From Pirellulales bacterium (GTDB lineage: Bacteria > Planctomycetota > Planctomycetia > Pirellulales > Lacipirellulaceae): a stretch of 64,000 nt of DNA. Location of the stretch: contig JAKVCC010000004.1 of assembly GCA_022448265.1 (NCBI GenBank), forward strand, positions 124,001 to 188,000, written 5' to 3'. Position 1 is the first letter of the stretch. Every line of letters starts with the position of its first letter. Of this stretch, positions 1 through 64,000 are shown in pieces. The notes under the pieces are model-generated. The model was not told the origin of the DNA and made no database searches. It was given only the letters and a program-made list of their open reading frames with translations. Made by a program: the position numbers and the translations under genes.

Positions 1-8
1 AGACGGTT

Positions 9-31
9 CCCTCCGAGAGGGCGAGTTTTTT
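9..31 (+). terminator. Possible weak terminator at window edge
   Basis: A 5-bp stem (CCCTC, loop CGA, GAGGG) is followed after four bases by six T residues. It could end a transcript entering from the left. The stem is short, so the call is weak. Confidence 0.3.
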
Positions 32-165
32 GTCGCGTACGATTTGCGCCCTCCGGAGTACTGCAGCCCGCAGTCTGGCGAAGCCGCTCAATTGGAAAAG
101 GAAAAAAATACATGCCATCTAATAGATCAGCCGAACTGCCGATTTGAACCAAGGCGGGAAGACCC

Positions 166-1065
166 ATGGCACTTCAAGACAGCACACGAGAGCCCCTGCC
201 TCAACTGGCCCAGCGGCAGGTCGATAGTCACAAGGGCCATTACGGCCGCGTCCTTATCGTGGGCGGTTCGCGCTCGATGGCAGGCGCGCCCGCCTTGGCC
301 GGCAGATCAGCGCTTCGCAGCGGTGCTGGCCTAGTCTCGTTGGCTGTGCCGCGTTCGATCCAAGCCACCGTGGCGAGCTTTGAAGCTGCCTATGTGACGA
401 TTGGCTTTGGTGCTGACGATGAGGATGCCCTGATGGATCAGGAGGATGGCGAGATCATCACGCTGGCTGGCGAGATGACGGCCATCGCACTCGGGCCGGG
501 CCTGGGCTCGCATCCGAGAACGATCAGGCTCACGGTTGATCTTTGTGAAAACTTGTCACAACCGCTGGTCGTCGATGCCGACGCGCTCAATGCGTTGGCG
601 GTGGAGAGTGATTGTCTAGAGATGGCTGCGGGCCCCCGTGTGCTGACACCACACCCGGGAGAGTTTCAGCGTCTTACGGGTGAGCCTTGTGCCAAGAACC
701 TGGCCGCCCGAGCCAGTCAGGCCGCGGAGCTGTGCCGGAAAGACTCTAGCGGCCAGACGATTGTAGTTCTGAAAGGACATCAAACCATTCTTACGGACGG
801 CGAACGTTATGCCGTCAACGCGACGGGTAATCCAGGCATGGCTACAGGCGGAAGCGGCGACTGTTTGACGGGTATCATCGCCGCGCTGGTGGGCCAAGGC
901 TTATCGTGTTGGGAAGCGGCTCGCTTAGGCGTTCACGTCCATGGCTTGGCAGGGGATTTGGCAGCGGGCGATTTGGGGCAGGTCTCAATGACTGCCAGCG
1001 ATCTAGTGGACGTTTTGCCAAGGGCGTTTCAAGAGTCCGCTACGTTGAATTGTCCGACCGCGTGA
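166..1065 (+). CDS. nnrD: ADP/ATP-dependent NAD(P)H-hydrate dehydratase (YjeF C-terminal domain type)
   Basis: This enzyme dehydrates the S-form of damaged NAD(P)H hydrate back to NAD(P)H, using ADP or ATP, in the cytoplasm. The 299-residue protein has the ribokinase-like fold signatures of the family: a GGSRSMAGAPALAGRSAL glycine-rich stretch near residue 33, GPGLGSHP in the middle, LTPHPGEFQRL, and the nucleotide-binding GMATGGSGDCLTG segment with the catalytic Asp. The length fits a stand-alone dehydratase. In many bacteria this domain is fused to the epimerase domain. Here the epimerase is a separate gene about 30 kb away (30781-31485). The start ATG at 166 gives a complete N-terminus. 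Family assignment is firm. Confidence 0.93.
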   Translation: MALQDSTREPLPQLAQRQVDSHKGHYGRVLIVGGSRSMAGAPALAGRSALRSGAGLVSLAVPRSIQATVASFEAAYVTIGFGADDEDALMDQEDGEIITLAGEMTAIALGPGLGSHPRTIRLTVDLCENLSQPLVVDADALNALAVESDCLEMAAGPRVLTPHPGEFQRLTGEPCAKNLAARASQAAELCRKDSSGQTIVVLKGHQTILTDGERYAVNATGNPGMATGGSGDCLTGIIAALVGQGLSCWEAARLGVHVHGLAGDLAAGDLGQVSMTASDLVDVLPRAFQESATLNCPTA

Positions 1066-1142
1066 GGTTTTCTGAGATTGTCGCGAAGCGGGCTGGCAAC
1101 GATTATCGCTCCCATCCGACACTGAGCTCGCCCGTTGCTTAT

Positions 1143-2726
1143 TCACTTCTTTGCTGCTGCTAAGCTAGGGCAATCCCATTGGATGCTTGTTTCGGTTTGG
1201 AAGGCCTTTTCAAACAAGCTAGCGCGGCGACGGGCCGCCCACAGATCTACCTCGGGGTACTCCTTGGACGAAACCAGCAACTCAGTCTGTTTTTTTGTGC
1301 CGCGCACCTGCACCGCTTCGATCGACTGGTTGTAGCTACGATCGAGTCCGCCTGCAATCCGCAGAATCGAAGCCATTTGCTCCACGCGTCGTTGGTCGCC
1401 CTTGTTGAGGATGCGAAAATTCTTGTGCTTGTTTTTGGGCTCAGCACCGCGGTGGTAGCGGGCGACGTTGGCTATGATCTCAAGCTCCTTAGGCCGAAAG
1501 CTTTCAATACTGCTATGCAAAATGAGATGATAGGAATGTTTGTGGTGTCCCGCGTAATTGATCAAGTAACCGACGTCTTGCATTCGTGCCGCGGCGTCAA
1601 GCAAGCGAGAATCCTTAGCATCGAGATCATAGGTTTGACAGAGACCTTTGTAGATGTCGGTGGCCAGCTTTGCCGCATGGCGCGCGTGGGTTAGCTCAAC
1701 TCCGCAAGCTGCCGCAAATCGTTCGATGTGCGCCGTTTCGTCGACGGCTTCTGCATCTTGTGTTCCTTGCAGGGATTCGATCATTGAAAGCAGCATTCCG
1801 TCGCGTACGCCGTACGTGTGAACTTGCAATAGATTGACTTTGAAACGACGCATAATGCGATCAATTGTGGCTAGGCCTTGGACGATAATGTCGGCCCGGT
1901 CAGGATGAAGCCCGGCAACCTCGCGGCGCTGTTTCAGTGACATCTTGCGCAGTCGATCGACTAGGTGTCGAATTTCAGCCCGCGAAATCTGACAGCCGGC
2001 CGCAGGCAATCGGGCCTGCCCGCGAGCGGCCATCACGATGGCCGCCAGCGTCGTGAAGGTGCCGCCCGATCCGATGAGCATGTGCAGCGGGGCAGTCGGT
2101 TTTTCCGTCGTCTTTTTCAGCTCGCGATTGATCCACTTTTGCATACGGTAAAAATCGTCGCCGGCCAGCGATTGGCCGCTACCAAATTTCTCAAGCAGTC
2201 GCACGGCTCCCAAGCTGGTCGTGTAGATCGCTTCGATTAGCTCGCCACTGGCGAGCACAATTTCGGTACTACCGCCACCGATGTCCACCAGGAGTGTGTT
2301 CTTCCCGGTTAGGTCCAACCGCCGGCGCACGCTATGGAACGCAAGTTGCGCTTCCTCCTCGGCGCTGACCACTTCGATTTCTAGATCAAACTGTTGAAGC
2401 ACCCGCTGGCAGAACTCGTTTCCGTTGGTTGCTTCGCGGACGGCACAGGTGGCAATCGCTCGCAAGCTTTCCACGCCCAAGCCGGCTATAATCGATTGAA
2501 AACGGCGCAACGCGGCCATGGCGGATTCGATTGACTCATCATCGAGTTTTCCAGTGGAGGCGAGTGAACGCCCGAGTCGGGTTGTTTCCCGCTCTTCGTC
2601 TAGTACCCGGTAGCGACCGTGGCTCTGAGCTTCGGCAACGACGAGCCGAATGCTGTTGCTACCGATGTCGATTGCAGCAAGGCGCGGCACAAGATCATCG
2701 CTAAGATAGGTCTGTTGTTCAGACAT
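1143..2726 (-). CDS. ppx: Ppx/GppA family exopolyphosphatase / guanosine pentaphosphatase
   Basis: Hydrolyses terminal phosphates from polyphosphate and/or pppGpp. The 527-residue protein opens with the ASKHA phosphate-binding motif AAIDIGSNSIRLVVAE near residue 17 and has the second signature DIGGGSTEIVL near residue 147, followed by GSGGTFTTLAAI. The C-terminal 200 residues form the HD-like domain usual for long Ppx proteins (HARHAAKLATDIY and the HHKHSYHLI segment). The length matches E. coli Ppx/GppA (about 500). It is convergent with nnrD, with a spacer of about 80 bp. Sequence alone does not decide between polyphosphate and pppGpp as the main substrate. Confidence 0.92.
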   Translation of the reverse strand: MSEQQTYLSDDLVPRLAAIDIGSNSIRLVVAEAQSHGRYRVLDEERETTRLGRSLASTGKLDDESIESAMAALRRFQSIIAGLGVESLRAIATCAVREATNGNEFCQRVLQQFDLEIEVVSAEEEAQLAFHSVRRRLDLTGKNTLLVDIGGGSTEIVLASGELIEAIYTTSLGAVRLLEKFGSGQSLAGDDFYRMQKWINRELKKTTEKPTAPLHMLIGSGGTFTTLAAIVMAARGQARLPAAGCQISRAEIRHLVDRLRKMSLKQRREVAGLHPDRADIIVQGLATIDRIMRRFKVNLLQVHTYGVRDGMLLSMIESLQGTQDAEAVDETAHIERFAAACGVELTHARHAAKLATDIYKGLCQTYDLDAKDSRLLDAAARMQDVGYLINYAGHHKHSYHLILHSSIESFRPKELEIIANVARYHRGAEPKNKHKNFRILNKGDQRRVEQMASILRIAGGLDRSYNQSIEAVQVRGTKKQTELLVSSKEYPEVDLWAARRRASLFEKAFQTETSIQWDCPSLAAAKK

Positions 2727-2968
2727 TGGTTGTCCGCAAGGAGTCGTGGAAGTCGCCCAACTGCTATAGTCGTGTTGCCGGTCGTTGACCGATGCGTCCT
2801 ACCGCAGAATAATCGTGGCACGGGAGACGTACAAGCGCAACAGGTAGATTCCCGTCTGGTGCTAGTACACCAACCTGCTCAAAGGCACGGATGGGGGTGG
2901 ACTGCCGCTGATAAAACATCGCCAACATTTCCAAGAAAAGAAAATGTCAACAGAATGGAGAACCGGAC

Positions 2969-3892
2969 GTGCCGATCGTTCGCGACTTGAGTGAATTGTC
3001 CGCTGTGGCAAGCGGTGGTGCCGTTGCCATCGGGAATTTCGATGGCGTCCACTTGGGGCATTTGCGCATTGTACGGCGATTGCTGCAGCGCGCGCGCGAA
3101 GTGGCGGGCCCGGCAATTGTCTTTACGTTCGATCCACACCCAGTCCGGATTCTGCGTCCCACCGAATGTCCGCCACCTCTTACGTGGACCCGGCGCAAAG
3201 CCGAACTGTTGGCACAGCATGGTGTGGACAAGATCATGGCCTATCCCACCGACGAGAAACTCCTCAAGTTGTCGGCCCGAGAGTTTTTTGACCAAATCGT
3301 GTTGGAGGCACTACAGGCCAAGGCCATGGTCGAAGGTCCCAATTTCTATTTCGGACGCAATCGGGAAGGAACCATCGATGTTTTGCGCGATTTTACCGAT
3401 GAGGCAGGCATTTTGTTGGACGTGGTGAAACCTTATGAACTGCACAAGCAACTTGTATCCAGCTCGCTCATCCGCCGTCTGGTCGCCGAGGGCGATGTGT
3501 CCCAAGCGGCCAAGATGCTCTCGGCACCGTATCGAATTCGCGGTATGGTGACGCATGGAGCGGGGCGAGGCGCCAAGCTTGGCTTCCCAACCGCCAACCT
3601 GGAAGCAATCGACACGCTCCTGCCCGGGCTGGGTGTTTACGCTGGTCGAGCCTGGATCAACGCCCAGCCGCATGCCGCAGCGATTCACCTGGGCCCCAGC
3701 CCTACCTTTGGCGACGGTTCTACCAAAGTCGAAGTTCATGTGATCGATTTTAATGAGCCCATTTATGGGCAGCCTCTGGAAATAGAGTTCCTCACTCGGC
3801 TGCGGGATGTAGTCGGTTTTAAAGCGGAGACTGAACTTGTCGCTCAATTGGAACAAGATGTGGCACACGTGCGAGAACTGGGGCCTGTTTGA
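2969..3892 (+). CDS. ribF: Bifunctional riboflavin kinase / FAD synthetase
   Basis: Converts riboflavin to FMN and FMN to FAD. The 307-residue protein has the N-terminal FAD synthetase nucleotidyltransferase signature GNFDGVHLGH (residues about 22-31), FTFDPHP, and the ISSSLIR-like segment SSSLIRRLVAEGDV. The C-terminal flavokinase domain has the GAGRGAKLGFPTANL motif near residue 198 and ends in the expected EIEFLTRLRD segment. The start is GTG at 2969 with a GGAG about 9 bases upstream. The protein has family-normal length. No FMN riboswitch was visible upstream. Confidence 0.95.
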   Translation: MPIVRDLSELSAVASGGAVAIGNFDGVHLGHLRIVRRLLQRAREVAGPAIVFTFDPHPVRILRPTECPPPLTWTRRKAELLAQHGVDKIMAYPTDEKLLKLSAREFFDQIVLEALQAKAMVEGPNFYFGRNREGTIDVLRDFTDEAGILLDVVKPYELHKQLVSSSLIRRLVAEGDVSQAAKMLSAPYRIRGMVTHGAGRGAKLGFPTANLEAIDTLLPGLGVYAGRAWINAQPHAAAIHLGPSPTFGDGSTKVEVHVIDFNEPIYGQPLEIEFLTRLRDVVGFKAETELVAQLEQDVAHVRELGPV

Positions 3893-4024
3893 GAAGCTAT
3901 CCATTTATCAGCAATGACGGCACCAAGATGAGAGCGATTGCCGTATTTCGGAGGTACTTAGATAGTCCCTGCGCCATAGAGTTTTTGTTTGGAGCGTCGG
4001 TGCGAATACGGCGAGGTGTAGACC

Positions 4025-5008
4025 ATGCCCATTGATTGGCAACCCCTATGCGATCTTATCCGGAAGCATGACTCGTTTGTGCTGACGAGCCACTGCCGTG
4101 CCGATTGCGATGCGGTGGGCAGTGAATTGGCCCTGGCACTCATTCTTGAGTCACTAGGCAAACAGGTGATCATCGCCAATGGGGACCCCGTACCTGCACA
4201 TATTGGCTTTATCGATCGCGACGCCCGGGTACGAGTCCTGGGCCAATCCGTCAAGCCAGCCCAATTGTGGGAGATCGACCTGCTGGTCGTAGTTGATACG
4301 AGCGCATGGGGGCAGTTGGGACCGATGGCAGACGTGGTTCGCGCTTTTCCCGGTGAGCGGGTAGTGATCGATCATCACGTGAGTCAGGACGATCTCGGTG
4401 CCGTGGAATTTAAAGAAGAGACGGCCGAAGCGACCGGGCGCCTGATCCTGGAACTGGGGGAGGCCTTGGGCGTTGCCATAACAGCTGAGATGGCGACGCC
4501 CCTCTTTGCAGCAATCGCTACTGATACAGGGTGGTTTCGTTTTTCATCAGTGCAGGAAAAAACGTTCTTAGCACTTGCACGCCTGGTGGCTGCCGGGGCG
4601 CAGCCGGCCGCAATTTTTTCGGCGCTGTACGAGCAGCACAGTTTGGCCCGTTTGTATCTGCGAGGTCGAATTCTGAACAACGTCGTGGCCGATTCAGGTG
4701 GGCGATTGCTATCAACCCACCTCACCCAGCAAGACTTTATTGAGACAGGTGCCAATACGACCGATACTGAAGATGCAATCAACACGTTGCATACTGTTGC
4801 AGGGAGCGAACTGGCGGTGCTATTTGTCGAGCTTGAGGAAAAAGTGACCAAAGTGAGTTTGCGAAGTCGCACGGACTTTGACGTGCAATCGATTGCCGCG
4901 CAGTTCGGCGGCGGCGGCCATCGTGCGGCCGCTGGAGTAGCGTTTCGCGGATCACTCGAAGAAGCGCGACAAGCGGTGCTTGACGCGATACGCGCGGCGT
5001 TGGGATAA
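4025..5008 (+). CDS. nrnA: NrnA-like DHH/DHHA1 phosphoesterase (oligoribonuclease / pAp phosphatase)
   Basis: Probably degrades short oligoribonucleotides and/or 3'-phosphoadenosine 5'-phosphate. The 327-residue protein has the DHH-superfamily metal-binding motifs in order: SHCRADCDAVGSELAL (residues about 20-35), VVVDTSAWG, and VIDHHVSQDD containing the diagnostic DHH. The DHHA1 domain at the C-terminus carries the GGGGHRAAAG substrate-binding loop. Length matches NrnA (about 320). The stop lies 118 bp before the chosen Rieske start, so this gene and the respiratory pair downstream may be cotranscribed. The biochemical preference between RNA and pAp cannot be read from sequence. Confidence 0.9.
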   Translation: MPIDWQPLCDLIRKHDSFVLTSHCRADCDAVGSELALALILESLGKQVIIANGDPVPAHIGFIDRDARVRVLGQSVKPAQLWEIDLLVVVDTSAWGQLGPMADVVRAFPGERVVIDHHVSQDDLGAVEFKEETAEATGRLILELGEALGVAITAEMATPLFAAIATDTGWFRFSSVQEKTFLALARLVAAGAQPAAIFSALYEQHSLARLYLRGRILNNVVADSGGRLLSTHLTQQDFIETGANTTDTEDAINTLHTVAGSELAVLFVELEEKVTKVSLRSRTDFDVQSIAAQFGGGGHRAAAGVAFRGSLEEARQAVLDAIRAALG

Positions 5009-5126
5009 TGTAAAGATGCGGCTTGACGGCCAACGCGGCGTGGAACTGGAAGCCGGGGGCCAACCGAAGCAATGGGGCAACTACTGCGGTCGAATGGTCC
5101 ACTCGTTTAACCCTCTGGTAACTACT

Positions 5127-5723
5127 ATGGACAACTCGAAGCAGCCCGGCGAACGGCCGGACCAGATTGTGCCGGCCGCCAAGGAGAAGAATCGGCGGTC
5201 GTTTTTCGCTATTCTTGCAGGCGCGATTGCGATGCTGGGGCCGATCGGGGCGGGAATCTGCACGTTTTTGTCACCCTTGTTTCGCCAGACGCAAAGCCCC
5301 GCGGTGCGGGTGGGCCTGTTAAGCCAGGTGCCCGATGATGGAGAGCCCCATTTTTTTTCGGTGGTTACAGATTGGCAAGATGCCTGGAACCGTTATCCGC
5401 GGCAAAAAATCGGCGCGGTGTATTTGATTCGGCAGCCCGGTGCCAACGCGCCGATTGCATTTACGGCCAAATGTCCTCACGCCGGCTGCTCGATTGGCTA
5501 TTCCGCCGCAGAAGGAGTATTCAAGTGTCCATGTCATACGAGCGTTTTTAATATTGATGGCACCCGCGCCCAGGGTGACGAAGAGGTAGCACCCCGCGAC
5601 ATGGATCTGCTCGATGTTAGCCTGGAAGAGCTGGCGGTCGAAGGTGGCGATCCGGTGATCGAAATCTGGGTGAACTTTGTCGACTATCAAACTGGCCGTA
5701 GCACGAAGATGCCCACCACATGA
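5127..5723 (+). CDS. Rieske [2Fe-2S] protein of a bc-type complex
   Basis: Iron-sulfur subunit that would take electrons from menaquinol. From ATG 5127 it is 198 residues. A twin-arginine segment, KNRRSFF (21-27), precedes one membrane segment (about 27-48), as expected for Tat-exported Rieske proteins. Box I is CPHAGC (C116 and H118 as ligands, C121 for the disulfide). Box II is CPCHTS (C134 and H137 as ligands, C136 for the disulfide). Box II usually reads CPCHGS, so the Gly is Thr here. The frame stays open upstream to 4980, but that extension overlaps nrnA and does not look like a signal sequence. The gene overlaps the downstream cytochrome b start by 4 bases (ATGA), indicating translational coupling. 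Confidence 0.93.
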   Translation: MDNSKQPGERPDQIVPAAKEKNRRSFFAILAGAIAMLGPIGAGICTFLSPLFRQTQSPAVRVGLLSQVPDDGEPHFFSVVTDWQDAWNRYPRQKIGAVYLIRQPGANAPIAFTAKCPHAGCSIGYSAAEGVFKCPCHTSVFNIDGTRAQGDEEVAPRDMDLLDVSLEELAVEGGDPVIEIWVNFVDYQTGRSTKMPTT

Positions 5724-7684
5724 GGAAGTTGGCAAGCAATCTGGTCGACTGGCTCGACAGCCGCAGCGGTTTTCGCGGCGTCATGCGCGAGGCGCTGTAC
5801 GAACAGGTGCCAGGCGGTGCACGGTGGCGCTACGTGTGGGGTAGCACACTCGTGATGGCTTTTGTCACGCAGCTCATCACCGGAATTTTTCTATGGATGG
5901 CCTATAGCCCGAGTACGCAGACCGCCTGGGAAAGCGTCTTTTATATACAGTTTGATATGGAAGGCGGATGGCTGCTTCGTGGGATTCACCATTTCATGGC
6001 TCAGGCCATGATTGTGCTGCTGGCGATTCATTTCGTGCAGGTGGTGTGGGATGGCGCGTATCGGGCGCCGCGCGAGCTCAACTTTTTGCTTGGTCTGATT
6101 CTGATGCTCATCGTGCTGGGCCTATCGCTCACCGGGTATCTGCTGCCCTGGGATCAGAAGGGTTATTGGGCGACGAATGTGGGGACCGAGTTGGCCAGCC
6201 AGACACCGCTGGCCGGCGGGGCGATCCGGAAACTGGTGGTCGGTGGCAACAGTTACGGACACCTGACACTGACTCGTTTTTTTGCCCTACATGCGGGCAT
6301 TTTGCCCGGGGCGCTGATCGCTTTTCTAGCGATTCACCTAGCCCTGTTTCGTCGGCATGGGATCACCGTCAAGGAGCCCAAAGCGGGTCCGGATGTAACG
6401 TTTTGGCCAGACCAAGTACTTAAAGATAGCGTGGCAGCCCTGGGTGTGCTGGCAGCCGTGGTGGGGCTCGCGGTTTACTATCACGGGGCCGAGCTTACGG
6501 CTCCGGCCGACCCGGCCAACAATTACGCTGCCGCGCGGCCGGAATGGTACTTTTTGTTTCTGTTCCAGTTCTTGAAATGGTTTCCCGGCCAAATGGAAGT
6601 TTGGGGCGCGTTTATCATTCCCGGTGTGGTTGTGGGCGTGCTTTTTTTGATGCCGTGGATTGGCCGCTGGAAAGTGGGGCACGTTTTTAATGTGCTGTTT
6701 TTGTTTGTCCTGCTCGGGGGAGCGGCCTTGCTAACGGTGCAGGCCATCTGCGACGACACGATGGCTGGTACTGCGGATGCCACGTTTGAAGAGTACAAGA
6801 ATAAGTTCGGGAAGGAGACGGCGGAAGAAAACAAGCAGGCGTTTGCTGCTTCGCTCGATTTTTTGAAAGCGAAACGAGACGCCCAGCATGCGGCCGAGCG
6901 GGTCATCGCTTTGGCCCGTTCTGATCTTGGCATCCCACCGACTGGTGCCCTGGCGCTCGTGTACGACGACCCCTACTTGCAAGGGCCACTTTTATTTAAG
7001 CAGTACTGCGCTTCCTGCCACAATTATGTTGACTGGAAGAATCCGGATCCGCTCTTGTCGGACTTGGTCAACCCAGCACCTACGGCACCAAACCTCCACG
7101 GCGTTGGCTCACGGAAATGGGCGGCGGCCCTACTCGACCCCGAGCAGGTTGGCGGGCCGGATTATTTGGGCTATCCCGGTTCGCCATTTGTGGGCGACGG
7201 CGACAACACGGAAATGGTCGAGTTCGTGCAAGAGTGTTTTGGCGAGGACTTGCCAGCGGCCGAGCGCGAAAAAGTCGAGGCTGCATTCCAGAAGATTGCC
7301 ATGGCCCTATCTGCCGAAGCGAAACTTCCCGCGCAGGCCGCAGCCGACGCTGACGATCAACGGGCTATCGCCGAAGGGCGCGCCTTGATGGAGGGTGGCT
7401 TGGCCGACTTAGTCGAGAGTGGTTCGAGTTGCACGGACTGCCATCCCTTCGGAAAGCACCCAGACGACGGCGAGTCACCCGTCTTGGACGGCTACATGTC
7501 GCGTCAATGGATGATTGACTTTGTTCGCAATCCGGAGGATGCGCGCTTCTACGGTGACATTAACGACCGTATGCCGGCTTTCGCCCCTCACGAAGACCCT
7601 CAGCTAAACCAGTTGGACGAAAAAACTCTAGGCTTGATCGTCGATTGGCTGCGCGGCGATTGGTATCGACCAGTAAGACCGTGA
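5720..7684 (+). CDS. Cytochrome b fused to a C-terminal di-heme cytochrome c region
   Basis: Quinol-oxidising membrane subunit of a bc-type complex. The 654-residue protein has the cytochrome b N-terminal helices. Heme-ligand histidines lie at 90/91 and 104 in one helix and at 191 and 206 in another, plus the quinol-site PEWY motif (277-280). Further membrane segments follow to about residue 345. After a charged linker come two c-type heme motifs, CASCH (433-437) and CTDCH (574-578), on the positive side of the membrane. No separate cytochrome c1 gene lies nearby, so the tail probably replaces it. The start overlaps the Rieske stop. The domain calls are firm; the electron acceptor is unknown. 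Confidence 0.93.
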   Translation: MRKLASNLVDWLDSRSGFRGVMREALYEQVPGGARWRYVWGSTLVMAFVTQLITGIFLWMAYSPSTQTAWESVFYIQFDMEGGWLLRGIHHFMAQAMIVLLAIHFVQVVWDGAYRAPRELNFLLGLILMLIVLGLSLTGYLLPWDQKGYWATNVGTELASQTPLAGGAIRKLVVGGNSYGHLTLTRFFALHAGILPGALIAFLAIHLALFRRHGITVKEPKAGPDVTFWPDQVLKDSVAALGVLAAVVGLAVYYHGAELTAPADPANNYAAARPEWYFLFLFQFLKWFPGQMEVWGAFIIPGVVVGVLFLMPWIGRWKVGHVFNVLFLFVLLGGAALLTVQAICDDTMAGTADATFEEYKNKFGKETAEENKQAFAASLDFLKAKRDAQHAAERVIALARSDLGIPPTGALALVYDDPYLQGPLLFKQYCASCHNYVDWKNPDPLLSDLVNPAPTAPNLHGVGSRKWAAALLDPEQVGGPDYLGYPGSPFVGDGDNTEMVEFVQECFGEDLPAAEREKVEAAFQKIAMALSAEAKLPAQAAADADDQRAIAEGRALMEGGLADLVESGSSCTDCHPFGKHPDDGESPVLDGYMSRQWMIDFVRNPEDARFYGDINDRMPAFAPHEDPQLNQLDEKTLGLIVDWLRGDWYRPVRP

Positions 7685-7694
7685 ATCGTGAATC
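7681..7694. repeat. Heptanucleotide repeat, 2 units
   Basis: Two perfect tandem copies of GTGAATC. The first overlaps the stop codon of the cytochrome b gene. It is one of a set of 7-bp arrays in spacers of this region. Confidence 0.5.
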
Positions 7695-7848
7695 GCTGCG
7701 AAATGGGCGCCGGCCCTGGCGGCGGAAGCGATAGCGATTGTACTCGGAGCTGAGTTGTGGGGCTTTGGTCAATGGGGCATCTGTGCCGTCGCAAAGGCAA
7801 ACGACTCGCTATCGCTGGTTGCACGCTGGGTCGCCCAGGTAGAGAAGC

Positions 7849-7878
7849 CATCGCTTCGCTAGCACTCTGGGTGCTAGC
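7849..7878. repeat. Tandem hairpins, REP-like
   Basis: Two inverted repeats lie almost back to back. A short one (GAAGC, 4-base loop, GCTTC) starts a few bases before a perfect 8-bp stem, GCTAGCAC at 7858-7865 and GTGCTAGC at 7871-7878, with loop TCTGG. No T-tract follows, so a terminator is unlikely. The layout resembles repetitive extragenic palindromes. Copy number cannot be judged from this window. Confidence 0.45.
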
Positions 7879-7973
7879 TGGCGCTATTGGAAGAATCGGT
7901 ACAGTTTCGATCGGCAACTGGACGATTTCCTTCCGAGGAACAGTCCTCCGTCTTCAGTAAGATCTATACGCGC

Positions 7974-8738
7974 ATGTGGTGTTCGAAGTGCCAAGTAGAT
8001 GTGCCTGTGGTGGCGTGTCATGCCCACGGTCCGCTTGTTTGTCCGACCTGTCGGCTGCAACTGGCCAACGCCGATCCGGCTAGGCCCGGCGACTCGGGAA
8101 TAGCCTTGGATAGTTTCGATGTACAAGCACCGAAAGAGTCGATGTTGGCCGCGGATCTGCTTGCAGAACAGGAGTCACAGCAACGCTTCAAGCGAATTGG
8201 TCGCCAGTTGCGCTTTTCAAGTGTTTACCAGCCGCACCGCCCGACCCAGCCGAGCATGTCCCAGGCGCCTCCGGCGCTCATGCCGGAAATCCAACTCAAA
8301 TCGGTGTCGCACCATGCCGCCCGGGCCTCAAGGAATGCGAAAACTTCGTGGCTAGTCAGTTTGTTGCTTCTTGGTGGAATGGTTGCCTTTGGCGGCGGCA
8401 TGGGAATTCTGGTGTGGGCTGGCGCATTTAAGCTGGCCCAGGTTTGGCAATGGGGCGTGGCGCTGACAATTGCCGCAGAAGGTATGCTGATACTGGGACT
8501 TACCGGGATGGCCACTAGGCTATGGCGCAATAGTCGGCGGCTGAATCGGCAACTCTCAGGAGTCGATGCCCAACTCCTAGAAATACAACAACAGACCGGC
8601 GCCTTGACGGGTAGCCGCTTGTCGGCGAGCCAGCATTATTACAACCACTTTAATCAGGTTGCTAGTCCGCACTATTTGGTGGCCAATTTGCGAGGTCAAG
8701 TCGATCAGCTCGCGGCGCGGATGGTGGATGAGGGTTAG
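7974..8738 (+). CDS. Membrane protein with N-terminal zinc-ribbon-like cysteines
   Basis: No specific function recognised. From ATG 7974 the protein is 254 residues. It begins with MWCSKCQVDVP, and a second pair CPTC follows near residue 24, giving CxxC...CxxC, a likely zinc ribbon. A low-complexity Pro/Gln-rich middle is followed by two membrane segments (about residues 125-150 and 160-180) and a C-terminal coiled-coil-like region rich in Gln and Leu. The frame is open 29 codons further upstream, but the start at MWCSKC fits the zinc-ribbon fold better. The stop overlaps the convergent glyS stop by 4 bases. Confidence 0.7.
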   Translation: MWCSKCQVDVPVVACHAHGPLVCPTCRLQLANADPARPGDSGIALDSFDVQAPKESMLAADLLAEQESQQRFKRIGRQLRFSSVYQPHRPTQPSMSQAPPALMPEIQLKSVSHHAARASRNAKTSWLVSLLLLGGMVAFGGGMGILVWAGAFKLAQVWQWGVALTIAAEGMLILGLTGMATRLWRNSRRLNRQLSGVDAQLLEIQQQTGALTGSRLSASQHYYNHFNQVASPHYLVANLRGQVDQLAARMVDEG

Positions 8739-10342
8739 CTTACGCGCGTTGCTATTTCGTCGACCACATCGTCGATCTTTACTCGCCACTGTTTGAGCGT
8801 GTCGCGGTCTCGGATGGTAACAGTTTGGTCCGTGAGCGTTTGGCCGTCGACCGTAATGCAATAGGGTGTGCCGGCTTCGTCTTGCCTGCGATAGCGACGG
8901 CCGACGGCCCCCTTCTCGTCGTAAAAGGCCGGAAATTGTTTTTTCATGGCCCGGTAAATATCCTTGGCGACTTCAGGCATGCCATCCTTCTTCACAAGCG
9001 GGAAAATGGCTGCCTTGATGGGTGCGATGCGTGGGTGCAACTGCATCACCACGCGGGTTTCCAGCTTCCCTTTTTCGCTCGGTTGCTCGTCTTCGCAGTA
9101 GGCTTCGCACAAGAAGGCCAATGTGGCCCGGTCGGCACCTGCTGACGGCTCAATCACGTGCGGAGTAAATCGCTCATTGCTAAGGTCGTCGCGATAGGTC
9201 AGATCGCGGCCTGACCCCTTGTATTTGGGTTTTCCGTTTTCTCCCAGTTCCACTTCCAGAGGATTAGTTTCAGGATTGAGCTTTCCTTCCATATGGCTGC
9301 GCAAATCAAAATCGCCTCGATGCGCTATGCCTTCCAGCTCACCATATTCACCTTCCGGAAGAAACGGAAAAGCGTATTCAATGTCTGCGGTACCCGTACT
9401 GTAGTGGCTGAGTTCATCCGGATCGTGGTCTCGGAGCTGCAATCGCTCGCCCGCAAGGCCAAGGTCTTGGTACCAGCGGAAGCGGCGATCGCGCCAAAAT
9501 TTGTACCACGCCGTAGATGTGTCGGGATGGCAGAAAAACTCGATTTCCATCTGTTCGAACTCGCGGGAACGAAAGGTGAAATTGCGAGGCGTGATTTCGT
9601 TGCGAAAACTCTTACCGACTTGCGCGATGCCAAATGGCACTCGGACCCGCGTGCTATCGACGACATTCTTGAAGTTGACGAATATACCCTGAGCTGTCTC
9701 GGGGCGGAGAAAGGCTCGATTTTTTTCATCCTTAATTGGGCCCGGATAGCAATCGAGCATCAAGTTGAACTCGCGGGGCTCGGTGAGCGTGCCGACTTTG
9801 CTGGCCTGCGGGGCAAACACAGAGGCGAAATCGTCGACTGTTTCCAAAGACACGATTGGGCCATCCCAAACCAGCGCGTCCGCATCTTTGTTGCGGAGAC
9901 GAAAGACTTTCAGCGCTCGTCGGCGGAGGTCGTCTGCTTCGTCGTCTGCCTCAGCATTTGTCGTTACAAAGACCCGGCGGCCCTTGGCTTCGACCCACTG
10001 CCCGCGCAATTGGTCGTAACGATAGCGGCCCTTCGTTTCCCGACAATCGACCATCCGATCGCTAAATAGGTCGTAATGCCCCGAGACCTTCCAGACCTGC
10101 GGATGCATGATGATCGTGCAATCCAGGCCTGTCATTTCGTAGCTGGCTGGTGCGCCGGCCACGACCGAGAGTTCGTCATGGCTGGTGACCATGTCGCGCC
10201 ACCACGCTTCTTTGATATTGCGCTTCAGTTCCACGCCCAATGGGCCGTAATCCCAAAAGCCATTGATGCCGCCGTAGATTTCACTCGACTGAAACAAAAA
10301 GCCCCGCCGTTTACAAAGCGAGACCAGCTTTTCCATTTCCAT
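8735..10342 (-). CDS. glyS: Glycyl-tRNA synthetase, alpha2 (dimeric) type
   Basis: Charges tRNA-Gly. The 535-residue protein is the single-chain, eukaryote/archaeon-like form rather than the alpha2beta2 form. It begins MEKLVSLCKRRGFLFQSSEIYGG, followed by the class II motif 1 region GFWDYGPLGVELKRNIK. Motif 2 lies in RNEITPRNFTFRSREFEQMEIEFF, and motif 3 in the EPSAGADRATLAFL segment, before the C-terminal anticodon-binding domain. Length is normal. A 15-bp imperfect direct repeat (TTGCTATGRAAATGG) duplicates the start-codon context 19 bases upstream, out of frame. Confidence 0.95.
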   Translation of the reverse strand: MEMEKLVSLCKRRGFLFQSSEIYGGINGFWDYGPLGVELKRNIKEAWWRDMVTSHDELSVVAGAPASYEMTGLDCTIIMHPQVWKVSGHYDLFSDRMVDCRETKGRYRYDQLRGQWVEAKGRRVFVTTNAEADDEADDLRRRALKVFRLRNKDADALVWDGPIVSLETVDDFASVFAPQASKVGTLTEPREFNLMLDCYPGPIKDEKNRAFLRPETAQGIFVNFKNVVDSTRVRVPFGIAQVGKSFRNEITPRNFTFRSREFEQMEIEFFCHPDTSTAWYKFWRDRRFRWYQDLGLAGERLQLRDHDPDELSHYSTGTADIEYAFPFLPEGEYGELEGIAHRGDFDLRSHMEGKLNPETNPLEVELGENGKPKYKGSGRDLTYRDDLSNERFTPHVIEPSAGADRATLAFLCEAYCEDEQPSEKGKLETRVVMQLHPRIAPIKAAIFPLVKKDGMPEVAKDIYRAMKKQFPAFYDEKGAVGRRYRRQDEAGTPYCITVDGQTLTDQTVTIRDRDTLKQWRVKIDDVVDEIATRVS

Positions 10343-10598
10343 AGCAAGACACCATTTTCATAGCAATAAACTGGGATTATGGTCACTGGGCGGACCGACA
10401 TTCTACAGGTGGCGCAGCGGTTTCGTCTACTCAGTGTCGCTGGCGATCACCGCAGGAAAGGGAATAACCAATGTCAGGCCCTAATGCCAATGCCCGTAAG
10501 CTGCCCGCCGCTGAAGCAGCGGAGCGTACCACCGCCAGCACAGGCAGCGAGCGCCATCCGCCTACGCTGCAGAATTAGCCGCACCGTACTACTCGCGG

Positions 10599-11354
10599 CT
10601 AACGGACCTGGCCCGTCTTTCGGTCAAGCTCGGGGACGACATCCAGTGTGTCGAGCTGCGCACAGGCTTCGAGGTCGTGGTCGAATCCCAGTGCCACTAG
10701 GTTTTTGCCCCCCTGGGTATTGCGAAGTTCTTGTGCCAATTGTGCGCTCTCGGTGCGACCCAGCGCGCGGGCTGCCGTTTGCAACTCTTGCCACTCGCGC
10801 GCAGCTGACAAGGCCCAACGGTTGGTCTTGTAAGCGCCGGGTCCGGCTGATGCAATCATCGAGTCGACGATGGCCCCAGCTGCGAGAATATCTTCTCGGG
10901 TGACGCTTCCTCCGGTTCCCGCGCAAACAATATCCACCGCATCTTCGGTGGCAGCGGCGTCAGCGACAGCCTGCCGGTTGACCGCTGCCCCAATCAGCAC
11001 GCGGCTTGCCAGATGTGCGTAGACGATGGCCCGGGTGCCGTTGGTGGTCGTAAAGAGCACCGTGCGGCCGAAGACTTCGTTCGCCGTGTAATCAGCCGGC
11101 GAGTTCCCTAAGTCAAATCCGGGGATGAGATCGCCACCTCTTTCGCCCCCCAAAATAATCGCGTCGCGATGATAGGCCTGAGCCTTAGACATGGTTTCGT
11201 CGACCTCGAGACACGGAACGACACCACAAGCACCCGATGCGAGTGCCTGGCAGATAGTTGTCGACGCCCGTAGAAGATCAACCACGAGCACTACGTGACC
11301 GGCGAGATCTGATTCGTCGACAAATTGCGGCAGGTAATGGACGCTGAGATGCAT
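10599..11354 (-). CDS. comB: ComB-like 2-phosphosulfolactate phosphatase family protein
   Basis: The family dephosphorylates 2-phospho-3-sulfolactate, a step of coenzyme M synthesis in archaea. In bacteria its role is often unknown and may concern sulfolactate. The 251-residue protein shows the family core: VVLVVDLLRASTTICQAL near residue 21, GGERGGDLIPGFDLGNSP in the middle, TTTNGTRAI, and CAGTGGSVTREDILAAGAIV. No other coenzyme M gene is nearby, so the in vivo substrate is uncertain. It is transcribed away from the quinone cluster. Confidence 0.85.
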   Translation of the reverse strand: MHLSVHYLPQFVDESDLAGHVVLVVDLLRASTTICQALASGACGVVPCLEVDETMSKAQAYHRDAIILGGERGGDLIPGFDLGNSPADYTANEVFGRTVLFTTTNGTRAIVYAHLASRVLIGAAVNRQAVADAAATEDAVDIVCAGTGGSVTREDILAAGAIVDSMIASAGPGAYKTNRWALSAAREWQELQTAARALGRTESAQLAQELRNTQGGKNLVALGFDHDLEACAQLDTLDVVPELDRKTGQVR

Positions 11355-11363
11355 TGGACCATT

Positions 11364-11384
11364 GGATTGCGGATTGCGGAAACT
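11364..11384. repeat. Heptanucleotide repeat, 2-3 units
   Basis: GGATTGC occurs twice in perfect tandem and is followed by the degenerate unit GGAAACT, in the spacer between divergent comB and ubiE. Confidence 0.45.
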
Positions 11385-11500
11385 GCGTTAACTTTGGAAT
11401 GTTGCAGCGGTTGATGCTGGCAGACGGGCCATTGTAGTGCGATACTGGGGTCCCGCGAAACGGTGACTTATTTTGACCTGGAGACGATCAACAACCGGGC

Positions 11501-12241
11501 ATGACTACTATTGATAAATCAGGACCGCGTGTGCGGCGCATGTTTGGGGAGATTGCGGGCAAGTATGATTTTCTCAACCATTTGCTGTCGCTCAATATCG
11601 ACCGCTATTGGCGCCGGTGCGCGGTGCGGCGTGTGCCTCCCATTACCGGGACAAGGATTCTTGACGTTTGCACCGGGACAGGGGACTTGGCGATTGCCTA
11701 CCACCGGGCGGCTGGAGGGAAGATTCAAATATTGGGGGCTGACTTTTGCCATGAAATGCTTGCCATTGGTCAACGAAAAAGCATGAAGGCCGGCGCGAAC
11801 GGCACACTTAGCTTTGTGGAAGCCGATGCTTTGCACATCCCTGTGGACGACAACCAGTTCGATATCGTCTCAGTTGCCTTTGGGTTGCGAAATATGGCCG
11901 ACACGGACGCCGGCCTGGACGAGATGGTTCGCGTATGTGCGCCTGGTGGACGCGTCGCGATACTCGAGTTTTCTTCGCCCCAGTGGCAGCCGTTCAAAGG
12001 CATCTATGGGTGGTATTTTCGCCACGTGTTGCCTCGCATCGGCCAGCTTCTAGCACGCAGCGCCCAGAATGCCTACAGCTATCTTCCAGAGAGCGTTCAA
12101 GAATTTGCACAAGGCGAGCAACTGGCCGACCGAATGCGCGCAGCCGGATTGACCGGTGTCTGTTATCAAGGTCTTACGCTGGGAGTCGCCACACTTTATG
12201 TTGGAGAGAAGGGCGGGGCAGGCGTGGGTTGTCCTGATTGA
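11501..12241 (+). CDS. ubiE: Demethylmenaquinone methyltransferase (UbiE/MenG/MqnG)
   Basis: Performs the final C-methylation of demethylmenaquinone with S-adenosylmethionine. The 246-residue protein has VRRMFGEIAGKYDFLNHLLS at the N-terminus, the SAM-binding motif ILDVCTGTGDLAIAYH, the family signature SVAFGLRNMADTDAGLDEM, and EFSSPQW. It is the first gene of a four-gene quinone cluster and reads into ubiX with a spacer of about 50 bp. Because an aminofutalosine synthase lies in the same cluster, menaquinone is a more likely product than ubiquinone. Confidence 0.94.
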   Translation: MTTIDKSGPRVRRMFGEIAGKYDFLNHLLSLNIDRYWRRCAVRRVPPITGTRILDVCTGTGDLAIAYHRAAGGKIQILGADFCHEMLAIGQRKSMKAGANGTLSFVEADALHIPVDDNQFDIVSVAFGLRNMADTDAGLDEMVRVCAPGGRVAILEFSSPQWQPFKGIYGWYFRHVLPRIGQLLARSAQNAYSYLPESVQEFAQGEQLADRMRAAGLTGVCYQGLTLGVATLYVGEKGGAGVGCPD

Positions 12242-12291
12242 AAACGCGCGCCTCGCGCCCCGCAATTCGTGTTTCGAAAGTTACTACCGCC

Positions 12292-12981
12292 ATGAAAAAA
12301 AATGTTTGCGTTGGCATCACCGGTGCCAGTGGGGCCGTTTATGTTGTTCGCTTGATCGAGGTGTTGCTGGCTACCGGCCATGACGTGCATCTGTCGATCA
12401 GCCCTAGCGGCGCCCAGGTCATCGACCAGGAGATGGATCTGGCGGTGGATCTGGAGAATTTCAAGGCCACGGACCTGATGCTCGACAACGTAGCGGCGGC
12501 GGAGGATAGCAAGATCCGTCCTCTCCAGGCGATTGCGGGCAGCGGCACTTCCGATAGCAACGTGCTCGCAGGCGAAGCGGGCAGGATCGGCGAATTGCAC
12601 TACCATCACTATCAAGATTTTGGAGCACCGGTGGCGAGCGGATCGTTTCTCACCCAGGGTATGGTTGTGTGCCCTTGCTCGGGCACGACACTCAGCGCGA
12701 TCGCTCATGGGGCTGCCGGCAATCTTATACAGCGCGCCGCTGAGGTACACCTCAAAGAGCGGCGACGACTCATACTGGTGCCGCGAGAAACCCCGCTATC
12801 CATGCCACACATCGAGAATATGCAGTTTGCCACGCGGGCGGGTGCGGTTGTAATGCCTGCCTCGCCCGGCTGGTACCACGGCGTGACAACACTGCGGGAT
12901 CTGGTTGATTTTATGGCTGCCCGGATTTGTGATCAACTTGGAATCGATAACTGTCTGATAAAACGTTGGGGAGGCGAGTGA
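12292..12981 (+). CDS. ubiX: UbiX-type flavin prenyltransferase
   Basis: Makes prenylated FMN for a UbiD-type decarboxylase; in the futalosine route a UbiX/UbiD-like pair removes the naphthoate carboxyl group. From ATG 12292 it is 229 residues with VGITGASGAVYVVRLIEVL at the N-terminus, the PCSGTTLSAIAHG loop, and RETPLSMPHIENM. This is about 30 residues longer than the usual 190-200. The extra part lies between the first and second motifs (roughly residues 70-110). An in-frame TTG at 12238 overlaps ubiE and adds unrelated residues, so it was not used. No UbiD gene is in the window. Confidence 0.92.
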   Translation: MKKNVCVGITGASGAVYVVRLIEVLLATGHDVHLSISPSGAQVIDQEMDLAVDLENFKATDLMLDNVAAAEDSKIRPLQAIAGSGTSDSNVLAGEAGRIGELHYHHYQDFGAPVASGSFLTQGMVVCPCSGTTLSAIAHGAAGNLIQRAAEVHLKERRRLILVPRETPLSMPHIENMQFATRAGAVVMPASPGWYHGVTTLRDLVDFMAARICDQLGIDNCLIKRWGGE

Positions 12982-13000
12982 GTCGCGAGTCACGAGTCGC
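12980..13000. repeat. Heptanucleotide repeat GAGTCRC, 3 units
   Basis: Three tandem copies, GAGTCGC-GAGTCAC-GAGTCGC, start at the ubiX stop and lie 40 bases before the ubiA start. Confidence 0.6.
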
Positions 13001-13040
13001 GATTTGCGAACTACAGGATGACTATGCGTTAGAACCCACT

Positions 13041-14075
13041 ATGCTTTCCACCATCTCCAAATTGCTTTCTCTGATCCGCTTCAGCCATACGATTTTTGCG
13101 CTGCCGTTTGCGCTCTTGGCGGCGATGATGGCGTGGCGGCTGCAGCGATTACATGGGTATGTCTTGGAGCGTTTGGCGGCAGGGGAGAGCGAAACGGGCG
13201 CTGTCGCCGGATCTTTTATCTACGCGCAGACCCAGGCGCTCGCACAGGCATACGGAGGAGATTACCAGGCATTGCCGACCGGTTTTGAGATCCGGTGGCA
13301 AGAACTGCTTGGCATTCTGCTCGCGATGGTCACTGCCCGCAGCGCGGCGATGGCCTTCAATCGTTATGCCGATCGGGAATTCGACGCAGCAAATCCTCGG
13401 ACGGCCAGCCGGCATCTGCCGGCTGGCATCCTTAGCATTCGGCAAGTTACCCTGTTTGCTATCGGGTGTGGCTGCGCGTTTGTCGCCAGTACGCTGCTGT
13501 TTCTGCCGAATCGCCTGCCACTTTTTCTCAGTATCCCTGTGCTGATATTCCTTTGCGGATATAGCTATGCCAAGCGTTTGACGTCGCTGGCGCACGTTTG
13601 GCTGGGTGCGGCGCTGGCGCTGGCGCCGATTGCCGCCTGGATTGCCATTCGCGGCGAGTATGCACTTCGCCACCCGATAGACTTGCTACCCGCCCTGGTC
13701 CTGGCCGGCGCGGTTCTCGCGTGGGTTACGGGATTCGATATCATCTACGCCTGCCAGGATTATGAGTTTGACTGCAAGGCCAAGCTCAAAAGCATTCCTG
13801 CCCGACTGGGCATCGCGGGAGCCCTACGCCTGGCGGCCGCGTGCCACGCAGTGACAGTAGGCTTGCTGGCCCTATTGCCGATCGTGTTTCCACCTTTCGG
13901 GCTGTTTTTTTGGATCGCCGTTGCCGGCGTGGCAGCCCTATTGGTCTACGAACACGCACTCGTTCGCCCGGACGATCTGGAGCGGGTGAACACAGCGTTT
14001 TTTCACGTCAATGCCGTGATTAGCCTGGTCCTCTTTGCGGTTGGTACCCTAGACCTTTTATGCGGCGGTGGGTGA
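13041..14075 (+). CDS. mqnP: UbiA-family polyprenyltransferase, probably MqnP
   Basis: Membrane enzyme that attaches the isoprenoid tail to the naphthoate ring of menaquinone. From ATG 13041 it is 344 residues with multiple hydrophobic helices. The first prenyl-diphosphate/Mg site is NRYADREFDAANPRT; the second is DIIYACQDYEFDCKAK, matching the DxxYxxxDxxxD pattern. Between the first helix (FALPFALLAAMMAW) and the first Asp motif there is a hydrophilic insert of about 50 residues. Close relatives usually have only a short loop here. The substrate assignment rests on the adjacent mqnE; UbiA homologs also prenylate 4-hydroxybenzoate. Confidence 0.88.
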   Translation: MLSTISKLLSLIRFSHTIFALPFALLAAMMAWRLQRLHGYVLERLAAGESETGAVAGSFIYAQTQALAQAYGGDYQALPTGFEIRWQELLGILLAMVTARSAAMAFNRYADREFDAANPRTASRHLPAGILSIRQVTLFAIGCGCAFVASTLLFLPNRLPLFLSIPVLIFLCGYSYAKRLTSLAHVWLGAALALAPIAAWIAIRGEYALRHPIDLLPALVLAGAVLAWVTGFDIIYACQDYEFDCKAKLKSIPARLGIAGALRLAAACHAVTVGLLALLPIVFPPFGLFFWIAVAGVAALLVYEHALVRPDDLERVNTAFFHVNAVISLVLFAVGTLDLLCGGG

Positions 14076-14134
14076 TAATCACTGGACGGCGGGCGTGGTG
14101 GCAACCCATCACCATTGCATGGCGACCGGGTGAA

Positions 14135-14162
14135 TTAACCGGTAACTGACAACTCGCGACTG
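14135..14162. repeat. Heptanucleotide repeat, 4 degenerate units
   Basis: Four phased 7-bp units (TTAACCG, GTAACTG, ACAACTC, GCGACTG). On the other strand they resemble the GAGTCGC family. The array ends 16 bases before the mqnE start. Confidence 0.5.
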
Positions 14163-14177
14163 GCAACACAAAAGTCC

Positions 14178-15314
14178 ATGATCCGAACATCCTCTCCCAT
14201 ACTGCAGCCGATCCGCGAAAAAGTCGAGGCGGGCCAGCGACTTTCGCTGGATGACGGGGTGTTGCTCTACCGAGGCGACTTGCCACTTCCTGAACTGGGC
14301 GAGTTGGCCAACCTAGTGCGCGAACGCAAGAATGGTAATGCCGCCTACTACAATATTAACACGCATTTGAATCCCACGAATATCTGCGTTTATCGCTGCA
14401 CGTTTTGCGCGTTTCGCTCTGATTTGCGTGACCCCAAGGGGTATGCGATGAGCGATGCGGAAGTTCTGAACCGCGGGCAGGAAGCCGTGAATGCGGGATC
14501 GACCGAGATGCATATCGTGGGGGGGCTGCATCATCAGGCTAAGTACGATTGGTATCGAAACATAATCCGTCTGTTACACGACACGTTCCCGGCCCTTCAT
14601 CTGAAAGCATGGACGCCGGTCGAGATTGCCTGGTTTGCGCGGCAGACCGGCAAATCGATTCGGTGGGTACTCTCGGATATGATCGACGCCGGCCTCGGCA
14701 GTTTGCCAGGGGGCGGGGCAGAGATCTTTCATCCTGAGGTGCGCAACCAAATTTGCGAGCACAAGGCCGATGCTAGCCACTGGTTTGAAACGCATCGCAC
14801 GGCCCACGAGTTGGGACTGCGTAGCAATTGCACGATGCTTTATGGCCATATCGAAAAGCCGTACCACAGGATCGATCATTTGTTGCGGCTCCGCGAACTC
14901 CAGGACGAGACGGCCGGTTTTCAGACTTTCATTCCGCTGGCCTTTCATCCCGAGAACACGGGACTGAGCCATATTACCAAACCCTCGGGGCCGATGGACC
15001 TACGCACGATGGCGATCAGCCGGCTGATGCTCGACAATGTCCCGCACGTGAAAGCCTACTGGATCATGTTGGGCGTCGGCACGGCGCAGATTGCGCTGGC
15101 CTACGGCGCGGACGACATCGACGGCACTGTCCGGCACGAACTCATCTATCACGACGCCGGCGCGGAGACGCCTGAGATTTTAAGTGTCGAGGAGATTCGT
15201 CGCGTGATCGAGGAGGCCGGCCGCGAACCGGTCGAACGCGACACCCTCTACCGGCGGGTGGAGCGCGACGGGTCCGCGTGGCGGGCGGGAAAGGCGATTG
15301 CAGTCGAGCGGTAA
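14178..15314 (+). CDS. mqnE: Aminofutalosine synthase (radical SAM)
   Basis: Joins the enolpyruvyl product of MqnA to S-adenosylmethionine in the second step of the futalosine pathway to menaquinone. The 378-residue protein has the radical SAM cluster motif CX3CX2C as C70, C74 and C77 in the context NPTNICVYRCTFCAFR. It is followed by HIVGGLHHQAKYDWY, a family signature, and GGGAEIFHPEVR. The C-terminal part carries PSGPMDLRTMAISRLMLDN. Length and motifs fit MqnE better than MqnC. mqnA, mqnB/mqnD and mqnC are not in this window. Confidence 0.93.
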   Translation: MIRTSSPILQPIREKVEAGQRLSLDDGVLLYRGDLPLPELGELANLVRERKNGNAAYYNINTHLNPTNICVYRCTFCAFRSDLRDPKGYAMSDAEVLNRGQEAVNAGSTEMHIVGGLHHQAKYDWYRNIIRLLHDTFPALHLKAWTPVEIAWFARQTGKSIRWVLSDMIDAGLGSLPGGGAEIFHPEVRNQICEHKADASHWFETHRTAHELGLRSNCTMLYGHIEKPYHRIDHLLRLRELQDETAGFQTFIPLAFHPENTGLSHITKPSGPMDLRTMAISRLMLDNVPHVKAYWIMLGVGTAQIALAYGADDIDGTVRHELIYHDAGAETPEILSVEEIRRVIEEAGREPVERDTLYRRVERDGSAWRAGKAIAVER

Positions 15315-15399
15315 AACGCCTTTTTCCCAATGCGCATCTCTGATGACCGAATACTAGATGAGGTTGCCTCCGGGCGAACTGGTCGATAGCATTCCACGT

Positions 15400-15434
15400 A
15401 GTAATACTGGGTGCTGGGTAAGTAATACTGGTGC
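15400..15434. repeat. Heptanucleotide-phased repeat, 5 units
   Basis: AGTAATA-CTGGGTG-CTGGGTA-AGTAATA-CTGGTGC. The two AGTAATACTGG words are exactly 21 bp apart. The array is in the 175-bp spacer upstream of the metallopeptidase gene. Confidence 0.5.
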
Positions 15435-15489
15435 CTTGCCTGCGATGAGCGTAGCGTAGCGCAATGCCTTATTTTCGAGGAGAAATGAG

Positions 15490-16173
15490 ATGTTTGGCTT
15501 CGGTTATTTTGAATTACTCCTTTGGACCTCCCCGGCGCTCCTGCTGGCTTTTTGGGCGCAGATGCGCGTAAAGAGTGCGTTTGCCCAGGCGCAAAAAGTA
15601 CCTGTGCCGTTGAGTGGTGCCGCTGCAGCACGCCACATTCTTGACTGCGCGGGGCTCCAGGATGTTGATATCGAGCAAATTCCTGGCCAACTGTCCGATC
15701 ATTACGACCCCCGCGCTAAGGTGCTGCGCCTGAGCCAGGCGGTCTACAGCACACGATCCACCGCCGCGGTGGGAATTGCTGCCCACGAGGCCGGCCACGC
15801 GATTCAAGATGCCAAGCGCTACGTACCGTTGGTAGTCCGCAACGCCGCAGTACCAGCGGCCGGGTTCGGTAGCAACGCTAGTATGTTAATGCTCATTGGC
15901 GGTTTGGTTATGGGCTTCCAGCCATTGATTCTTTTTGGCATTGCGGCATTTGCCTGTGTGGTGGTGTTTCAGCTTGTGAATCTTCCGGTGGAATTCGATG
16001 CAAGTGCGCGGGCCAAGCGTTTGTTGGTTGAGCACCGAATCGTGGCTGACCAGGATATGGTTTACGTCAACCGCGTCCTCAATGCGGCTGCCTGGACGTA
16101 CGTAGCGGCCACGTTGCAGGCGGTGATTACGCTGCTGTTCTATATCATCCGTTACGCAGGCGGACGCGATTGA
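15490..16173 (+). CDS. Membrane zinc metallopeptidase, YugP-like
   Basis: Predicted neutral zinc metallopeptidase in the cytoplasmic membrane; substrate unknown. The 227-residue protein starts with a membrane segment (ELLLWTSPALLLAFWAQMRV), carries the catalytic zinc motif HEAGHAIQDA (HExxH) near residue 99, and has two further hydrophobic segments. The family motif EFDASARAKRLL, which supplies a third acidic ligand in relatives, lies near residue 165. A GAGGAGAAAT purine-rich stretch precedes ATG 15490. Motif order and length match the YugP family well. Confidence 0.88.
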   Translation: MFGFGYFELLLWTSPALLLAFWAQMRVKSAFAQAQKVPVPLSGAAAARHILDCAGLQDVDIEQIPGQLSDHYDPRAKVLRLSQAVYSTRSTAAVGIAAHEAGHAIQDAKRYVPLVVRNAAVPAAGFGSNASMLMLIGGLVMGFQPLILFGIAAFACVVVFQLVNLPVEFDASARAKRLLVEHRIVADQDMVYVNRVLNAAAWTYVAATLQAVITLLFYIIRYAGGRD

Positions 16174-16428
16174 CTGAGAGTTGGGTGGTGGAGGGAGACG
16201 CACTTGGCTGGCTGGTGGTTCGCGACGGATCTGTGGGGTAGGGACAAGCCTAGAAGACTACCGAGTCGCTGTTGCACGGCCCTTTGTCCATGGTCCTATG
16301 ACCCCTTGGTCTCTGTATACGTTGGCGCGTGAAAATAACGGCCTGTCACCGTCCCCCACCTTCTGGATTCTCTCTCGCCAAACCGCTACCATGCAGGGGT
16401 TCACGAAACCCAGGGAGCGAGGTGTGCG

Positions 16429-16956
16429 ATGGTACAGAGACTTTGTAATCACGGGGCAGTCTTGGTGCTCGGTTTTTTTTTCGGGGTCGTGCTGACGGCT
16501 GCCGGTTTGGGCGTTGGGCAGGGAACTGTGGTGGGCGCGACCGCGACCCAGGGCGTGGATAATTTCGCGATTGCCACCGGGTTTGTGGATGCAGGGGTGG
16601 AAGCGCTTTATTTCCTCGACTTCATAACAGGCGATCTGCGGGCAGTGATTATCAGCCGACGCACTGGTCAATTTGACGCGGTCTATGAATACAACGTGCA
16701 AAGAGACTTTGGTACTCCAATCAAGAACCCCAAGTATCTGATGGTGACGGGGCTGGCGGACCTGCCGCGCGGTGAGCGCAATGCGAAACTGGGCAATAGT
16801 CTGATCTACATCGCCGAGGCCAGCAGCGGAAAATTGTTCTCCTATGCGCTGCCTTGGGACTCGAGTGCCGCCGCAGGAGGGCGGCCGCAGGGAGGCTCTT
16901 TTATTCCCATGGGCGGAGGGTCTATGCGATCGACGTTCGTGCGTGATGCCGAATGA
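16429..16956 (+). CDS. Conserved hypothetical exported protein
   Basis: Not assigned to a known function. The 175-residue protein has an N-terminal hydrophobic stretch (about residues 8-30, [18 protein letters not shown]) that may be a signal anchor. A mostly beta-like domain follows, with segments such as [21 protein letters not shown] and [13 protein letters not shown], and the protein ends in a Gly-rich tail. The wording of the conserved part suggests a small beta-propeller or repeat fragment, but this is a guess. It lies 22 bp upstream of thiS, so the two may be cotranscribed. Confidence 0.65.
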
Positions 16957-16978
16957 TGTGATGGGGGGCGGTGGTGCC

Positions 16979-17179
16979 ATGAAGATCAAACTCAATGGTC
17001 AATCTTGCGAGGTCGATGCCGGGACGTCGATCGCGGGTCTGCTCGACCGCTTGCAGCTCGACAATCGGGTTCTGGCGGTGGAACGCAATTTGGAGCTGGT
17101 GTCTCGCACCGAGCATGCGGCAACGCTGCTTGCCGAGGGCGATCGGTTAGAAGTCGTAACCCTGGTTGGTGGCGGATAA
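16979..17179 (+). CDS. thiS: Sulfur carrier protein ThiS
   Basis: Small ubiquitin-like carrier that delivers sulfur as a C-terminal thiocarboxylate for thiazole synthesis. From ATG 16979 it is 66 residues and starts MKIKLNGQ. It has the ThiS core [17 protein letters not shown] and ends LVGGG, so the essential terminal Gly-Gly is present. An open frame extends upstream to 16844, but it overlaps the previous gene and does not resemble ThiS. The neighbour thiG is the enzyme it serves, which supports the call. Confidence 0.93.
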
Positions 17180-17193
17180 TGAAATTGGGGCGT

Positions 17194-17235
17194 GGGGATT
17201 GTAGATTTGGAAATCGGCATATGGAATTTGGGATT
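17194..17235. repeat. Heptanucleotide-phased repeat, 6 units
   Basis: Six consecutive 7-bp units with loose consensus TGGRATT (GGGGATT, GTAGATT, TGGAAAT, CGGCATA, TGGAATT, TGGGATT), in the thiS-thiG spacer. Confidence 0.5.
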
Positions 17236-17308
17236 GCAGCGCCGCGAAGTGGCGACTCGACGCGAGACCACTGGCGTGCTTGTTAACCGGATAGAGCTTC
17301 GAATATAA

Positions 17309-18145
17309 ATGGCTACTGACCTTTGTACTGAATCGTTGCTGACCATCGGCACGCACACGTTGCGGAGCAGGCTTATTGTTGGCACGGGCAAGTATTCGAG
17401 CCACATGTTGATGCAGGAAGCACTGCATCTGTCGGGCACCGATTGCATTACTGTCGCGGTCCGGCGGGACCGATTGATCGATGCTGACGGCAACAATTTA
17501 CTTGACTTTATTGATACCCAGCGATATACACTGTTGCCCAATACGGCAGGCTGCTTCAGTGCGGACGACGCAGTGCGAGTCGCCCGCTTAGGCCGTGAGA
17601 TTCTCTTGGGCCTTGAGAATCCCGGGGCCGATTGGGTCAAGCTCGAAGTGCTCAGCGATACCAAAACGCTCCTGCCCGACCCGGTGGCTACCATTGAGGC
17701 GACCGAACGGCTTGTTGCCGAGGGCTTTCAGGTATTGTGCTATTCAACCGACGACCCGATTATTGCCCGGCGGCTCAAGGAGGCCGGGGCCAGCAGTGTG
17801 ATGCCGGCGGGCAGTCCGATTGGCTCAGGGCAGGGCATACTCAACCCCAATAGCATTCGCATTTGTCTGGAGTACCTCAAAGATGGCGATCCCGATTATC
17901 CAGTTATCGTCGACGCAGGAGTTGGAACTGCGAGCGATGTCACTCGCGCGATGGAGTTGGGAGTCGATGGCGTGCTACTGAACACTGCCATCGCCCACGC
18001 CCGGGACCCTCGCCAGATGGCATCGGCCATGTGCTTGGGCACCGAGGCAGGCCATCTTGCCTATCTGGCCGGCCGCATTCCCAAAAAACTCTATGCCACC
18101 GCAAGTAGTCCGGAGGAAGGCACAATTGCGGCGAGGCCGCGATGA
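17309..18145 (+). CDS. thiG: Thiazole synthase ThiG
   Basis: Forms the thiazole phosphate ring of thiamine from deoxyxylulose phosphate, dehydroglycine and ThiS thiocarboxylate. The 278-residue TIM-barrel protein has [13 protein letters not shown] at the N-terminus, the Schiff-base lysine in [31 protein letters not shown], and [21 protein letters not shown]. Length is slightly above the usual 255-270. It pairs with thiS just upstream. No TPP riboswitch was recognised in front of either gene. Confidence 0.95.
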
Positions 18146-18176
18146 CGCTTGATGACCAACGACTAATTTTTGCGTT

Positions 18177-18197
18177 GGGTCATGGGTTACGGGTCAC
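18177..18197. repeat. Heptanucleotide repeat GGGTYAY, 3 units
   Basis: GGGTCAT-GGGTTAC-GGGTCAC in perfect tandem phase. It spans the most upstream candidate start codons of the dinG-like gene. Confidence 0.6.
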
Positions 18198-20236
18198 TAG
18201 TGCATCGGACACCTATTATCGTTCCTCCTTCACCCATTAGCGTTGCCAACATTCTGGGGCCCGAGGGATCGATCTCGCGGCGGTTGCAGCATTATGAACA
18301 GCGGCCTCAGCAGTTGGCGATGGCCGACGCGGTTGCCGCGGCTATTGCCGCGAAAGAGCATTTGGTCGTCGAAGCGGGCACGGGGGTAGGCAAGAGCTTT
18401 GCGTATTTGGTCCCGGCCATCTTGGCGGCCACCGCGCCTCCCCTTGATGAAACAAAGCCAACCAAGCCGATTCGCGTGGTGATTTCGACCCACACCATCA
18501 GTCTGCAGGAGCAGCTCATCCGCAAAGATCTGCCGCTGCTCAATAGTGTAATTCCTCGTGAGTTTTCGGCAGTGCTGGTGAAAGGCCGTCGCAACTACGT
18601 TAGTTTGCGCCGGCTGCACAGCGCGGTGCAGCGCGGCTCCAGTTTGTTCGACAAGTTTGAGTCGGTGGATCAGCTGCGAGATTTGAAAACCTGGAGTGAG
18701 CAAACTTCCGATGGATCACTCAGCGACTTGCCGTATCAACCGCTTCCGCAGGTGTGGGAGGAGGTAGCTAGCGACCATGGCAATTGTCTGGGTCGCCGTT
18801 GCCCAACCTATAAACAGTGTCATTATTATCGGGCGCGTCGCCGCGTGCAGCATGCGCAATTGATGATCGTAAACCATGCACTGTTTTTTAGTGACTTAGC
18901 TCTCCGCCGCAGCGGTGTGAGCATCTTGCCCGACTATGACATCGTGGTACTCGACGAGGCCCATACTATTGACGGGGTGGCGGCCGACCATATGGGCATT
19001 CGGCTCACCAGCGGGCAAATCGAATTTGTGCTAAGTCGGCTCTACAACGACCGTACGCAGAAGGGACTCTTGGTGCATCATGAAATGCGCGAGCTGCAAC
19101 AAGAAGTGGACAGTTGCCGTGTGGCTGCTGACGCGTTTTTTGCCGAACTGACTGATTGGCGAGAGTCCCGGGCCCCGTCCAACGGCCGGATCGTCCAGCC
19201 GCCGGATGTCAACAATTTTCTCAGCGGTGAGCTGCAAAGCCTGGCGCGGGCAGTTAAACAAGCGGGTGACGCGCAGAATGAAGAAACCGAGCGGCAAGAC
19301 TTTATCTCGGCCCATGATAGGCTAACCGTACTGGCTGGCGAGCTGAACTTTTGGCACCGGCAGGAAATGGACTCCGCCGTTTATTGGATGGAGTCTTTCA
19401 AAACGCGCCGGGGCCTGCCCCGTCTGACGCTCTCAGCTGCTCCCATCGACGTAGGCCCGGCGCTGCGCGACCAGCTCTTCAATCAGGTGCCCACGGCCAT
19501 TCTCACCAGTGCGACCCTCGCGGTTGGAAAAACAGACTCGTTCGCTTTCTTTTGCAATCGCATCGGGCTGGTGAAGACTGGCACGTTGCAGCTCGACAGT
19601 CCCTTCGATTACCGCCGCCAGGCCGAACTCGTCACGCTTCGCGGCATGCCCGATCCTACCCGCCAACACGAGGCTTACGAAGAGGCTTGTGTTCAAATGA
19701 TTCAGCGATTCGTCCGAGAAACCGACGGGCATGCCTTTGTCCTGTTTACCAGTTATGAAATGATGCGCCGCATCGGCAGCCGCTTGTTTCCCTGGCTCCG
19801 GTCGCAAAATCTCAATCTACTGAATCAAGCCGATGGCACGCCGCGCACGCGAATGATTGAACTTTTCAAAAAAGACCCGCGTGCGGTCCTGTTGGGCACC
19901 GACAGTTTCTGGCAAGGTGTGGATGTGCCGGGTGATGCCTTGCAGCTAGTGGTGATTACCAAATTGCCCTTTGCCGTCCCGGACCGGCCGCTGCTCGAAG
20001 CTCGGCTGCAAGCAATTCGTGCCGGTGGCGGCGATCCATTTCGAGAATATCAGCTTCCCGAGGCGGTGATCAAACTGAAGCAAGGTTTTGGGAGGCTGAT
20101 TCGCAGCGCCGCCGACACCGGCCAGGTCGTGATTCTCGATCCGCGAGTTTACAGCAAATCCTATGGCCGAGTTTTTTTGGAGTCGCTGCCGAACTGCCGC
20201 CAGGTCGAGATTGACTTTGCGGCGCTACGGACTTGA
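18182..20236 (+). CDS. dinG: DinG/XPD-like superfamily 2 DNA helicase
   Basis: ATP-dependent 5'-3' helicase of the XPD/DinG group, likely in DNA repair. Walker A is EAGTGVGKS (about residue 66), the Walker B box is [10 protein letters not shown], and the C-terminal helicase motifs include [15 protein letters not shown] and QGFGRLIRS. Three cysteines, C-x4-C-x5-C in [13 protein letters not shown], match the spacing of the last three Fe-S ligands in E. coli DinG. The first ligand position, normally Cys in a KGRxNYxC context, reads NYVS. The start is uncertain: ATG 18182 lies inside a heptamer array, and GTG 18200 is an alternative. Confidence 0.88.
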
Positions 20237-20566
20237 CCGCCTCTAGTTGACCCGTTCCTAGACCCTACTTAAACTTAATAGTGTAGAGGACTTGAGTCGC
20301 AAAAAGTCTGGCTTCGTTCGCCGCGATCGTCGAAATGAATTTGGCTTGACTGTCGTTTCGGGGTCGGCCGACTCTGTGGCCCATCCAGGAAAACCGTCGC
20401 CTCGTTACAACATACGCTTGTGGTACTGGGGCCTTTGGGCCATGCCCTGGGTCCGGTTCCTGGTCCGCAACCGTTTCGCTTTCAGGATCGTGACCCGCAC
20501 TTCAGTTTAACAACGGGCCTTGACCTCAATCGCTATCCCCGCCTCCCTTACTTCGCAGCTTCCACC
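20237..20566. other. Spacer without recognised gene
   Basis: Between dinG and hisF. A short open frame (20292-20510) encodes an Arg- and Trp-rich peptide with no recognisable family. No terminator or clear promoter was seen. Confidence 0.4.
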
Positions 20567-21388
20567 GTGCTCGCTAAACGTGTCATTCCCTGTCTCGATG
20601 TTGATCGAGGTCGAGTCGTGAAAGGGACCAATTTTGTGAACCTACGCGACGCGGGCGATCCGGTCGAGGTGGCGGCCCGCTATGAGCGCGAAGGGGCAGA
20701 CGAGCTTGTTTTTTTGGACATATGCGCCAGCCACGAAGGTCGTGACATCATGCTCGATGTGGTGCGAAGGACTGCCGAGCAGGTCTTCATGCCGCTCACC
20801 GTGGGTGGCGGAATTCGGAATCTGGAAGATATTCGTCAATTGCTGCTCGCCGGCTCCGACAAGGTTTCGATTAATTCGGCAGCGGTCCGAGATCCCGAAT
20901 TTGTTCGAGCAGCCGCCCTCCGCTTTGGCAGTCAGTGTATCGTGGTGAATATTGATCCTAAGCGGGTTCAGCACGACGGGCATGAGGTGTGGGAGGTGCA
21001 TATCAATGGCGGTCGCATTGGTACGGGTCTAGCGGCAGTGGCCTGGGCAAAGCAGGTCCAGCAACTGGGGGCTGGCGAAATTGTTCTGACGAGCATGGAC
21101 GCTGACGGGACCAAGGATGGTTATGATATAGAGATAACCGCTGCGGTGAGCGATGCGGTCACAGTGCCGGTGGTGGCGAGTGGGGGGGCGGGCTGCCCGC
21201 AGCACTTGGCCGAAGCAGTTACCCGGGGCAAGGCGAGTGCCGCTTTGGCGGCCAGTATTTTTCATTTTGGCGAATATACAATTCAAGAAACTAAACAGAT
21301 GATGGCGGAGTGCGGCGTGGCGGTACGGCTAGGCGATGAGCAGTGGCCTGTTGGCCAAGGGCCTGAAAACCAAGCAACCAATAACTAA
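20567..21388 (+). CDS. hisF: Imidazole glycerol phosphate synthase, cyclase subunit
   Basis: Closes the imidazole ring in histidine synthesis, releasing AICAR, using ammonia from HisH. From GTG 20567 the protein is 273 residues and begins [20 protein letters not shown], with catalytic Asp in CLDVD. It continues with [56 protein letters not shown] and VVASGGAG. The frame is open further upstream from 20420, but the extra residues have no HisF similarity. A C-terminal tail of about 20 residues exceeds the usual length. hisH is not adjacent. Confidence 0.95.
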
Positions 21389-21550
21389 GGATCCATGACC
21401 AATCGCCGCAGATGGCCGAATGCCCTGGGGGGGCGGTTCCACGCCATGCATCCTGGCTACCGCGGTTTGCGGGGTGGATCGCCGAATGTCCGAGTACAAT
21501 AGACCTATCTTTTCTTTTCTTGCATTTGCTTAACCGCCGGGACAACTGTT

Positions 21551-22714
21551 ATGAGTAAAGCCCCGAAATCTAGTGTCAACGAAGCAGATTACGACACCTT
21601 TGTTGCCCGCCATCAAGAGCTGGAAGTCAATAAGCTCTTCCGCGCCTGCGTAAAACTTGAAGCGAGTGACTTGCATCTTAAGGTGGGCAGACCGCCGATG
21701 GTCCGTATCGACGGTTCCTTGCGGCCCATGCAGCGGGAACCAATCGACGATGAGGAGATGGTGCGGTTGTGTTTTCCTCTGATGAACGAGCGCAGCCGAA
21801 AGATCTTCGATGTGGACGGTGGGGCTGACTTTGCCCACATGCTTGAGGTCGATGGTACCAATTGGCGATTCCGCGTAAATCTCCTTCAGCAGTTGGGCCA
21901 TATTGGCATGGTCTCTCGTCGCGTGAGCAGTTGGATTCCCGACTTTGAGGGACTTAACCTGCCGCCGACAATCGAGCGACTCTGCACCTACGATCAGGGC
22001 ATGGTTTTGCTGGCAGGTGTTACCGGTTCCGGAAAGAGCACGACGATCGCCTCAATGCTCAACTGGATTAACGCCTCCTACCGCAAACATATCCTGACGC
22101 TCGAAGATCCGATTGAATTTGTCTTCACTGAACAGAAATGTCTGATTAACCAGCGCGAGATTGGACTGGACGTGGTTGATTTTGAGATTGGCATGAAACA
22201 CGCTGTACGAGAAGACCCCGACGTGATGCTTGTCGGAGAAATGCGTGACAAGGAAACCTTTATGACGGCCATCCACGCCGCCGAGACGGGCCACCTGGTT
22301 TTTGGTACGATACATGCGAGTACAGCGGCGTCGACGATTGGCCGTATTCTCGACCTGTTTCCACAAGAAATGCACGGTGCCCTGCGGAGCGCGATCGCCA
22401 TGAACATGAAAGGCATTGTTGCTCAAAAGCTGCTCAAGTCGATCAAGCCGGGGGTGGGGCGGGTACCGACCTGCGAGATTATGACATTTTCGCCTACCGT
22501 GCGCAAATTGATTCTCGAAGAGGAGGATCACCGGCTTGGCGATGCGATTCGTGTTGGAGCCGAAGATGGGATGCAGGATTTTACGCAGAGCCTTAAAAAG
22601 CTTGTTGACGACGAATTGATTGATCGAGAGGCGGCCTTAGAGGTCGCGCCCAACCGCGAAGCTCTAAAAATGGCGCTCAAAGGAATCGACGTGTCCCAGG
22701 GTGGTATTATCTGA
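21551..22714 (+). CDS. pilT: PilT-type twitching motility / pilus retraction ATPase
   Basis: Hexameric cytoplasmic ATPase of type IV pilus or type II secretion-like systems. The 387-residue protein has all catalytic elements: Walker A GVTGSGKSTTIA near residue 157, Asp box LTLEDPIEFVF, Walker B VMLVGEMRDKETF, and His box FGTIHASTAASTIGRI. The N-terminal domain carries ASDLHLKVGRPPMVRIDG, typical of PilT. The stop codon shares one base with the start of the next gene, so the two are translationally coupled and probably act together. No pilin or PilC gene lies next to them. Confidence 0.92.
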   Translation: MSKAPKSSVNEADYDTFVARHQELEVNKLFRACVKLEASDLHLKVGRPPMVRIDGSLRPMQREPIDDEEMVRLCFPLMNERSRKIFDVDGGADFAHMLEVDGTNWRFRVNLLQQLGHIGMVSRRVSSWIPDFEGLNLPPTIERLCTYDQGMVLLAGVTGSGKSTTIASMLNWINASYRKHILTLEDPIEFVFTEQKCLINQREIGLDVVDFEIGMKHAVREDPDVMLVGEMRDKETFMTAIHAAETGHLVFGTIHASTAASTIGRILDLFPQEMHGALRSAIAMNMKGIVAQKLLKSIKPGVGRVPTCEIMTFSPTVRKLILEEEDHRLGDAIRVGAEDGMQDFTQSLKKLVDDELIDREAALEVAPNREALKMALKGIDVSQGGII

Positions 22715-24624
22715 TGCTTCGAATCCTTGGGACACCGACGGGGCGCGCGGTGATGGTTTTGGTTGCGGCTATTTCACTAGTCATGGTGTCGCATCGCATG
22801 GCCTTTGCGCAGACCTCGCTAACAGAACTTCAGGAAACGCAATCCGCTAGCGGCGAGATTCAGGGCGACTCGCTTCAAAACAAGGGCGACAAGGTGCCCC
22901 GGCAGGAAGCTCGCAGCAAGCCACCCAAGAAAAAAGCAGCAGTTCCTCAGGACCCGGCAACACAGTTTGCGGACGCTGTAAGTGCTGTCGGATTGAATTT
23001 TGTCGCGATTGTAAAACTCTTGTCGATTGCGCTTCTGGTCTTGTTGTGGGTGAAGGGCGGTGAGTGGATCAATCAAGACGTCCAGATCTTTAAGCTCGGA
23101 TGGTACAAATGGAATCTCGCTATCTACTTTCCCTTTGCGCTAGCGGCACTAGTGCTATTTTTTCTTCCTGTTGCCACCTTTGTGCGACTCCCCGTATTGC
23201 TGATTGTTTTCCTGGCCACGTGGGTTCCCTACGTCCTGGTGCATAATAAAAATGTCCAGCCACATCAGACGGTGTTGACGAGTGCCTGGTGGCGTTTTGC
23301 CTTTGCTATCATGGCCAGCAAGTTGGGCCTGAAGGTCAGTGCAGAACGCAAGGCTGAATACGAAAAAGGGGTGGATCTCGAACTTCTGGCGATGGGGGCA
23401 GAAGATGCCAACGCTGACAATGCCAACTTGCTCTCAGCCCGCAATTCACCTGGCTATTTGCTCGTGAAGGATGCCGTTGCCGAGATGGTGAACCGCCGCA
23501 GCGAAAAAGCGATTTTTGACTTCACCAAGCAAGCCGTCAATGTGCGCTACGAGATTGACGGCGTTTTACACAATGGCACTGCCACCGAACGTGAGTCGGG
23601 TGATGTGATGTTGGCAGTGATGAAGACGCTGGCGAACCTCAATGTGAAAGATCGCCGCAGTAAACAGTTGGGCCAATTTATGGCTAAGTATGAGGGCAAG
23701 TCATTCCTTTGCTCAATTGCCACGCAAGGAGTTTCGACGGGTGAACGGGCCGTCCTCTCTCGAGTTGTCGACAAGCACTGCTTTGAGAGCTACAGCGATC
23801 TCGGCATGCGTGACGAGATCCAGGAGCAGTGGGCCGAATTGATGGCCATGGACCAGGGCCTGGTTGTCCTGTCGACGCTTCCGGGTGGTGGGCTTACAGC
23901 TATTACCGATGTTTCGCTGGAAGAGACTGACCGATTGATGCGCGATTTTGTATCGCTGGAGGATGTAAACCGGCCGGAGAACGAGATTCAAAACATCAAC
24001 GTTTCCACGTACGACGCAGCGGCGGGAGAAACGCCGGCAACCATTCTTCCCAGGTTGATCCGCACCTATCCGAATGTCTATGTATGCCGTGATTTGGTCG
24101 ATGCCGAGTCAGCGAAGCTCCTTTTCGATGAGATTCGCGACGAGCATTTCGTGGTTACGACAATTCACGCGAGGGAAGCGGGCGAAGCATTATTGCGAAT
24201 ATTGCAAAAGAAGATACCGGCGAAGGATTTTGCGGCGGTGGTCAAAGCGGTGCTCTATCAGCGCCTCGTCCGCTTGCTGTGCCCGGAGTGCAAGGTGGGT
24301 TACACTCCACCGGCAGATGTATTCCGCAAACTGCGCATTCCGGCAGGCAAGGTCGAACATTTTTATCGCCCCCCGAAGGCGGAGGAAATCGAAAAGCCAT
24401 GTAGCCACTGTCAAGGCATTGGCTACCTGGGACAAGTAGGCGTATTTGAATTGCTAGTTATTTCGGATGCGATGCGCGAAATTCTCATCAAGCAACCCAA
24501 GCTGGAACTGCTCAAAAAGGCAGCGCAGGCTTCGCACCAGCGATTGCTCCAAGAAGAAGGTATCTTACTGGTTGCACGTGGCGACACATCGCTGCCAGAA
24601 CTTATGCGAGTCTTAAAGCAATAG
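22714..24624 (+). CDS. Membrane-anchored GspE/PilB-like protein with degenerate P-loop
   Basis: A 636-residue relative of secretion ATPases. It has a signal-like N-terminus (about 10-33), a Lys/Pro/Gln linker, three membrane segments (about 95-115, 135-155, 158-178) and a GspE-like C-terminal half. At the P-loop the sequence is LSTLPGGGLTAIT (386-397), where the family has GPTGSGKTTT; the catalytic Lys is Leu394. Walker B reads VCRDLVDAESA (457-467) in place of a GEIRDxETA form, although a carboxylate remains. The EDVNRPE Asp box, the TTIHAREAG His box and the zinc cysteines CPEC (523-526) and CSHC are kept. It may be a structural partner of the adjacent intact PilT rather than an ATPase. Confidence 0.85.
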   Translation: MLRILGTPTGRAVMVLVAAISLVMVSHRMAFAQTSLTELQETQSASGEIQGDSLQNKGDKVPRQEARSKPPKKKAAVPQDPATQFADAVSAVGLNFVAIVKLLSIALLVLLWVKGGEWINQDVQIFKLGWYKWNLAIYFPFALAALVLFFLPVATFVRLPVLLIVFLATWVPYVLVHNKNVQPHQTVLTSAWWRFAFAIMASKLGLKVSAERKAEYEKGVDLELLAMGAEDANADNANLLSARNSPGYLLVKDAVAEMVNRRSEKAIFDFTKQAVNVRYEIDGVLHNGTATERESGDVMLAVMKTLANLNVKDRRSKQLGQFMAKYEGKSFLCSIATQGVSTGERAVLSRVVDKHCFESYSDLGMRDEIQEQWAELMAMDQGLVVLSTLPGGGLTAITDVSLEETDRLMRDFVSLEDVNRPENEIQNINVSTYDAAAGETPATILPRLIRTYPNVYVCRDLVDAESAKLLFDEIRDEHFVVTTIHAREAGEALLRILQKKIPAKDFAAVVKAVLYQRLVRLLCPECKVGYTPPADVFRKLRIPAGKVEHFYRPPKAEEIEKPCSHCQGIGYLGQVGVFELLVISDAMREILIKQPKLELLKKAAQASHQRLLQEEGILLVARGDTSLPELMRVLKQ

Positions 24625-24706
24625 AGCCCATTACATACGATCAGTCGGCGGCAAGTTTCCCGAGAACTGGGAGTCACACACCAGGTCTTGGAACTGTTCC
24701 AGACTC

Positions 24707-24762
24707 GATTCCTTAACTCTCAATCGTTATCTCTGACTTTCCACGTTTCATCTTTCACTCCC
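24707..24762. repeat. Heptanucleotide-phased repeat, 8 units
   Basis: Eight consecutive 7-bp units (GATTCCT, TAACTCT, CAATCGT, TATCTCT, GACTTTC, CACGTTT, CATCTTT, CACTCCC). The second base is A in every unit. The array ends 19 bases before the next start codon. Confidence 0.6.
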
Positions 24763-24781
24763 AAACCCGCAGGCCTCTGCA

Positions 24782-25312
24782 ATGCTCTACTTGACCCTGT
24801 TGCTCGGCGCCCTCCTCTTTGCAGGCGTGGCGATGACCATCAACGAAGGCCTGTGGAGCAATACGATTTCGCTGCTCTTAATCATGATTGCCGGCCTGAT
24901 GGCGCTTGTCGGCGGCATTCCTCTTGGTACTTGGGGGCTCGCGCAGACGGGGCAAGACGTGAGTTTCACTTGGTACTATGTATTCGCTAGCATCTGGGTC
25001 GTGTTTTACTTGTCGCTGACCCTTATGCGAGTTGTGGCCGATCGGGTCTCGTGTACGCAAGTGAGGTTTTTGCCGATCATCGATAAGATTGCCGGTCCGC
25101 TCATGGGTGCGTTCGTCGCGATTATGTTTACTAGTTTTGCAGCGTTTACTCTTTGGCGGGTGCCCATCATGGCCGGCGAGTGGGATCGAGCAAAAGCATC
25201 TGAGACCCAAATAAGCGCATTCAGTTACGCTCAGACGCCTTTTTACAATGTCGCCAAGAGCTTCTTAAAGTCCGAGGATATCGATTCGCCACTAATCCCT
25301 GTGGGTAAATAA
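24782..25312 (+). CDS. Membrane protein with CvpA-like topology
   Basis: A 176-residue integral membrane protein with four hydrophobic segments (about residues 3-20, 27-47, 60-82, 105-127) and a short polar C-terminus. The arrangement and the segment LPIIDKIAGPLMGAFVAIMFTSF recall the CvpA (colicin V production) family, but no exact signature is present. It is probably cotranscribed with the next membrane-protein gene 34 bp downstream. Function is not assigned. Confidence 0.6.
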   Translation: MLYLTLLLGALLFAGVAMTINEGLWSNTISLLLIMIAGLMALVGGIPLGTWGLAQTGQDVSFTWYYVFASIWVVFYLSLTLMRVVADRVSCTQVRFLPIIDKIAGPLMGAFVAIMFTSFAAFTLWRVPIMAGEWDRAKASETQISAFSYAQTPFYNVAKSFLKSEDIDSPLIPVGK

Positions 25313-25346
25313 CACCTGGCTATAGGCCGTTAGGAAACTGGCTATT

Positions 25347-26069
25347 ATGCAGCAAGAAGTCGCCACCGCCGTGGACTCTGCTTACTCCGCTGACGAGTTG
25401 GGACCTTATTCCTCGGTCAGCAGTCTTTCGGTTGCTGCACTTTTGCTGGGATTGCTTTCGCCACTAGTCATGATTTCACCGCTGCTGCTCATCTTTCCCC
25501 TGGCAGCCATTGGTGTGGCTGGTGCGGCGCTGCTGAAGATCGGTGCCGCGGACGGGCAACTGTCGGGTGCCAGATTGGCCCGCTGGGGACTCGTGTTGGC
25601 CATCGTTTTTGGCGTCGCTTCGGTGACGCGTGCCCAGATCAGCCAGGTCCTTTATCAGCGGCAAATTGCCGCGGTCGTCGAACCCTGGCTTAAACTCCTG
25701 GTAGAAGGACGTCATGAAGAAGCGCTCTGGCCATTGTCTCCAGATGCGGCGTCCAATTTGGCTTCCTCGACGATTGCAAGGAGCGCTGTACCAGCATTTC
25801 GGACTGCGGACTCTTCCGAGGCACTGGCGAAAAACCGGGTCGTTCAGGCCCTGCTCCAGTTGGGCACCCCAGCCCGATTGCCCGAAGTCGTGATCGTGAC
25901 GTGGGCTTTGCGAGAGACGGAAATATTTGCGACGTCACGAGAGATGAAGGCAGTGTGCAGCTATGAAGCCACTAATAATCGGGGTGAAAGCTTGGCAATC
26001 GCCGTCGAATTGAGTCGTCCCACGAGTCTCGGGGATGCCACCACTTGGTTGATTCAGGGCTGGCAGTAG
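25347..26069 (+). CDS. Hypothetical membrane protein with two N-terminal membrane segments
   Basis: A 240-residue protein. A short polar head is followed by a long hydrophobic region (about residues 27-63 and 77-95) that fits the DUF4190-like two-helix arrangement seen in many planctomycete proteins. The remaining 140 residues form a soluble domain with no motif I recognise. The protein likely sits in the cytoplasmic membrane with its C-terminal domain outside. Function unknown. Confidence 0.6.
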   Translation: MQQEVATAVDSAYSADELGPYSSVSSLSVAALLLGLLSPLVMISPLLLIFPLAAIGVAGAALLKIGAADGQLSGARLARWGLVLAIVFGVASVTRAQISQVLYQRQIAAVVEPWLKLLVEGRHEEALWPLSPDAASNLASSTIARSAVPAFRTADSSEALAKNRVVQALLQLGTPARLPEVVIVTWALRETEIFATSREMKAVCSYEATNNRGESLAIAVELSRPTSLGDATTWLIQGWQ

Positions 26070-26359
26070 ACGGCAGCACCTTCCTGAGGATGGTACTGCT
26101 AGAGTAATTGGAGTAATCGGAATACATTGCCAGTTTGCCGCTTTGTGCCGTCCCTTTTCCTCCCTTTTTAGGACTGCCGACTCCACCCGACTCGCGAGCG
26201 GCGACGATAGAGATGGGGAAGGCGTTATACAGCCCCGCAGTCCCTATTCCCGGTGTGAACCCGTTCACGAGGATTGGGGATTGCTCAATAAACCTTGCTC
26301 TTGCTGGTTTCTGGTTGGAACTGGAGTAGACAGCAGAGCGAAAGAGAAGGAGCTCGACG

Positions 26360-27661
26360 GTGAATCTCAAATCTTGGATAGCTGGAATCGCTGTACTTAC
26401 TCTTGCTGCAAACCCCGCGTTTGCAGCAGATCTGGGACAGTGGTCTTATGGTCAAGTTACTCCTGTAAGTTGCGACAGTTGCTGCGACGACAGTTGCTGT
26501 GACGACGGTTGCTGTGACGACAGTTGCTGTGACGACAGTTGCTGTGACTCCGATGGATGTGGATGTGGCGTCGGAGGCGCCGGACTTTTGAGCGGTCTTG
26601 GCGGCGGACTAGTCGAAGGCTTTTCGCTCGCCGATACTCTGGGAATTAATGGCATCGATATCGGTGGCTGGACCCAGTTTGGTTATCACGACAGCTATAC
26701 TCCGCGATCGGGCGCTGCCGTACGTGGACAAGGCTCTGCCTTTAACGATGTTCCGAAGGATGTGCACCTACAACAACAGTGGTGGTATCTTGGCAAGGAA
26801 GCAGATGGTTCCTGTGGCGTAGGTTTTGGCTTCCGAGCTGACTTTGTCTATGGTACCGACGCCCAGAAGACCCAATCGTTTGGCAACCCTGGCGACGAGT
26901 TCGACAACGGATATGATCGCGGCGTTTATGGTTGGGCTATTCCTCAGCTGTACGGCGAAGTGGCTTTGGGTGAAGACCTCAGTGTGAAGATTGGTCATTT
27001 CTTTACGCTGGTTGGCTACGAAGTTGTTGGCGCCCCAGGTAACTTCTTCTATAGCCATGCTTTGACCATGTTCAACAGCGAGCCATTCACGCACACTGGT
27101 GTGTTGGCAACCTATGATGGTTTCGAAGACATGACCCTTTACGGTGGTTGGACGCTTGGCTGGGACACCGGCTTTGCGAATGCCAACAGCGGTAATAACT
27201 TCTTGGGTGGTTTTTCAACAGGGCTAGGCGATTCAGCAACCCTGACATATATCACCACTTACGGAAACTTTGGCGCCCGTGATCTCGGTCAGGATGATAG
27301 TTACTCGCATAGCATCGTTCTTGATGTTGCACTGACTGACAACGTGAATTATGTCCTGCAGAGCGACTTGGTGGGCATCGACGCTCTTGTTGGCGACGGT
27401 CAAACAAGAGCTCCGATAACTGGCAATGATCAAGTTGGCATCAACCAGTATTTGTTCTACACCTATAACGACATCCTGACTTTCGGTAGCCGTATCGAAT
27501 GGTGGAAGAGTGATGGGCAGTCGAACTTTGAGTACACTAGTGGTGTGAATGTCAAATTGCTCGACAACTTGGTGATGCGTCCAGAATTCCGCAAGGACTG
27601 GATTCCAGCCATGAACTTCGAGCAGGACATGGTGGCCTGTGACATGGTTCTGACCTATTAA
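26360..27661 (+). CDS. Outer-membrane beta-barrel porin (BBP2/OmpL-like) with Cys/Asp repeat
   Basis: A 433-residue exported protein. The start is GTG 26360, seven bases after an AAGGAG ribosome-binding site. A signal peptide ends at AFAA (about residue 23). The mature N-terminus carries five DSCCD-type repeats within residues about 36-66, with 13 cysteines in all, and then a Gly-rich turn. The rest is a beta-barrel pattern starting GINGIDIGGWTQFGYHDSY, with alternating aromatic strands and an aromatic-poor end at MVLTY. The barrel matches putative beta-barrel porin-2 proteins common in planctomycetes. The Cys/Asp segment could bind metal or form disulfides; this is inference. Confidence 0.85.
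   Translation: MNLKSWIAGIAVLTLAANPAFAADLGQWSYGQVTPVSCDSCCDDSCCDDGCCDDSCCDDSCCDSDGCGCGVGGAGLLSGLGGGLVEGFSLADTLGINGIDIGGWTQFGYHDSYTPRSGAAVRGQGSAFNDVPKDVHLQQQWWYLGKEADGSCGVGFGFRADFVYGTDAQKTQSFGNPGDEFDNGYDRGVYGWAIPQLYGEVALGEDLSVKIGHFFTLVGYEVVGAPGNFFYSHALTMFNSEPFTHTGVLATYDGFEDMTLYGGWTLGWDTGFANANSGNNFLGGFSTGLGDSATLTYITTYGNFGARDLGQDDSYSHSIVLDVALTDNVNYVLQSDLVGIDALVGDGQTRAPITGNDQVGINQYLFYTYNDILTFGSRIEWWKSDGQSNFEYTSGVNVKLLDNLVMRPEFRKDWIPAMNFEQDMVACDMVLTY
26474..26548 (+). repeat. 15-bp coding tandem repeat, 5 units
   Basis: Five units of consensus GACRGTTGCTGYGAC, only three positions differing among all units. They encode DSCCD/DGCCD within the porin N-terminus. The near-identity suggests recent expansion by slippage. 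Confidence 0.9.
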
Positions 27662-27700
27662 ATCACAGGTTCGAGAGCACTTTTTAGAGAGTTCTGCTTA

Positions 27701-27739
27701 CCGGGGGTCGGCCTGCAATGGTCGGCCTCCGGTTTTTTT
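27701..27739 (+). terminator. Rho-independent terminator after porin gene
   Basis: A 13-pair stem (with G-T pairs), 5' arm CCGGGGGTCGGCC and 3' arm GGTCGGCCTCCGG with loop TGCAAT, followed immediately by seven T. It lies 40 bases after the porin stop. Confidence 0.9.
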
Positions 27740-27759
27740 GCGCAGATTGCCGGGGGTAA

Positions 27760-30640
<2,881 letters not shown>

Positions 30641-30780
30641 CGGAGGAACTGACCCGTTGCGGGGCGCGGTTCGCGAGTTTTCAGGAAGCGAATCTGCCCA
30701 TCGCGGGTGGGGCTGGCTGTCCGTTTAAGTGCTAAGCTGGGGAGATGCCTATCGTCCGTGCGTGTGTTATGCTGTCGCAC

Positions 30781-31485
30781 ATGGACGGTATTTTTCTAAC
30801 TCGCGCCCAATCTCGGGCCGTGGATGCTTTGGCCGTTGAAGGCTATGGCATGGCCAGCATCGTCTTGATGGAAAATGCGGGGCGTGGCATTGCGGAGGTG
30901 TTGCTCGACATCGATCCGGCGCTGCCTGAGGTCCTCGCCCATCCAGTAGCCATCCTTTGTGGCAAGGGCAATAACGGGGGCGATGGATTTGTGATGGCCC
31001 GATATTTGCGCATCTTTGGGGCGCGCCCCAAGGTGCTGTTGCTCGCTCCACCCGGGCAACTTCGGGGCGATGCGCTCTCCAACTTTGAAATCCTGCGCCG
31101 CATGGATGTGCCGCTGACCGATTTATCCTCTACGGCGGATCTGACCGCCGCATTGGACGCCGAGGCCTCGACTGCCCGGTGGTTGGTGGACGCGATGCTT
31201 GGCACGGGTGTCCAAACAGCTCCTCGCGAGCCGTACCACGCGGCGATTGGCTGGGCCAATGAGCAGGCCGGGTTGCGGTTGGCGGTGGATGTTCCTAGCG
31301 GTCTCGATTGCGACACGGGGGAGCCCTATGCGTGTGCCGTCCGCGCAGACCATACCTGCACGCTCGTAACCGCAAAAACTGGGTTTGCGCGACCATCCGC
31401 AGCTCAATACCTGGGACAATTACACGTAGTCTCGATCGGTATTCCACCGCAAATCCCAGCTGAACTTCTTAGCCGACATTCATAG
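30781..31485 (+). CDS. nnrE: NAD(P)H-hydrate epimerase (YjeF N-terminal domain type)
   Basis: Interconverts R and S forms of hydrated NAD(P)H so that the dehydratase can repair both. From ATG 30781 it is 234 residues with LTRAQSRAVDALAVEGYGM at the N-terminus and VLMENAGRGIAEVL. The glycine-rich loop is CGKGNNGGDGFVMARYL, followed by WLVDAMLGTG and DVPSGLDCDTGEP. Earlier in-frame ATGs at 30745 and 30769 add up to 12 residues. The dehydratase domain, often fused to it, is encoded separately at 166-1065. Confidence 0.93.
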   Translation: MDGIFLTRAQSRAVDALAVEGYGMASIVLMENAGRGIAEVLLDIDPALPEVLAHPVAILCGKGNNGGDGFVMARYLRIFGARPKVLLLAPPGQLRGDALSNFEILRRMDVPLTDLSSTADLTAALDAEASTARWLVDAMLGTGVQTAPREPYHAAIGWANEQAGLRLAVDVPSGLDCDTGEPYACAVRADHTCTLVTAKTGFARPSAAQYLGQLHVVSIGIPPQIPAELLSRHS

Positions 31486-31691
31486 CTTGCGTTCGTGCTT
31501 AGGGCTAAGCGCGACGCATCAGGACCGCAGTCAGCGACTCACGCAAAGTTTTGGCATCTTTCCATTGTGCCCATTCGCTCCAGGAAGGTGTCAGCCTACT
31601 ATAGGCGGTGTGCGATATCAGGGGCTTTCTTCCTGGCGTCAGGTCATGGAGTTTGCCATGAACGTCACACGTTTTTTTGGGGAGCACTTAA

Positions 31692-31934
31692 ATTGTGCTG
31701 CTCGACTATATCAGCTTGGAAAAAGTCAGTGGTCAAAGTGACTTAGATGCGGTCGTCGTTTCCGTAGTCCCTAGGTTGCGCCCTGTCGTGCTAGCGGCAG
31801 GCACCACAGCTTTGGGCATCGTGCCGCTCCTACAGGATGTATTTTAGGTGGCGACCGCTGTCGCCATCATGTTCGGCCTGGCTTGTGGCACATTGTTGAT
31901 GATGATTTCCTTGTCGGTGCTCTACTGCTTTTTA
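31692..31934 (+). pseudogene. Relic of an RND efflux transporter C-terminus
   Basis: The frame starting at 31692 reads IVLLDYISLEKVSGQSDLD, then VVPRLRPVVLAAGTTALGIVPLLQDVF, TAG, then VATAVAIMFGLACGT and LSVLYCFL. This is the last two-helix portion of an RND pump, where homologs have NAIVLID, RLRPxxLTAxTT and VVxPVLY. TAG at 31845 stands where relatives commonly have Trp or another aromatic residue. No start and no upstream part is present, so it is a decayed fragment. Recognition is by motif memory, not by search. Confidence 0.75.
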
Positions 31935-31939
31935 CCGCA

Positions 31940-32131
31940 TTTCAAATCTCAAATAGCCTCTGTCAATGCGAATATTGGTGTTTTCCGTTAGTTGCATTTG
32001 CATCGCTCGGTTTTGGGTATATCACGCCTTCAGAATCGCTCCGCTTAATGACTGCCATCGAGACGCTTATGGGCCTGATTCTGATTGCCTGGTTGGCATC
32101 CTTTGTTTTTATGCAGATGCAGCACTATTAG
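31940..32131 (+). pseudogene. Relic of a two-helix (Ion_trans_2) channel
   Basis: The frame shows CFPLVAFASLGFGYITPSES, then LRLMTAIETLMGLILIAW and FVFMQMQHY, ending at 32131. This resembles the pore and last helix of small potassium-channel proteins, whose filter is T-x-GYGD. Here it reads SLGFGY, with the Asp lost. Only the C-terminal part is visible and it follows directly on the RND relic. A degraded fragment is most likely. Confidence 0.5.
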
Positions 32132-32171
32132 GATCAAGACGAGGTGGCCGAGTAAGCGTTACAATGAGGCT

Positions 32172-34286
32172 ATGGATCCCCTAGCCGAATCACAGGCGCA
32201 GACCGAAAGTAGTACAATCCGCCAGATTTTGGCTAGGCCTGCAGTCGAAATCGATGGCGTTGGCAGGCGTTGGGAAGATGCGCTCACGCGGCTGGGCATT
32301 CGCACGGCCGGTGATCTGCTGTTTAATTTTCCGCGCGACTATCTGGATCTGTCGGACGAACGCCTTATTGCTGATCTGGAAGAAGGCGAATTGCAAACCA
32401 TCCGGGGGTCGGTCGCCGAAGTTGGGACTACCAGCAGTGGCTTTGGCAAAGCGCGAGTGTCGGTCCTGGTCCAAGACGCCAGCGGCCATTTGCGGGCCAC
32501 CTGGTTCAATCAGCCGTTTATGGGTAAGCGATTTCAAAAAGGGCAGGCGGTGTTATTTGCCGCCAAGCCGAAGCGGCGGGGAAGGATGTGGGAGATGTCG
32601 CACCCCACAGTGACCTGGTTGGCGACCGAAGAGGCTACCTCCGCTGGCGAGAAGATGCTGCCGGTCTATGGTTTGACAGACGGTATTTCCCAGTATGCGA
32701 TGCGCAAAATCGCCGGTACGGCCGTCGACCAGCTAGCTGCCGTGCCTGCAGAGGTTTTCGCAGAGGATCTCTTGGCCAAATACGACCTGTTGCCGCTAGG
32801 CGCCGCGCTGGTTGCTATCCATCGACCCGACGATCCGCAAGCCCTCGTACGCGCACGCCGCCGCTTCATTTTTCAGGAATTATTTGTGCTGCAGCTTGCG
32901 CTGGCAATTAGGCGCAGTCAGCAGCAGTCGCTGCAAGCTCCGGAGCTTCCGGCCAGCGCCAAGATTGAAGCCCGTATCCGTCGACTCCTGCCGTTCGAGC
33001 TTACTACGAGTCAAGATGCGGCCCTCGCAGAGGTGGCTGCCGACATGGCTCTCTCACGCCCTATGAACCGTCTCTTGCAGGGTGATGTGGGCAGCGGGAA
33101 AACGATCGTCGCCCTGTGCGCGATGTTGGTAACAGTGGCCCATGGCCACCAGGCCGCGCTGATGGCACCCACAGAGATTTTGGCGCGCCAGCACGCCGAT
33201 ACCCTGGCCGGACTCCTTGCCGCTAGCCGAGTCCGTTTTGCTGTACTGGCCGGTGGAACGGCCAAACGCGAGCGCGAGCAGTTGATCGACGACATTGCTT
33301 CCGGGCAGATCGACATCGTGTTTGGCACACATGCTATTATCCAAGACGATGTACGGTTCAAGAGCTTGGGCTTGATTGTCATTGATGAGCAGCACAAATT
33401 TGGCGTCCGGCAGCGGGCGGCACTTCGCCACGAACAGCATTCACCCCATTATCTGGTGATGACCGCTACGCCCATTCCCCGCACCGTGACGATGACCCTG
33501 TTTGGAGATCTAGATGTTTCGACTCTCCAAGAGTTGCCCACTGGACGACAACCAATGAACACGTATCTGGTGGAGCCTCCGCGTGAAGCACGCTGGTGGG
33601 CATTTGTGCGCGATCGCCTCCGCGAAGGCCGGCAGGCATTTGTGGTGGCACCATTGGTCGATGAGTCGGAAACGGTAGCGGCTCCGAGCGTTGCTGCTGC
33701 CTTTGAAGCATTGACTAACGGCGAGTTGGAGATGTTTCGCGTGGCGCTATTGCATGGCCGGATGTCGGCGGCCGAGAAACAGGAAGTTATGACGGCATTT
33801 CGTGAGGGCGAGACTCAGGTCCTGGTCAGCACCACGGTGGTCGAGGTGGGAGTCGATGTGGCAAATGCCTCGGTGATGACCATCGCCGGCGCCGAGCGGT
33901 TTGGATTGGCGCAGCTGCACCAGCTTCGGGGGCGGGTGGGCCGCGGCAGCCATGCCGGTTTTTGCGGGGTGCTCTTGGGCGAAATCGGCGAGGAGGGGCG
34001 GCAGCGGCTCGAGGCCTTTGCCAGCTCAACCGACGGTTTTGCGCTGGCGGAAATTGATTTCGATTTGCGCGGTCCCGGTGATCTTTTTGGAACGCAACAA
34101 CATGGTTTGCCGCCGCTGAGGATCGCCAACCTGAGGCGGGATCGGGAGATGCTCGAAGAAGCACGGCGCGAAGCGCAGCTCTTGGTGGCCTCCGACCCAG
34201 GCCTGTGTCATCCGAGTCACGAAAAAATCCGCAGCCAGGTGCTCCTACGCTACGGCCAGGCCCTCGACCTAGGCGATGTGGGATAA
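32172..34286 (+). CDS. recG: ATP-dependent DNA helicase RecG
   Basis: Branch-migrating helicase that reverses stalled replication forks. From ATG 32172 it is 704 residues. The N-terminal wedge/OB domain includes RTAGDLLFNFPRDYLDL. Walker A is GDVGSGKTIVAL, the DEAD-like box is DEQHKFGVRQR, and motifs TATPIPRT and FGDLDVSTLQELPTGR follow. The C-terminal part has TTVVEVGVDVANA and QLHQLRGRVGRG. Length is normal for RecG. The open frame further upstream overlaps the channel relic and is not part of the protein. Confidence 0.95.
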   Translation: MDPLAESQAQTESSTIRQILARPAVEIDGVGRRWEDALTRLGIRTAGDLLFNFPRDYLDLSDERLIADLEEGELQTIRGSVAEVGTTSSGFGKARVSVLVQDASGHLRATWFNQPFMGKRFQKGQAVLFAAKPKRRGRMWEMSHPTVTWLATEEATSAGEKMLPVYGLTDGISQYAMRKIAGTAVDQLAAVPAEVFAEDLLAKYDLLPLGAALVAIHRPDDPQALVRARRRFIFQELFVLQLALAIRRSQQQSLQAPELPASAKIEARIRRLLPFELTTSQDAALAEVAADMALSRPMNRLLQGDVGSGKTIVALCAMLVTVAHGHQAALMAPTEILARQHADTLAGLLAASRVRFAVLAGGTAKREREQLIDDIASGQIDIVFGTHAIIQDDVRFKSLGLIVIDEQHKFGVRQRAALRHEQHSPHYLVMTATPIPRTVTMTLFGDLDVSTLQELPTGRQPMNTYLVEPPREARWWAFVRDRLREGRQAFVVAPLVDESETVAAPSVAAAFEALTNGELEMFRVALLHGRMSAAEKQEVMTAFREGETQVLVSTTVVEVGVDVANASVMTIAGAERFGLAQLHQLRGRVGRGSHAGFCGVLLGEIGEEGRQRLEAFASSTDGFALAEIDFDLRGPGDLFGTQQHGLPPLRIANLRRDREMLEEARREAQLLVASDPGLCHPSHEKIRSQVLLRYGQALDLGDVG

Positions 34287-34417
34287 AGGCTGTGTCGAAT
34301 TACAGCGCGAGTCGCGGGTCGGATAGGGTCTGTGACCGCCCCCATACAGAGCCTCGCCCACATCACTCACCTGTCAGCGCATCCAACAGTTGGTCTGTGC
34401 CGACCAGTTCGGCCATG

Positions 34418-35401
34418 TCAGCTCACAACATCCGGCCGCGCCACCCCAGGTAGGAAAACAACCTCGTACACCTCTCGACCGCCGCGCACAAATTCTAGCG
34501 CGCCAATCTGGCGGGAAGTTTGCAAATCGACCAGTGCCACGCCCGCCATCACCTTGGCCTTCCCCAATCGCAGCGGGGCGCCGCGTAGAATGTGCTTGTC
34601 GCGCATCTTGGACAGACCAACCAGGGCGTGTTGACCCACTAGGCACAAGCCTCGCGTAAAACCGGGAAGGGCGCAGAATTCCTCGCAGCGCTCCCCGTGC
34701 GGGTCGTGTACCGATAGCACGCCATGGCCCGAGTCGCACAGCCACCAGCGGCCCTCGTGCCAACGGGGCGAGTGTGGCATACACAAACCATCGGCGACGA
34801 TTCGGTTTTCCGCGACGCTCATCAACACGCCTTTGGTGAACCGGTCTGTCTTTCGCCAACCGCCCGGTTGATCTGTGGCGCAGAACGCGGTCACCATGGC
34901 AGGGCGCCCCGCTTTCATTCCCAGGCCGTTGAGATGGCAATGGTCCTTGTTTGCCGAGCGGGGAACGAATTGCGGGAGCCAATTGCGCAAGAAGCGTTTT
35001 CCCGGCGCGGCCCTGGCAATGCAGTTGAATCGCGTGTTGGCAAAAAAAATCCCTCGGCGACCAAAGGCGACGTCATGGGTATCGACTTTTCCTGTGGGGA
35101 ACTCCTGTACGACCGTAAATGCCCCCGCACCCCGGTTGTGAAACAGGAGTAGTTTTTTTTGCACTGCCAGGGCTAGTCGTTTGCCACGAAGGGCCATTCC
35201 CATGGGACGGGGAAACCGGCGCGTGCGAAATCGGACTCGGCCTCGGTGCGCGCTAATGAGCACCAGCTTTCCCGAAGTGTATGTGCTTATCGCTAGGCTA
35301 CCTCCGGATAGCGCAAGCCACCCGGCGAAGTCGCCGTGTGCTCGGCAGCGGAAGGGTGAATTCTGTGTGTCCGCTTGACGCGTTTCAGATTCAGTACTCA
35401 T
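34418..35401 (-). CDS. TIGR03032-type protein (DUF4915)
   Basis: Conserved protein of unknown function, often found in planctomycetes. From ATG 35401 it is 327 residues. Family-like segments are GGSLAISTYTSGKLVLI, FPRPMGMAL, THDVAFGRRGIFFANTRFNCIA, HLNGLGMK, GLCMPHSPRWHEGRWWLCDSG and GFTRGLCLVG. The pattern suggests a beta-propeller-like fold. It is convergent with recG. The ATG at 35401 gives a clean start; a longer frame would run into the next, divergent gene. Confidence 0.82.
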   Translation of the reverse strand: MSTESETRQADTQNSPFRCRAHGDFAGWLALSGGSLAISTYTSGKLVLISAHRGRVRFRTRRFPRPMGMALRGKRLALAVQKKLLLFHNRGAGAFTVVQEFPTGKVDTHDVAFGRRGIFFANTRFNCIARAAPGKRFLRNWLPQFVPRSANKDHCHLNGLGMKAGRPAMVTAFCATDQPGGWRKTDRFTKGVLMSVAENRIVADGLCMPHSPRWHEGRWWLCDSGHGVLSVHDPHGERCEEFCALPGFTRGLCLVGQHALVGLSKMRDKHILRGAPLRLGKAKVMAGVALVDLQTSRQIGALEFVRGGREVYEVVFLPGVARPDVVS

Positions 35402-35548
35402 GGCCGGCGCATGATACTGCCGGGAGTCCGTGAACCGCCAGCCCGTATTTAGCATCCGTTCGAGTACCGCTGTGTTGCTTGAGTCTGCGGGAGGGCTGAG
35501 CGCAGAATGGTAGTGAGAAATGTGGGCCAAATCTGCTATCATCGGTAT

Positions 35549-36562
35549 GTGCCTAATATCGATAGATTGCTGCCCGCCCTCCGCCGCCTGCACGATGTTA
35601 TGCGTGAGCAAGTCTTCGCGGCGATCGCTTCACGCCAGACGGAGGACCTTGGTGAGATTGTTGGCTATGAAGGGGGCGACGTCGTCTTTGCGCTTGATCG
35701 GGTTAGCGAAGAGGTGCTTGTCGATTTTGTGACCCACCAGATCGCCAGCCAGCAACCGGTCGTGTTGATTGCCGAAGGATTGCCCTTAGGGCAGCTCGTA
35801 TTGCCCGAAGGTGCGGGCGAAGATCAGTGCCGGTACCGAATTATTGTCGATCCGATCGATGGCAGCCGGCCGCTATTGTTTCAAAAGCGGAGCGGCTGGA
35901 TTCTTACAGGAGTCGCACCCAATCGGGGCCCCGAGACGAGTTTGCGCGACATTGAGTTGGCAGTACAAACTGAAATTCCCCTGGGGAAGCAGCACTTATC
36001 CGACCAGTTGTGGGCTGTTCGTGGTCAGGGAGCAGCTGCCGAGCGCTACAATCGGATTTCCGGCGAAACCTTTCCGCTTGTGCTTGGACCCACTTCCGCC
36101 GAGTCGGTCCAGTACGGATTTTCCTCGATCAGCCGATTTTTCCCCGGCCAGCGGGACGTGTTGGCGGGGATCGAAGACGATGTCATTCGCGCGGCCTTGG
36201 GGCCCTTACCGCCGGGAAGCCCTTCGACCTACGAGGACCAGAATCCAAGCACGGGCGGTCAGCTTTACGGACTCCTGAGCGGCGCAGACCGGTTTTTGGC
36301 CGATTTGCGACCTCTCATGCAGAAGATTGCCGATCAAAGGAACGAAACGCTGGGCCACTGTTGCCATCCGTATGATATTTGTACGTTGTTAATAGCTGAG
36401 GAGATGGGCGTGAGGATTACCGACCTTCGTGGCGCGCCGCTCGACGCGCCGCTCGATGTCGAAACCCCCATCGCCTGGGCCGGCTATGCCAATGCAGCTA
36501 TCCGCCGACAAATCGAGCCAATATTGCGACAGGTACTCGCCCAGCGTGACCTGCCTTGTTGA
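35549..36562 (+). CDS. Inositol monophosphatase / FBPase-superfamily phosphatase
   Basis: Predicted Mg-dependent sugar or inositol phosphatase. From GTG 35549 it is 337 residues (ATG 35507 would add 14). The metal-binding motif is IVDPIDGSRPLL, a form of the DPIDGT signature. GHCCHPYDICTLLIAEEMG near the C-terminus stands in for the WD-x-A-x-x-x-L motif, with Asp kept. Length and divergence suggest a planctomycete-specific branch. The galE gene lies about 120 bp downstream, which is compatible with sugar metabolism but not proof of substrate. Confidence 0.75.
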   Translation: MPNIDRLLPALRRLHDVMREQVFAAIASRQTEDLGEIVGYEGGDVVFALDRVSEEVLVDFVTHQIASQQPVVLIAEGLPLGQLVLPEGAGEDQCRYRIIVDPIDGSRPLLFQKRSGWILTGVAPNRGPETSLRDIELAVQTEIPLGKQHLSDQLWAVRGQGAAAERYNRISGETFPLVLGPTSAESVQYGFSSISRFFPGQRDVLAGIEDDVIRAALGPLPPGSPSTYEDQNPSTGGQLYGLLSGADRFLADLRPLMQKIADQRNETLGHCCHPYDICTLLIAEEMGVRITDLRGAPLDAPLDVETPIAWAGYANAAIRRQIEPILRQVLAQRDLPC

Positions 36563-36686
36563 CTAGGAGATCGAACTATTGCCCCCTGCGCAGCCAATGA
36601 GCCACCACGGTAACCGGTTTTCGGGCGGAAGGTGGCGAGTTGCGGCGGTGGCACCGGTTCATTAAAAGCGCAGGAGTCAATGCACC

Positions 36687-37685
36687 ATGCGAGTACTGTT
36701 AACTGGGGGAGCTGGCTATGTGGGGTCCCACGCTGCTGGGATGCTGCATCGCACAGGACACGAGATTTGGGTCTACGACAACTTGTCAGAAGGGCACGCA
36801 GCAGCTGTTCCGCAAGGACGGCTTATCGTTGGCGATCTGATGGATCGGGCCCACCTGGAATCGGTCTTTCGCGAGCAGCGAATCGAGGCAGTGATGCACT
36901 TCGCTGCCTCTTGCTATGTGGGGGTGTCCGTAACCGATCCGGCCTCCTATTACCAAAATAATATCGTCGGCACGCTATCGCTTCTGGATGCCATGCGGGC
37001 CGCGGAAGTTGGACGGATTGTTTTTTCGAGCACGTGCGCTACGTACGGTGTTCCCGATGCCGTTCCGATTACCGAAAATGAAAAGCAGACGCCCATTAAT
37101 CCTTACGGTTTCACCAAACTGGCGATCGAGCACGCGCTGGCCGACTATTCCCATGCCTATGGATTGGGCTATGCGGCCCTTCGGTATTTCAATGCGTCGG
37201 GGGCGTCTGACGAAAATATTCGCGGCGAAGACCATGATCCAGAAACGCATTTAATACCTTTGGTGTTGCAGGTGGCGCTGGGCCAGCGCAAAGACATTAA
37301 GATTTTTGGCGACGACTACCCCACGCCCGATGGCACCTGTATCCGCGACTACATCCACGTCGAGGATTTGGCGTCTGCACACATGGCGGCCTTAGAAATG
37401 CTTGGTGCGGGCACCCAATGGAAACTCAACCTGGGCACCGGGAGCGGGGCCAGTGTCAAAGAGGTTATCGATGCCTGCCGCAAAGTGACTGGGCATCCGA
37501 TTCCGGCCGCCGTCGTATCCCGCCGCGAAGGCGACCCGCCGGAACTGGTGGCAGACGCCACGTTGGCCAATGAAACGCTGGGCTGGCAACCAAAGTACGA
37601 CCATATTGAACCCATTGTGGCAAGTGCCTGGCGGTGGCACCAGGATCATCCCCGCGGCTATGACGATCGGGGGGCCAAGGGATAG
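36687..37685 (+). CDS. galE: UDP-glucose 4-epimerase
   Basis: Interconverts UDP-glucose and UDP-galactose in the Leloir pathway or for envelope polysaccharides. The 332-residue extended SDR protein has the Rossmann motif [14 protein letters not shown] and YDNLSEGH. It also has the catalytic YxxxK in [14 protein letters not shown], the substrate-binding segment [10 protein letters not shown], and [20 protein letters not shown]. The Ser/Thr of the catalytic triad lies in FSSTCATYG. All GalE signatures and the length are normal. Confidence 0.95.
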
Positions 37686-37804
37686 GAGAGGCGAAAATTG
37701 CCCTTTCATGGCTGCGGCTTTTCTTCGGGCATGGTCTCGCCTACACTGGGATGCTGTTCATAGTTGCCTCCCCGCTGGACCACTGCGCATACGGAGTCCT
37801 TTGC

Positions 37805-38239
37805 ATGAGTTCTTCACCCGATGCCCCCGCCAGTAAGAAATCTCGCACGCCCCTGCTCGTTGGTGTACTTGTGCTGGTAATCGCAGCGCTAGCCTATGAC
37901 AAAAAAGTGTCGATGCCGGCGGTCAGGGCGGCCTTTAAGGCTGTTGAAGCTGAAAACGCGAAGATCAACGAGTCGTCCGAACTGCGGGCGATGACCAGCG
38001 AAGACGTGCAGCGCGTCCTTAATCGTACGCCGTCGGGTGTCGAGAAAAAGAACAGCTATACCATTGAGCGATACGGATTCATGCGCGGTCTACCCTTTCT
38101 CCAACACAATTACTACGCGGTGTATACCCCAGCCGAGGGCGGTAAGCTCACCTTTCAAACCCATGCCACATTCACGCCCGACGAATTCTATCTGGGGGAA
38201 ACTGACAAATCTTCCGTTGGCAAATCGCTGGCGCAGTGA
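37805..38239 (+). CDS. Small membrane-anchored hypothetical protein
   Basis: A 144-residue protein from ATG 37805. One N-terminal membrane segment (about residues 17-33, PLLVGVLVLVIAALAY) is followed by a polar outside domain with helical segment AAFKAVEAENAKINESSELRAMT and a beta-like C-terminal half (YTIERYGFMRGLPFLQHNYYAVYT). No domain recognised. The segment SEDVQRVLNRTPS may be a small-protein or outer-membrane-assembly-like motif, but this is speculative. Confidence 0.62.
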   Translation: MSSSPDAPASKKSRTPLLVGVLVLVIAALAYDKKVSMPAVRAAFKAVEAENAKINESSELRAMTSEDVQRVLNRTPSGVEKKNSYTIERYGFMRGLPFLQHNYYAVYTPAEGGKLTFQTHATFTPDEFYLGETDKSSVGKSLAQ

Positions 38240-38525
38240 CAGGAAAGTTAATTTCCTCTAGGAGCATGCAAAAGCAGCGGCTTCAGGCCTCTATGGCGGC
38301 CTAGATTGTCAGTAATCTAACTATTGTTCCCGAACTTTACGCCAGCGCGAATCTCGTTGTTTTGCTTGCCCTCATCTGCGTAGCCACTCCGGGCGCGTAC
38401 TACCAAACCGACTTAGTGCCGGTTGGGCTCCCAACGGAGCCTAGAGTGGAGTAACGGATTCAGGCGGGGCACGGGATTCGTTAAGGACCCAACCCGCGCA
38501 GGCGCGCACATATCGATTCGCCTTC

Positions 38526-38897
38526 CTACTGAATCGAGTATTCCGTCAGATGCGGATTCGTTTTGGCGAAATTATCTAGTTGGGACCGGTAGTCGATTTC
38601 GGCGTTTTCCAGTCGGAAACTGCACGTACCACTTGCGATATCAGTTTGAATATCGTGGACACCTGCGATCTTCATCAAATCGCCTCGGACCGAGGCGGCG
38701 CAGCCTCGTCAGGTCATGTTTGGGACGACGAGGGTTACCAGGACCAGATCGGAAGACTGGTCGGTATACAAGGATTGATCGTCGGCGGACGGCACAGCCG
38801 ACCGGCCTTCAGGGTTCTCGGGATTAGCGCCGCCTTGGCAGCCCAGCAATAGGGACGCCAGGCATACAAGGAGCCTGGCCGATTCGTGTTTATGCAT
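38526..38897 (-). CDS. Candidate selenoprotein: HMA-domain lipoprotein with in-frame TGA
   Basis: Read through its TGA, this gene encodes a 123-residue lipoprotein. AGGAGG lies five bases before ATG 38897. The signal ends in lipobox LLGC (C20). After a short linker the HMA fold begins: VTLVVPNMT, then TGA (38711-38709, residue 63), then RGCAASV, LMKIAGVHDIQTDIASGT, FRLENAEI and a final strand, stopping with TAG at 38528-38526. In HMA proteins the motif is MTCxxC, so TGA sits exactly at the first metal-binding Cys. Sec-x-x-Cys is the natural reading. Without readthrough the product would be a 62-residue fragment lacking most of the domain. The role is likely binding of a soft metal (Cu, Hg or similar) at the cell surface. 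The alternative is a pseudogene with a Cys-to-stop mutation. Confidence 0.75.
38682..38711 (-). promoter_or_regulatory. Candidate bacterial SECIS element
   Basis: On the minus strand the TGA is followed after 12 bases by a perfect 6-bp stem (GCCTCG, loop GTC, CGAGGC). Its loop starts with G and lies 18 bases after the TGA. Known bacterial SECIS hairpins have a short apical loop with an early G about 16-37 bases downstream of UGA. A competing 6-bp hairpin (CGAGGC, loop TGCGCC, GCCTCG) begins right after the TGA. Confidence 0.6.
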
Positions 38898-39308
38898 CGC
38901 GTCCTCCTAAGGCCGTTCGGAATCTGCAACCGGTCCAAGCGTTTAACACTCCACACAGGAGTGACGTGACGAAAGGATTCCTGCATTGTATTCAGAAACG
39001 GGCCAAAACGCCAACAGAATTCAGGATGACTCGGGAAGCGGTTTTTTGCATCGGGTTGAAATGCCTCCGCAGCGAGAACGCTAATCACCTGGACAAAAGG
39101 ATACGAACTCATCTCCTAGTAGGTCGGGCGAAGCAACAACTCAATTTCCTTGCTGTGCTTGGCGAACAAATGCGCACGGGCCTCGGCACTCTTCGGCTGA
39201 ATGCAAAACGCGTCAGAAATATGGCGTGGTTCAAACAACAATATCTGCCGGAATATTCTCGACGCGGTTTGTTTGAGCGGCACTTTGAGCAACGCAACTC
39301 TAGACGCC
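38898..39308. other. Spacer upstream of the candidate selenoprotein gene
   Basis: On the minus strand a protein-like frame runs from 39319 to about 38940 but is broken by TAG at 39118-39116. On either side it reads FEPRHISDAFCIQPKSAEA and FPSHPEFCWRFGPFLNTMQ. I do not recognise a family. It may be a decayed gene. The opposite-strand open frame 38966-39361 looks like a shadow. Confidence 0.3.
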
Positions 39309-39346
39309 ACAAAGAACAAGCCCTTCGATATTTCGGCCGAAGGGCT
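39309..39346 (-). terminator. Terminator downstream of tRNA-Pro
   Basis: Perfect 9-bp stem AGCCCTTCG/CGAAGGGCT (39319-39346), followed on the minus strand by a T-rich stretch (TGTTCTTTG). It lies 16 bases after the tRNA 3' end. Confidence 0.75.
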
Positions 39347-39361
39347 CGATTTGAAGAATAG

Positions 39362-39435
39362 TCGGGGCGACAGGATTTGAACCTGCGACCTTAGCGTCCC
39401 GAACGCTACGCGCTACCAGACTGCGCCACGCCCCG
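39362..39435 (-). tRNA. tRNA-Pro (anticodon CGG)
   Basis: On the minus strand the 74-nt sequence begins CGGGGCGTGGCGCAG and ends with the matching 7-bp acceptor arm CGCCCCG plus discriminator A. The anticodon stem-loop is TAGCG-TTCGGGA-CGCTA, with anticodon CGG. The T arm is GCAGG-TTCAAAT-CCTGT. CCA is not encoded. Confidence 0.95.
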
Positions 39436-39512
39436 CTTTCACGTCGATTGTATTGTCAGCCGGGGTGGCCGTATAGTGCGCCTGACCCTGGTTGGCGTTG
39501 CGATTTCGAGGA

Positions 39513-39713
39513 GTGAGATTCGAGACCATTGAAAAATGGATGGTTGCCGAAAACAGCGTCAGGAGGGCCGGCCATGAATTGGCAAGTATTGAACAGGGCA
39601 AAGGCACGCCCAGCCACAACGGACGGCTAACGCTCACAGTTGGATCACTTGGTGCAGTGGCAGTGTTGGGAGCACTAATCTGGGGCTCGGGCGGGCTTGT
39701 TCTTCTCCAATAG
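39513..39713 (+). CDS. Doubtful small membrane peptide
   Basis: A possible 66-residue product from GTG 39513, preceded by GAGG, with a single membrane segment near its C-terminus (LTVGSLGAVAVLGALIWG). It overlaps the end of the DUF1080 gene on the other strand. No family recognised; it may not be real. Confidence 0.2.
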   Translation: MRFETIEKWMVAENSVRRAGHELASIEQGKGTPSHNGRLTLTVGSLGAVAVLGALIWGSGGLVLLQ

Positions 39714-40697
39714 CCAAATATTCCGGTAGCGCACAGCGTTGCCATGATCCTGCAAATGCAGGAAACCATTTTCCACCGATTCTTTAAGGGGAGCCACGGG
39801 CGTTGGACCTGGCAGTTCGACATTGTCGTGAATCAACACGCCATTGTGTTGGGCAGTTATTTTTGCGGCGGCAATCTTTTTGCCCTGCGGATCATATTTG
39901 GCGGCGACAAAGTCGACGTCATAAGTCTGCCACGACATGGGGGGGTAGCACATGTTTGTATCGGGCTTCTTGAATCCGTAGAAGCCGCCGCACTCATTGC
40001 TTTCGCCTGACAGCCCAAAAGAATCGAGCAATTGAAGTTCGTAACGACCTTGGACATAAACGCCACTATTGCCGCGACCTTGTCCGCGCCTGTGCGGTTC
40101 GAAGGGTAATCGAAATTCCACGTGCAGATGACAGTCGCCAAACACGTGCTTGCTATTGGCGCCGCGCACCAGGAGGCCGTCATCAGTCATCTTGGCTGGG
40201 CCGCCACTAGTGGAGACAAAACCCTCGGCAGATGTTCCATCGAACAGGATTGTGGCGCCGGTCGGCGGAGTTTTTCCGAGCGTGTGACTTTTTCTCTGGA
40301 CCTTAGCCAATTCGCCTACAGAGTAATCGCCCAGCGATATTTTTATGGAGCTATCTGCGAGAGTTGCGGTAGCATGTTTTCCGGAAAAAACCACTTGGCC
40401 ACCTTCCAGTTTTCCGTCGATGCGCTCGAGGGGATTTTTGTTCCAGCCGTTACCCGGTAATCCTCCGTCATAACGCACGGCTTGGAATGCACCGTCACCT
40501 AGTGCGATGACTTGCACGCCCACGTAGATGGTTTTGGAGTCTATTTGTAGAGCTCCCGAGTATTCGCCCTGCAGGGCGAAGTCAGCGTCGGACGTTTTGG
40601 GATCGGAAACGACTTGTGCGGGGACTCGGATTGAGGGATAGATGAAAAATGCGATCAGCCCAGCGGCGGCAAACACCCAAGTAGATTTCAGCGACAT
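39675..40697 (-). CDS. DUF1080 (3-keto-disaccharide hydrolase-like) exported protein
   Basis: From ATG 40697 the protein is 340 residues with an N-terminal hydrophobic export segment (STWVFAAAGLIAFFIYPS). The first 150 residues form a beta-rich domain of unknown type (residues about 45-130). The C-terminal 200 residues are the DUF1080/KDSH concanavalin-like domain, with GNSGVYVQGRYELQLLDSFG, GGFYGFKKPDTNMC, WQTYDVDFVAAKYD and LQDHGNAVRYRNIWL. Such domains are abundant in planctomycetes and are linked to breakdown of 3-keto-glycosides. The exact substrate is unknown. Confidence 0.85.
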   Translation of the reverse strand: MSLKSTWVFAAAGLIAFFIYPSIRVPAQVVSDPKTSDADFALQGEYSGALQIDSKTIYVGVQVIALGDGAFQAVRYDGGLPGNGWNKNPLERIDGKLEGGQVVFSGKHATATLADSSIKISLGDYSVGELAKVQRKSHTLGKTPPTGATILFDGTSAEGFVSTSGGPAKMTDDGLLVRGANSKHVFGDCHLHVEFRLPFEPHRRGQGRGNSGVYVQGRYELQLLDSFGLSGESNECGGFYGFKKPDTNMCYPPMSWQTYDVDFVAAKYDPQGKKIAAAKITAQHNGVLIHDNVELPGPTPVAPLKESVENGFLHLQDHGNAVRYRNIWLLEKNKPARAPD

Positions 40698-41072
40698 AAG
40701 GACTGCTTTCAATATCGTTGTCTAGTTTATTAGAACGCACTTTCACAGCAATGATCTGAAAACCCTTTCGGGGCTCACAGAGATTCTCGCAACTGGAGCG
40801 CGCTATTTCAAGTCTGCAATTAAGAAGTTGCGCGAGAAAGGTGTGAAGCAGATTCGCAACAGGGCGCCTAGAGAGTTTCACGCCGTTATGTCCAGGTTTC
40901 GTTTCGATGGCTCAGCAACCCATGGATTTGTGGAGACTGGGGCCGTAACGCGAGCAACTAATCGTTCGCCAAGGGATCAATCGCATGCGTCGAGAAAGCG
41001 ACGTTCGCAGGCACGCCGCCCGCGCCTAAGCAAGTTGTGGACACGCAGCAGGATAGGCGTTCGTAAGGCGGG
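40698..41072. other. Spacer without recognised gene
   Basis: Between the DUF1080 gene and lepA, both on the minus strand. Short frames on both strands (for example 40828-41076) are Arg-rich and show no family pattern. No hairpin or regulatory element stood out. Confidence 0.4.
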
Positions 41073-42869
41073 CTAGTCCGTGTCGGCGCGCAGCACCGAG
41101 ACAAATGCTTTTTGGGGTATATTGACCTGGCCGAACTGCTTCATTTTTGCTTTGCCCTTCTTTTGTTTTTCGAGGAGCTTTTTCTTGCGCGTCACATCGC
41201 CACCATAGAGCTTTTCAGTCACATCCTTACGGTAAGGCTGGATTGTTGATCTCGCGATGACCGTGCCGCCGATGACGCCCTGAACCGGAATTTTAAACTG
41301 GTGGCGGGGAATCTCTTTGGCAAGTCGCTCACAGTAATGCAGGGCCCGGCTTCGTGCCTTGTCGCGATGCACTAGGTAAGAAAGCGTGTCGACGGGCTCT
41401 TTATTAACCAGAATGTCGACTTTCACCACGTCGGTATTTCGATATTCGATTCTTACGTAGTCAAACGATCCGTATCCGCGCGTGATCATCTTGAGCTTGC
41501 CGTAGAAATCAAAGAGCACCTCTCCCAGTGGCATTTCGCTAACCACTTCAATTCGACCGGCGGTGAGATAATTCATCGTCTGGCTCTCCGAGCGATGCTC
41601 CCTGCATAGTTCCATGACAGGGCCGACGTACTGCTCGGGGGTGAGAATCGATGCTTTGATGTAGGGCTCGCTGGCGGACTCGATCTTCATGGGATCGGGC
41701 CAGTAGCTGGGGTTATCGACATCGATGGTCGATCCGTCTTTCAAGGTTAGTTCGTACTTTACCGACGGTGCCGAGATGACCAGGCCGATATCGAATTCGC
41801 GCTGCAATCGCTCCTGAATCACGTCGAGGTGTAGCAGGCCAAGGAATCCACAGCGGAAACCGAAGCCAAGGGCCGCTGAGCTGTCTTTTTCGTAAGTGAG
41901 CGCCGCGTCGTTGATCGCCAGTTTGTCCAGGGCCTTCGTCAGGTCGATGTAGTCGCCCGTGTCCATCGGGTAAATGGAGGAAAAGACAACCTGCTTGGCC
42001 TCCTGGTAGCCAGGAATCGGTTCGACTGCGGGGTGGCTGGCGAGCGTGATCGTATCGCCGATTTCAATGTCCTGAACACTCTTTACTCCGGCGACGATAT
42101 AACCAACTTCGCCCGCGCTTAGTTGTTCTTTGGGGTTGAGCTTGAACTGATTGTAGCCTAGCTCATCGACTGTAAAATCGCGGTCGGCGTGCATGAAATG
42201 AATTGTATCGCGCGTTTTAAGTGTGCCTTCCATTACGCGGCATTGGAGAATAACGCCTCGGTACTTGTCGAAATGGGCATCGAAGACCAGGGCTTTTAGA
42301 GGTCGTTCGGAATCGCCTGTCGGGCCTGGTAGCTTGTCAACGATGCCGGCGAGGACATCTTCAATCCCCACCCCCGTTTTTGCAGAAACGGGAATCGCCT
42401 CAAACGGATCAAGTCCCAAATCGGCATCAATCTCCTCGCGAACGCGGTCAACGTCGGCGGCCGGGAGATCCACCTTGTTGATCACTGGCAAAAGTTCCAA
42501 ATTGTGTTCTAGGGCTAGGTAGAGGTTGGCAACGGTCTGCGCCTCGACGCCCTGAGAAGCATCGACAACCATCAAGGCGCCTTCACAGGCCATTAACGAA
42601 CGCCGAACTTCGTGCGAAAAATCAACATGGCCAGGTGTGTCGATAAGATTTAACAGATAGTCGTGTCCGTCGGGGGCACGGTAATCGAGCGAAATCGTAT
42701 TGCTTTTGATGGTAATGCCCCGTTCGCGTTCGATGTCCATCGAGTCGAGGAGTTGGTCGTGGAACTCACGTTGCGTAACTCCACCACAGGCTTGAATCAG
42801 GCGATCGGCCAGCGTCGACTTGCCGTGATCAATATGGGCGATAATGCAAAAGTTGCGAATATGTTTCAT
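41073..42869 (-). CDS. lepA: Elongation factor 4 (LepA)
   Basis: Ribosomal back-translocase GTPase. The 598-residue protein starts MKHIRNFCIIAHIDHGKSTLADRL, with G1 AHIDHGKS. It has the switch segment DSMDIERERGITIKS, DTPGHVDF, and NKVDLP for guanine recognition. The LepA-specific C-terminal domain ends with LYGGDVTRKKKLLEKQKKGKAKMKQ and FVSVLRAD. The length is exactly typical (about 600). No frameshift or truncation is present. Confidence 0.97.
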   Translation of the reverse strand: MKHIRNFCIIAHIDHGKSTLADRLIQACGGVTQREFHDQLLDSMDIERERGITIKSNTISLDYRAPDGHDYLLNLIDTPGHVDFSHEVRRSLMACEGALMVVDASQGVEAQTVANLYLALEHNLELLPVINKVDLPAADVDRVREEIDADLGLDPFEAIPVSAKTGVGIEDVLAGIVDKLPGPTGDSERPLKALVFDAHFDKYRGVILQCRVMEGTLKTRDTIHFMHADRDFTVDELGYNQFKLNPKEQLSAGEVGYIVAGVKSVQDIEIGDTITLASHPAVEPIPGYQEAKQVVFSSIYPMDTGDYIDLTKALDKLAINDAALTYEKDSSAALGFGFRCGFLGLLHLDVIQERLQREFDIGLVISAPSVKYELTLKDGSTIDVDNPSYWPDPMKIESASEPYIKASILTPEQYVGPVMELCREHRSESQTMNYLTAGRIEVVSEMPLGEVLFDFYGKLKMITRGYGSFDYVRIEYRNTDVVKVDILVNKEPVDTLSYLVHRDKARSRALHYCERLAKEIPRHQFKIPVQGVIGGTVIARSTIQPYRKDVTEKLYGGDVTRKKKLLEKQKKGKAKMKQFGQVNIPQKAFVSVLRADTD

Positions 42870-43217
42870 AGGTAGGATTCTTCTAGAAGCTGTTACGCAG
42901 ACAATAGGGGAAAAAGTGGCAGGCGTTTTTTTAGGCTATTTAGGTGCAATTCTGTGTTTATTGAGCGCGGCGCCGGCTAATGAGATACCGCGCAATCGGT
43001 TGTGGCGCAACTGGGCCCCCCATTGATCTCCCGAACTGCGGATTTATCAGTTGGGTCCAATAGGGGCGTCTCTAGAGGAGCAACCGCACCGCACAGAATG
43101 TCAATACGATCGTTGAGAATCGCGGCACTTTCGTCCCGTCTACCCGCATCCTATCCTCGTGCTGAGCCAACCAGCGTTTTACGCTCAAATTATAAAAGCT
43201 GGGTAACTGTAGATTGT
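42870..43217. other. Spacer without recognised gene
   Basis: 348 bases between the lepA start and the DUF1080 stop. It should hold the lepA promoter on the minus strand. No gene, riboswitch or hairpin was recognised. Confidence 0.4.
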
Positions 43218-44552
43218 CTATTTTTCTAAAAAGGCACCAGGCATGTTTTTGATCCTTATGTTTCGTAGTTGGACCACGTCACCGTGGCCGCAGAAGCCTA
43301 TATGGCCGGTGGTGCGATCGAAGCCCTTTGCGCGGCGTTCGAGCCTTGATTGGTCTACTTCCTTGAGGTCCTTGTCGAGGATCGTGTATCCGTTGAGTTC
43401 TACGGTGATGTGGCTCCCCAGGAAGCGAATTTCCTGGTAGTTCCACTGACCTATCGCGCGCAGAAATCCGCGTTTGGCAGGCACCGCGCCATATACGGAT
43501 CCATGAAACTGGTTGGGTTTGAGATTCGCATATTTTTCTGCTGTGTTATCGAGAATCTGAATTTCGAAGCCTTCCCAGGCCGGGTCTCCTGTCAGGGGCG
43601 CACGTACTCCAACACCGTTGTTGCCGCCAGGCGGCAATTTGAATTCGAACCGAAACGCGAAGTCGCCATACTCGTCCTCTGCAAAAAGCTGTCCGCCTGC
43701 GCCCTCCTTGCACAGAATCGTGCCATGTTGCACCGTGTAAGCATCCACGGCGCCCTGCCAACCGGCAAGGTCCACACCGTTGAACAAGGAAAAGAATCCG
43801 GCGTCCTCGCGTGCCTGCAGGATGCGATTGGCCTCTTCCGGTTCGATCTCACGGATGAACACATTCCGCCAGCGGATCTCGCCTCCGTGCGTCTGCAACT
43901 GGATGGGACCGGTCTTGAAAACCGGGATCTTGCGGTCGTAATAATTCTCCATGCGGGCATGGTCGACCACCTTCGCATCATTTAGCCACACGCTCACGCG
44001 CTCACCAATCATGAGAATTCGCAATGCGTTCCACTGGCCCATCGGCTTGTCCATTTTTTTCAGGGGTTCCTTGCCGGGTGCGCCACCGCTGTTGTTCCAC
44101 AGCCCCCCAGATCCTTCAGCTCGGTCCCAGATCTGAACTTGGGGCACGCCGCGCAGGTAGATGCCGCTGTCGGCTGCAGGAACCGCCTTGTACTCGAGGA
44201 GCAACTCAAAGTCGGCGTAATCCTTGAGCGTGGTGAGGTAGAGCCCGTGTCCGTCGTTGACCAGTTCGCCGCGGTCAACAGACCAGTGCTGGTGGATATC
44301 GTCGAGAGTTTTCTCCTGGTGCGCGGCCAGCTTATCTTTTGACATCGCCCACAACAAACGTGGATCCTCAGTCGCGTGGCCAAACCAGCCGGACAAGTCT
44401 GTACCGTTGAACAGAGCGACAAACCCGTTTGGCGGTTTGTTCCAGGTGTCGCCGTCGTCGGCGCGAAGATGGGAGGGGCAGTCGAGTACCATGGTCGTCA
44501 GCAGTAAAGCGACAGCCTTAACCATTAGTAGTATCGATGGGCGACGCGACAT
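43218..44552 (-). CDS. Exported protein with two DUF1080 domains
   Basis: From ATG 44552 the protein is 444 residues with a signal peptide (ILLMVKAVALLLTTMVLDC). It holds two similar DUF1080 concanavalin-like domains. The first starts GFVALFNGTDLSGWFGH (about residue 43) and the second FFSLFNGVDLAGWQGA (about residue 255). Each is followed by SGIYLRGVPQVQIWD- or NGVGVRAPLTGDPAW-type strands and ends in IRWRNVFIRE or VQLRNIRIKN. Tandem DUF1080 proteins are typical of planctomycete glycan degradation. A role in 3-keto-glycoside breakdown is inferred. Confidence 0.88.
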   Translation of the reverse strand: MSRRPSILLMVKAVALLLTTMVLDCPSHLRADDGDTWNKPPNGFVALFNGTDLSGWFGHATEDPRLLWAMSKDKLAAHQEKTLDDIHQHWSVDRGELVNDGHGLYLTTLKDYADFELLLEYKAVPAADSGIYLRGVPQVQIWDRAEGSGGLWNNSGGAPGKEPLKKMDKPMGQWNALRILMIGERVSVWLNDAKVVDHARMENYYDRKIPVFKTGPIQLQTHGGEIRWRNVFIREIEPEEANRILQAREDAGFFSLFNGVDLAGWQGAVDAYTVQHGTILCKEGAGGQLFAEDEYGDFAFRFEFKLPPGGNNGVGVRAPLTGDPAWEGFEIQILDNTAEKYANLKPNQFHGSVYGAVPAKRGFLRAIGQWNYQEIRFLGSHITVELNGYTILDKDLKEVDQSRLERRAKGFDRTTGHIGFCGHGDVVQLRNIRIKNMPGAFLEK

Positions 44553-44700
44553 GAGGATATTCCTGCGGACGAAGATGACAGGACAATACAACGCACCAGA
44601 AAAAAATTTTGCGATAAAAAACCAGTCTGAAGGATCGAATCCCGGAAATCAAGGTGCAGGACCCGAGCCCAGAGGATGGTTTCGCGACAAAGAGTTGGAC

Positions 44701-45741
44701 CTACGGATTCGACCCGCTTGCTACTTCTCCGCCGTCCCGCGTGGCCATTGCCATATAGGAGAAATGATCAATGCTTTCGCTGATGAATGGAGCGGATGCG
44801 TCGCACATGAGAAAATTGGCACCTCCCGGGTGCATGCTACGAAAGGAAACCGCCCAATCCCATAAGAGCTGTTTGGGATAGTTGCCGCGTTCCCCCCACC
44901 AGTCGATGTTGCCGACTTCGAGGTACAGGGAATTGCCCGTGTTGATTGGATGGGAGGTGGTCGCGAACGATTGAAAGGGAAAATCCTGACTGAGACACCA
45001 CTGCCCCACCACTTCACCAAGGGCAAACGTGTTTGACAAACCATCGGGGATGTCTTTGGAGCGGGCCGACCAACCGAATCGCGAAATAACGCCTCGCGGC
45101 GGGATATGGCCGTTGCCGTAGTGATAGGCACGGACTCCGTTGCCCCGCCAGCCGGTGCCCGTGGCGTTCTTATAGTCGCCAATGCAGGCGGCATAGCTGG
45201 TCTGCGTTACCGTCTCGAGAAAATTGGTAACGTGGCGTTCGGTGAAGCCCCTGGCGTTGCCGTAAAGATTGGACGGGCAACCCAAGATGGCCAGAGGCGT
45301 TTGAACAGCCGGCAAATTGCGCTCCGCGTACGGTACCTGCGTGAAGTCGATCAATTCGTGTAGAGCCCTCTGCTCCAGGTAGGGGAGCAACTGCGGCTGC
45401 CAGCCCCAGTATTTGGCAATCTTCTTATTGGGGAACGGATGGGCATAGTTGCTGACCGGAAATCGGCCTATGGAATCATGATGGTTGTGCAGCGCCAATC
45501 CAAGCTGCCGGATTTTGTTTACGCAAGAGGTTCGCCTGGCTGCGTCGCGGGCAGCTTGTACTGCCGGCAAAAGCAATGCGACCAAGACGCCAATGATCGC
45601 GATCACGACCAGCAGTTCGACAAGGGTAAAAGCGGATGGCCTAAAGCGGCAATCGTAGCTTCCGACGCGGAGGGAAAGCGAGCGTTGCAACTGAAGGGCT
45701 CCTGTTTCATCCTGCCGCTCTTCGGTCCCCATCAGGGGCAT
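44701..45741 (-). CDS. DUF1559 protein with prepilin-like N-terminus
   Basis: From ATG 45741 the protein is 346 residues. A basic leader of about 30 residues precedes the type IV prepilin-like motif [33 protein letters not shown]. The rest is the DUF1559 domain, with CVNKIRQLGLALHNHHD and NTFALGEVVGQW. The C-terminal FLMCDASAPFISESID segment is characteristic of the family. In planctomycetes these proteins form large paralogous families with an unknown surface role. It is adjacent to a paralog in the same direction. Confidence 0.9.
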   Translation of the reverse strand: MPLMGTEERQDETGALQLQRSLSLRVGSYDCRFRPSAFTLVELLVVIAIIGVLVALLLPAVQAARDAARRTSCVNKIRQLGLALHNHHDSIGRFPVSNYAHPFPNKKIAKYWGWQPQLLPYLEQRALHELIDFTQVPYAERNLPAVQTPLAILGCPSNLYGNARGFTERHVTNFLETVTQTSYAACIGDYKNATGTGWRGNGVRAYHYGNGHIPPRGVISRFGWSARSKDIPDGLSNTFALGEVVGQWCLSQDFPFQSFATTSHPINTGNSLYLEVGNIDWWGERGNYPKQLLWDWAVSFRSMHPGGANFLMCDASAPFISESIDHFSYMAMATRDGGEVASGSNP

Positions 45742-45801
45742 CTTTCGGCTCACACGCAAGAGCCCTCCGGCACCATCCTCAGCAACGGATGCACCGCATA
45801 C

Positions 45802-46806
45802 CTAAAGTTCCCCAACGATTTCTTCGCCATTCATCGTGCCCAAGGCACGCCATACGTCCAAGGCCACGCTGTCGGAAATGAATTCCAGGTGTCCATCGGC
45901 AAAGAGCACTTGAACTCCGCCAGGATGACGGCTGCGGGCTGCTTTGTGCGCATACACGGAACCCGCATTGGTGCAGGGTGGATTGTTTGGATAGCGAGTA
46001 GAACTGCAGTATGGGGAAATGTCGATGCCCGTGTTGGGTGTATTTAGCGTCATGTATTGATGGCAGGGGCGGTCGTTATTGAGGAAGTCGCCACGAATGT
46101 CGAAGTCGAAGTCGTCGGCGGCCACGATGACTTCGGACATCAACATGGTATTGGACGTGCCGTCGGTAAAGTGCTTGAAACTGGAAATGCGAGGCATGCC
46201 GTGAGTATAGGCCGACGCCTTGGCGTGCGCTGAATATTTGAAGCCTATTAGTCCAAATGGGGCATAGCCTCGATCGGGATTCTGGGCGGGATCCTTGGGG
46301 TTGTAAGGATCGGCTAAGCTGCCCCAGTTAATATTGTAGTTGCCGCGCGCTCGCCAGTAGGGGTCGCCCTTCCACATGGCGCCTGGCCGGTCGCTGGGGC
46401 AGTAGTAGATGGGCGCCCTGCTGGCATACGTGCCATCTTCGGTGTAGACATACGTATTGGGAGCGCCGTGGAAGCCTACGGTCTGGTCGAACTCTGTGTA
46501 GATGCTCCCTCCCTCGACGTAAGGCCAAATCAACACAACCCAAACGCGCCGCGGGGAATGCTTGGTGCCCGCAGGCAGGGCGCCGGTTGCCGAATGCATG
46601 TTGTGCATCGCCAGGCCCCATTGCCTGAGATGATTCTGGCATTGCGAGCGGCGCGATGCTTCACGAGCGGACTGCACGGCGGGCAATAGCAATGCAACTA
46701 AGACGCCAATGATCGCGATGACGACCAGCAGTTCAACCAGTGTAAAACCGCGACCCTTGTGGCAAACACGTTGGCCTGTGGGGCAATGATGAGCAAGGTG
46801 GATCAA
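45802..46806 (-). CDS. DUF1559 protein with prepilin-like N-terminus (paralog)
   Basis: A 334-residue paralog of the gene downstream. The start is uncertain: the first plausible codon is TTG 46806, and no ATG precedes [20 protein letters not shown]. The DUF1559 domain follows, with [30 protein letters not shown] and [32 protein letters not shown]. The C-terminal end is also found as a decayed copy just upstream of the neighbouring lipoprotein gene. Confidence 0.87.
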
Positions 46807-46848
46807 GGTATCCCCGCTTCTTCTCGGGTGGATTGCTGTTCGTTGCTA

Positions 46849-47256
46849 TCACTGACGAGATAGCCTAAAAGTCGAATCCTGCGAGCCTGCTTGTACGTCG
46901 ACCTCTAACTTGCTTTGTACATTGTAGTGGGGAGGCAGTAGTTCAGCCACTTGATCGACGACGGGGCTGTCGGGGGCATCGTACATTTTTTGTCGACCCA
47001 CGACCTTGGGTGCTGAGAACTCGACGCGCATCAGGCCCACCGGCACCGTGGCGGTGAACTCGCCTTGGCTCACGATGGCAGCAGCCGTTTGCGAGTTGCC
47101 GTCCACCGGTACAAAACGGACGGTTCCTTCCTCCAACGGCTTGTCATCGAGAGTAACTGTGCCATGGATGGTGCCGTGGGTCGACGACCCCGAGCATCCT
47201 CCGAGTACTATGCTAATAAACAGAATTAGTAGCGTTGCTGCCCAATGAGGTCCCAT
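46849..47256 (-). CDS. Small lipoprotein with carboxypeptidase-regulatory-like domain
   Basis: From ATG 47256 it is 135 residues. The signal peptide ends in lipobox VLGGC (Cys near residue 21). The mature part has a beta-sandwich pattern HGTIHGTVTLDDKPLEEGTVRFVPVDG and GEFTATVPVGLMRVEFSAPK, resembling CarboxypepD_reg-like domains. In planctomycetes such lipoproteins commonly lie beside DUF1559 genes, as here. The frame is open upstream to 47391, but that part is the DUF1559 relic read in another frame. Confidence 0.82.
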   Translation of the reverse strand: MGPHWAATLLILFISIVLGGCSGSSTHGTIHGTVTLDDKPLEEGTVRFVPVDGNSQTAAAIVSQGEFTATVPVGLMRVEFSAPKVVGRQKMYDAPDSPVVDQVAELLPPHYNVQSKLEVDVQAGSQDSTFRLSRQ

Positions 47257-47267
47257 TCTAGATCGTC

Positions 47268-47391
47268 TCACCCCTGATACTCCCCGGCGATTTCCTCGCC
47301 GCTCACCCTTCCCAAGGCGCACCATACGCCTAGGGCCACGGTGTCGGAAATGAACTGCAAGTATACTCTGGAAATCTGGGTGCGGATACAC
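47268..47391 (-). pseudogene. Relic of a DUF1559 C-terminus
   Basis: On the minus strand one frame reads LQFISDTVALGVWCALGRVSGEEIAGE and stops at 47270-47268. It matches the C-terminus of the neighbouring DUF1559 protein ([27 protein letters not shown]). Nothing of the rest of the gene is recognisable, so it is a remnant. Confidence 0.8.
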
Positions 47392-47652
47392 ATTTTATTC
47401 AGGCGGACCCTTTTTTATAGCTGCCACCACAATCAGACTGAGTGATTTCATCCATGGGTCTCCCTGCACGAAAAAGGGGTGTGTCCAACACTAGAATCAA
47501 TTATAAATGAACTGAATTCTAAATGACCAGTAATCGCTTGTGTATTTTTCCAGTAGCTTCCTTGGCAGATCGTTTTTCAGCCAGCTATGCCATCCCATGC
47601 AAGTGTCACCGCCGAAAAGAGTTCGCCTTCAAGAAAGGAAGTCGATTGCCCA

Positions 47653-50600
47653 ATGACTCAGCAGATTCAAATTTTGACTCGAACGGTGCTGTCCGTTTTG
47701 CTCTTGAACGCCAGTGTTGTGGGCGTGTTCGTCTTTGGATCCAGGCTCCAGGTCCAATCGGTTTTGGCTGCGCCGCTAGAGCAGCGTTTCCTCCACCCGA
47801 CCGAAGAGGCCAAGCCGTGGGTGTACTGGTACTGGAACAACGGTAACTATTCTAAGCCAGGAGTCACGGCCGACTTGGAGGCCATGAAAAAGATTGGTAT
47901 CGGCGGTTGTACCGTGGCCATCACCAGCATGATGGCTCCCAAGGGTAATATCGAGTTTGGTACGCCCGAATGGATGGACACAGTGATGCATGCTATTCGC
48001 GAGGCCGGGCGGCTTGGAATGCACCTGAGCATCATGAACTGTGAAGGTTGGGGGGTGGCCGGCGGGCCCTGGATCACGCCCGAGATGGGTCAGAAGAAGC
48101 TGGTGTGGACTACGACGAACGTCTCGGGAGCGAAAGGCGTAGACCGGGTACTCGCTCAACCCGAAACGAAGCTGGATTTTTACCGGGACGTGGCGGTGCT
48201 TGCCTATCCTAAAGTGCCGTACGGGCGTATTAACGGCAAGGATCAACTGCGTAACGTCGACGCCAATTGGTCTCCCGAAGCGGCCGAAGAGCAGGGGGGT
48301 ATTGATGCGCTTTTTGATGACGATGCGTCGACCCGCCTGTTCGTATCGGCGGGACAAAAAGAACTGCCCGTTGTGGCCATCGAACTCAAGAAGGCCAGCC
48401 CTGCGCGGGCGATCACAATCCGTTGGTTGGGCTGGACGATGCCGTCGATGCTCAAACTCGAGGTTTCAGATGACGGCGAGACGTACCGTACCCTGGTAGA
48501 CGAAGAGCCGGGAGACGACTTCGGCGTGGCACAAATGATGATGGCCGTCAACAGCCGGACGTTTTCGTTCCCCGTAGTTACGTCTAAGTTCTGGCGCATT
48601 TCAATGCGTTGCGGTTTCGGAGCGATGGAAATTGTTGAAGCAGAACTGACCGCGGCGCCGCGAATCAACAATATGGAGATCAAGGCCGCCTTTCAGCAGA
48701 CACACGCCTGGGGCCGAACGGAGGAGATAACGTTTCGTACCACCGACTTGAGCGAGATAGAACCAGAGCTCCCCAAGGAGTCGCTTGTGGCCCTCAAAGA
48801 CGTGCGCAATATCAGCAAATACATGGACAGCTCAGGGCGATTGCAGTGGGAGCCGCCTAAAGGAGATTGGACCGTTTTGCGACTTGGCTACACGGCCACC
48901 GAGGAACCTATCTCGCCGGCCACAGATTCAGGGCGGGGATTGGAATGCGATAAGTTGGACTCGGACATTGTCCGATTTCAATTCGAGCAATTAGTGGCCA
49001 AGCTCGCCGAACGGGCGGGCCCTTTGGCGGGAACGGCTTACGAAGGTGTCTGGATCGACAGTTGGGAGGCGCATGGGCAAAACTGGACAGAAAAATTTCC
49101 TGAGGAGTTCAAGCGGCGCCGCGGCTACGATCTGATTCCCTACCTGCCATTGATCACTACCGGCCAGATTGTTGAGAGTCCTGAGGTGTGTGAGCGGCTG
49201 CTCTGGGACTTCCGGCGGACCATTGCCGACATGGTGCGTGAGGAGTTTTTCGGGACGGCACGCGCATGGATCAACGAGCGTGGGCTAAAGCTTACCGGTG
49301 AATTCGCTGGCATGGCTGGGCACTTGTATGATCCCATCAATTATATGATGGAGGCGGATGTGCCGGTGGGAGAGTTTTGGAGCCTGAGGGGTGAAGGTGG
49401 CGGCCAGGACATCCGCGTGGCGGCCTCGCTAGCCCATACCTCGGGTCGTCCGACCGTGGGTGCGGAGGCCTACACCGATTGGGGCGGATACGATAAGTAT
49501 CCCTCTCAAATGAAGCCGTTGGGCGACGAAGCCCTATGCGCCGGAGTCAATCGCTTCATTTTTCATACTTATAGTCATCAACCGTGGGCCGATCCCAAAC
49601 CGGGTATGTCGTTTGGCCCTTGGGGCATCAGCTTTCACCGGGGCAACACCTGGTGGGAACCGTCACGCCAATGGATTACCTATCTAAGTCGCTGCCAGCA
49701 GTTGCTGCGTGAAGGCCAGTTTGTGGCCGACATCTGCTATTACATTGGAGACGACGCTCCAAATTTTGTGGGTCGCCGTGATTCGGTGTGGAAACCTATC
49801 CCGCCAGGGCGCGACTTTGACTGTGTGAATACTGAGATACTCAAGCAGTTTCGGGTGATCGGGGGTCGGCTGGTGTTGCCAAGCGGCATGAGCTACCGCA
49901 CATTGTTGCTGCCCAATCGCCCAGGCATGCTCCCTGAATCGCTGGAGATTGTTCATTCATTGGTCGAGCAGGGCGCAGTGGTGGTGGGCCCACCACCTGT
50001 GCGGTCGCCCAGCCTGAAGGACTTTCCCCGCTGCGACCAACGGGTGAATCGGTTGGCCCGCGTCTTATGGGGGCCTGAGGCCGTTGCAGCTCGTTGTGGC
50101 AATGCCAATGTCGCGACACAAGTCGACCGCCAAGTGGGCCAGGGGCGGGTCGTTTCGGGCCTGACCTGGACGAGAATCTTCGAGACACTTGGCGAACCAG
50201 ATGATTTTACGGTGGTCACAAGTGACCCGGAGGTGAAGCTCCAATGGATTCATCGCCGCACGGAAGATGCGGATATTTATTTTCTTGCGAACCCCAAATC
50301 CAAATCCCTCGACACGCTATGCACGTTTCGGGTGACTGATCGCCAACCCGAAGTATGGGATCCAGATACGGGAGCAATGCGCACCGCGGTCATGTATCAG
50401 CAGGTCGATGGCAGGACGCAACTGCCGATACATTTTGACCCAGCCGGATCGCTTTTCGTGATTTTTCGTGGAGCGTCGGCTCAGAATCACGTTGTCGGCG
50501 TGAAGCGTTCGGGAGAGATGCTTTTCAATCCGGCAGTGCGAAAGCCCATTCCTTTGCCCGAGATGCAGCTGCTGGAATCGACGCAAATTGTTGTTGAGGC

Positions 50601-51270
50601 CGATGTGGCGGCCACTTACGAGCTGACATTGGCCGATGGTGCGGTGCGCACGGTTGCTTTTGAGAAGGGGGCGACTGAAATTCCGGTAGCCGGGCCGTGG
50701 GAAGTGTCGTTTCAGCCCGGTCGAGGCGCGCCTGCCAGCCTGACGCTGGAAACCCTGATCGATTTGTCGCAACATGACGATCCTGGGGTCAAGTATTTCT
50801 CCGGTACGGCAAGCTACATGGCCCACTTTAAGGTGCCGTCGCACCTTTTGAGGACCCAAGCAAAAATCGCGCTGGATCTGGGAGATGTTCAGGTGATTGC
50901 CGAAGTGAAGGTTAATGGTAAGAGCTTGGGCATTGTTTGGAAGTCGCCGTTCACATTGGACCTCACAGGTGCAATCAAGTCAGGCCCCAATGAGCTGGTC
51001 GTTGAGGCGACCAACTTGTGGGTTAATCGGCTGGTTGGAGATGAGCAGTTTGCAGACGACTGCGAGTGGAAGTTCTATAGTGGCGACTATACGATGGAAC
51101 AGTGGCCCGATTGGTTCATCAATAACGAACCGCGACCCACAAAACGCATGACATTTTTTCCGTACAAACACCACGTTGCTGACACCAAACTCCCCAAGTC
51201 AGGCCTGCTTGGTCCCGTCCAGATTCGCGTGTCGCCGCGAGTTGAGGTGGCAGCTTCCGGGAGCGAATGA
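47653..51270 (+). CDS. Exported glycoside hydrolase, GH106-type alpha-L-rhamnosidase
   Basis: Probably cleaves terminal alpha-L-rhamnose from polysaccharides outside the cytoplasm. From ATG 47653 the protein is 1205 residues with a signal-like N-terminus (VLSVLLLNASVVGVFVFG). The catalytic region begins PWVYWYWNNGNYSKPGVTADLEAMKKIGIGGC, typical of GH106. It continues with WIDSWEAHGQNWTEKFPEEFKRRRGYDL, FFGTARAWINERGLKLTGEFAGM and EADVPVGEFWS. The C-terminus has a beta-sandwich (DLGDVQVIAEVKVNGKSLGIVWK). The family call is from sequence pattern; the exact linkage specificity is unknown. Confidence 0.85.
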   Translation: MTQQIQILTRTVLSVLLLNASVVGVFVFGSRLQVQSVLAAPLEQRFLHPTEEAKPWVYWYWNNGNYSKPGVTADLEAMKKIGIGGCTVAITSMMAPKGNIEFGTPEWMDTVMHAIREAGRLGMHLSIMNCEGWGVAGGPWITPEMGQKKLVWTTTNVSGAKGVDRVLAQPETKLDFYRDVAVLAYPKVPYGRINGKDQLRNVDANWSPEAAEEQGGIDALFDDDASTRLFVSAGQKELPVVAIELKKASPARAITIRWLGWTMPSMLKLEVSDDGETYRTLVDEEPGDDFGVAQMMMAVNSRTFSFPVVTSKFWRISMRCGFGAMEIVEAELTAAPRINNMEIKAAFQQTHAWGRTEEITFRTTDLSEIEPELPKESLVALKDVRNISKYMDSSGRLQWEPPKGDWTVLRLGYTATEEPISPATDSGRGLECDKLDSDIVRFQFEQLVAKLAERAGPLAGTAYEGVWIDSWEAHGQNWTEKFPEEFKRRRGYDLIPYLPLITTGQIVESPEVCERLLWDFRRTIADMVREEFFGTARAWINERGLKLTGEFAGMAGHLYDPINYMMEADVPVGEFWSLRGEGGGQDIRVAASLAHTSGRPTVGAEAYTDWGGYDKYPSQMKPLGDEALCAGVNRFIFHTYSHQPWADPKPGMSFGPWGISFHRGNTWWEPSRQWITYLSRCQQLLREGQFVADICYYIGDDAPNFVGRRDSVWKPIPPGRDFDCVNTEILKQFRVIGGRLVLPSGMSYRTLLLPNRPGMLPESLEIVHSLVEQGAVVVGPPPVRSPSLKDFPRCDQRVNRLARVLWGPEAVAARCGNANVATQVDRQVGQGRVVSGLTWTRIFETLGEPDDFTVVTSDPEVKLQWIHRRTEDADIYFLANPKSKSLDTLCTFRVTDRQPEVWDPDTGAMRTAVMYQQVDGRTQLPIHFDPAGSLFVIFRGASAQNHVVGVKRSGEMLFNPAVRKPIPLPEMQLLESTQIVVEADVAATYELTLADGAVRTVAFEKGATEIPVAGPWEVSFQPGRGAPASLTLETLIDLSQHDDPGVKYFSGTASYMAHFKVPSHLLRTQAKIALDLGDVQVIAEVKVNGKSLGIVWKSPFTLDLTGAIKSGPNELVVEATNLWVNRLVGDEQFADDCEWKFYSGDYTMEQWPDWFINNEPRPTKRMTFFPYKHHVADTKLPKSGLLGPVQIRVSPRVEVAASGSE

Positions 51271-51761
51271 CCCGGAGGAGGTGTGCTGCATCGCCAGGAT
51301 CTATCTCGTGGGCGATCTTCGAAGTTATCGGCACTTTGATTGATGGCTCCCGCGTACGGCGTAACGGCAGCGCAACCTGCAGCCACTGGCCAAGGTAGGG
51401 ATCCTTATCTTCAAACGCATGGCAACAACAACGGCGCCGTTTCGCTGGAGGCAAATAGCCGTGTTTTGCTCGATTGCTGTACCGAACTGGGCGAAAAAAT
51501 GGAATGGATTGTTGTGAAGGGGCAACATCACGCCTAGGCATCAGAGTTTTGCGAAGATCCACAATTGGTTCAGTTCTTGGTGTTCAGTAGGTTTTGCGAT
51601 CGAAACCAAGGATGAGCTGTTGCATGGCAATCGTACGATCGTCTTGAATTAGCGAAGTTTTTTCTTACAGATGTCTATCGATTGCTCCGTTTCCAAGCAG
51701 GCCCTTCTGCGGTACGATTGTTGGCAGCAGTTTTCCTCCTCGTTTAACCTGCGCTAGCAAC
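51271..51761. other. Spacer without recognised gene
   Basis: 491 bases between the GH106 gene and the regulator gene. Frames on both strands (for example minus 51119-51562, plus 51340-51537) look like shadows. It should hold the promoter of the downstream regulator; no sigma-54 (-24/-12) site was recognised. Confidence 0.4.
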
Positions 51762-53606
51762 GTGTACGCTTACCTGACCATCCTTTCTGGCAAACAGTCG
51801 GGGACCAATTTCCCGCTCGATCCTACGCGTGAGACCCTTATGGGACGGGGTACCGATTGTCATGTTTCGGTGCCCGATCCGATGTGTTCTCGCGTGCACG
51901 CTGTGCTGCGCTATGACGAGGATCGCTGGGTCGTTCGCGATCACGGGAGCCGCAACGGCACTACGGTGAACGGACAAAAAGTGACCGAAGCAACTCTCGA
52001 TGGGGGCCATGTAGTTGCCATCGGTTCAAGTGAGTTTGAATTTCATCTTTCTGAAGATCCTGCGACTGCCGACGCTGATGATCTGAACCTCAAACAGACC
52101 ATTGTGCAGGACATGCCGATTGCAGTTCACCAAAGCAATCAGGAGGTGTTGGCGGCTTTGCCGACTCCAGACCAGGTTCAGGAATTGGTGCTGCTCTATC
52201 AGCTCAGTATTCACTTACTGGGCTGTGAAGATCCAGAACAAGTGACGCGAATCATTTTGGAATTGCTCAAGGAGCGCACCAAAGCCGTAGTAGTGGGTTT
52301 TCTGTGGGTCGATGACCAGCAGCAATTGCGTCCAAAATTGGTGATTCCACAGGATCAGGCTGATCGGGTTGCCTTGAGTCAATCGCTGACCGAGCTGGTT
52401 TTGCGTCAAGGGCGGGCCGTTTGGGTCGCCAACCAGTCGTCTGTGAGCGAAGCCGATACGGGCACGACCTATGCCGATGCCGTTTGCGCGCCGCTGGTGC
52501 AGAAAGACGATCAGGGAGAACACTGTACGTTGGGAGCCATCCACGTTTACCTGCAGGATGGTCGTTTTCGGCAGTCCGACTTCGATTTTATTATTGCCGT
52601 GGCGAATCTTGCAGTCATTGCCCTGGTGCGTGCTCGTTCGCAAGTCACAATGCGGAGTGATTTTCAGCGGCTGGTCAGCGTTTCGCCAGGCTACGACGAG
52701 CTTATTGGTGAAAGTCGATCTATGCGTGAACTGAAAAGCAAGATCGAGCGAGTGAGCCAGGCGCCGGGTTGCGTATTGGTGCTGGGCGAAAGCGGTGCGG
52801 GAAAGGAACTCGTGGCGCGCGCCCTTCATCACGGCAGCGCGCGGGCCGATCGGCCCATGATCGCGGTCAATTGCGCAGCGATTCCTGAACACTTGATGGA
52901 AAGCCAGCTCTTCGGCCACAAGGCTGGATCTTTTACAGGCGCCGATCGCGACCACATAGGTTTTTTTCAGCAGGCAGACTTGGGCACACTTTTTTTGGAT
53001 GAGATTGGTGAGCTTCCGTTGGAAGGGCAGGCCAAGTTGCTCCGAATTCTGGAGGGCCATCCTTTCTTGCCGGTTGGTTCCACGGAAGAAGTTCAGGTGG
53101 ATGTCCGTCTTATCGCGGCAACCAATCAAGAGCTACAAGATTATGTACGCGACAAAAAATTTCGCGAAGATCTCTACTACCGGCTGAGTGTTTTTGAGTT
53201 GCATTTGCCGCCGCTGCGTGAGCGGGACGACGACGTGGGTCTGTTGATCGATTACTTCCTTAATCACTATCGAAGTGAACGGGGGCGGCCTCAGTTGGAA
53301 TTGAGCGACTCAGCGCGGAGGCAATTGTTGGAATATCGTTGGCCGGGCAACGTGCGACAATTGCGCAATGTAATCGACAGTGCAGTCGTGCTGGCCGAAG
53401 GTGACGAAATCCGGCCGCTCGACCTGGGCTTGCGTGACAGTGGCAGCGAGCCACTCGACTCGCTATTGATCGAACACTGGGAACGCAAATTGATTTTGGA
53501 GGCGCTAAAGCGGGCTGGCGGCAGTGTGCCCGAAGCGGCCAAGCTGCTGGGCATAGGTCGCGCGACCCTTTATCGAAAGATCGAAATCTACGGCATCGAG
53601 CGCTGA
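51762..53606 (+). CDS. FHA-GAF sigma-54-dependent transcriptional activator
   Basis: A 614-residue enhancer-binding-type protein starting at GTG 51762. Residues 1-97 are a forkhead-associated domain (GRGTDCHVSVPDPMCSRVHA and HGSRNGTTVNG), which binds phosphothreonine. A GAF-like sensor occupies about 140-295. The AAA+ core has Walker A GESGAGKE (342-349) and LDEIGELPLEGQAKLLRIL. The sigma-54 contact loop reads GSFTGA (389-394) instead of GAFTGA. The C-terminal Fis-type helix-turn-helix ends in LGIGRATLYRKIEIYGI. Input is therefore probably Ser/Thr kinase phosphorylation. Targets are unknown. Confidence 0.92.
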   Translation: MYAYLTILSGKQSGTNFPLDPTRETLMGRGTDCHVSVPDPMCSRVHAVLRYDEDRWVVRDHGSRNGTTVNGQKVTEATLDGGHVVAIGSSEFEFHLSEDPATADADDLNLKQTIVQDMPIAVHQSNQEVLAALPTPDQVQELVLLYQLSIHLLGCEDPEQVTRIILELLKERTKAVVVGFLWVDDQQQLRPKLVIPQDQADRVALSQSLTELVLRQGRAVWVANQSSVSEADTGTTYADAVCAPLVQKDDQGEHCTLGAIHVYLQDGRFRQSDFDFIIAVANLAVIALVRARSQVTMRSDFQRLVSVSPGYDELIGESRSMRELKSKIERVSQAPGCVLVLGESGAGKELVARALHHGSARADRPMIAVNCAAIPEHLMESQLFGHKAGSFTGADRDHIGFFQQADLGTLFLDEIGELPLEGQAKLLRILEGHPFLPVGSTEEVQVDVRLIAATNQELQDYVRDKKFREDLYYRLSVFELHLPPLRERDDDVGLLIDYFLNHYRSERGRPQLELSDSARRQLLEYRWPGNVRQLRNVIDSAVVLAEGDEIRPLDLGLRDSGSEPLDSLLIEHWERKLILEALKRAGGSVPEAAKLLGIGRATLYRKIEIYGIER

Positions 53607-53630
53607 GGCATTGATTGGTTTGCCCTTATA

Positions 53631-55082
53631 GTGCAGGCCACAAATAAATATGCCAGGTTGGTAGGAGACTCCCGAGTGACTAGCTGCTTTCATGCCAGAT
53701 ACTCAATGCTTGGAGGTTGGCAGTTGTCGGTGTCGGGTCAACATCGGGTTGTGAGATTCAGGGGCAAGGAATTTACATCAACTGCGCTGGCACGTCTGAC
53801 ACGGCGACGGGTTGCACGCCAGCTGGTGATACACCTGTTGGTTGTCTTGTGGGGGTGGGGTCCTATTTCAGCGCGTGCGGTTAGCGATCCGGACAATTGG
53901 TCGCGGTTTCGAGGCCCGAATGGCACGGGCCAGGCCGGCGACATCGCATTCCCCACGACCTGGTCGGAATCCGACTATCTTTGGAAAGTGGCCCTGCCAG
54001 GCATCGGACATAGTTCGCCGGTGTGCTGGGAGAACCGAGTGTGGGTCACGTCAGGAGACCCCGACACGGGCACCGTCACGCTGACGAGTTTGGTCGCCGA
54101 TAGCGGCCGGCAGCGATGGAGAAAAAGTTTTATTAGTCATGCCGCATCTATGCATGCAAGCAATAGCTACGCTTCGACCACACCGGCGCTCGACGCAAGC
54201 CACGTCTATTTCACCTGGGCGTCGGCAGGTGAAATACACTTGGCCGCACTCACGCACGCCGGCGTCGAAGTGTGGCGGATCGTTTTGGGGCAGTTTGTTG
54301 GCCCGCACGGGTTTGCGGCGTCGCCGGTGGTCATTGACGGGGTGGTTTGTGTGCAATGTGATCAGCAGGAAAACGGTTTTTTGGCGGGAGTGGATGCCCA
54401 GCGGGGTGAGCTGCGCTGGCGGATGGAACGGCCAGCTGGAAAGGCTTCGTATGCCACCCCCTGTGCAATCTCAACAGAGATTGAAGGGCGTCCAGTTAAA
54501 GCCGTCGTTGTCCAGAGTATGACCGCTGGCATGCAGGCCATCGAGGTGCAGTCTGGCGCCGTCGTGTGGGAGTTGCCCGACGTGTTTCCACAGCGCTGTG
54601 TTAGCTCTCCCCTGTTGGCGGGTAAGGTGCTGATAGGAGTGAGCGGCGGCGGTGGTCGCGGGAGGACCTTGGTTGGTGTGACGCTGGTGGGCGGCGCCGA
54701 CCAGCCGCCACGACAGTCGCTGAGCCTGTCAAAGAACTTGCCTTATGTCCCGACACCCATCGTTCGCGACGAACTGCTTTTTCTTTGGCAGGATCGCGGC
54801 ACCGTCGCTTGCATTGACCTAAAAGACGGCAGCCTGATTTGGAACGAACGCGTTAGCGGAAATTATTTTGGCTCGCCGATCTTGGCTGGCGGCAAGCTTT
54901 ATTGCATGTCGAAGAGCGGCAAAGTCGTAGTCTTGGCTGCTGATCGGGAGTTTGGCATGCTGGGAGAAAACGAGTTAGGAGATAGTAGCAGTGCCACGCC
55001 TGCAGTGCATGGCCGCCGCATGTACTTGCGAGCGGCCTCTTTTTTAGCGTGTTTGCCGGCCCAGAAAAAAATGGATGACTAG
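53631..55082 (+). CDS. PQQ-binding-like beta-propeller exported protein
   Basis: Up to 483 residues; the start could be GTG 53631 or ATG 53706. A hydrophobic segment (LVIHLLVVLWGWGPISARA) serves as export signal. The remainder is a PQQ-like beta-propeller with repeated blades, starting NWSRFRGPNGTGQAGD, with WKVALPGIGHSSPVCWENRVWV, ASPVVIDGVVCVQCD and SGNYFGSPILAGGKLYCMSKSGKVVVLA. Such proteins in planctomycetes are often non-enzymatic or lack the true PQQ site. Function unknown. It follows the regulator gene by 24 bp and may be cotranscribed. Confidence 0.85.
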   Translation: MQATNKYARLVGDSRVTSCFHARYSMLGGWQLSVSGQHRVVRFRGKEFTSTALARLTRRRVARQLVIHLLVVLWGWGPISARAVSDPDNWSRFRGPNGTGQAGDIAFPTTWSESDYLWKVALPGIGHSSPVCWENRVWVTSGDPDTGTVTLTSLVADSGRQRWRKSFISHAASMHASNSYASTTPALDASHVYFTWASAGEIHLAALTHAGVEVWRIVLGQFVGPHGFAASPVVIDGVVCVQCDQQENGFLAGVDAQRGELRWRMERPAGKASYATPCAISTEIEGRPVKAVVVQSMTAGMQAIEVQSGAVVWELPDVFPQRCVSSPLLAGKVLIGVSGGGGRGRTLVGVTLVGGADQPPRQSLSLSKNLPYVPTPIVRDELLFLWQDRGTVACIDLKDGSLIWNERVSGNYFGSPILAGGKLYCMSKSGKVVVLAADREFGMLGENELGDSSSATPAVHGRRMYLRAASFLACLPAQKKMDD

Positions 55083-55089
55083 CGTTAGT

Positions 55090-55111
55090 CCCCCCCTTTT
55101 TTTTGGGGGGG
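55090..55111. repeat. Homopolymer hairpin C7-T8-G7
   Basis: Seven C, eight T and seven G form a perfect 7-bp stem with an all-T loop, between the propeller and ligase genes. No T-tract follows the stem on either strand, so it is not a standard terminator. Confidence 0.85.
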
Positions 55112-55152
55112 CCAATGGGACAGGGAAATACTAGTACCGGGGTAGTCTTGAA

Positions 55153-56448
55153 ATGGGTTCCCGTAAAATACCAACCGGTTCGCCTGCAGAGCGGCGACAG
55201 CAAGAATCGTCCGATCGAGGTGCGTTGGCTGAGCATCAGTTGGATCGTTTGAACCAGCTATTCGATGCGATCTTGCCCACCAATCAATTTTATTCCAGCA
55301 AATTGGCCTCCTGCCCCCGGCAGTTATCCAGCCTCGACCAACTGGGGGACTTACCCTTCACTACGAAAGAGGAGTTGCTCGCTGGATTGGATGGAAATCA
55401 TTTGCCGGTCAATCTAACTTGGCCTGTTGAACGCTACGTGCGCTATCACCAAACCTCGGGGACCCACGGCAGGCCTATGAGCGTGTACGACACTGCCGCT
55501 GATTGGGAGTGGTGGACAGCTTGCTGGCAATACGTACTCGACGCCGCAGAGATCGACGCTGAGGATCGTGTGATGCTGGCTTTTTCTTTTGGCCCGTTCA
55601 TCGGTTTTTGGAGTGCTCACGATGCACTTGTGGCCCGTGGATCCCTGTTAATTCCCGGCGGAGGCATGAACACGCTGGCTCGCTTGGACTTGTTGCGCCG
55701 CGCCCAGGCGACGGTTTTGTTCTGTACGCCAACCTATGCGCTCCATCTGGTTGAGGTGGCTCAGCAGAACAGTATCAATTTGGCGCATAGCGGTGTGCGA
55801 AAGATCGTAGTGGCGGGCGAACCTGGTGGCTCAGTTCCCGCCACGCGCGCTCGAATCGAAACTGCGTGGAACGCGCGCGTCACCGACCACAGTGGTGCGA
55901 GTGAGGTCGGGCCCTGGGGATACGGCGATCCTGATGGGCAGGGTCTTCACGTTCTGGAAAGCGAGTTCATCGCCGAGTTCTATTCGGTCGAAACAGGTAA
56001 GCCTGCCGAAGCAGGCGAGCTTTCGCACTTGGTACTAACCTCGCTAAAACGATACGGCATGCCGATCATCCGTTACCGCACGGGCGATCTGGTCCGCCCC
56101 ACATGGACGAAATCGGGTCGCAACCGTTTTGTGTTCTTGGAGGGTGGGGTTTTGGGCCGCACGGACGACATGATGATTGTCCGGGGCGTGAATATTTTCC
56201 CCAGTTCGCTTGTACAGATTCTGCACAGCTTTCCCGAAGTGGTCGAATATCGTATTACCGTGCGCCGGCGAGGCGAGATGGATGAGCTGGTGGTGGAGGT
56301 GGAAGATCACCTGCAAAATCCCACGCGCATCGCTGAGGAATTGCGACTGCAATTGGGGCTCAAGGTTGAGGTCCGGCTGGCCAACGCCATGTCGCTGCCA
56401 CGTTTCGAGGGCAAAGCCGCCCGTTTTGTTGATCTGCGCGACGGATGA
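55153..56448 (+). CDS. Phenylacetate-CoA ligase-like (PaaK-type) AMP-forming enzyme
   Basis: Adenylates a carboxylic acid and links it to CoA. The 431-residue protein matches the PaaK-type architecture: GDLPFTTKEELL near residue 69, YHQTSGTHGRPMSVYDT as the AMP-binding P-loop, VVAGEPGGSVPATRARIE, DHSGASEVGPWGYG, and IIRYRTGDLVRP. The C-terminal lid begins GGVLGRTDDMMIVRGVNIFPSS. Length (about 430) and motif order fit PaaK. No phenylacetate degradation genes are adjacent, so the substrate is open. Confidence 0.88.
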   Translation: MGSRKIPTGSPAERRQQESSDRGALAEHQLDRLNQLFDAILPTNQFYSSKLASCPRQLSSLDQLGDLPFTTKEELLAGLDGNHLPVNLTWPVERYVRYHQTSGTHGRPMSVYDTAADWEWWTACWQYVLDAAEIDAEDRVMLAFSFGPFIGFWSAHDALVARGSLLIPGGGMNTLARLDLLRRAQATVLFCTPTYALHLVEVAQQNSINLAHSGVRKIVVAGEPGGSVPATRARIETAWNARVTDHSGASEVGPWGYGDPDGQGLHVLESEFIAEFYSVETGKPAEAGELSHLVLTSLKRYGMPIIRYRTGDLVRPTWTKSGRNRFVFLEGGVLGRTDDMMIVRGVNIFPSSLVQILHSFPEVVEYRITVRRRGEMDELVVEVEDHLQNPTRIAEELRLQLGLKVEVRLANAMSLPRFEGKAARFVDLRDG

Positions 56449-56780
56449 GCTTGGAAGATGCATCAACTGGCGTGAGCTATAGCGGCGACTAGCGTTGGTT
56501 AGACAGCTTGCATCCGGTCCGATACGAGTCCAGGTCTCGATCGTAATTCCAAAGAAGCAAACAATTCCTTCAGCTCCACCCGAGGTAATGGTGTGGTTCT
56601 GCCGGGCAACTGCTAGTGACGTTTCTCGTTGGTGAGCTGCAAAGAAGGCCAACGTATTGTTGGCTGCGCGCTGCACAGCTTGCGACGAGAAGCCATCTTC
56701 TTAGAACCATTTGATAAACTTGGTTTGGGGCCACGATTCTGGGGGAATCTTGCCACTGACTGATGGTTTTGAAATGGGCT
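56449..56780. other. Spacer without recognised gene
   Basis: 332 bases between the convergent ligase and DUF1501 genes. No gene, hairpin with T-tract or repeat was recognised. Minus-strand frames extend from the antisense of the ligase gene and appear spurious. Confidence 0.4.
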
Positions 56781-58211
56781 CTAGGCAATCACGTCGTGTA
56801 GTACGTTGCCATACACATCGGTGAGCCGCAGGTCGCGTCCGGCAAAGCGGTAGGTGAGGTCTTGGTGGCTTATGCCCAGTTGGTGCAGGACCGTGGCCCA
56901 CAGGTCGTACACGGTCGCCGCATTTTCGACGGCGTGGTAGCCGTACTCGTCGGTTTGCCCATAGATCGTTCCACCCTTTACACCGCCCCCGGCGAGCCAA
57001 ACGCTGAATCCATACGGATTGTGATCGCGGCCTTCGGAGCCTTGCGAGAACGGCGTGCGGCCAAATTCTCCCGCCCAAATAATGAGTGTCTCGTCCAATA
57101 GACCTCGCGAGCGCAAATCCTTGATCAGGGCGGCGATCGGCTGGTCCACTTGTTGCGCCATGTTGGTGTGACCGATTTTCAGTCCGCCGTGTTGGTCCCA
57201 GGGGTTCGGCCTCTGCCCGTCGCTCGCGTCTTGGCCCAGGCAACTCAGCTCCACAAAACGCACGCCCCTCTCAACCAGTCGGCGGGCCAGCAGGCATTGG
57301 CGCGCGTAGGCAGCTTTGGATGGATGCGGGTCGTCCAGGCCATACATTGCGCGCGTGGCCGGCGACTCTCCAGAAATGTCGCACAGTTCGGGTACAGACG
57401 ACTGCATGCGGTAGGCAGTTTCGAAGTTATTGATGGCCGCCTCCACGGGGGCATGCTGATTAACGTTGGCCAAATAAAGCTCGTCCAGTTGGCGGACTAG
57501 GTCGAGGCGCTGCCGCTGCCGCCGGTCGTGCTCGGCCGGGCGGATGTTTTTTACCGCTTCCGGTTGATCGGCGTGAATGATGGACCCCTGATGATTGGCG
57601 GGCAAAAACCCGTTGCTATATAGGCCCACGCCACCATGGGGAACCGTCGCATAGCCACTTTGCAGCACCACGAATCCAGGAAGGTTTTGGTTTTCGGATC
57701 CCAGGCCATACGAAGCCCATGCACCGGCGCTGGGGGAGCCCTCCAAGGTAAATCCGGTGTGCATGAAGTAGTTGGCCTGCGCGTGCTCGTTGACCTCGCT
57801 GGTCATCGAGCGAATCACGGCCAACTCATCGGCACACTCACCAATGTGCGGAAACATGCTGCTGACCGGAATTCCACTGTCGCCATGCCGCGTGAATTCA
57901 AAAGGACTGGGAAAGATGTTCCCGTTGTTGTTGAACATCGTTCGTTCGATCTTCATGGGCATTGGTTTTCCCGCCTCGCGCGCGAGGCGAGGCTTGGGGT
58001 CGAAGGAATCGATGTGGGAGACGCCACCCGACATGTAGCAGAAGATCACATTCTTTGCTTTGGGCGGAAAATGGGGTCTGGAAAGTGCCCTGCCAGTCGT
58101 CGCCGCGGCGGCCGGCGACTCTTGGCTGATCAGCCCCGCCAGGGCCAGCATTCCGAATCCGGTCGAGGCCTGACAAAGCATCGCGCGGCGAGAAAGTTGA
58201 TCTTGGTTCAT
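56781..58211 (-). CDS. DUF1501 family exported protein
   Basis: From ATG 58211 the protein is 476 residues. A twin-arginine-type start ([22 protein letters not shown]) suggests Tat export. The body is the sulfatase-like DUF1501 fold: [21 protein letters not shown] at the N-terminal core, [59 protein letters not shown], and [13 protein letters not shown]. The upstream DUF1553 gene ends 11 bp before it. This pair is a planctomycete hallmark; its biochemical role is not established. Confidence 0.92.
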
Positions 58212-58222
58212 GGCAGCGGAAT

Positions 58223-61200
58223 CTATTTGAGGTAAATAAACTCTTTGAGACAAAAAATCGCCTGGGCCAGATCCTGCCAGTCGGTCGTTTGCAGTTCACG
58301 TGATTCGGAAATCGTCTGGAAATAGTTAGCCACCGCTCGCAAGTCTTCGCCAGTGGCGTCGCGCCCAAGCGCCGTGCGGAGCATCCAGGCATAGCGATCG
58401 GCAGGCTGGGCACCTGGGGTTTCAGCCACTGCGAGGGTTGCCCAGGCCTGTGCCCAGGCAATCACTTGGGGATCGTTCATCAGCGCCAGAGATTGGGCCG
58501 GCACATTGGTCACGTCGCGGCGCCCGCGGGGGCTGGCGGGCGGCGGGGCGTCGAACGCTCGCAGCAGCGGATCGAGGGAATTGCGAAGCACCTGTACATA
58601 GACACTGCGCCTCGATTGCCGGCCATCGACGCCCGGTCCATACATTTTCTCGTCAAGTTGGCCGCTTATGGCCAAGAGCGAATCCCGAATTGCCTCAGCT
58701 TCCAGTCGACGAACGGGAATGTGCGACAGGTAGCGATTTTCTGGATCAATCGCACGAGCTTTGGCACTGACGCTGGAATCCATGGCAAACGACTGAGAGG
58801 TTACCAGTAGCCGAATCATTTTTTTGATCGAACCGCCATCGGCTGCGAACCGATTTGCGAGGTAGTCGAGCAGTTCCGGGTGTGTGGGCTCCTGGCCAAG
58901 CCGGCCAAAATTGTCAGGTGTGGCGACGATCCCGTTACCAAACACGTGGTGCCAAATCCTATTGACGATGACACGGGAGGTCAGCGGGTTGTCGCTCTGC
59001 ACTAAGTCTTCTGCCAGTTCGCGTCGTCCACTGGCGGGGGTATCGTAGGGCTGGCCGCCCAAGGATTGGAGGAATCGGCGTGGTACGGGATCGCCCGGAC
59101 TAAGATGATCACCGCGCACGAAAAGGGGCGCGTCACGCGTGTCTCCCTCCCAGATTCCAGGCGCGCGGGTTGGAAAGGTGACTTCGGCTTCCAGGCGGCG
59201 ATACTCCATCACCAGCGGAACCAGGAAGGCTAGCTCAGAGAGCTGATTGGGTAGCAATCCTGATCGCACAAAGTATCGCAAGAAATGGGTCTGTTCATTG
59301 GAAATAGTGCCGGCCTGCCAGGCGCGGACGCACGTGACCAGCGCCCGGCCGTAGCGATCGGCCAGATCGCCCAGATTTTTGGGTGGCGGGCTGTCTTGTG
59401 TAAACAGTGGGGCCACAAACTCTGCTGGCTCTTCGCGCGGCTGAGGGTCGCCTGCGTTGCGAGTGACAACGTCCGTCACGCCAAACCAGGATCGGGTAAT
59501 GATTTCGCCAGAAATGGGCGTATCGCCAGCAGTCGCGAACTCGAAATGGATTTCGTCATCGTGCCAATAGTCTATGGCGAACCGATACCAGTGCGGCCGG
59601 TCGCCGTCCAGAGCTTTAATTTTAAACACGGTGGCACCGCGCGGATAGTTTTGCACGACGTACCGGCCGGTTGCGCCGTTTGACCCGCTGGCCCGAATCC
59701 AAATCTGGTCAAAGTCAACATGCATGCGCGGCGAATTCAGTACGCCATTGTGCTTGCTGGAGAGTAGGTGGGTGTAAACTCCTGCTGGATAGATGTCGGC
59801 GACCACCTGTTGGCCATCCGTATGGAGCGTCATTGAGCCAGGGGGTGCGGCGTGACCGTTGAGGCCGTTGCCTTCGGGGAACCAGCTGTCCAGGTCGTTG
59901 CCGGAGAGATCCCAGGCGTGGCCTGGACCGAATGCGTGCTGCTTGGCAAGTGCAGCCGCGCTTGCCCGCCAGGCGGTCAAGAGCCCGTCCCAGGTTGCGG
60001 AAAACTCCTCGGGTGGAACCTGGCGCAACTTGGACCATACGTGGAGTGGATTGGCGAGGCCCGCGCCGAGTGCGCCATCAATTGCCGAATGCCAGTCCGA
60101 CATTGCCGTCGCTTGCTTAGTGTCGTGCTCGTTGTCCTCGTCCGAACGTGGGATCGGTGCAGCCATTAGTATCGCGGGCCAATGATGAGCTGTGGCCAGC
60201 CACTGCCGAGCGAGGCCAGCACGTATTTGCCGTTTGAGTTCGGTGAGTTCTGTTTTATTGCGGTCGCGAACCTTGGGTGAGTCGATGGTGATGGTCCCCG
60301 GTCGGCAACTGGAAAAGATGCCAAACAGGGCATAGAAATCACTTTGACCGATTGCATCAAACTTATGATCGTGGCACCGCGAGCACGAAACGGTGAGTCC
60401 GGAAAACGCCTTGGAGACTGTGTCGATTTGGTCGTTAGTGAAGCGAACCAATTCGTCTAGCGCATCAGTGGGCGCGAAGCCATGCTGAACAAATCGAAAG
60501 TGCCCGATACCGAGCGCAGATTCGTTGGTGCCCGTGTCGGGATGGCGGCGCGGATTGTCCAATAAATCACCGGCCAGGTGCTCGCGCACAAGTTGCGGGT
60601 AAGGTATGTCGGCGTTTAGCGCGCGGATCAGGTAGTCGCGGTAGCGCCACGCATAGGGAATACGCGGATCGCCCTCACTGCCGTGGGTGTCGGCATAGCG
60701 CACCCAATCCATCCAGTGGCGGGCCCAGCGTTCGCCAAAGCGGGGCGATGCGAGCTGTTGGGTGACTAGGTCGTCCACAGCTCGGAGGGGGTCGCGCTGG
60801 TGAGCCTCGATAAAGGCCAACCGCTGCTCGGGCGTGGGGGGCAAACCGGTGAGGGCAAAAGTGAGTCGGCGGAGGAGCGCGCTTGGTTCTACCGGTTTGG
60901 CTGGGGACAATGCGACCTCTCTCAAGCGGCGCAATACAAATTGGTCTACTGGATGAACGGACCATCGGTTGTCGTCAACGTCGGGTGCGGCGACATCCTT
61001 CGGTGGCTGAAAGCTCCACCATTCCATCCGCCGCTGGCGAATGGCCTCCCAACTGGTAGCTTCGGCCAGCTCCGCTGCACTGGGGGGTTGGTCCCGTGGA
61101 TCGGGCGCGCCCAGGTCGATCCAGCGGGCAATATTGCGCAGTACCTCGTCATCGAGACGCGGCCCATCGGCCGGCATTCGCTGGCCTTCGATTTCGTGGC

Positions 61201-61495
61201 GCAGCACGGCTAATAGCAAGCTGTCAGCGGAGTTGCCCGGTAGAATTGCCGGGCCCGAGTTGCCACCTTCCCGCAGGCCCCCGCGAAAGTCGAGTGCCAA
61301 ACCAGCTTCAGCTTCTGCTGAGCTGTTGTGGCACTTGTAGCAGTGTTCGACCAAGACGGGGCGAATCTTTTCCTCGAACAGCTCACGATGCTCCAAGGAA
61401 AGGCCACTTACGTCGCCTGGTGCCGCTATCGATCCGGTCACCACCGCCCCGTGAAGGGCCAGTAAGACCACTCCGATAAGTTTACGAGGCATCAT
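58223..61495 (-). CDS. PSCyt1-DUF1549-DUF1553 exported cytochrome-like protein
   Basis: A 1090-residue protein from ATG 61495 with a signal peptide ([21 protein letters not shown]). A c-type heme motif CYKCH (52-56) lies in a PSCyt1 domain. The DUF1549 domain follows ([24 protein letters not shown] to [23 protein letters not shown], then [12 protein letters not shown]). A central insert of about 300 residues has a beta-sandwich pattern. The C-terminal DUF1553 domain has [27 protein letters not shown] and [16 protein letters not shown]. It is cotranscribed with the DUF1501 gene. Possibly an electron-transfer partner in extracellular polysaccharide oxidation; this is inference. Confidence 0.92.
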
Positions 61496-61653
61496 GCTTT
61501 CTACTAATCCGGAGATTAGCTGCTGGAGAGTCAGAGAATCAAAGGCAGGGGATGCCGCCTATTATAAACTACTGGGACTGTTGTCGTGCGGTAGGCACAA
61601 CGGATTTTTTGGCCTCCTGACGGGTTTTCGGTGGAGTAATTTCTCCAATTTCT

Positions 61654-63249
61654 TCAAAGACCCTGTTGGAGCACCTTCCGCTGGTAGTTCTTCTGTTCGT
61701 GATCGTTGGATTTGGTCATCACGTCTGCAAGCGTCTGACGGAATGCCCCAATCCTCTGCTGCTGGTCTGGTGCGGTGATTAAGTTTTTAAGGCAACCCGG
61801 ATCGGCGGCCGTATCATAGAATTCTTCCGGCGCTCGGTACTTCTCGAAGTTGGCGCGTCTGGTATAGCCGGTTTCTCCCAAAATGCGGCGGATGGCCTGG
61901 CTCCCCGACATTTCCAGTGGGATTTCGCGTTTGCCATCGGCCCACGCGTTCCAAATGTAGGTGTAGTGATTGCTGGTCACCGCTCGCATAGGTCGGTAAT
62001 TGTCATGCTTGTCGACAAGATCTTTTGTGAACTGGGAAAATTGCTTGTCCCTCTCCGGATAGTTATTCATGTAATTGAAGCAGGTGTAGACCCTTTGTCG
62101 CCAGTCTTCCGGATTTTCTCCAGCCAATATGGGCATCAACGAGCGGCCGTCCACACCGGCCAGAGCCGGCAAGCCAGCGGCCTCAATGAATGTTGGCACA
62201 AGGTCTATGCTTGAGAGAACGTGTTCGGTATCCACTCTACCGGCGGCAATTGTGTTGGGCCATCGGACAATAAGTGGAGTTTTCGTGCCGTAAGGATAAA
62301 GCGACCACTTAGCGAAGGCTTTGCCGATACCGTGATCGGACAGGAACACGACGAGCGTGTTATCTTCCAAGCCGGTGTCTTCGAGCGCCTTCAGTACGGC
62401 GCCCACACATGCGTCCAGGCGCGGCATGCTGTTGTAATAGGTCACCAACTCCTCTCTTATTTCTGGGGTATCCGGATAGCAAGCAGGAATTGGAATTTGT
62501 TCGGGTTGGTAGGTGCGACTAGGGTCCGGATAGGGTTTGCCATTTGGGTATGTCTTATAGTCCGTACGGCCCATCATCATGTCGATCCATTCCTTCGTTT
62601 CGTACTTTTGTCCCGCCCAGTATTCGTGCGGATCTAATGGATTGGCATTCAGAAAAAAAGGCTTGCCTTCCGCAAGGGCTCGTTGGAAAAACTCCTTGCT
62701 CAGTTGATAAAATTTTCTGGGATCACGTCCTGCCGCCAGATCTGCACCGCTTATTTTGACGTCGAATTGGTCCAGCTGTCCGGCAGCACTACTATCCAAT
62801 TTGGCCATTACGCCGGTGAGATACCCAGCTTTCCGCAAATAGGCGAAAACGGTCGGCAGCTTCTTATGCGATTTCGCGTCCCATGTTTTGGGAATGCTGT
62901 TTTTTGGGTGGCACAAAAAACCCGTGCAGTGCGGATAGCGTCCCGTCATCATTGCAGCGCGCGATGGACCGCAAACGGGGGTCATCACATGACAATTTTC
63001 AAACAAGAGTCCTTCTGCAGCGAGTTGGTCTAGATGAGGACTGATGCCGGGCAGTTGGCAGCCGGTGACCCCCAGGGAGTCGTAGTTCATATCGTCGGCC
63101 GTGATCAAAAGGATATTGAGCCGTTTGCCTGAGGGATTCTGGCCAGTCAAAGGCTGAGCAATCTCGGCTTGCGCTGAGGGCGGCAGCAGAATAGGCAGGC
63201 TCAGGAAAAAACTAATCAGGGCGGCGATGCGAACTACAGTCTGGATCAT
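61654..63249 (-). CDS. Exported formylglycine-dependent sulfatase
   Basis: Hydrolyses sulfate esters, most likely on polysaccharides. From ATG 63249 it is 531 residues with a signal peptide (RIAALISFFLSLPILLPPSAQA). The metal site starts NILLITADDMNYDSLG. The maturation motif is CGPSRAAMMTGRYP, with C93 as the residue converted to formylglycine (C-x-P-S-R). The later metal-binding DHG is in VVFLSDHGIGKAFAKWSLYPYG. It reads upstream of the DUF1553/DUF1501 pair in the same direction, about 158 bp away. An unlinked maturase would be required. Confidence 0.92.
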   Translation of the reverse strand: MIQTVVRIAALISFFLSLPILLPPSAQAEIAQPLTGQNPSGKRLNILLITADDMNYDSLGVTGCQLPGISPHLDQLAAEGLLFENCHVMTPVCGPSRAAMMTGRYPHCTGFLCHPKNSIPKTWDAKSHKKLPTVFAYLRKAGYLTGVMAKLDSSAAGQLDQFDVKISGADLAAGRDPRKFYQLSKEFFQRALAEGKPFFLNANPLDPHEYWAGQKYETKEWIDMMMGRTDYKTYPNGKPYPDPSRTYQPEQIPIPACYPDTPEIREELVTYYNSMPRLDACVGAVLKALEDTGLEDNTLVVFLSDHGIGKAFAKWSLYPYGTKTPLIVRWPNTIAAGRVDTEHVLSSIDLVPTFIEAAGLPALAGVDGRSLMPILAGENPEDWRQRVYTCFNYMNNYPERDKQFSQFTKDLVDKHDNYRPMRAVTSNHYTYIWNAWADGKREIPLEMSGSQAIRRILGETGYTRRANFEKYRAPEEFYDTAADPGCLKNLITAPDQQQRIGAFRQTLADVMTKSNDHEQKNYQRKVLQQGL

Positions 63250-63301
63250 TGCAGTTTTCCTTAACGAAGACACACTAACCATTGAAAGTAGAAAGCGGTG
63301 C

Positions 63302-63345
63302 AAGCCGCAGCCCTATAGAGTCCGCTAGCCTGCGGGCCACGGCTT
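63302..63345. repeat. Imperfect inverted repeat, REP-like
   Basis: AAGCCG at 63302-63307 pairs with CGGCTT at 63340-63345. A 2x2 internal loop and a further GCCC/GGGC pairing follow. It lies 50 bases upstream of the sulfatase start. It resembles repetitive extragenic palindromes but is only one copy here. Confidence 0.3.
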
Positions 63346-63462
63346 AAATTGCAGAGCCCGACGTGAGCAGACGTGTTCCTAATGCTCGATTATAGTAACG
63401 AATTACCGGTGCGCTGACCATCGTGCAGGCTTCTCGTTCCGCAGATGCGGCCAGAGCCCCAG

Positions 63463-63624
63463 CTACGTGACGTCATTAGTAAACGCAGACTGCCGGAAAG
63501 ACTCGCGATCCGCTTGCACCGCCGGTAGGAGCAAGGCAACTAGGACGTCAATGATGGCAGTCACTACCAACAGTTTGGCAAGCGTGAAGCATTTTATCGG
63601 CCGGGTCTCAGCATTGGGTTCCAT
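63463..63624 (-). pseudogene. Truncated DUF1559 gene (N-terminal fragment)
   Basis: A 53-codon frame begins ATG 63624 and reads, after a short leader, [29 protein letters not shown], before stopping at 63465-63463. It is the prepilin-like start of a DUF1559 gene. The glutamate after FTLV, conserved for methylation and assembly, is replaced by Lys. The DUF1559 domain proper is missing, so this is a degraded remnant. Confidence 0.8.
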
Positions 63625-63830
63625 GGCCTGGTTCTTGTGGCAAGGGGCAAATTGCGCTGGGCCACATTGTTACCTCGCGACTAACAACAACACCAATTAG
63701 ATACAAAAGAGGAATGGGCACAGCTACGAGTCACTTGGCCGGTTTTTTGCGAAAACACCTTAGTTAGTGGGTGTCGCCTTTTTTGACTGTGGGTTAATTT
63801 AGGGGAGGGTATTTAGGGGGAGGAGAAACG

Positions 63831-64000
63831 GTGTTGCATATTCAGCCTTGGAAGATTGAATTGGTGGCGCCGGAGCGCTTGCAGATCGAGTGGAGCGATG
63901 GCCAAGTGCGACAATACTTGGTTGTCGAACTGCGCGAGAATTGTCCCTGTGCCTCTTGTCGTGAGAAACGAAAAACGCCGCCTGGGTCGGTGATGGCACT
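63831..64000 (+). CDS. DUF971 protein (gamma-butyrobetaine hydroxylase-like), partial
   Basis: The window ends inside this gene. Starting at GTG 63831, seven bases after AGGAG, it encodes at least 56 residues: VLHIQPWKIELVAPERLQIEW, YLVVELRENCPCASCREKRK. The beta-strand start and the CPCASC segment fit the DUF971/GBBH-like N-terminal domain found in iron-sulfur-related proteins. The rest lies outside the window. Confidence 0.85.
   Translation, partial: MLHIQPWKIELVAPERLQIEWSDGQVRQYLVVELRENCPCASCREKRKTPPGSVMA

Follow-up and report, generated by a model that had tools for sequence, protein, structure and literature searches.

Selenocysteine (Sec) is already known from several proteins of the heavy-metal-associated (HMA) type, i.e., MerP, the UxxU proteins, and the MerT/CopZ proteins. 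For MerP (TIGR02052), which has an exported HMA fold, Sec-containing reads are described from the GOS survey (PMC2398784). The UxxU metal-binding (seleno)protein NF041115 carries two Sec in an HMA-type metal site; a protein of this type is listed as 'putative mercuric reductase' in PMC13188914, whose Table 1 also contains a cation-transporting ATPase E1-E2 selenoprotein with a UxxC motif. In the MerT/CopZ fusion-like heavy metal transport selenoprotein NF045683, Sec occurs in an HMA portion resembling CopZ, which the model, 235 positions long, joins to a MerT portion. In the ATPase selenoprotein, the UxxC presumably lies in the HMA domain. Finally, planctomycetes such as the one studied here also possess HMA lipoproteins with a CxxxC motif (e.g., L005 in the same genome), which combine a lipobox with the HMA domain.

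The locus that we describe here shares features with each of these systems and differs from all of them. It lies in a window of 64,000 nucleotides, the whole stretch of DNA that was analysed (G000:C34:124001-188000), from the genome of a Pirellulales bacterium (G000; 3.64 Mb, 87 contigs, 97% complete). The window protein has the exported HMA fold of MerP, whose model is matched by 33 of the 42 family members with E-values of 1e-5 or below, down to 1.3e-9; the window protein's own score, however, is only 24.2 bits where the cut-off lies at 92.55. Unlike MerP, it belongs to a family of putative lipoproteins in which Sec is nearly universal, and its gene has no conserved neighbour and no mer genes that were noticed beside it. 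It has one Sec (UxxC) where NF041115 has two, scoring 17.5 bits with that model (cut-off 95), and obtains 19 bits with the NF045683 model, whose cut-off is 375. With the E1-E2 ATPase selenoprotein it has UxxC in common, but it is a stand-alone protein of 123 residues without any ATPase. The L005 type differs by having Cys instead of Sec and one extra residue between the ligands, and is distant (26% identity to the window protein).

No NCBIfam cut-off was reached by the window protein or by the one relative of its kind that was compared in the same way; for the 42 members, only E-values were considered, the best being the one to MerP. Moreover, a 119-family selenoprotein table (2026, PMC13188914) has no row for the window protein, and no published report of this protein was found in the open literature, including the available portions of PMC9312934, PMC4807772, PMC1088965, PMC1794560, and PMC1242214. 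Since the supplementary planctomycete selenoproteins of PMC4807772 and the subscription literature lay outside this search, a mention elsewhere cannot be excluded. The family is new to the lists that were checked, while its general kind is known. It adds to the selenoproteins of many planctomycetes a family that ordinary gene calling cuts short at the TGA.

The Gene and Its Reading Frame

The gene is carried by the minus strand of the window (38526-38897). An AGGAGG ribosome-binding site (38903-38908) is found five bases before the ATG at 38897, and the first codons specify a putative lipoprotein signal peptide (38838-38897) with the lipobox LLLGC, judged by eye, whose Cys20 is encoded at 38840-38838. 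Further on, the frame meets an in-frame TGA (38709-38711) within the motif P-N-M-T-TGA-R-G-C-A-A-S-V, continues for 60 codons, and ends at a TAG (38528-38526). An earlier note, made from the sequence alone, had claimed each of these elements, including the placing of the TGA inside an MTCxxC-type motif, and direct reading bears them out base for base. As it had also predicted, ordinary annotation would give a fragment only, i.e., an ORF of 62 aa ending at the TGA (38709-38897). When UGA is read as Sec, the whole gene encodes 123 residues, with Sec63 and Cys66 (38700-38702) as first and second metal ligands in the UxxC motif; this reading rests on the translation with TGA as U, on 44 distinct relatives, and on purifying selection acting on the tail. 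A tRNA-Pro (CGG) gene is located about 460 bases upstream, on the same strand (window 39361-39435).

The Encoded Protein

The read-through protein, with U entered as C, matches Pfam HMA (PF00403) over residues 57-104 (38586-38729, minus strand) with 35.9 bits (E 9.9e-9; cut-off 24.8), in agreement with the domain assigned in the earlier note. An AlphaFold model computed on 42 family members reaches a pLDDT of about 95 for residues 51-123 (mean of 78 for the whole chain) and displays the beta-alpha-beta-beta-alpha-beta order of HMA strands and helices. When PDB was searched with Foldseek, the first match was MerP (1osd, E 9.7e-5), and most of the next ones were HMA domains that bind copper. Nine positions are invariant in the family alignment, i.e., P59, M61, U63, C66, A67, S69, V70, R71, and N114.

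The export signal was assessed by eye and by regular expression, without a signal-peptide predictor. A lipobox-like motif was recovered in 32 of the 43 loci of our contig scan (see below). Among the 11 others, six are YceI fusions whose signal peptide looks ordinary, three have their start cut off or masked, and two (L097 and L118) look right by eye. A YceI domain is fused N-terminally to the Sec-HMA domain in seven scan loci (L014, which is the same record as L075, L073, L092, L100, L108, L111, and L114; Pfam E 4e-31 to 1e-25); the six fusions that were checked by regular expression have no lipobox and look periplasmic.

The position of the signal peptide before the UGA leaves room for the UGA to act as a selenium-dependent switch, giving a short lipoprotein of 62 residues without selenium and the full protein with it, a property which in principle every Sec codon has. 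On the other hand, relatives differ in how long the region linking lipobox and domain is and in its sequence, which speaks against a selected short product, and we give such a switch only a slim chance.

Conservation of the TGA Codon

At E 0.001, protein matches were obtained in 25 of 196 neighbourhood genomes, and 13 loci of this set contain exactly one in-frame TGA, in a UxxC (10) or a UxxxC (3) motif. We also performed an open scan of GTDB contigs, in which the pattern allowed any base at the third position of the Sec codon. It returned 57 matches, with TGA in 43, TGC in 10, TGT in 1, and TGG in 3. All 43 TGA matches are family members by translation (L110 being cut at the stretch end), with the TGA at the same codon and a frame that stays open through the domain, so that the homologue comparison proposed in the earlier note comes out in favour of Sec. 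Nine of the TGC matches and the TGT match, considered as Cys orthologues, were rejected as HMA proteins without the C-terminal motif of the family; they come from Azospirillum records and one 'Roseomonas'. The last TGC match and the three TGG matches look like chance frames. As the pattern requires CA[A/S]SVR, members without this stretch were missed. After removal of exact duplicates, a total of 74 TGA matches was reduced to 44 distinct genes.

A profile search in 397 genomes of the window's class, which recovered some of the members lacking CA[A/S]SVR, gave 24 matches scoring 80 bits or more. One TGA is present in 21 of them, located at the motif in every case (L143 and L147 included), and three have no TGA. 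These three are Cys forms with TGC (L148 and L149) or TGT (L158) at the Sec codon. Only two genomes, G442 and G490, both 99% complete, have a Cys form alone, and in neither does SelB reach the cut-off of 242 bits (best match 159 bits). In comparison, SelB is over cut-off in 23 of the 24 genomes with a UxxC TGA form (10 from the 196-genome set and 14 more from the class search), the exception being G415, whose SelB match of 195.6 bits ends at a contig edge. Sec is near-universal in the UxxC family and not an occasional swap for Cys. This pairing of a Sec form with SelB and a Cys form without it makes the benefit of selenium to a metal site testable in a small and well-understood fold. One genome, G373, contains both a Sec and a Cys form (L144 and L158) together with SelB.

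In a phylum sample of 392 genomes, E 1e-10 was reached in two, namely the window genome and G255, which belongs to the same class; the family hence seems concentrated in the window's class, the share of this class in the 392 not being shown. A plasmid search gave six records, all from Azospirillum, with 33-35% of the query covered. In viral contigs, none of 73 pattern-matched stretches was confirmed; one of the two patterns used there has a Cys codon at the Sec position, so that TGA forms would escape it. A named isolate, K23_9, carries one member in its complete genome (CP036526.1). Two others, L105 and L106, are titled Kuenenia and Nealsonbacteria and are placed among Pirellulaceae in the family tree; these are probably mis-binned or mis-named contigs. 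The family tree (53 rows, 76 columns) has many unresolved forks, and it cannot be told from it whether the Cys forms have a single or multiple origin, or whether they derive from Sec.

A Conserved Hairpin Downstream of the TGA

The window gene contains the hairpin GCCTCG-GTC-CGAGGC (38696-38682, minus strand), which starts 12 nt after the TGA. As announced in the earlier note, it has a 6-bp stem and a G-first loop of three bases (GTC); the loop begins 18 nt after the TGA. We compared the 44 distinct TGA genes without gaps and showed that each forms a hairpin at the same offset, with six pairs in 33 genes and five in 11. When synonymous codons were redrawn according to local codon use, a mean of 3.3 genes out of 44 had at least five pairs (maximum 10 in 2000 draws). 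Holding the first two codon bases, which allows for the search pattern, raised this mean to 5.4 (maximum 14 in 5000 draws). The genes being related, these counts are not independent trials; across the family, the hairpin nevertheless goes beyond chance. No hairpin of at least 5 bp was present in the three Cys forms.

The stem also co-varies. One of its pairs is C-G in 25 genes, U-A in 14, and G-C in 4, and genes found without the CAASVR filter include a further compensated stem, CGCTGC/GCAGCG. Pairing cells amount to 95.7%, against 88.3% in shuffles (0/500 as high) and at most 50% when the positions were slid. Two of the five measures of co-variation did not exceed the shuffles, i.e., pairs changed on both sides (44/500) and further pair types (200/500).

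According to PMC13188914, the bSECIS model demands a loop of 3-9 nt, a stem of 4-16 bp, G in the first two loop positions, a distance of 16-37 nt from the UGA, and a minimum free energy of -7.5 kcal/mol or lower. The window hairpin satisfies all of them (loop GUC of 3 nt, 6 bp, 18 nt, -8.2 kcal/mol as a bare hairpin), in line with the fit to bacterial SECIS constraints claimed beforehand. Over the family, -7.5 kcal/mol is met by 20 of 44 genes for the bare 15-nt hairpin, by 37 for 21 nt, and by all 44 for 39 nt.

Folding of longer RNA gave a divided answer for the window gene. With 39 nt, the SECIS-like hairpin is the minimum. With 52 nt, stability is unremarkable (z -1.36) and the minimum-energy structure is a competing hairpin (38691-38708, minus strand), whose first arm directly follows the TGA and pairs 38708-38703 with 38696-38691. 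By inference, a ribosome positioned with the UGA in the A site would open up this competitor. Among the 44 genes, the family hairpin is part of the 39-nt minimum in 33, and in 41 when the first 9 nt are omitted.

Selection beyond the TGA

The end of the gene is visible for 43 of the 44 genes, in which 57-93 codons follow the TGA, 60 being the commonest number. In equal-length pairs with at least 80% protein identity, and with the SECIS codons excluded, dN/dS after the TGA ranged from 0.00 to 0.29 in 12 of 13 pairs; the thirteenth (L081/L085) was saturated and gave no value. On these ratios, the part after the TGA is under purifying selection, and the relaxed evolution (dN/dS near 1) that would have spoken against a selenoprotein was not observed.

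These results bear on the simplest competing explanation, already raised in the earlier note, namely that a Cys-to-stop mutation, or a sequencing error, produced the TGA and left a pseudogene or nothing more than the 62-residue fragment. A single base change suffices to convert TGC or TGT into TGA, and Cys forms do occur in three places. A simple mutation cannot, however, explain a TGA that recurs in the 43 scan loci together with a conserved, co-varying hairpin in 44 of 44 distinct genes; the dN/dS values far below 1 and the association with the Sec machinery described below also contradict it. We regard this explanation as practically eliminated.

The Selenocysteine Machinery

The earlier note had asked for selA, selB, selD, and selC, and all four components are located on one contig of the window genome, C19. 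We identified there a tRNA-Sec with anticodon TCA (70.6 bits), SelB (353 bits, cut-off 242), SelA (529 bits, cut-off 268), and a SelD domain (276 bits, cut-off 125) inside an oxidoreductase/SelD fusion. In this sel locus, the SelD (L063:4850-7054, G000:C19) carries an N-terminal pyridine nucleotide-disulphide oxidoreductase. The fusion gene obtains 439 bits with the 'fusion_not_SelD' model, below its cut-off of 700.

At the level of the 196 genomes, tRNA-Sec matches under 55 bits were left out before counting, this lower tier being taken for other tRNAs. SelB is over cut-off in all 10 UxxC genomes, and tRNA-Sec reaches at least 62 bits in nine. When the UxxxC genomes are included, SelB is found in 12 of the 13 TGA-HMA genomes, tRNA-Sec in 12, and at least one of them in all 13, versus 64 of 196 genomes overall (Fisher p 2e-7). 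The two misses are G111 (65% complete), without SelB, and G068 (81% complete), without tRNA-Sec. In the genomes whose protein matches have no TGA, the Sec trait is present in three of 12.

Computation alone cannot name the inserted residue, and the UGA might be read as Trp or another amino acid through a suppressor tRNA, near-cognate read-through, or a changed code. Against this, the 43 visible gene ends use TAG (20), TAA (14), and TGA (9), so that TGA is also a working stop in the Sec-HMA family; in addition, SelB and/or tRNA-Sec accompany every TGA-HMA genome of the set, and relatives have a metal-binding Cys at the Sec position. Decoding as anything other than Sec is, to our mind, very improbable. 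We conclude that the gene is a genuine selenoprotein gene in which UGA specifies Sec (probability about 0.94). The frame, the family, the conserved hairpin, the purifying selection on the tail, and the Sec machinery are all computed observations, and the Sec interpretation of the earlier note is strongly supported by the sel locus, the conserved TGA, the hairpin, and the low dN/dS. Insertion itself is inferred, as are lipid anchoring at Cys20 and the role of the protein, and there is no bench evidence for it.

Proposed Decoding and Role

According to the mechanism that we propose, SelB, with Sec-tRNA of anticodon UCA, would recognise the hairpin 12 nt past the UGA and decode this codon, and the 60 further codons would then be translated up to the TAG. 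The product would be an exported, lipid-anchored HMA protein in which Sec replaces the first ligand of an MxCxxC site, converting it into UxxC. Its most likely role would be to bind soft metal ions (Cu(I), Ag(I), Hg(II)) in the cell envelope through the resulting selenolate-thiolate pair, or to pass them on.

The genomic context gives no direction here. Clustering of 678 ORFs within 4.5 kb of the 44 loci revealed no conserved neighbour gene. The two clusters with most members consist of frames lying antisense to the Sec-HMA gene itself, and the next one is a gene that looks sulfatase-like by eye, in seven loci. No mer genes were noticed beside the Sec-HMA gene in these 44 neighbourhoods, and none of the three HMA matches of the window genome at E 0.001 lies in an ATPase-sized frame. 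In the absence of a conserved neighbour and of an ATPase-sized HMA frame, soft-metal binding in the envelope is only a guess from fold and motif.

The same lack of mer-type neighbours and of an ATPase-sized HMA match would suit a selenoprotein whose main role is thiol/selenol redox chemistry by a UxxC pair and not metal binding; as stated in PMC13188914, many uncharacterised UxxC selenoproteins are taken for redox proteins. Two points oppose it, i.e., the fold, with MerP and copper-binding HMA domains as nearest structures, and the placing of Sec at the first metal ligand. A redox role retains an appreciable chance, short of even. That metal binding is the main role is an inference that we hold at roughly even odds.

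Other Candidate HMA Selenoproteins of Planctomycetes

A second group of HMA lipoproteins has one TGA in a UxxxC motif (MTUPVGC). It comprises L023, L027, and L029, as well as L167 and L168, and has downstream hairpins of its own at another spacing; L023 was assigned by sequence only. One may speculate that the exported HMA selenoproteins of planctomycetes (UxxC, UxxxC, UxxxU, and the YceI-HMA fusions) together make up a mer-independent selenol system of the envelope that serves soft metals or redox, with selenium instead of sulphur as the near-obligate ligand in the UxxC branch, an idea that we consider tentative and rather unlikely as it stands. The UxxxU motif occurs in HMA lipoproteins with two in-frame TGA (L159-L163); SelB is over cut-off in the genomes of L159, L161, L162, and L163, and is present as a fragment in that of L160 (G415).
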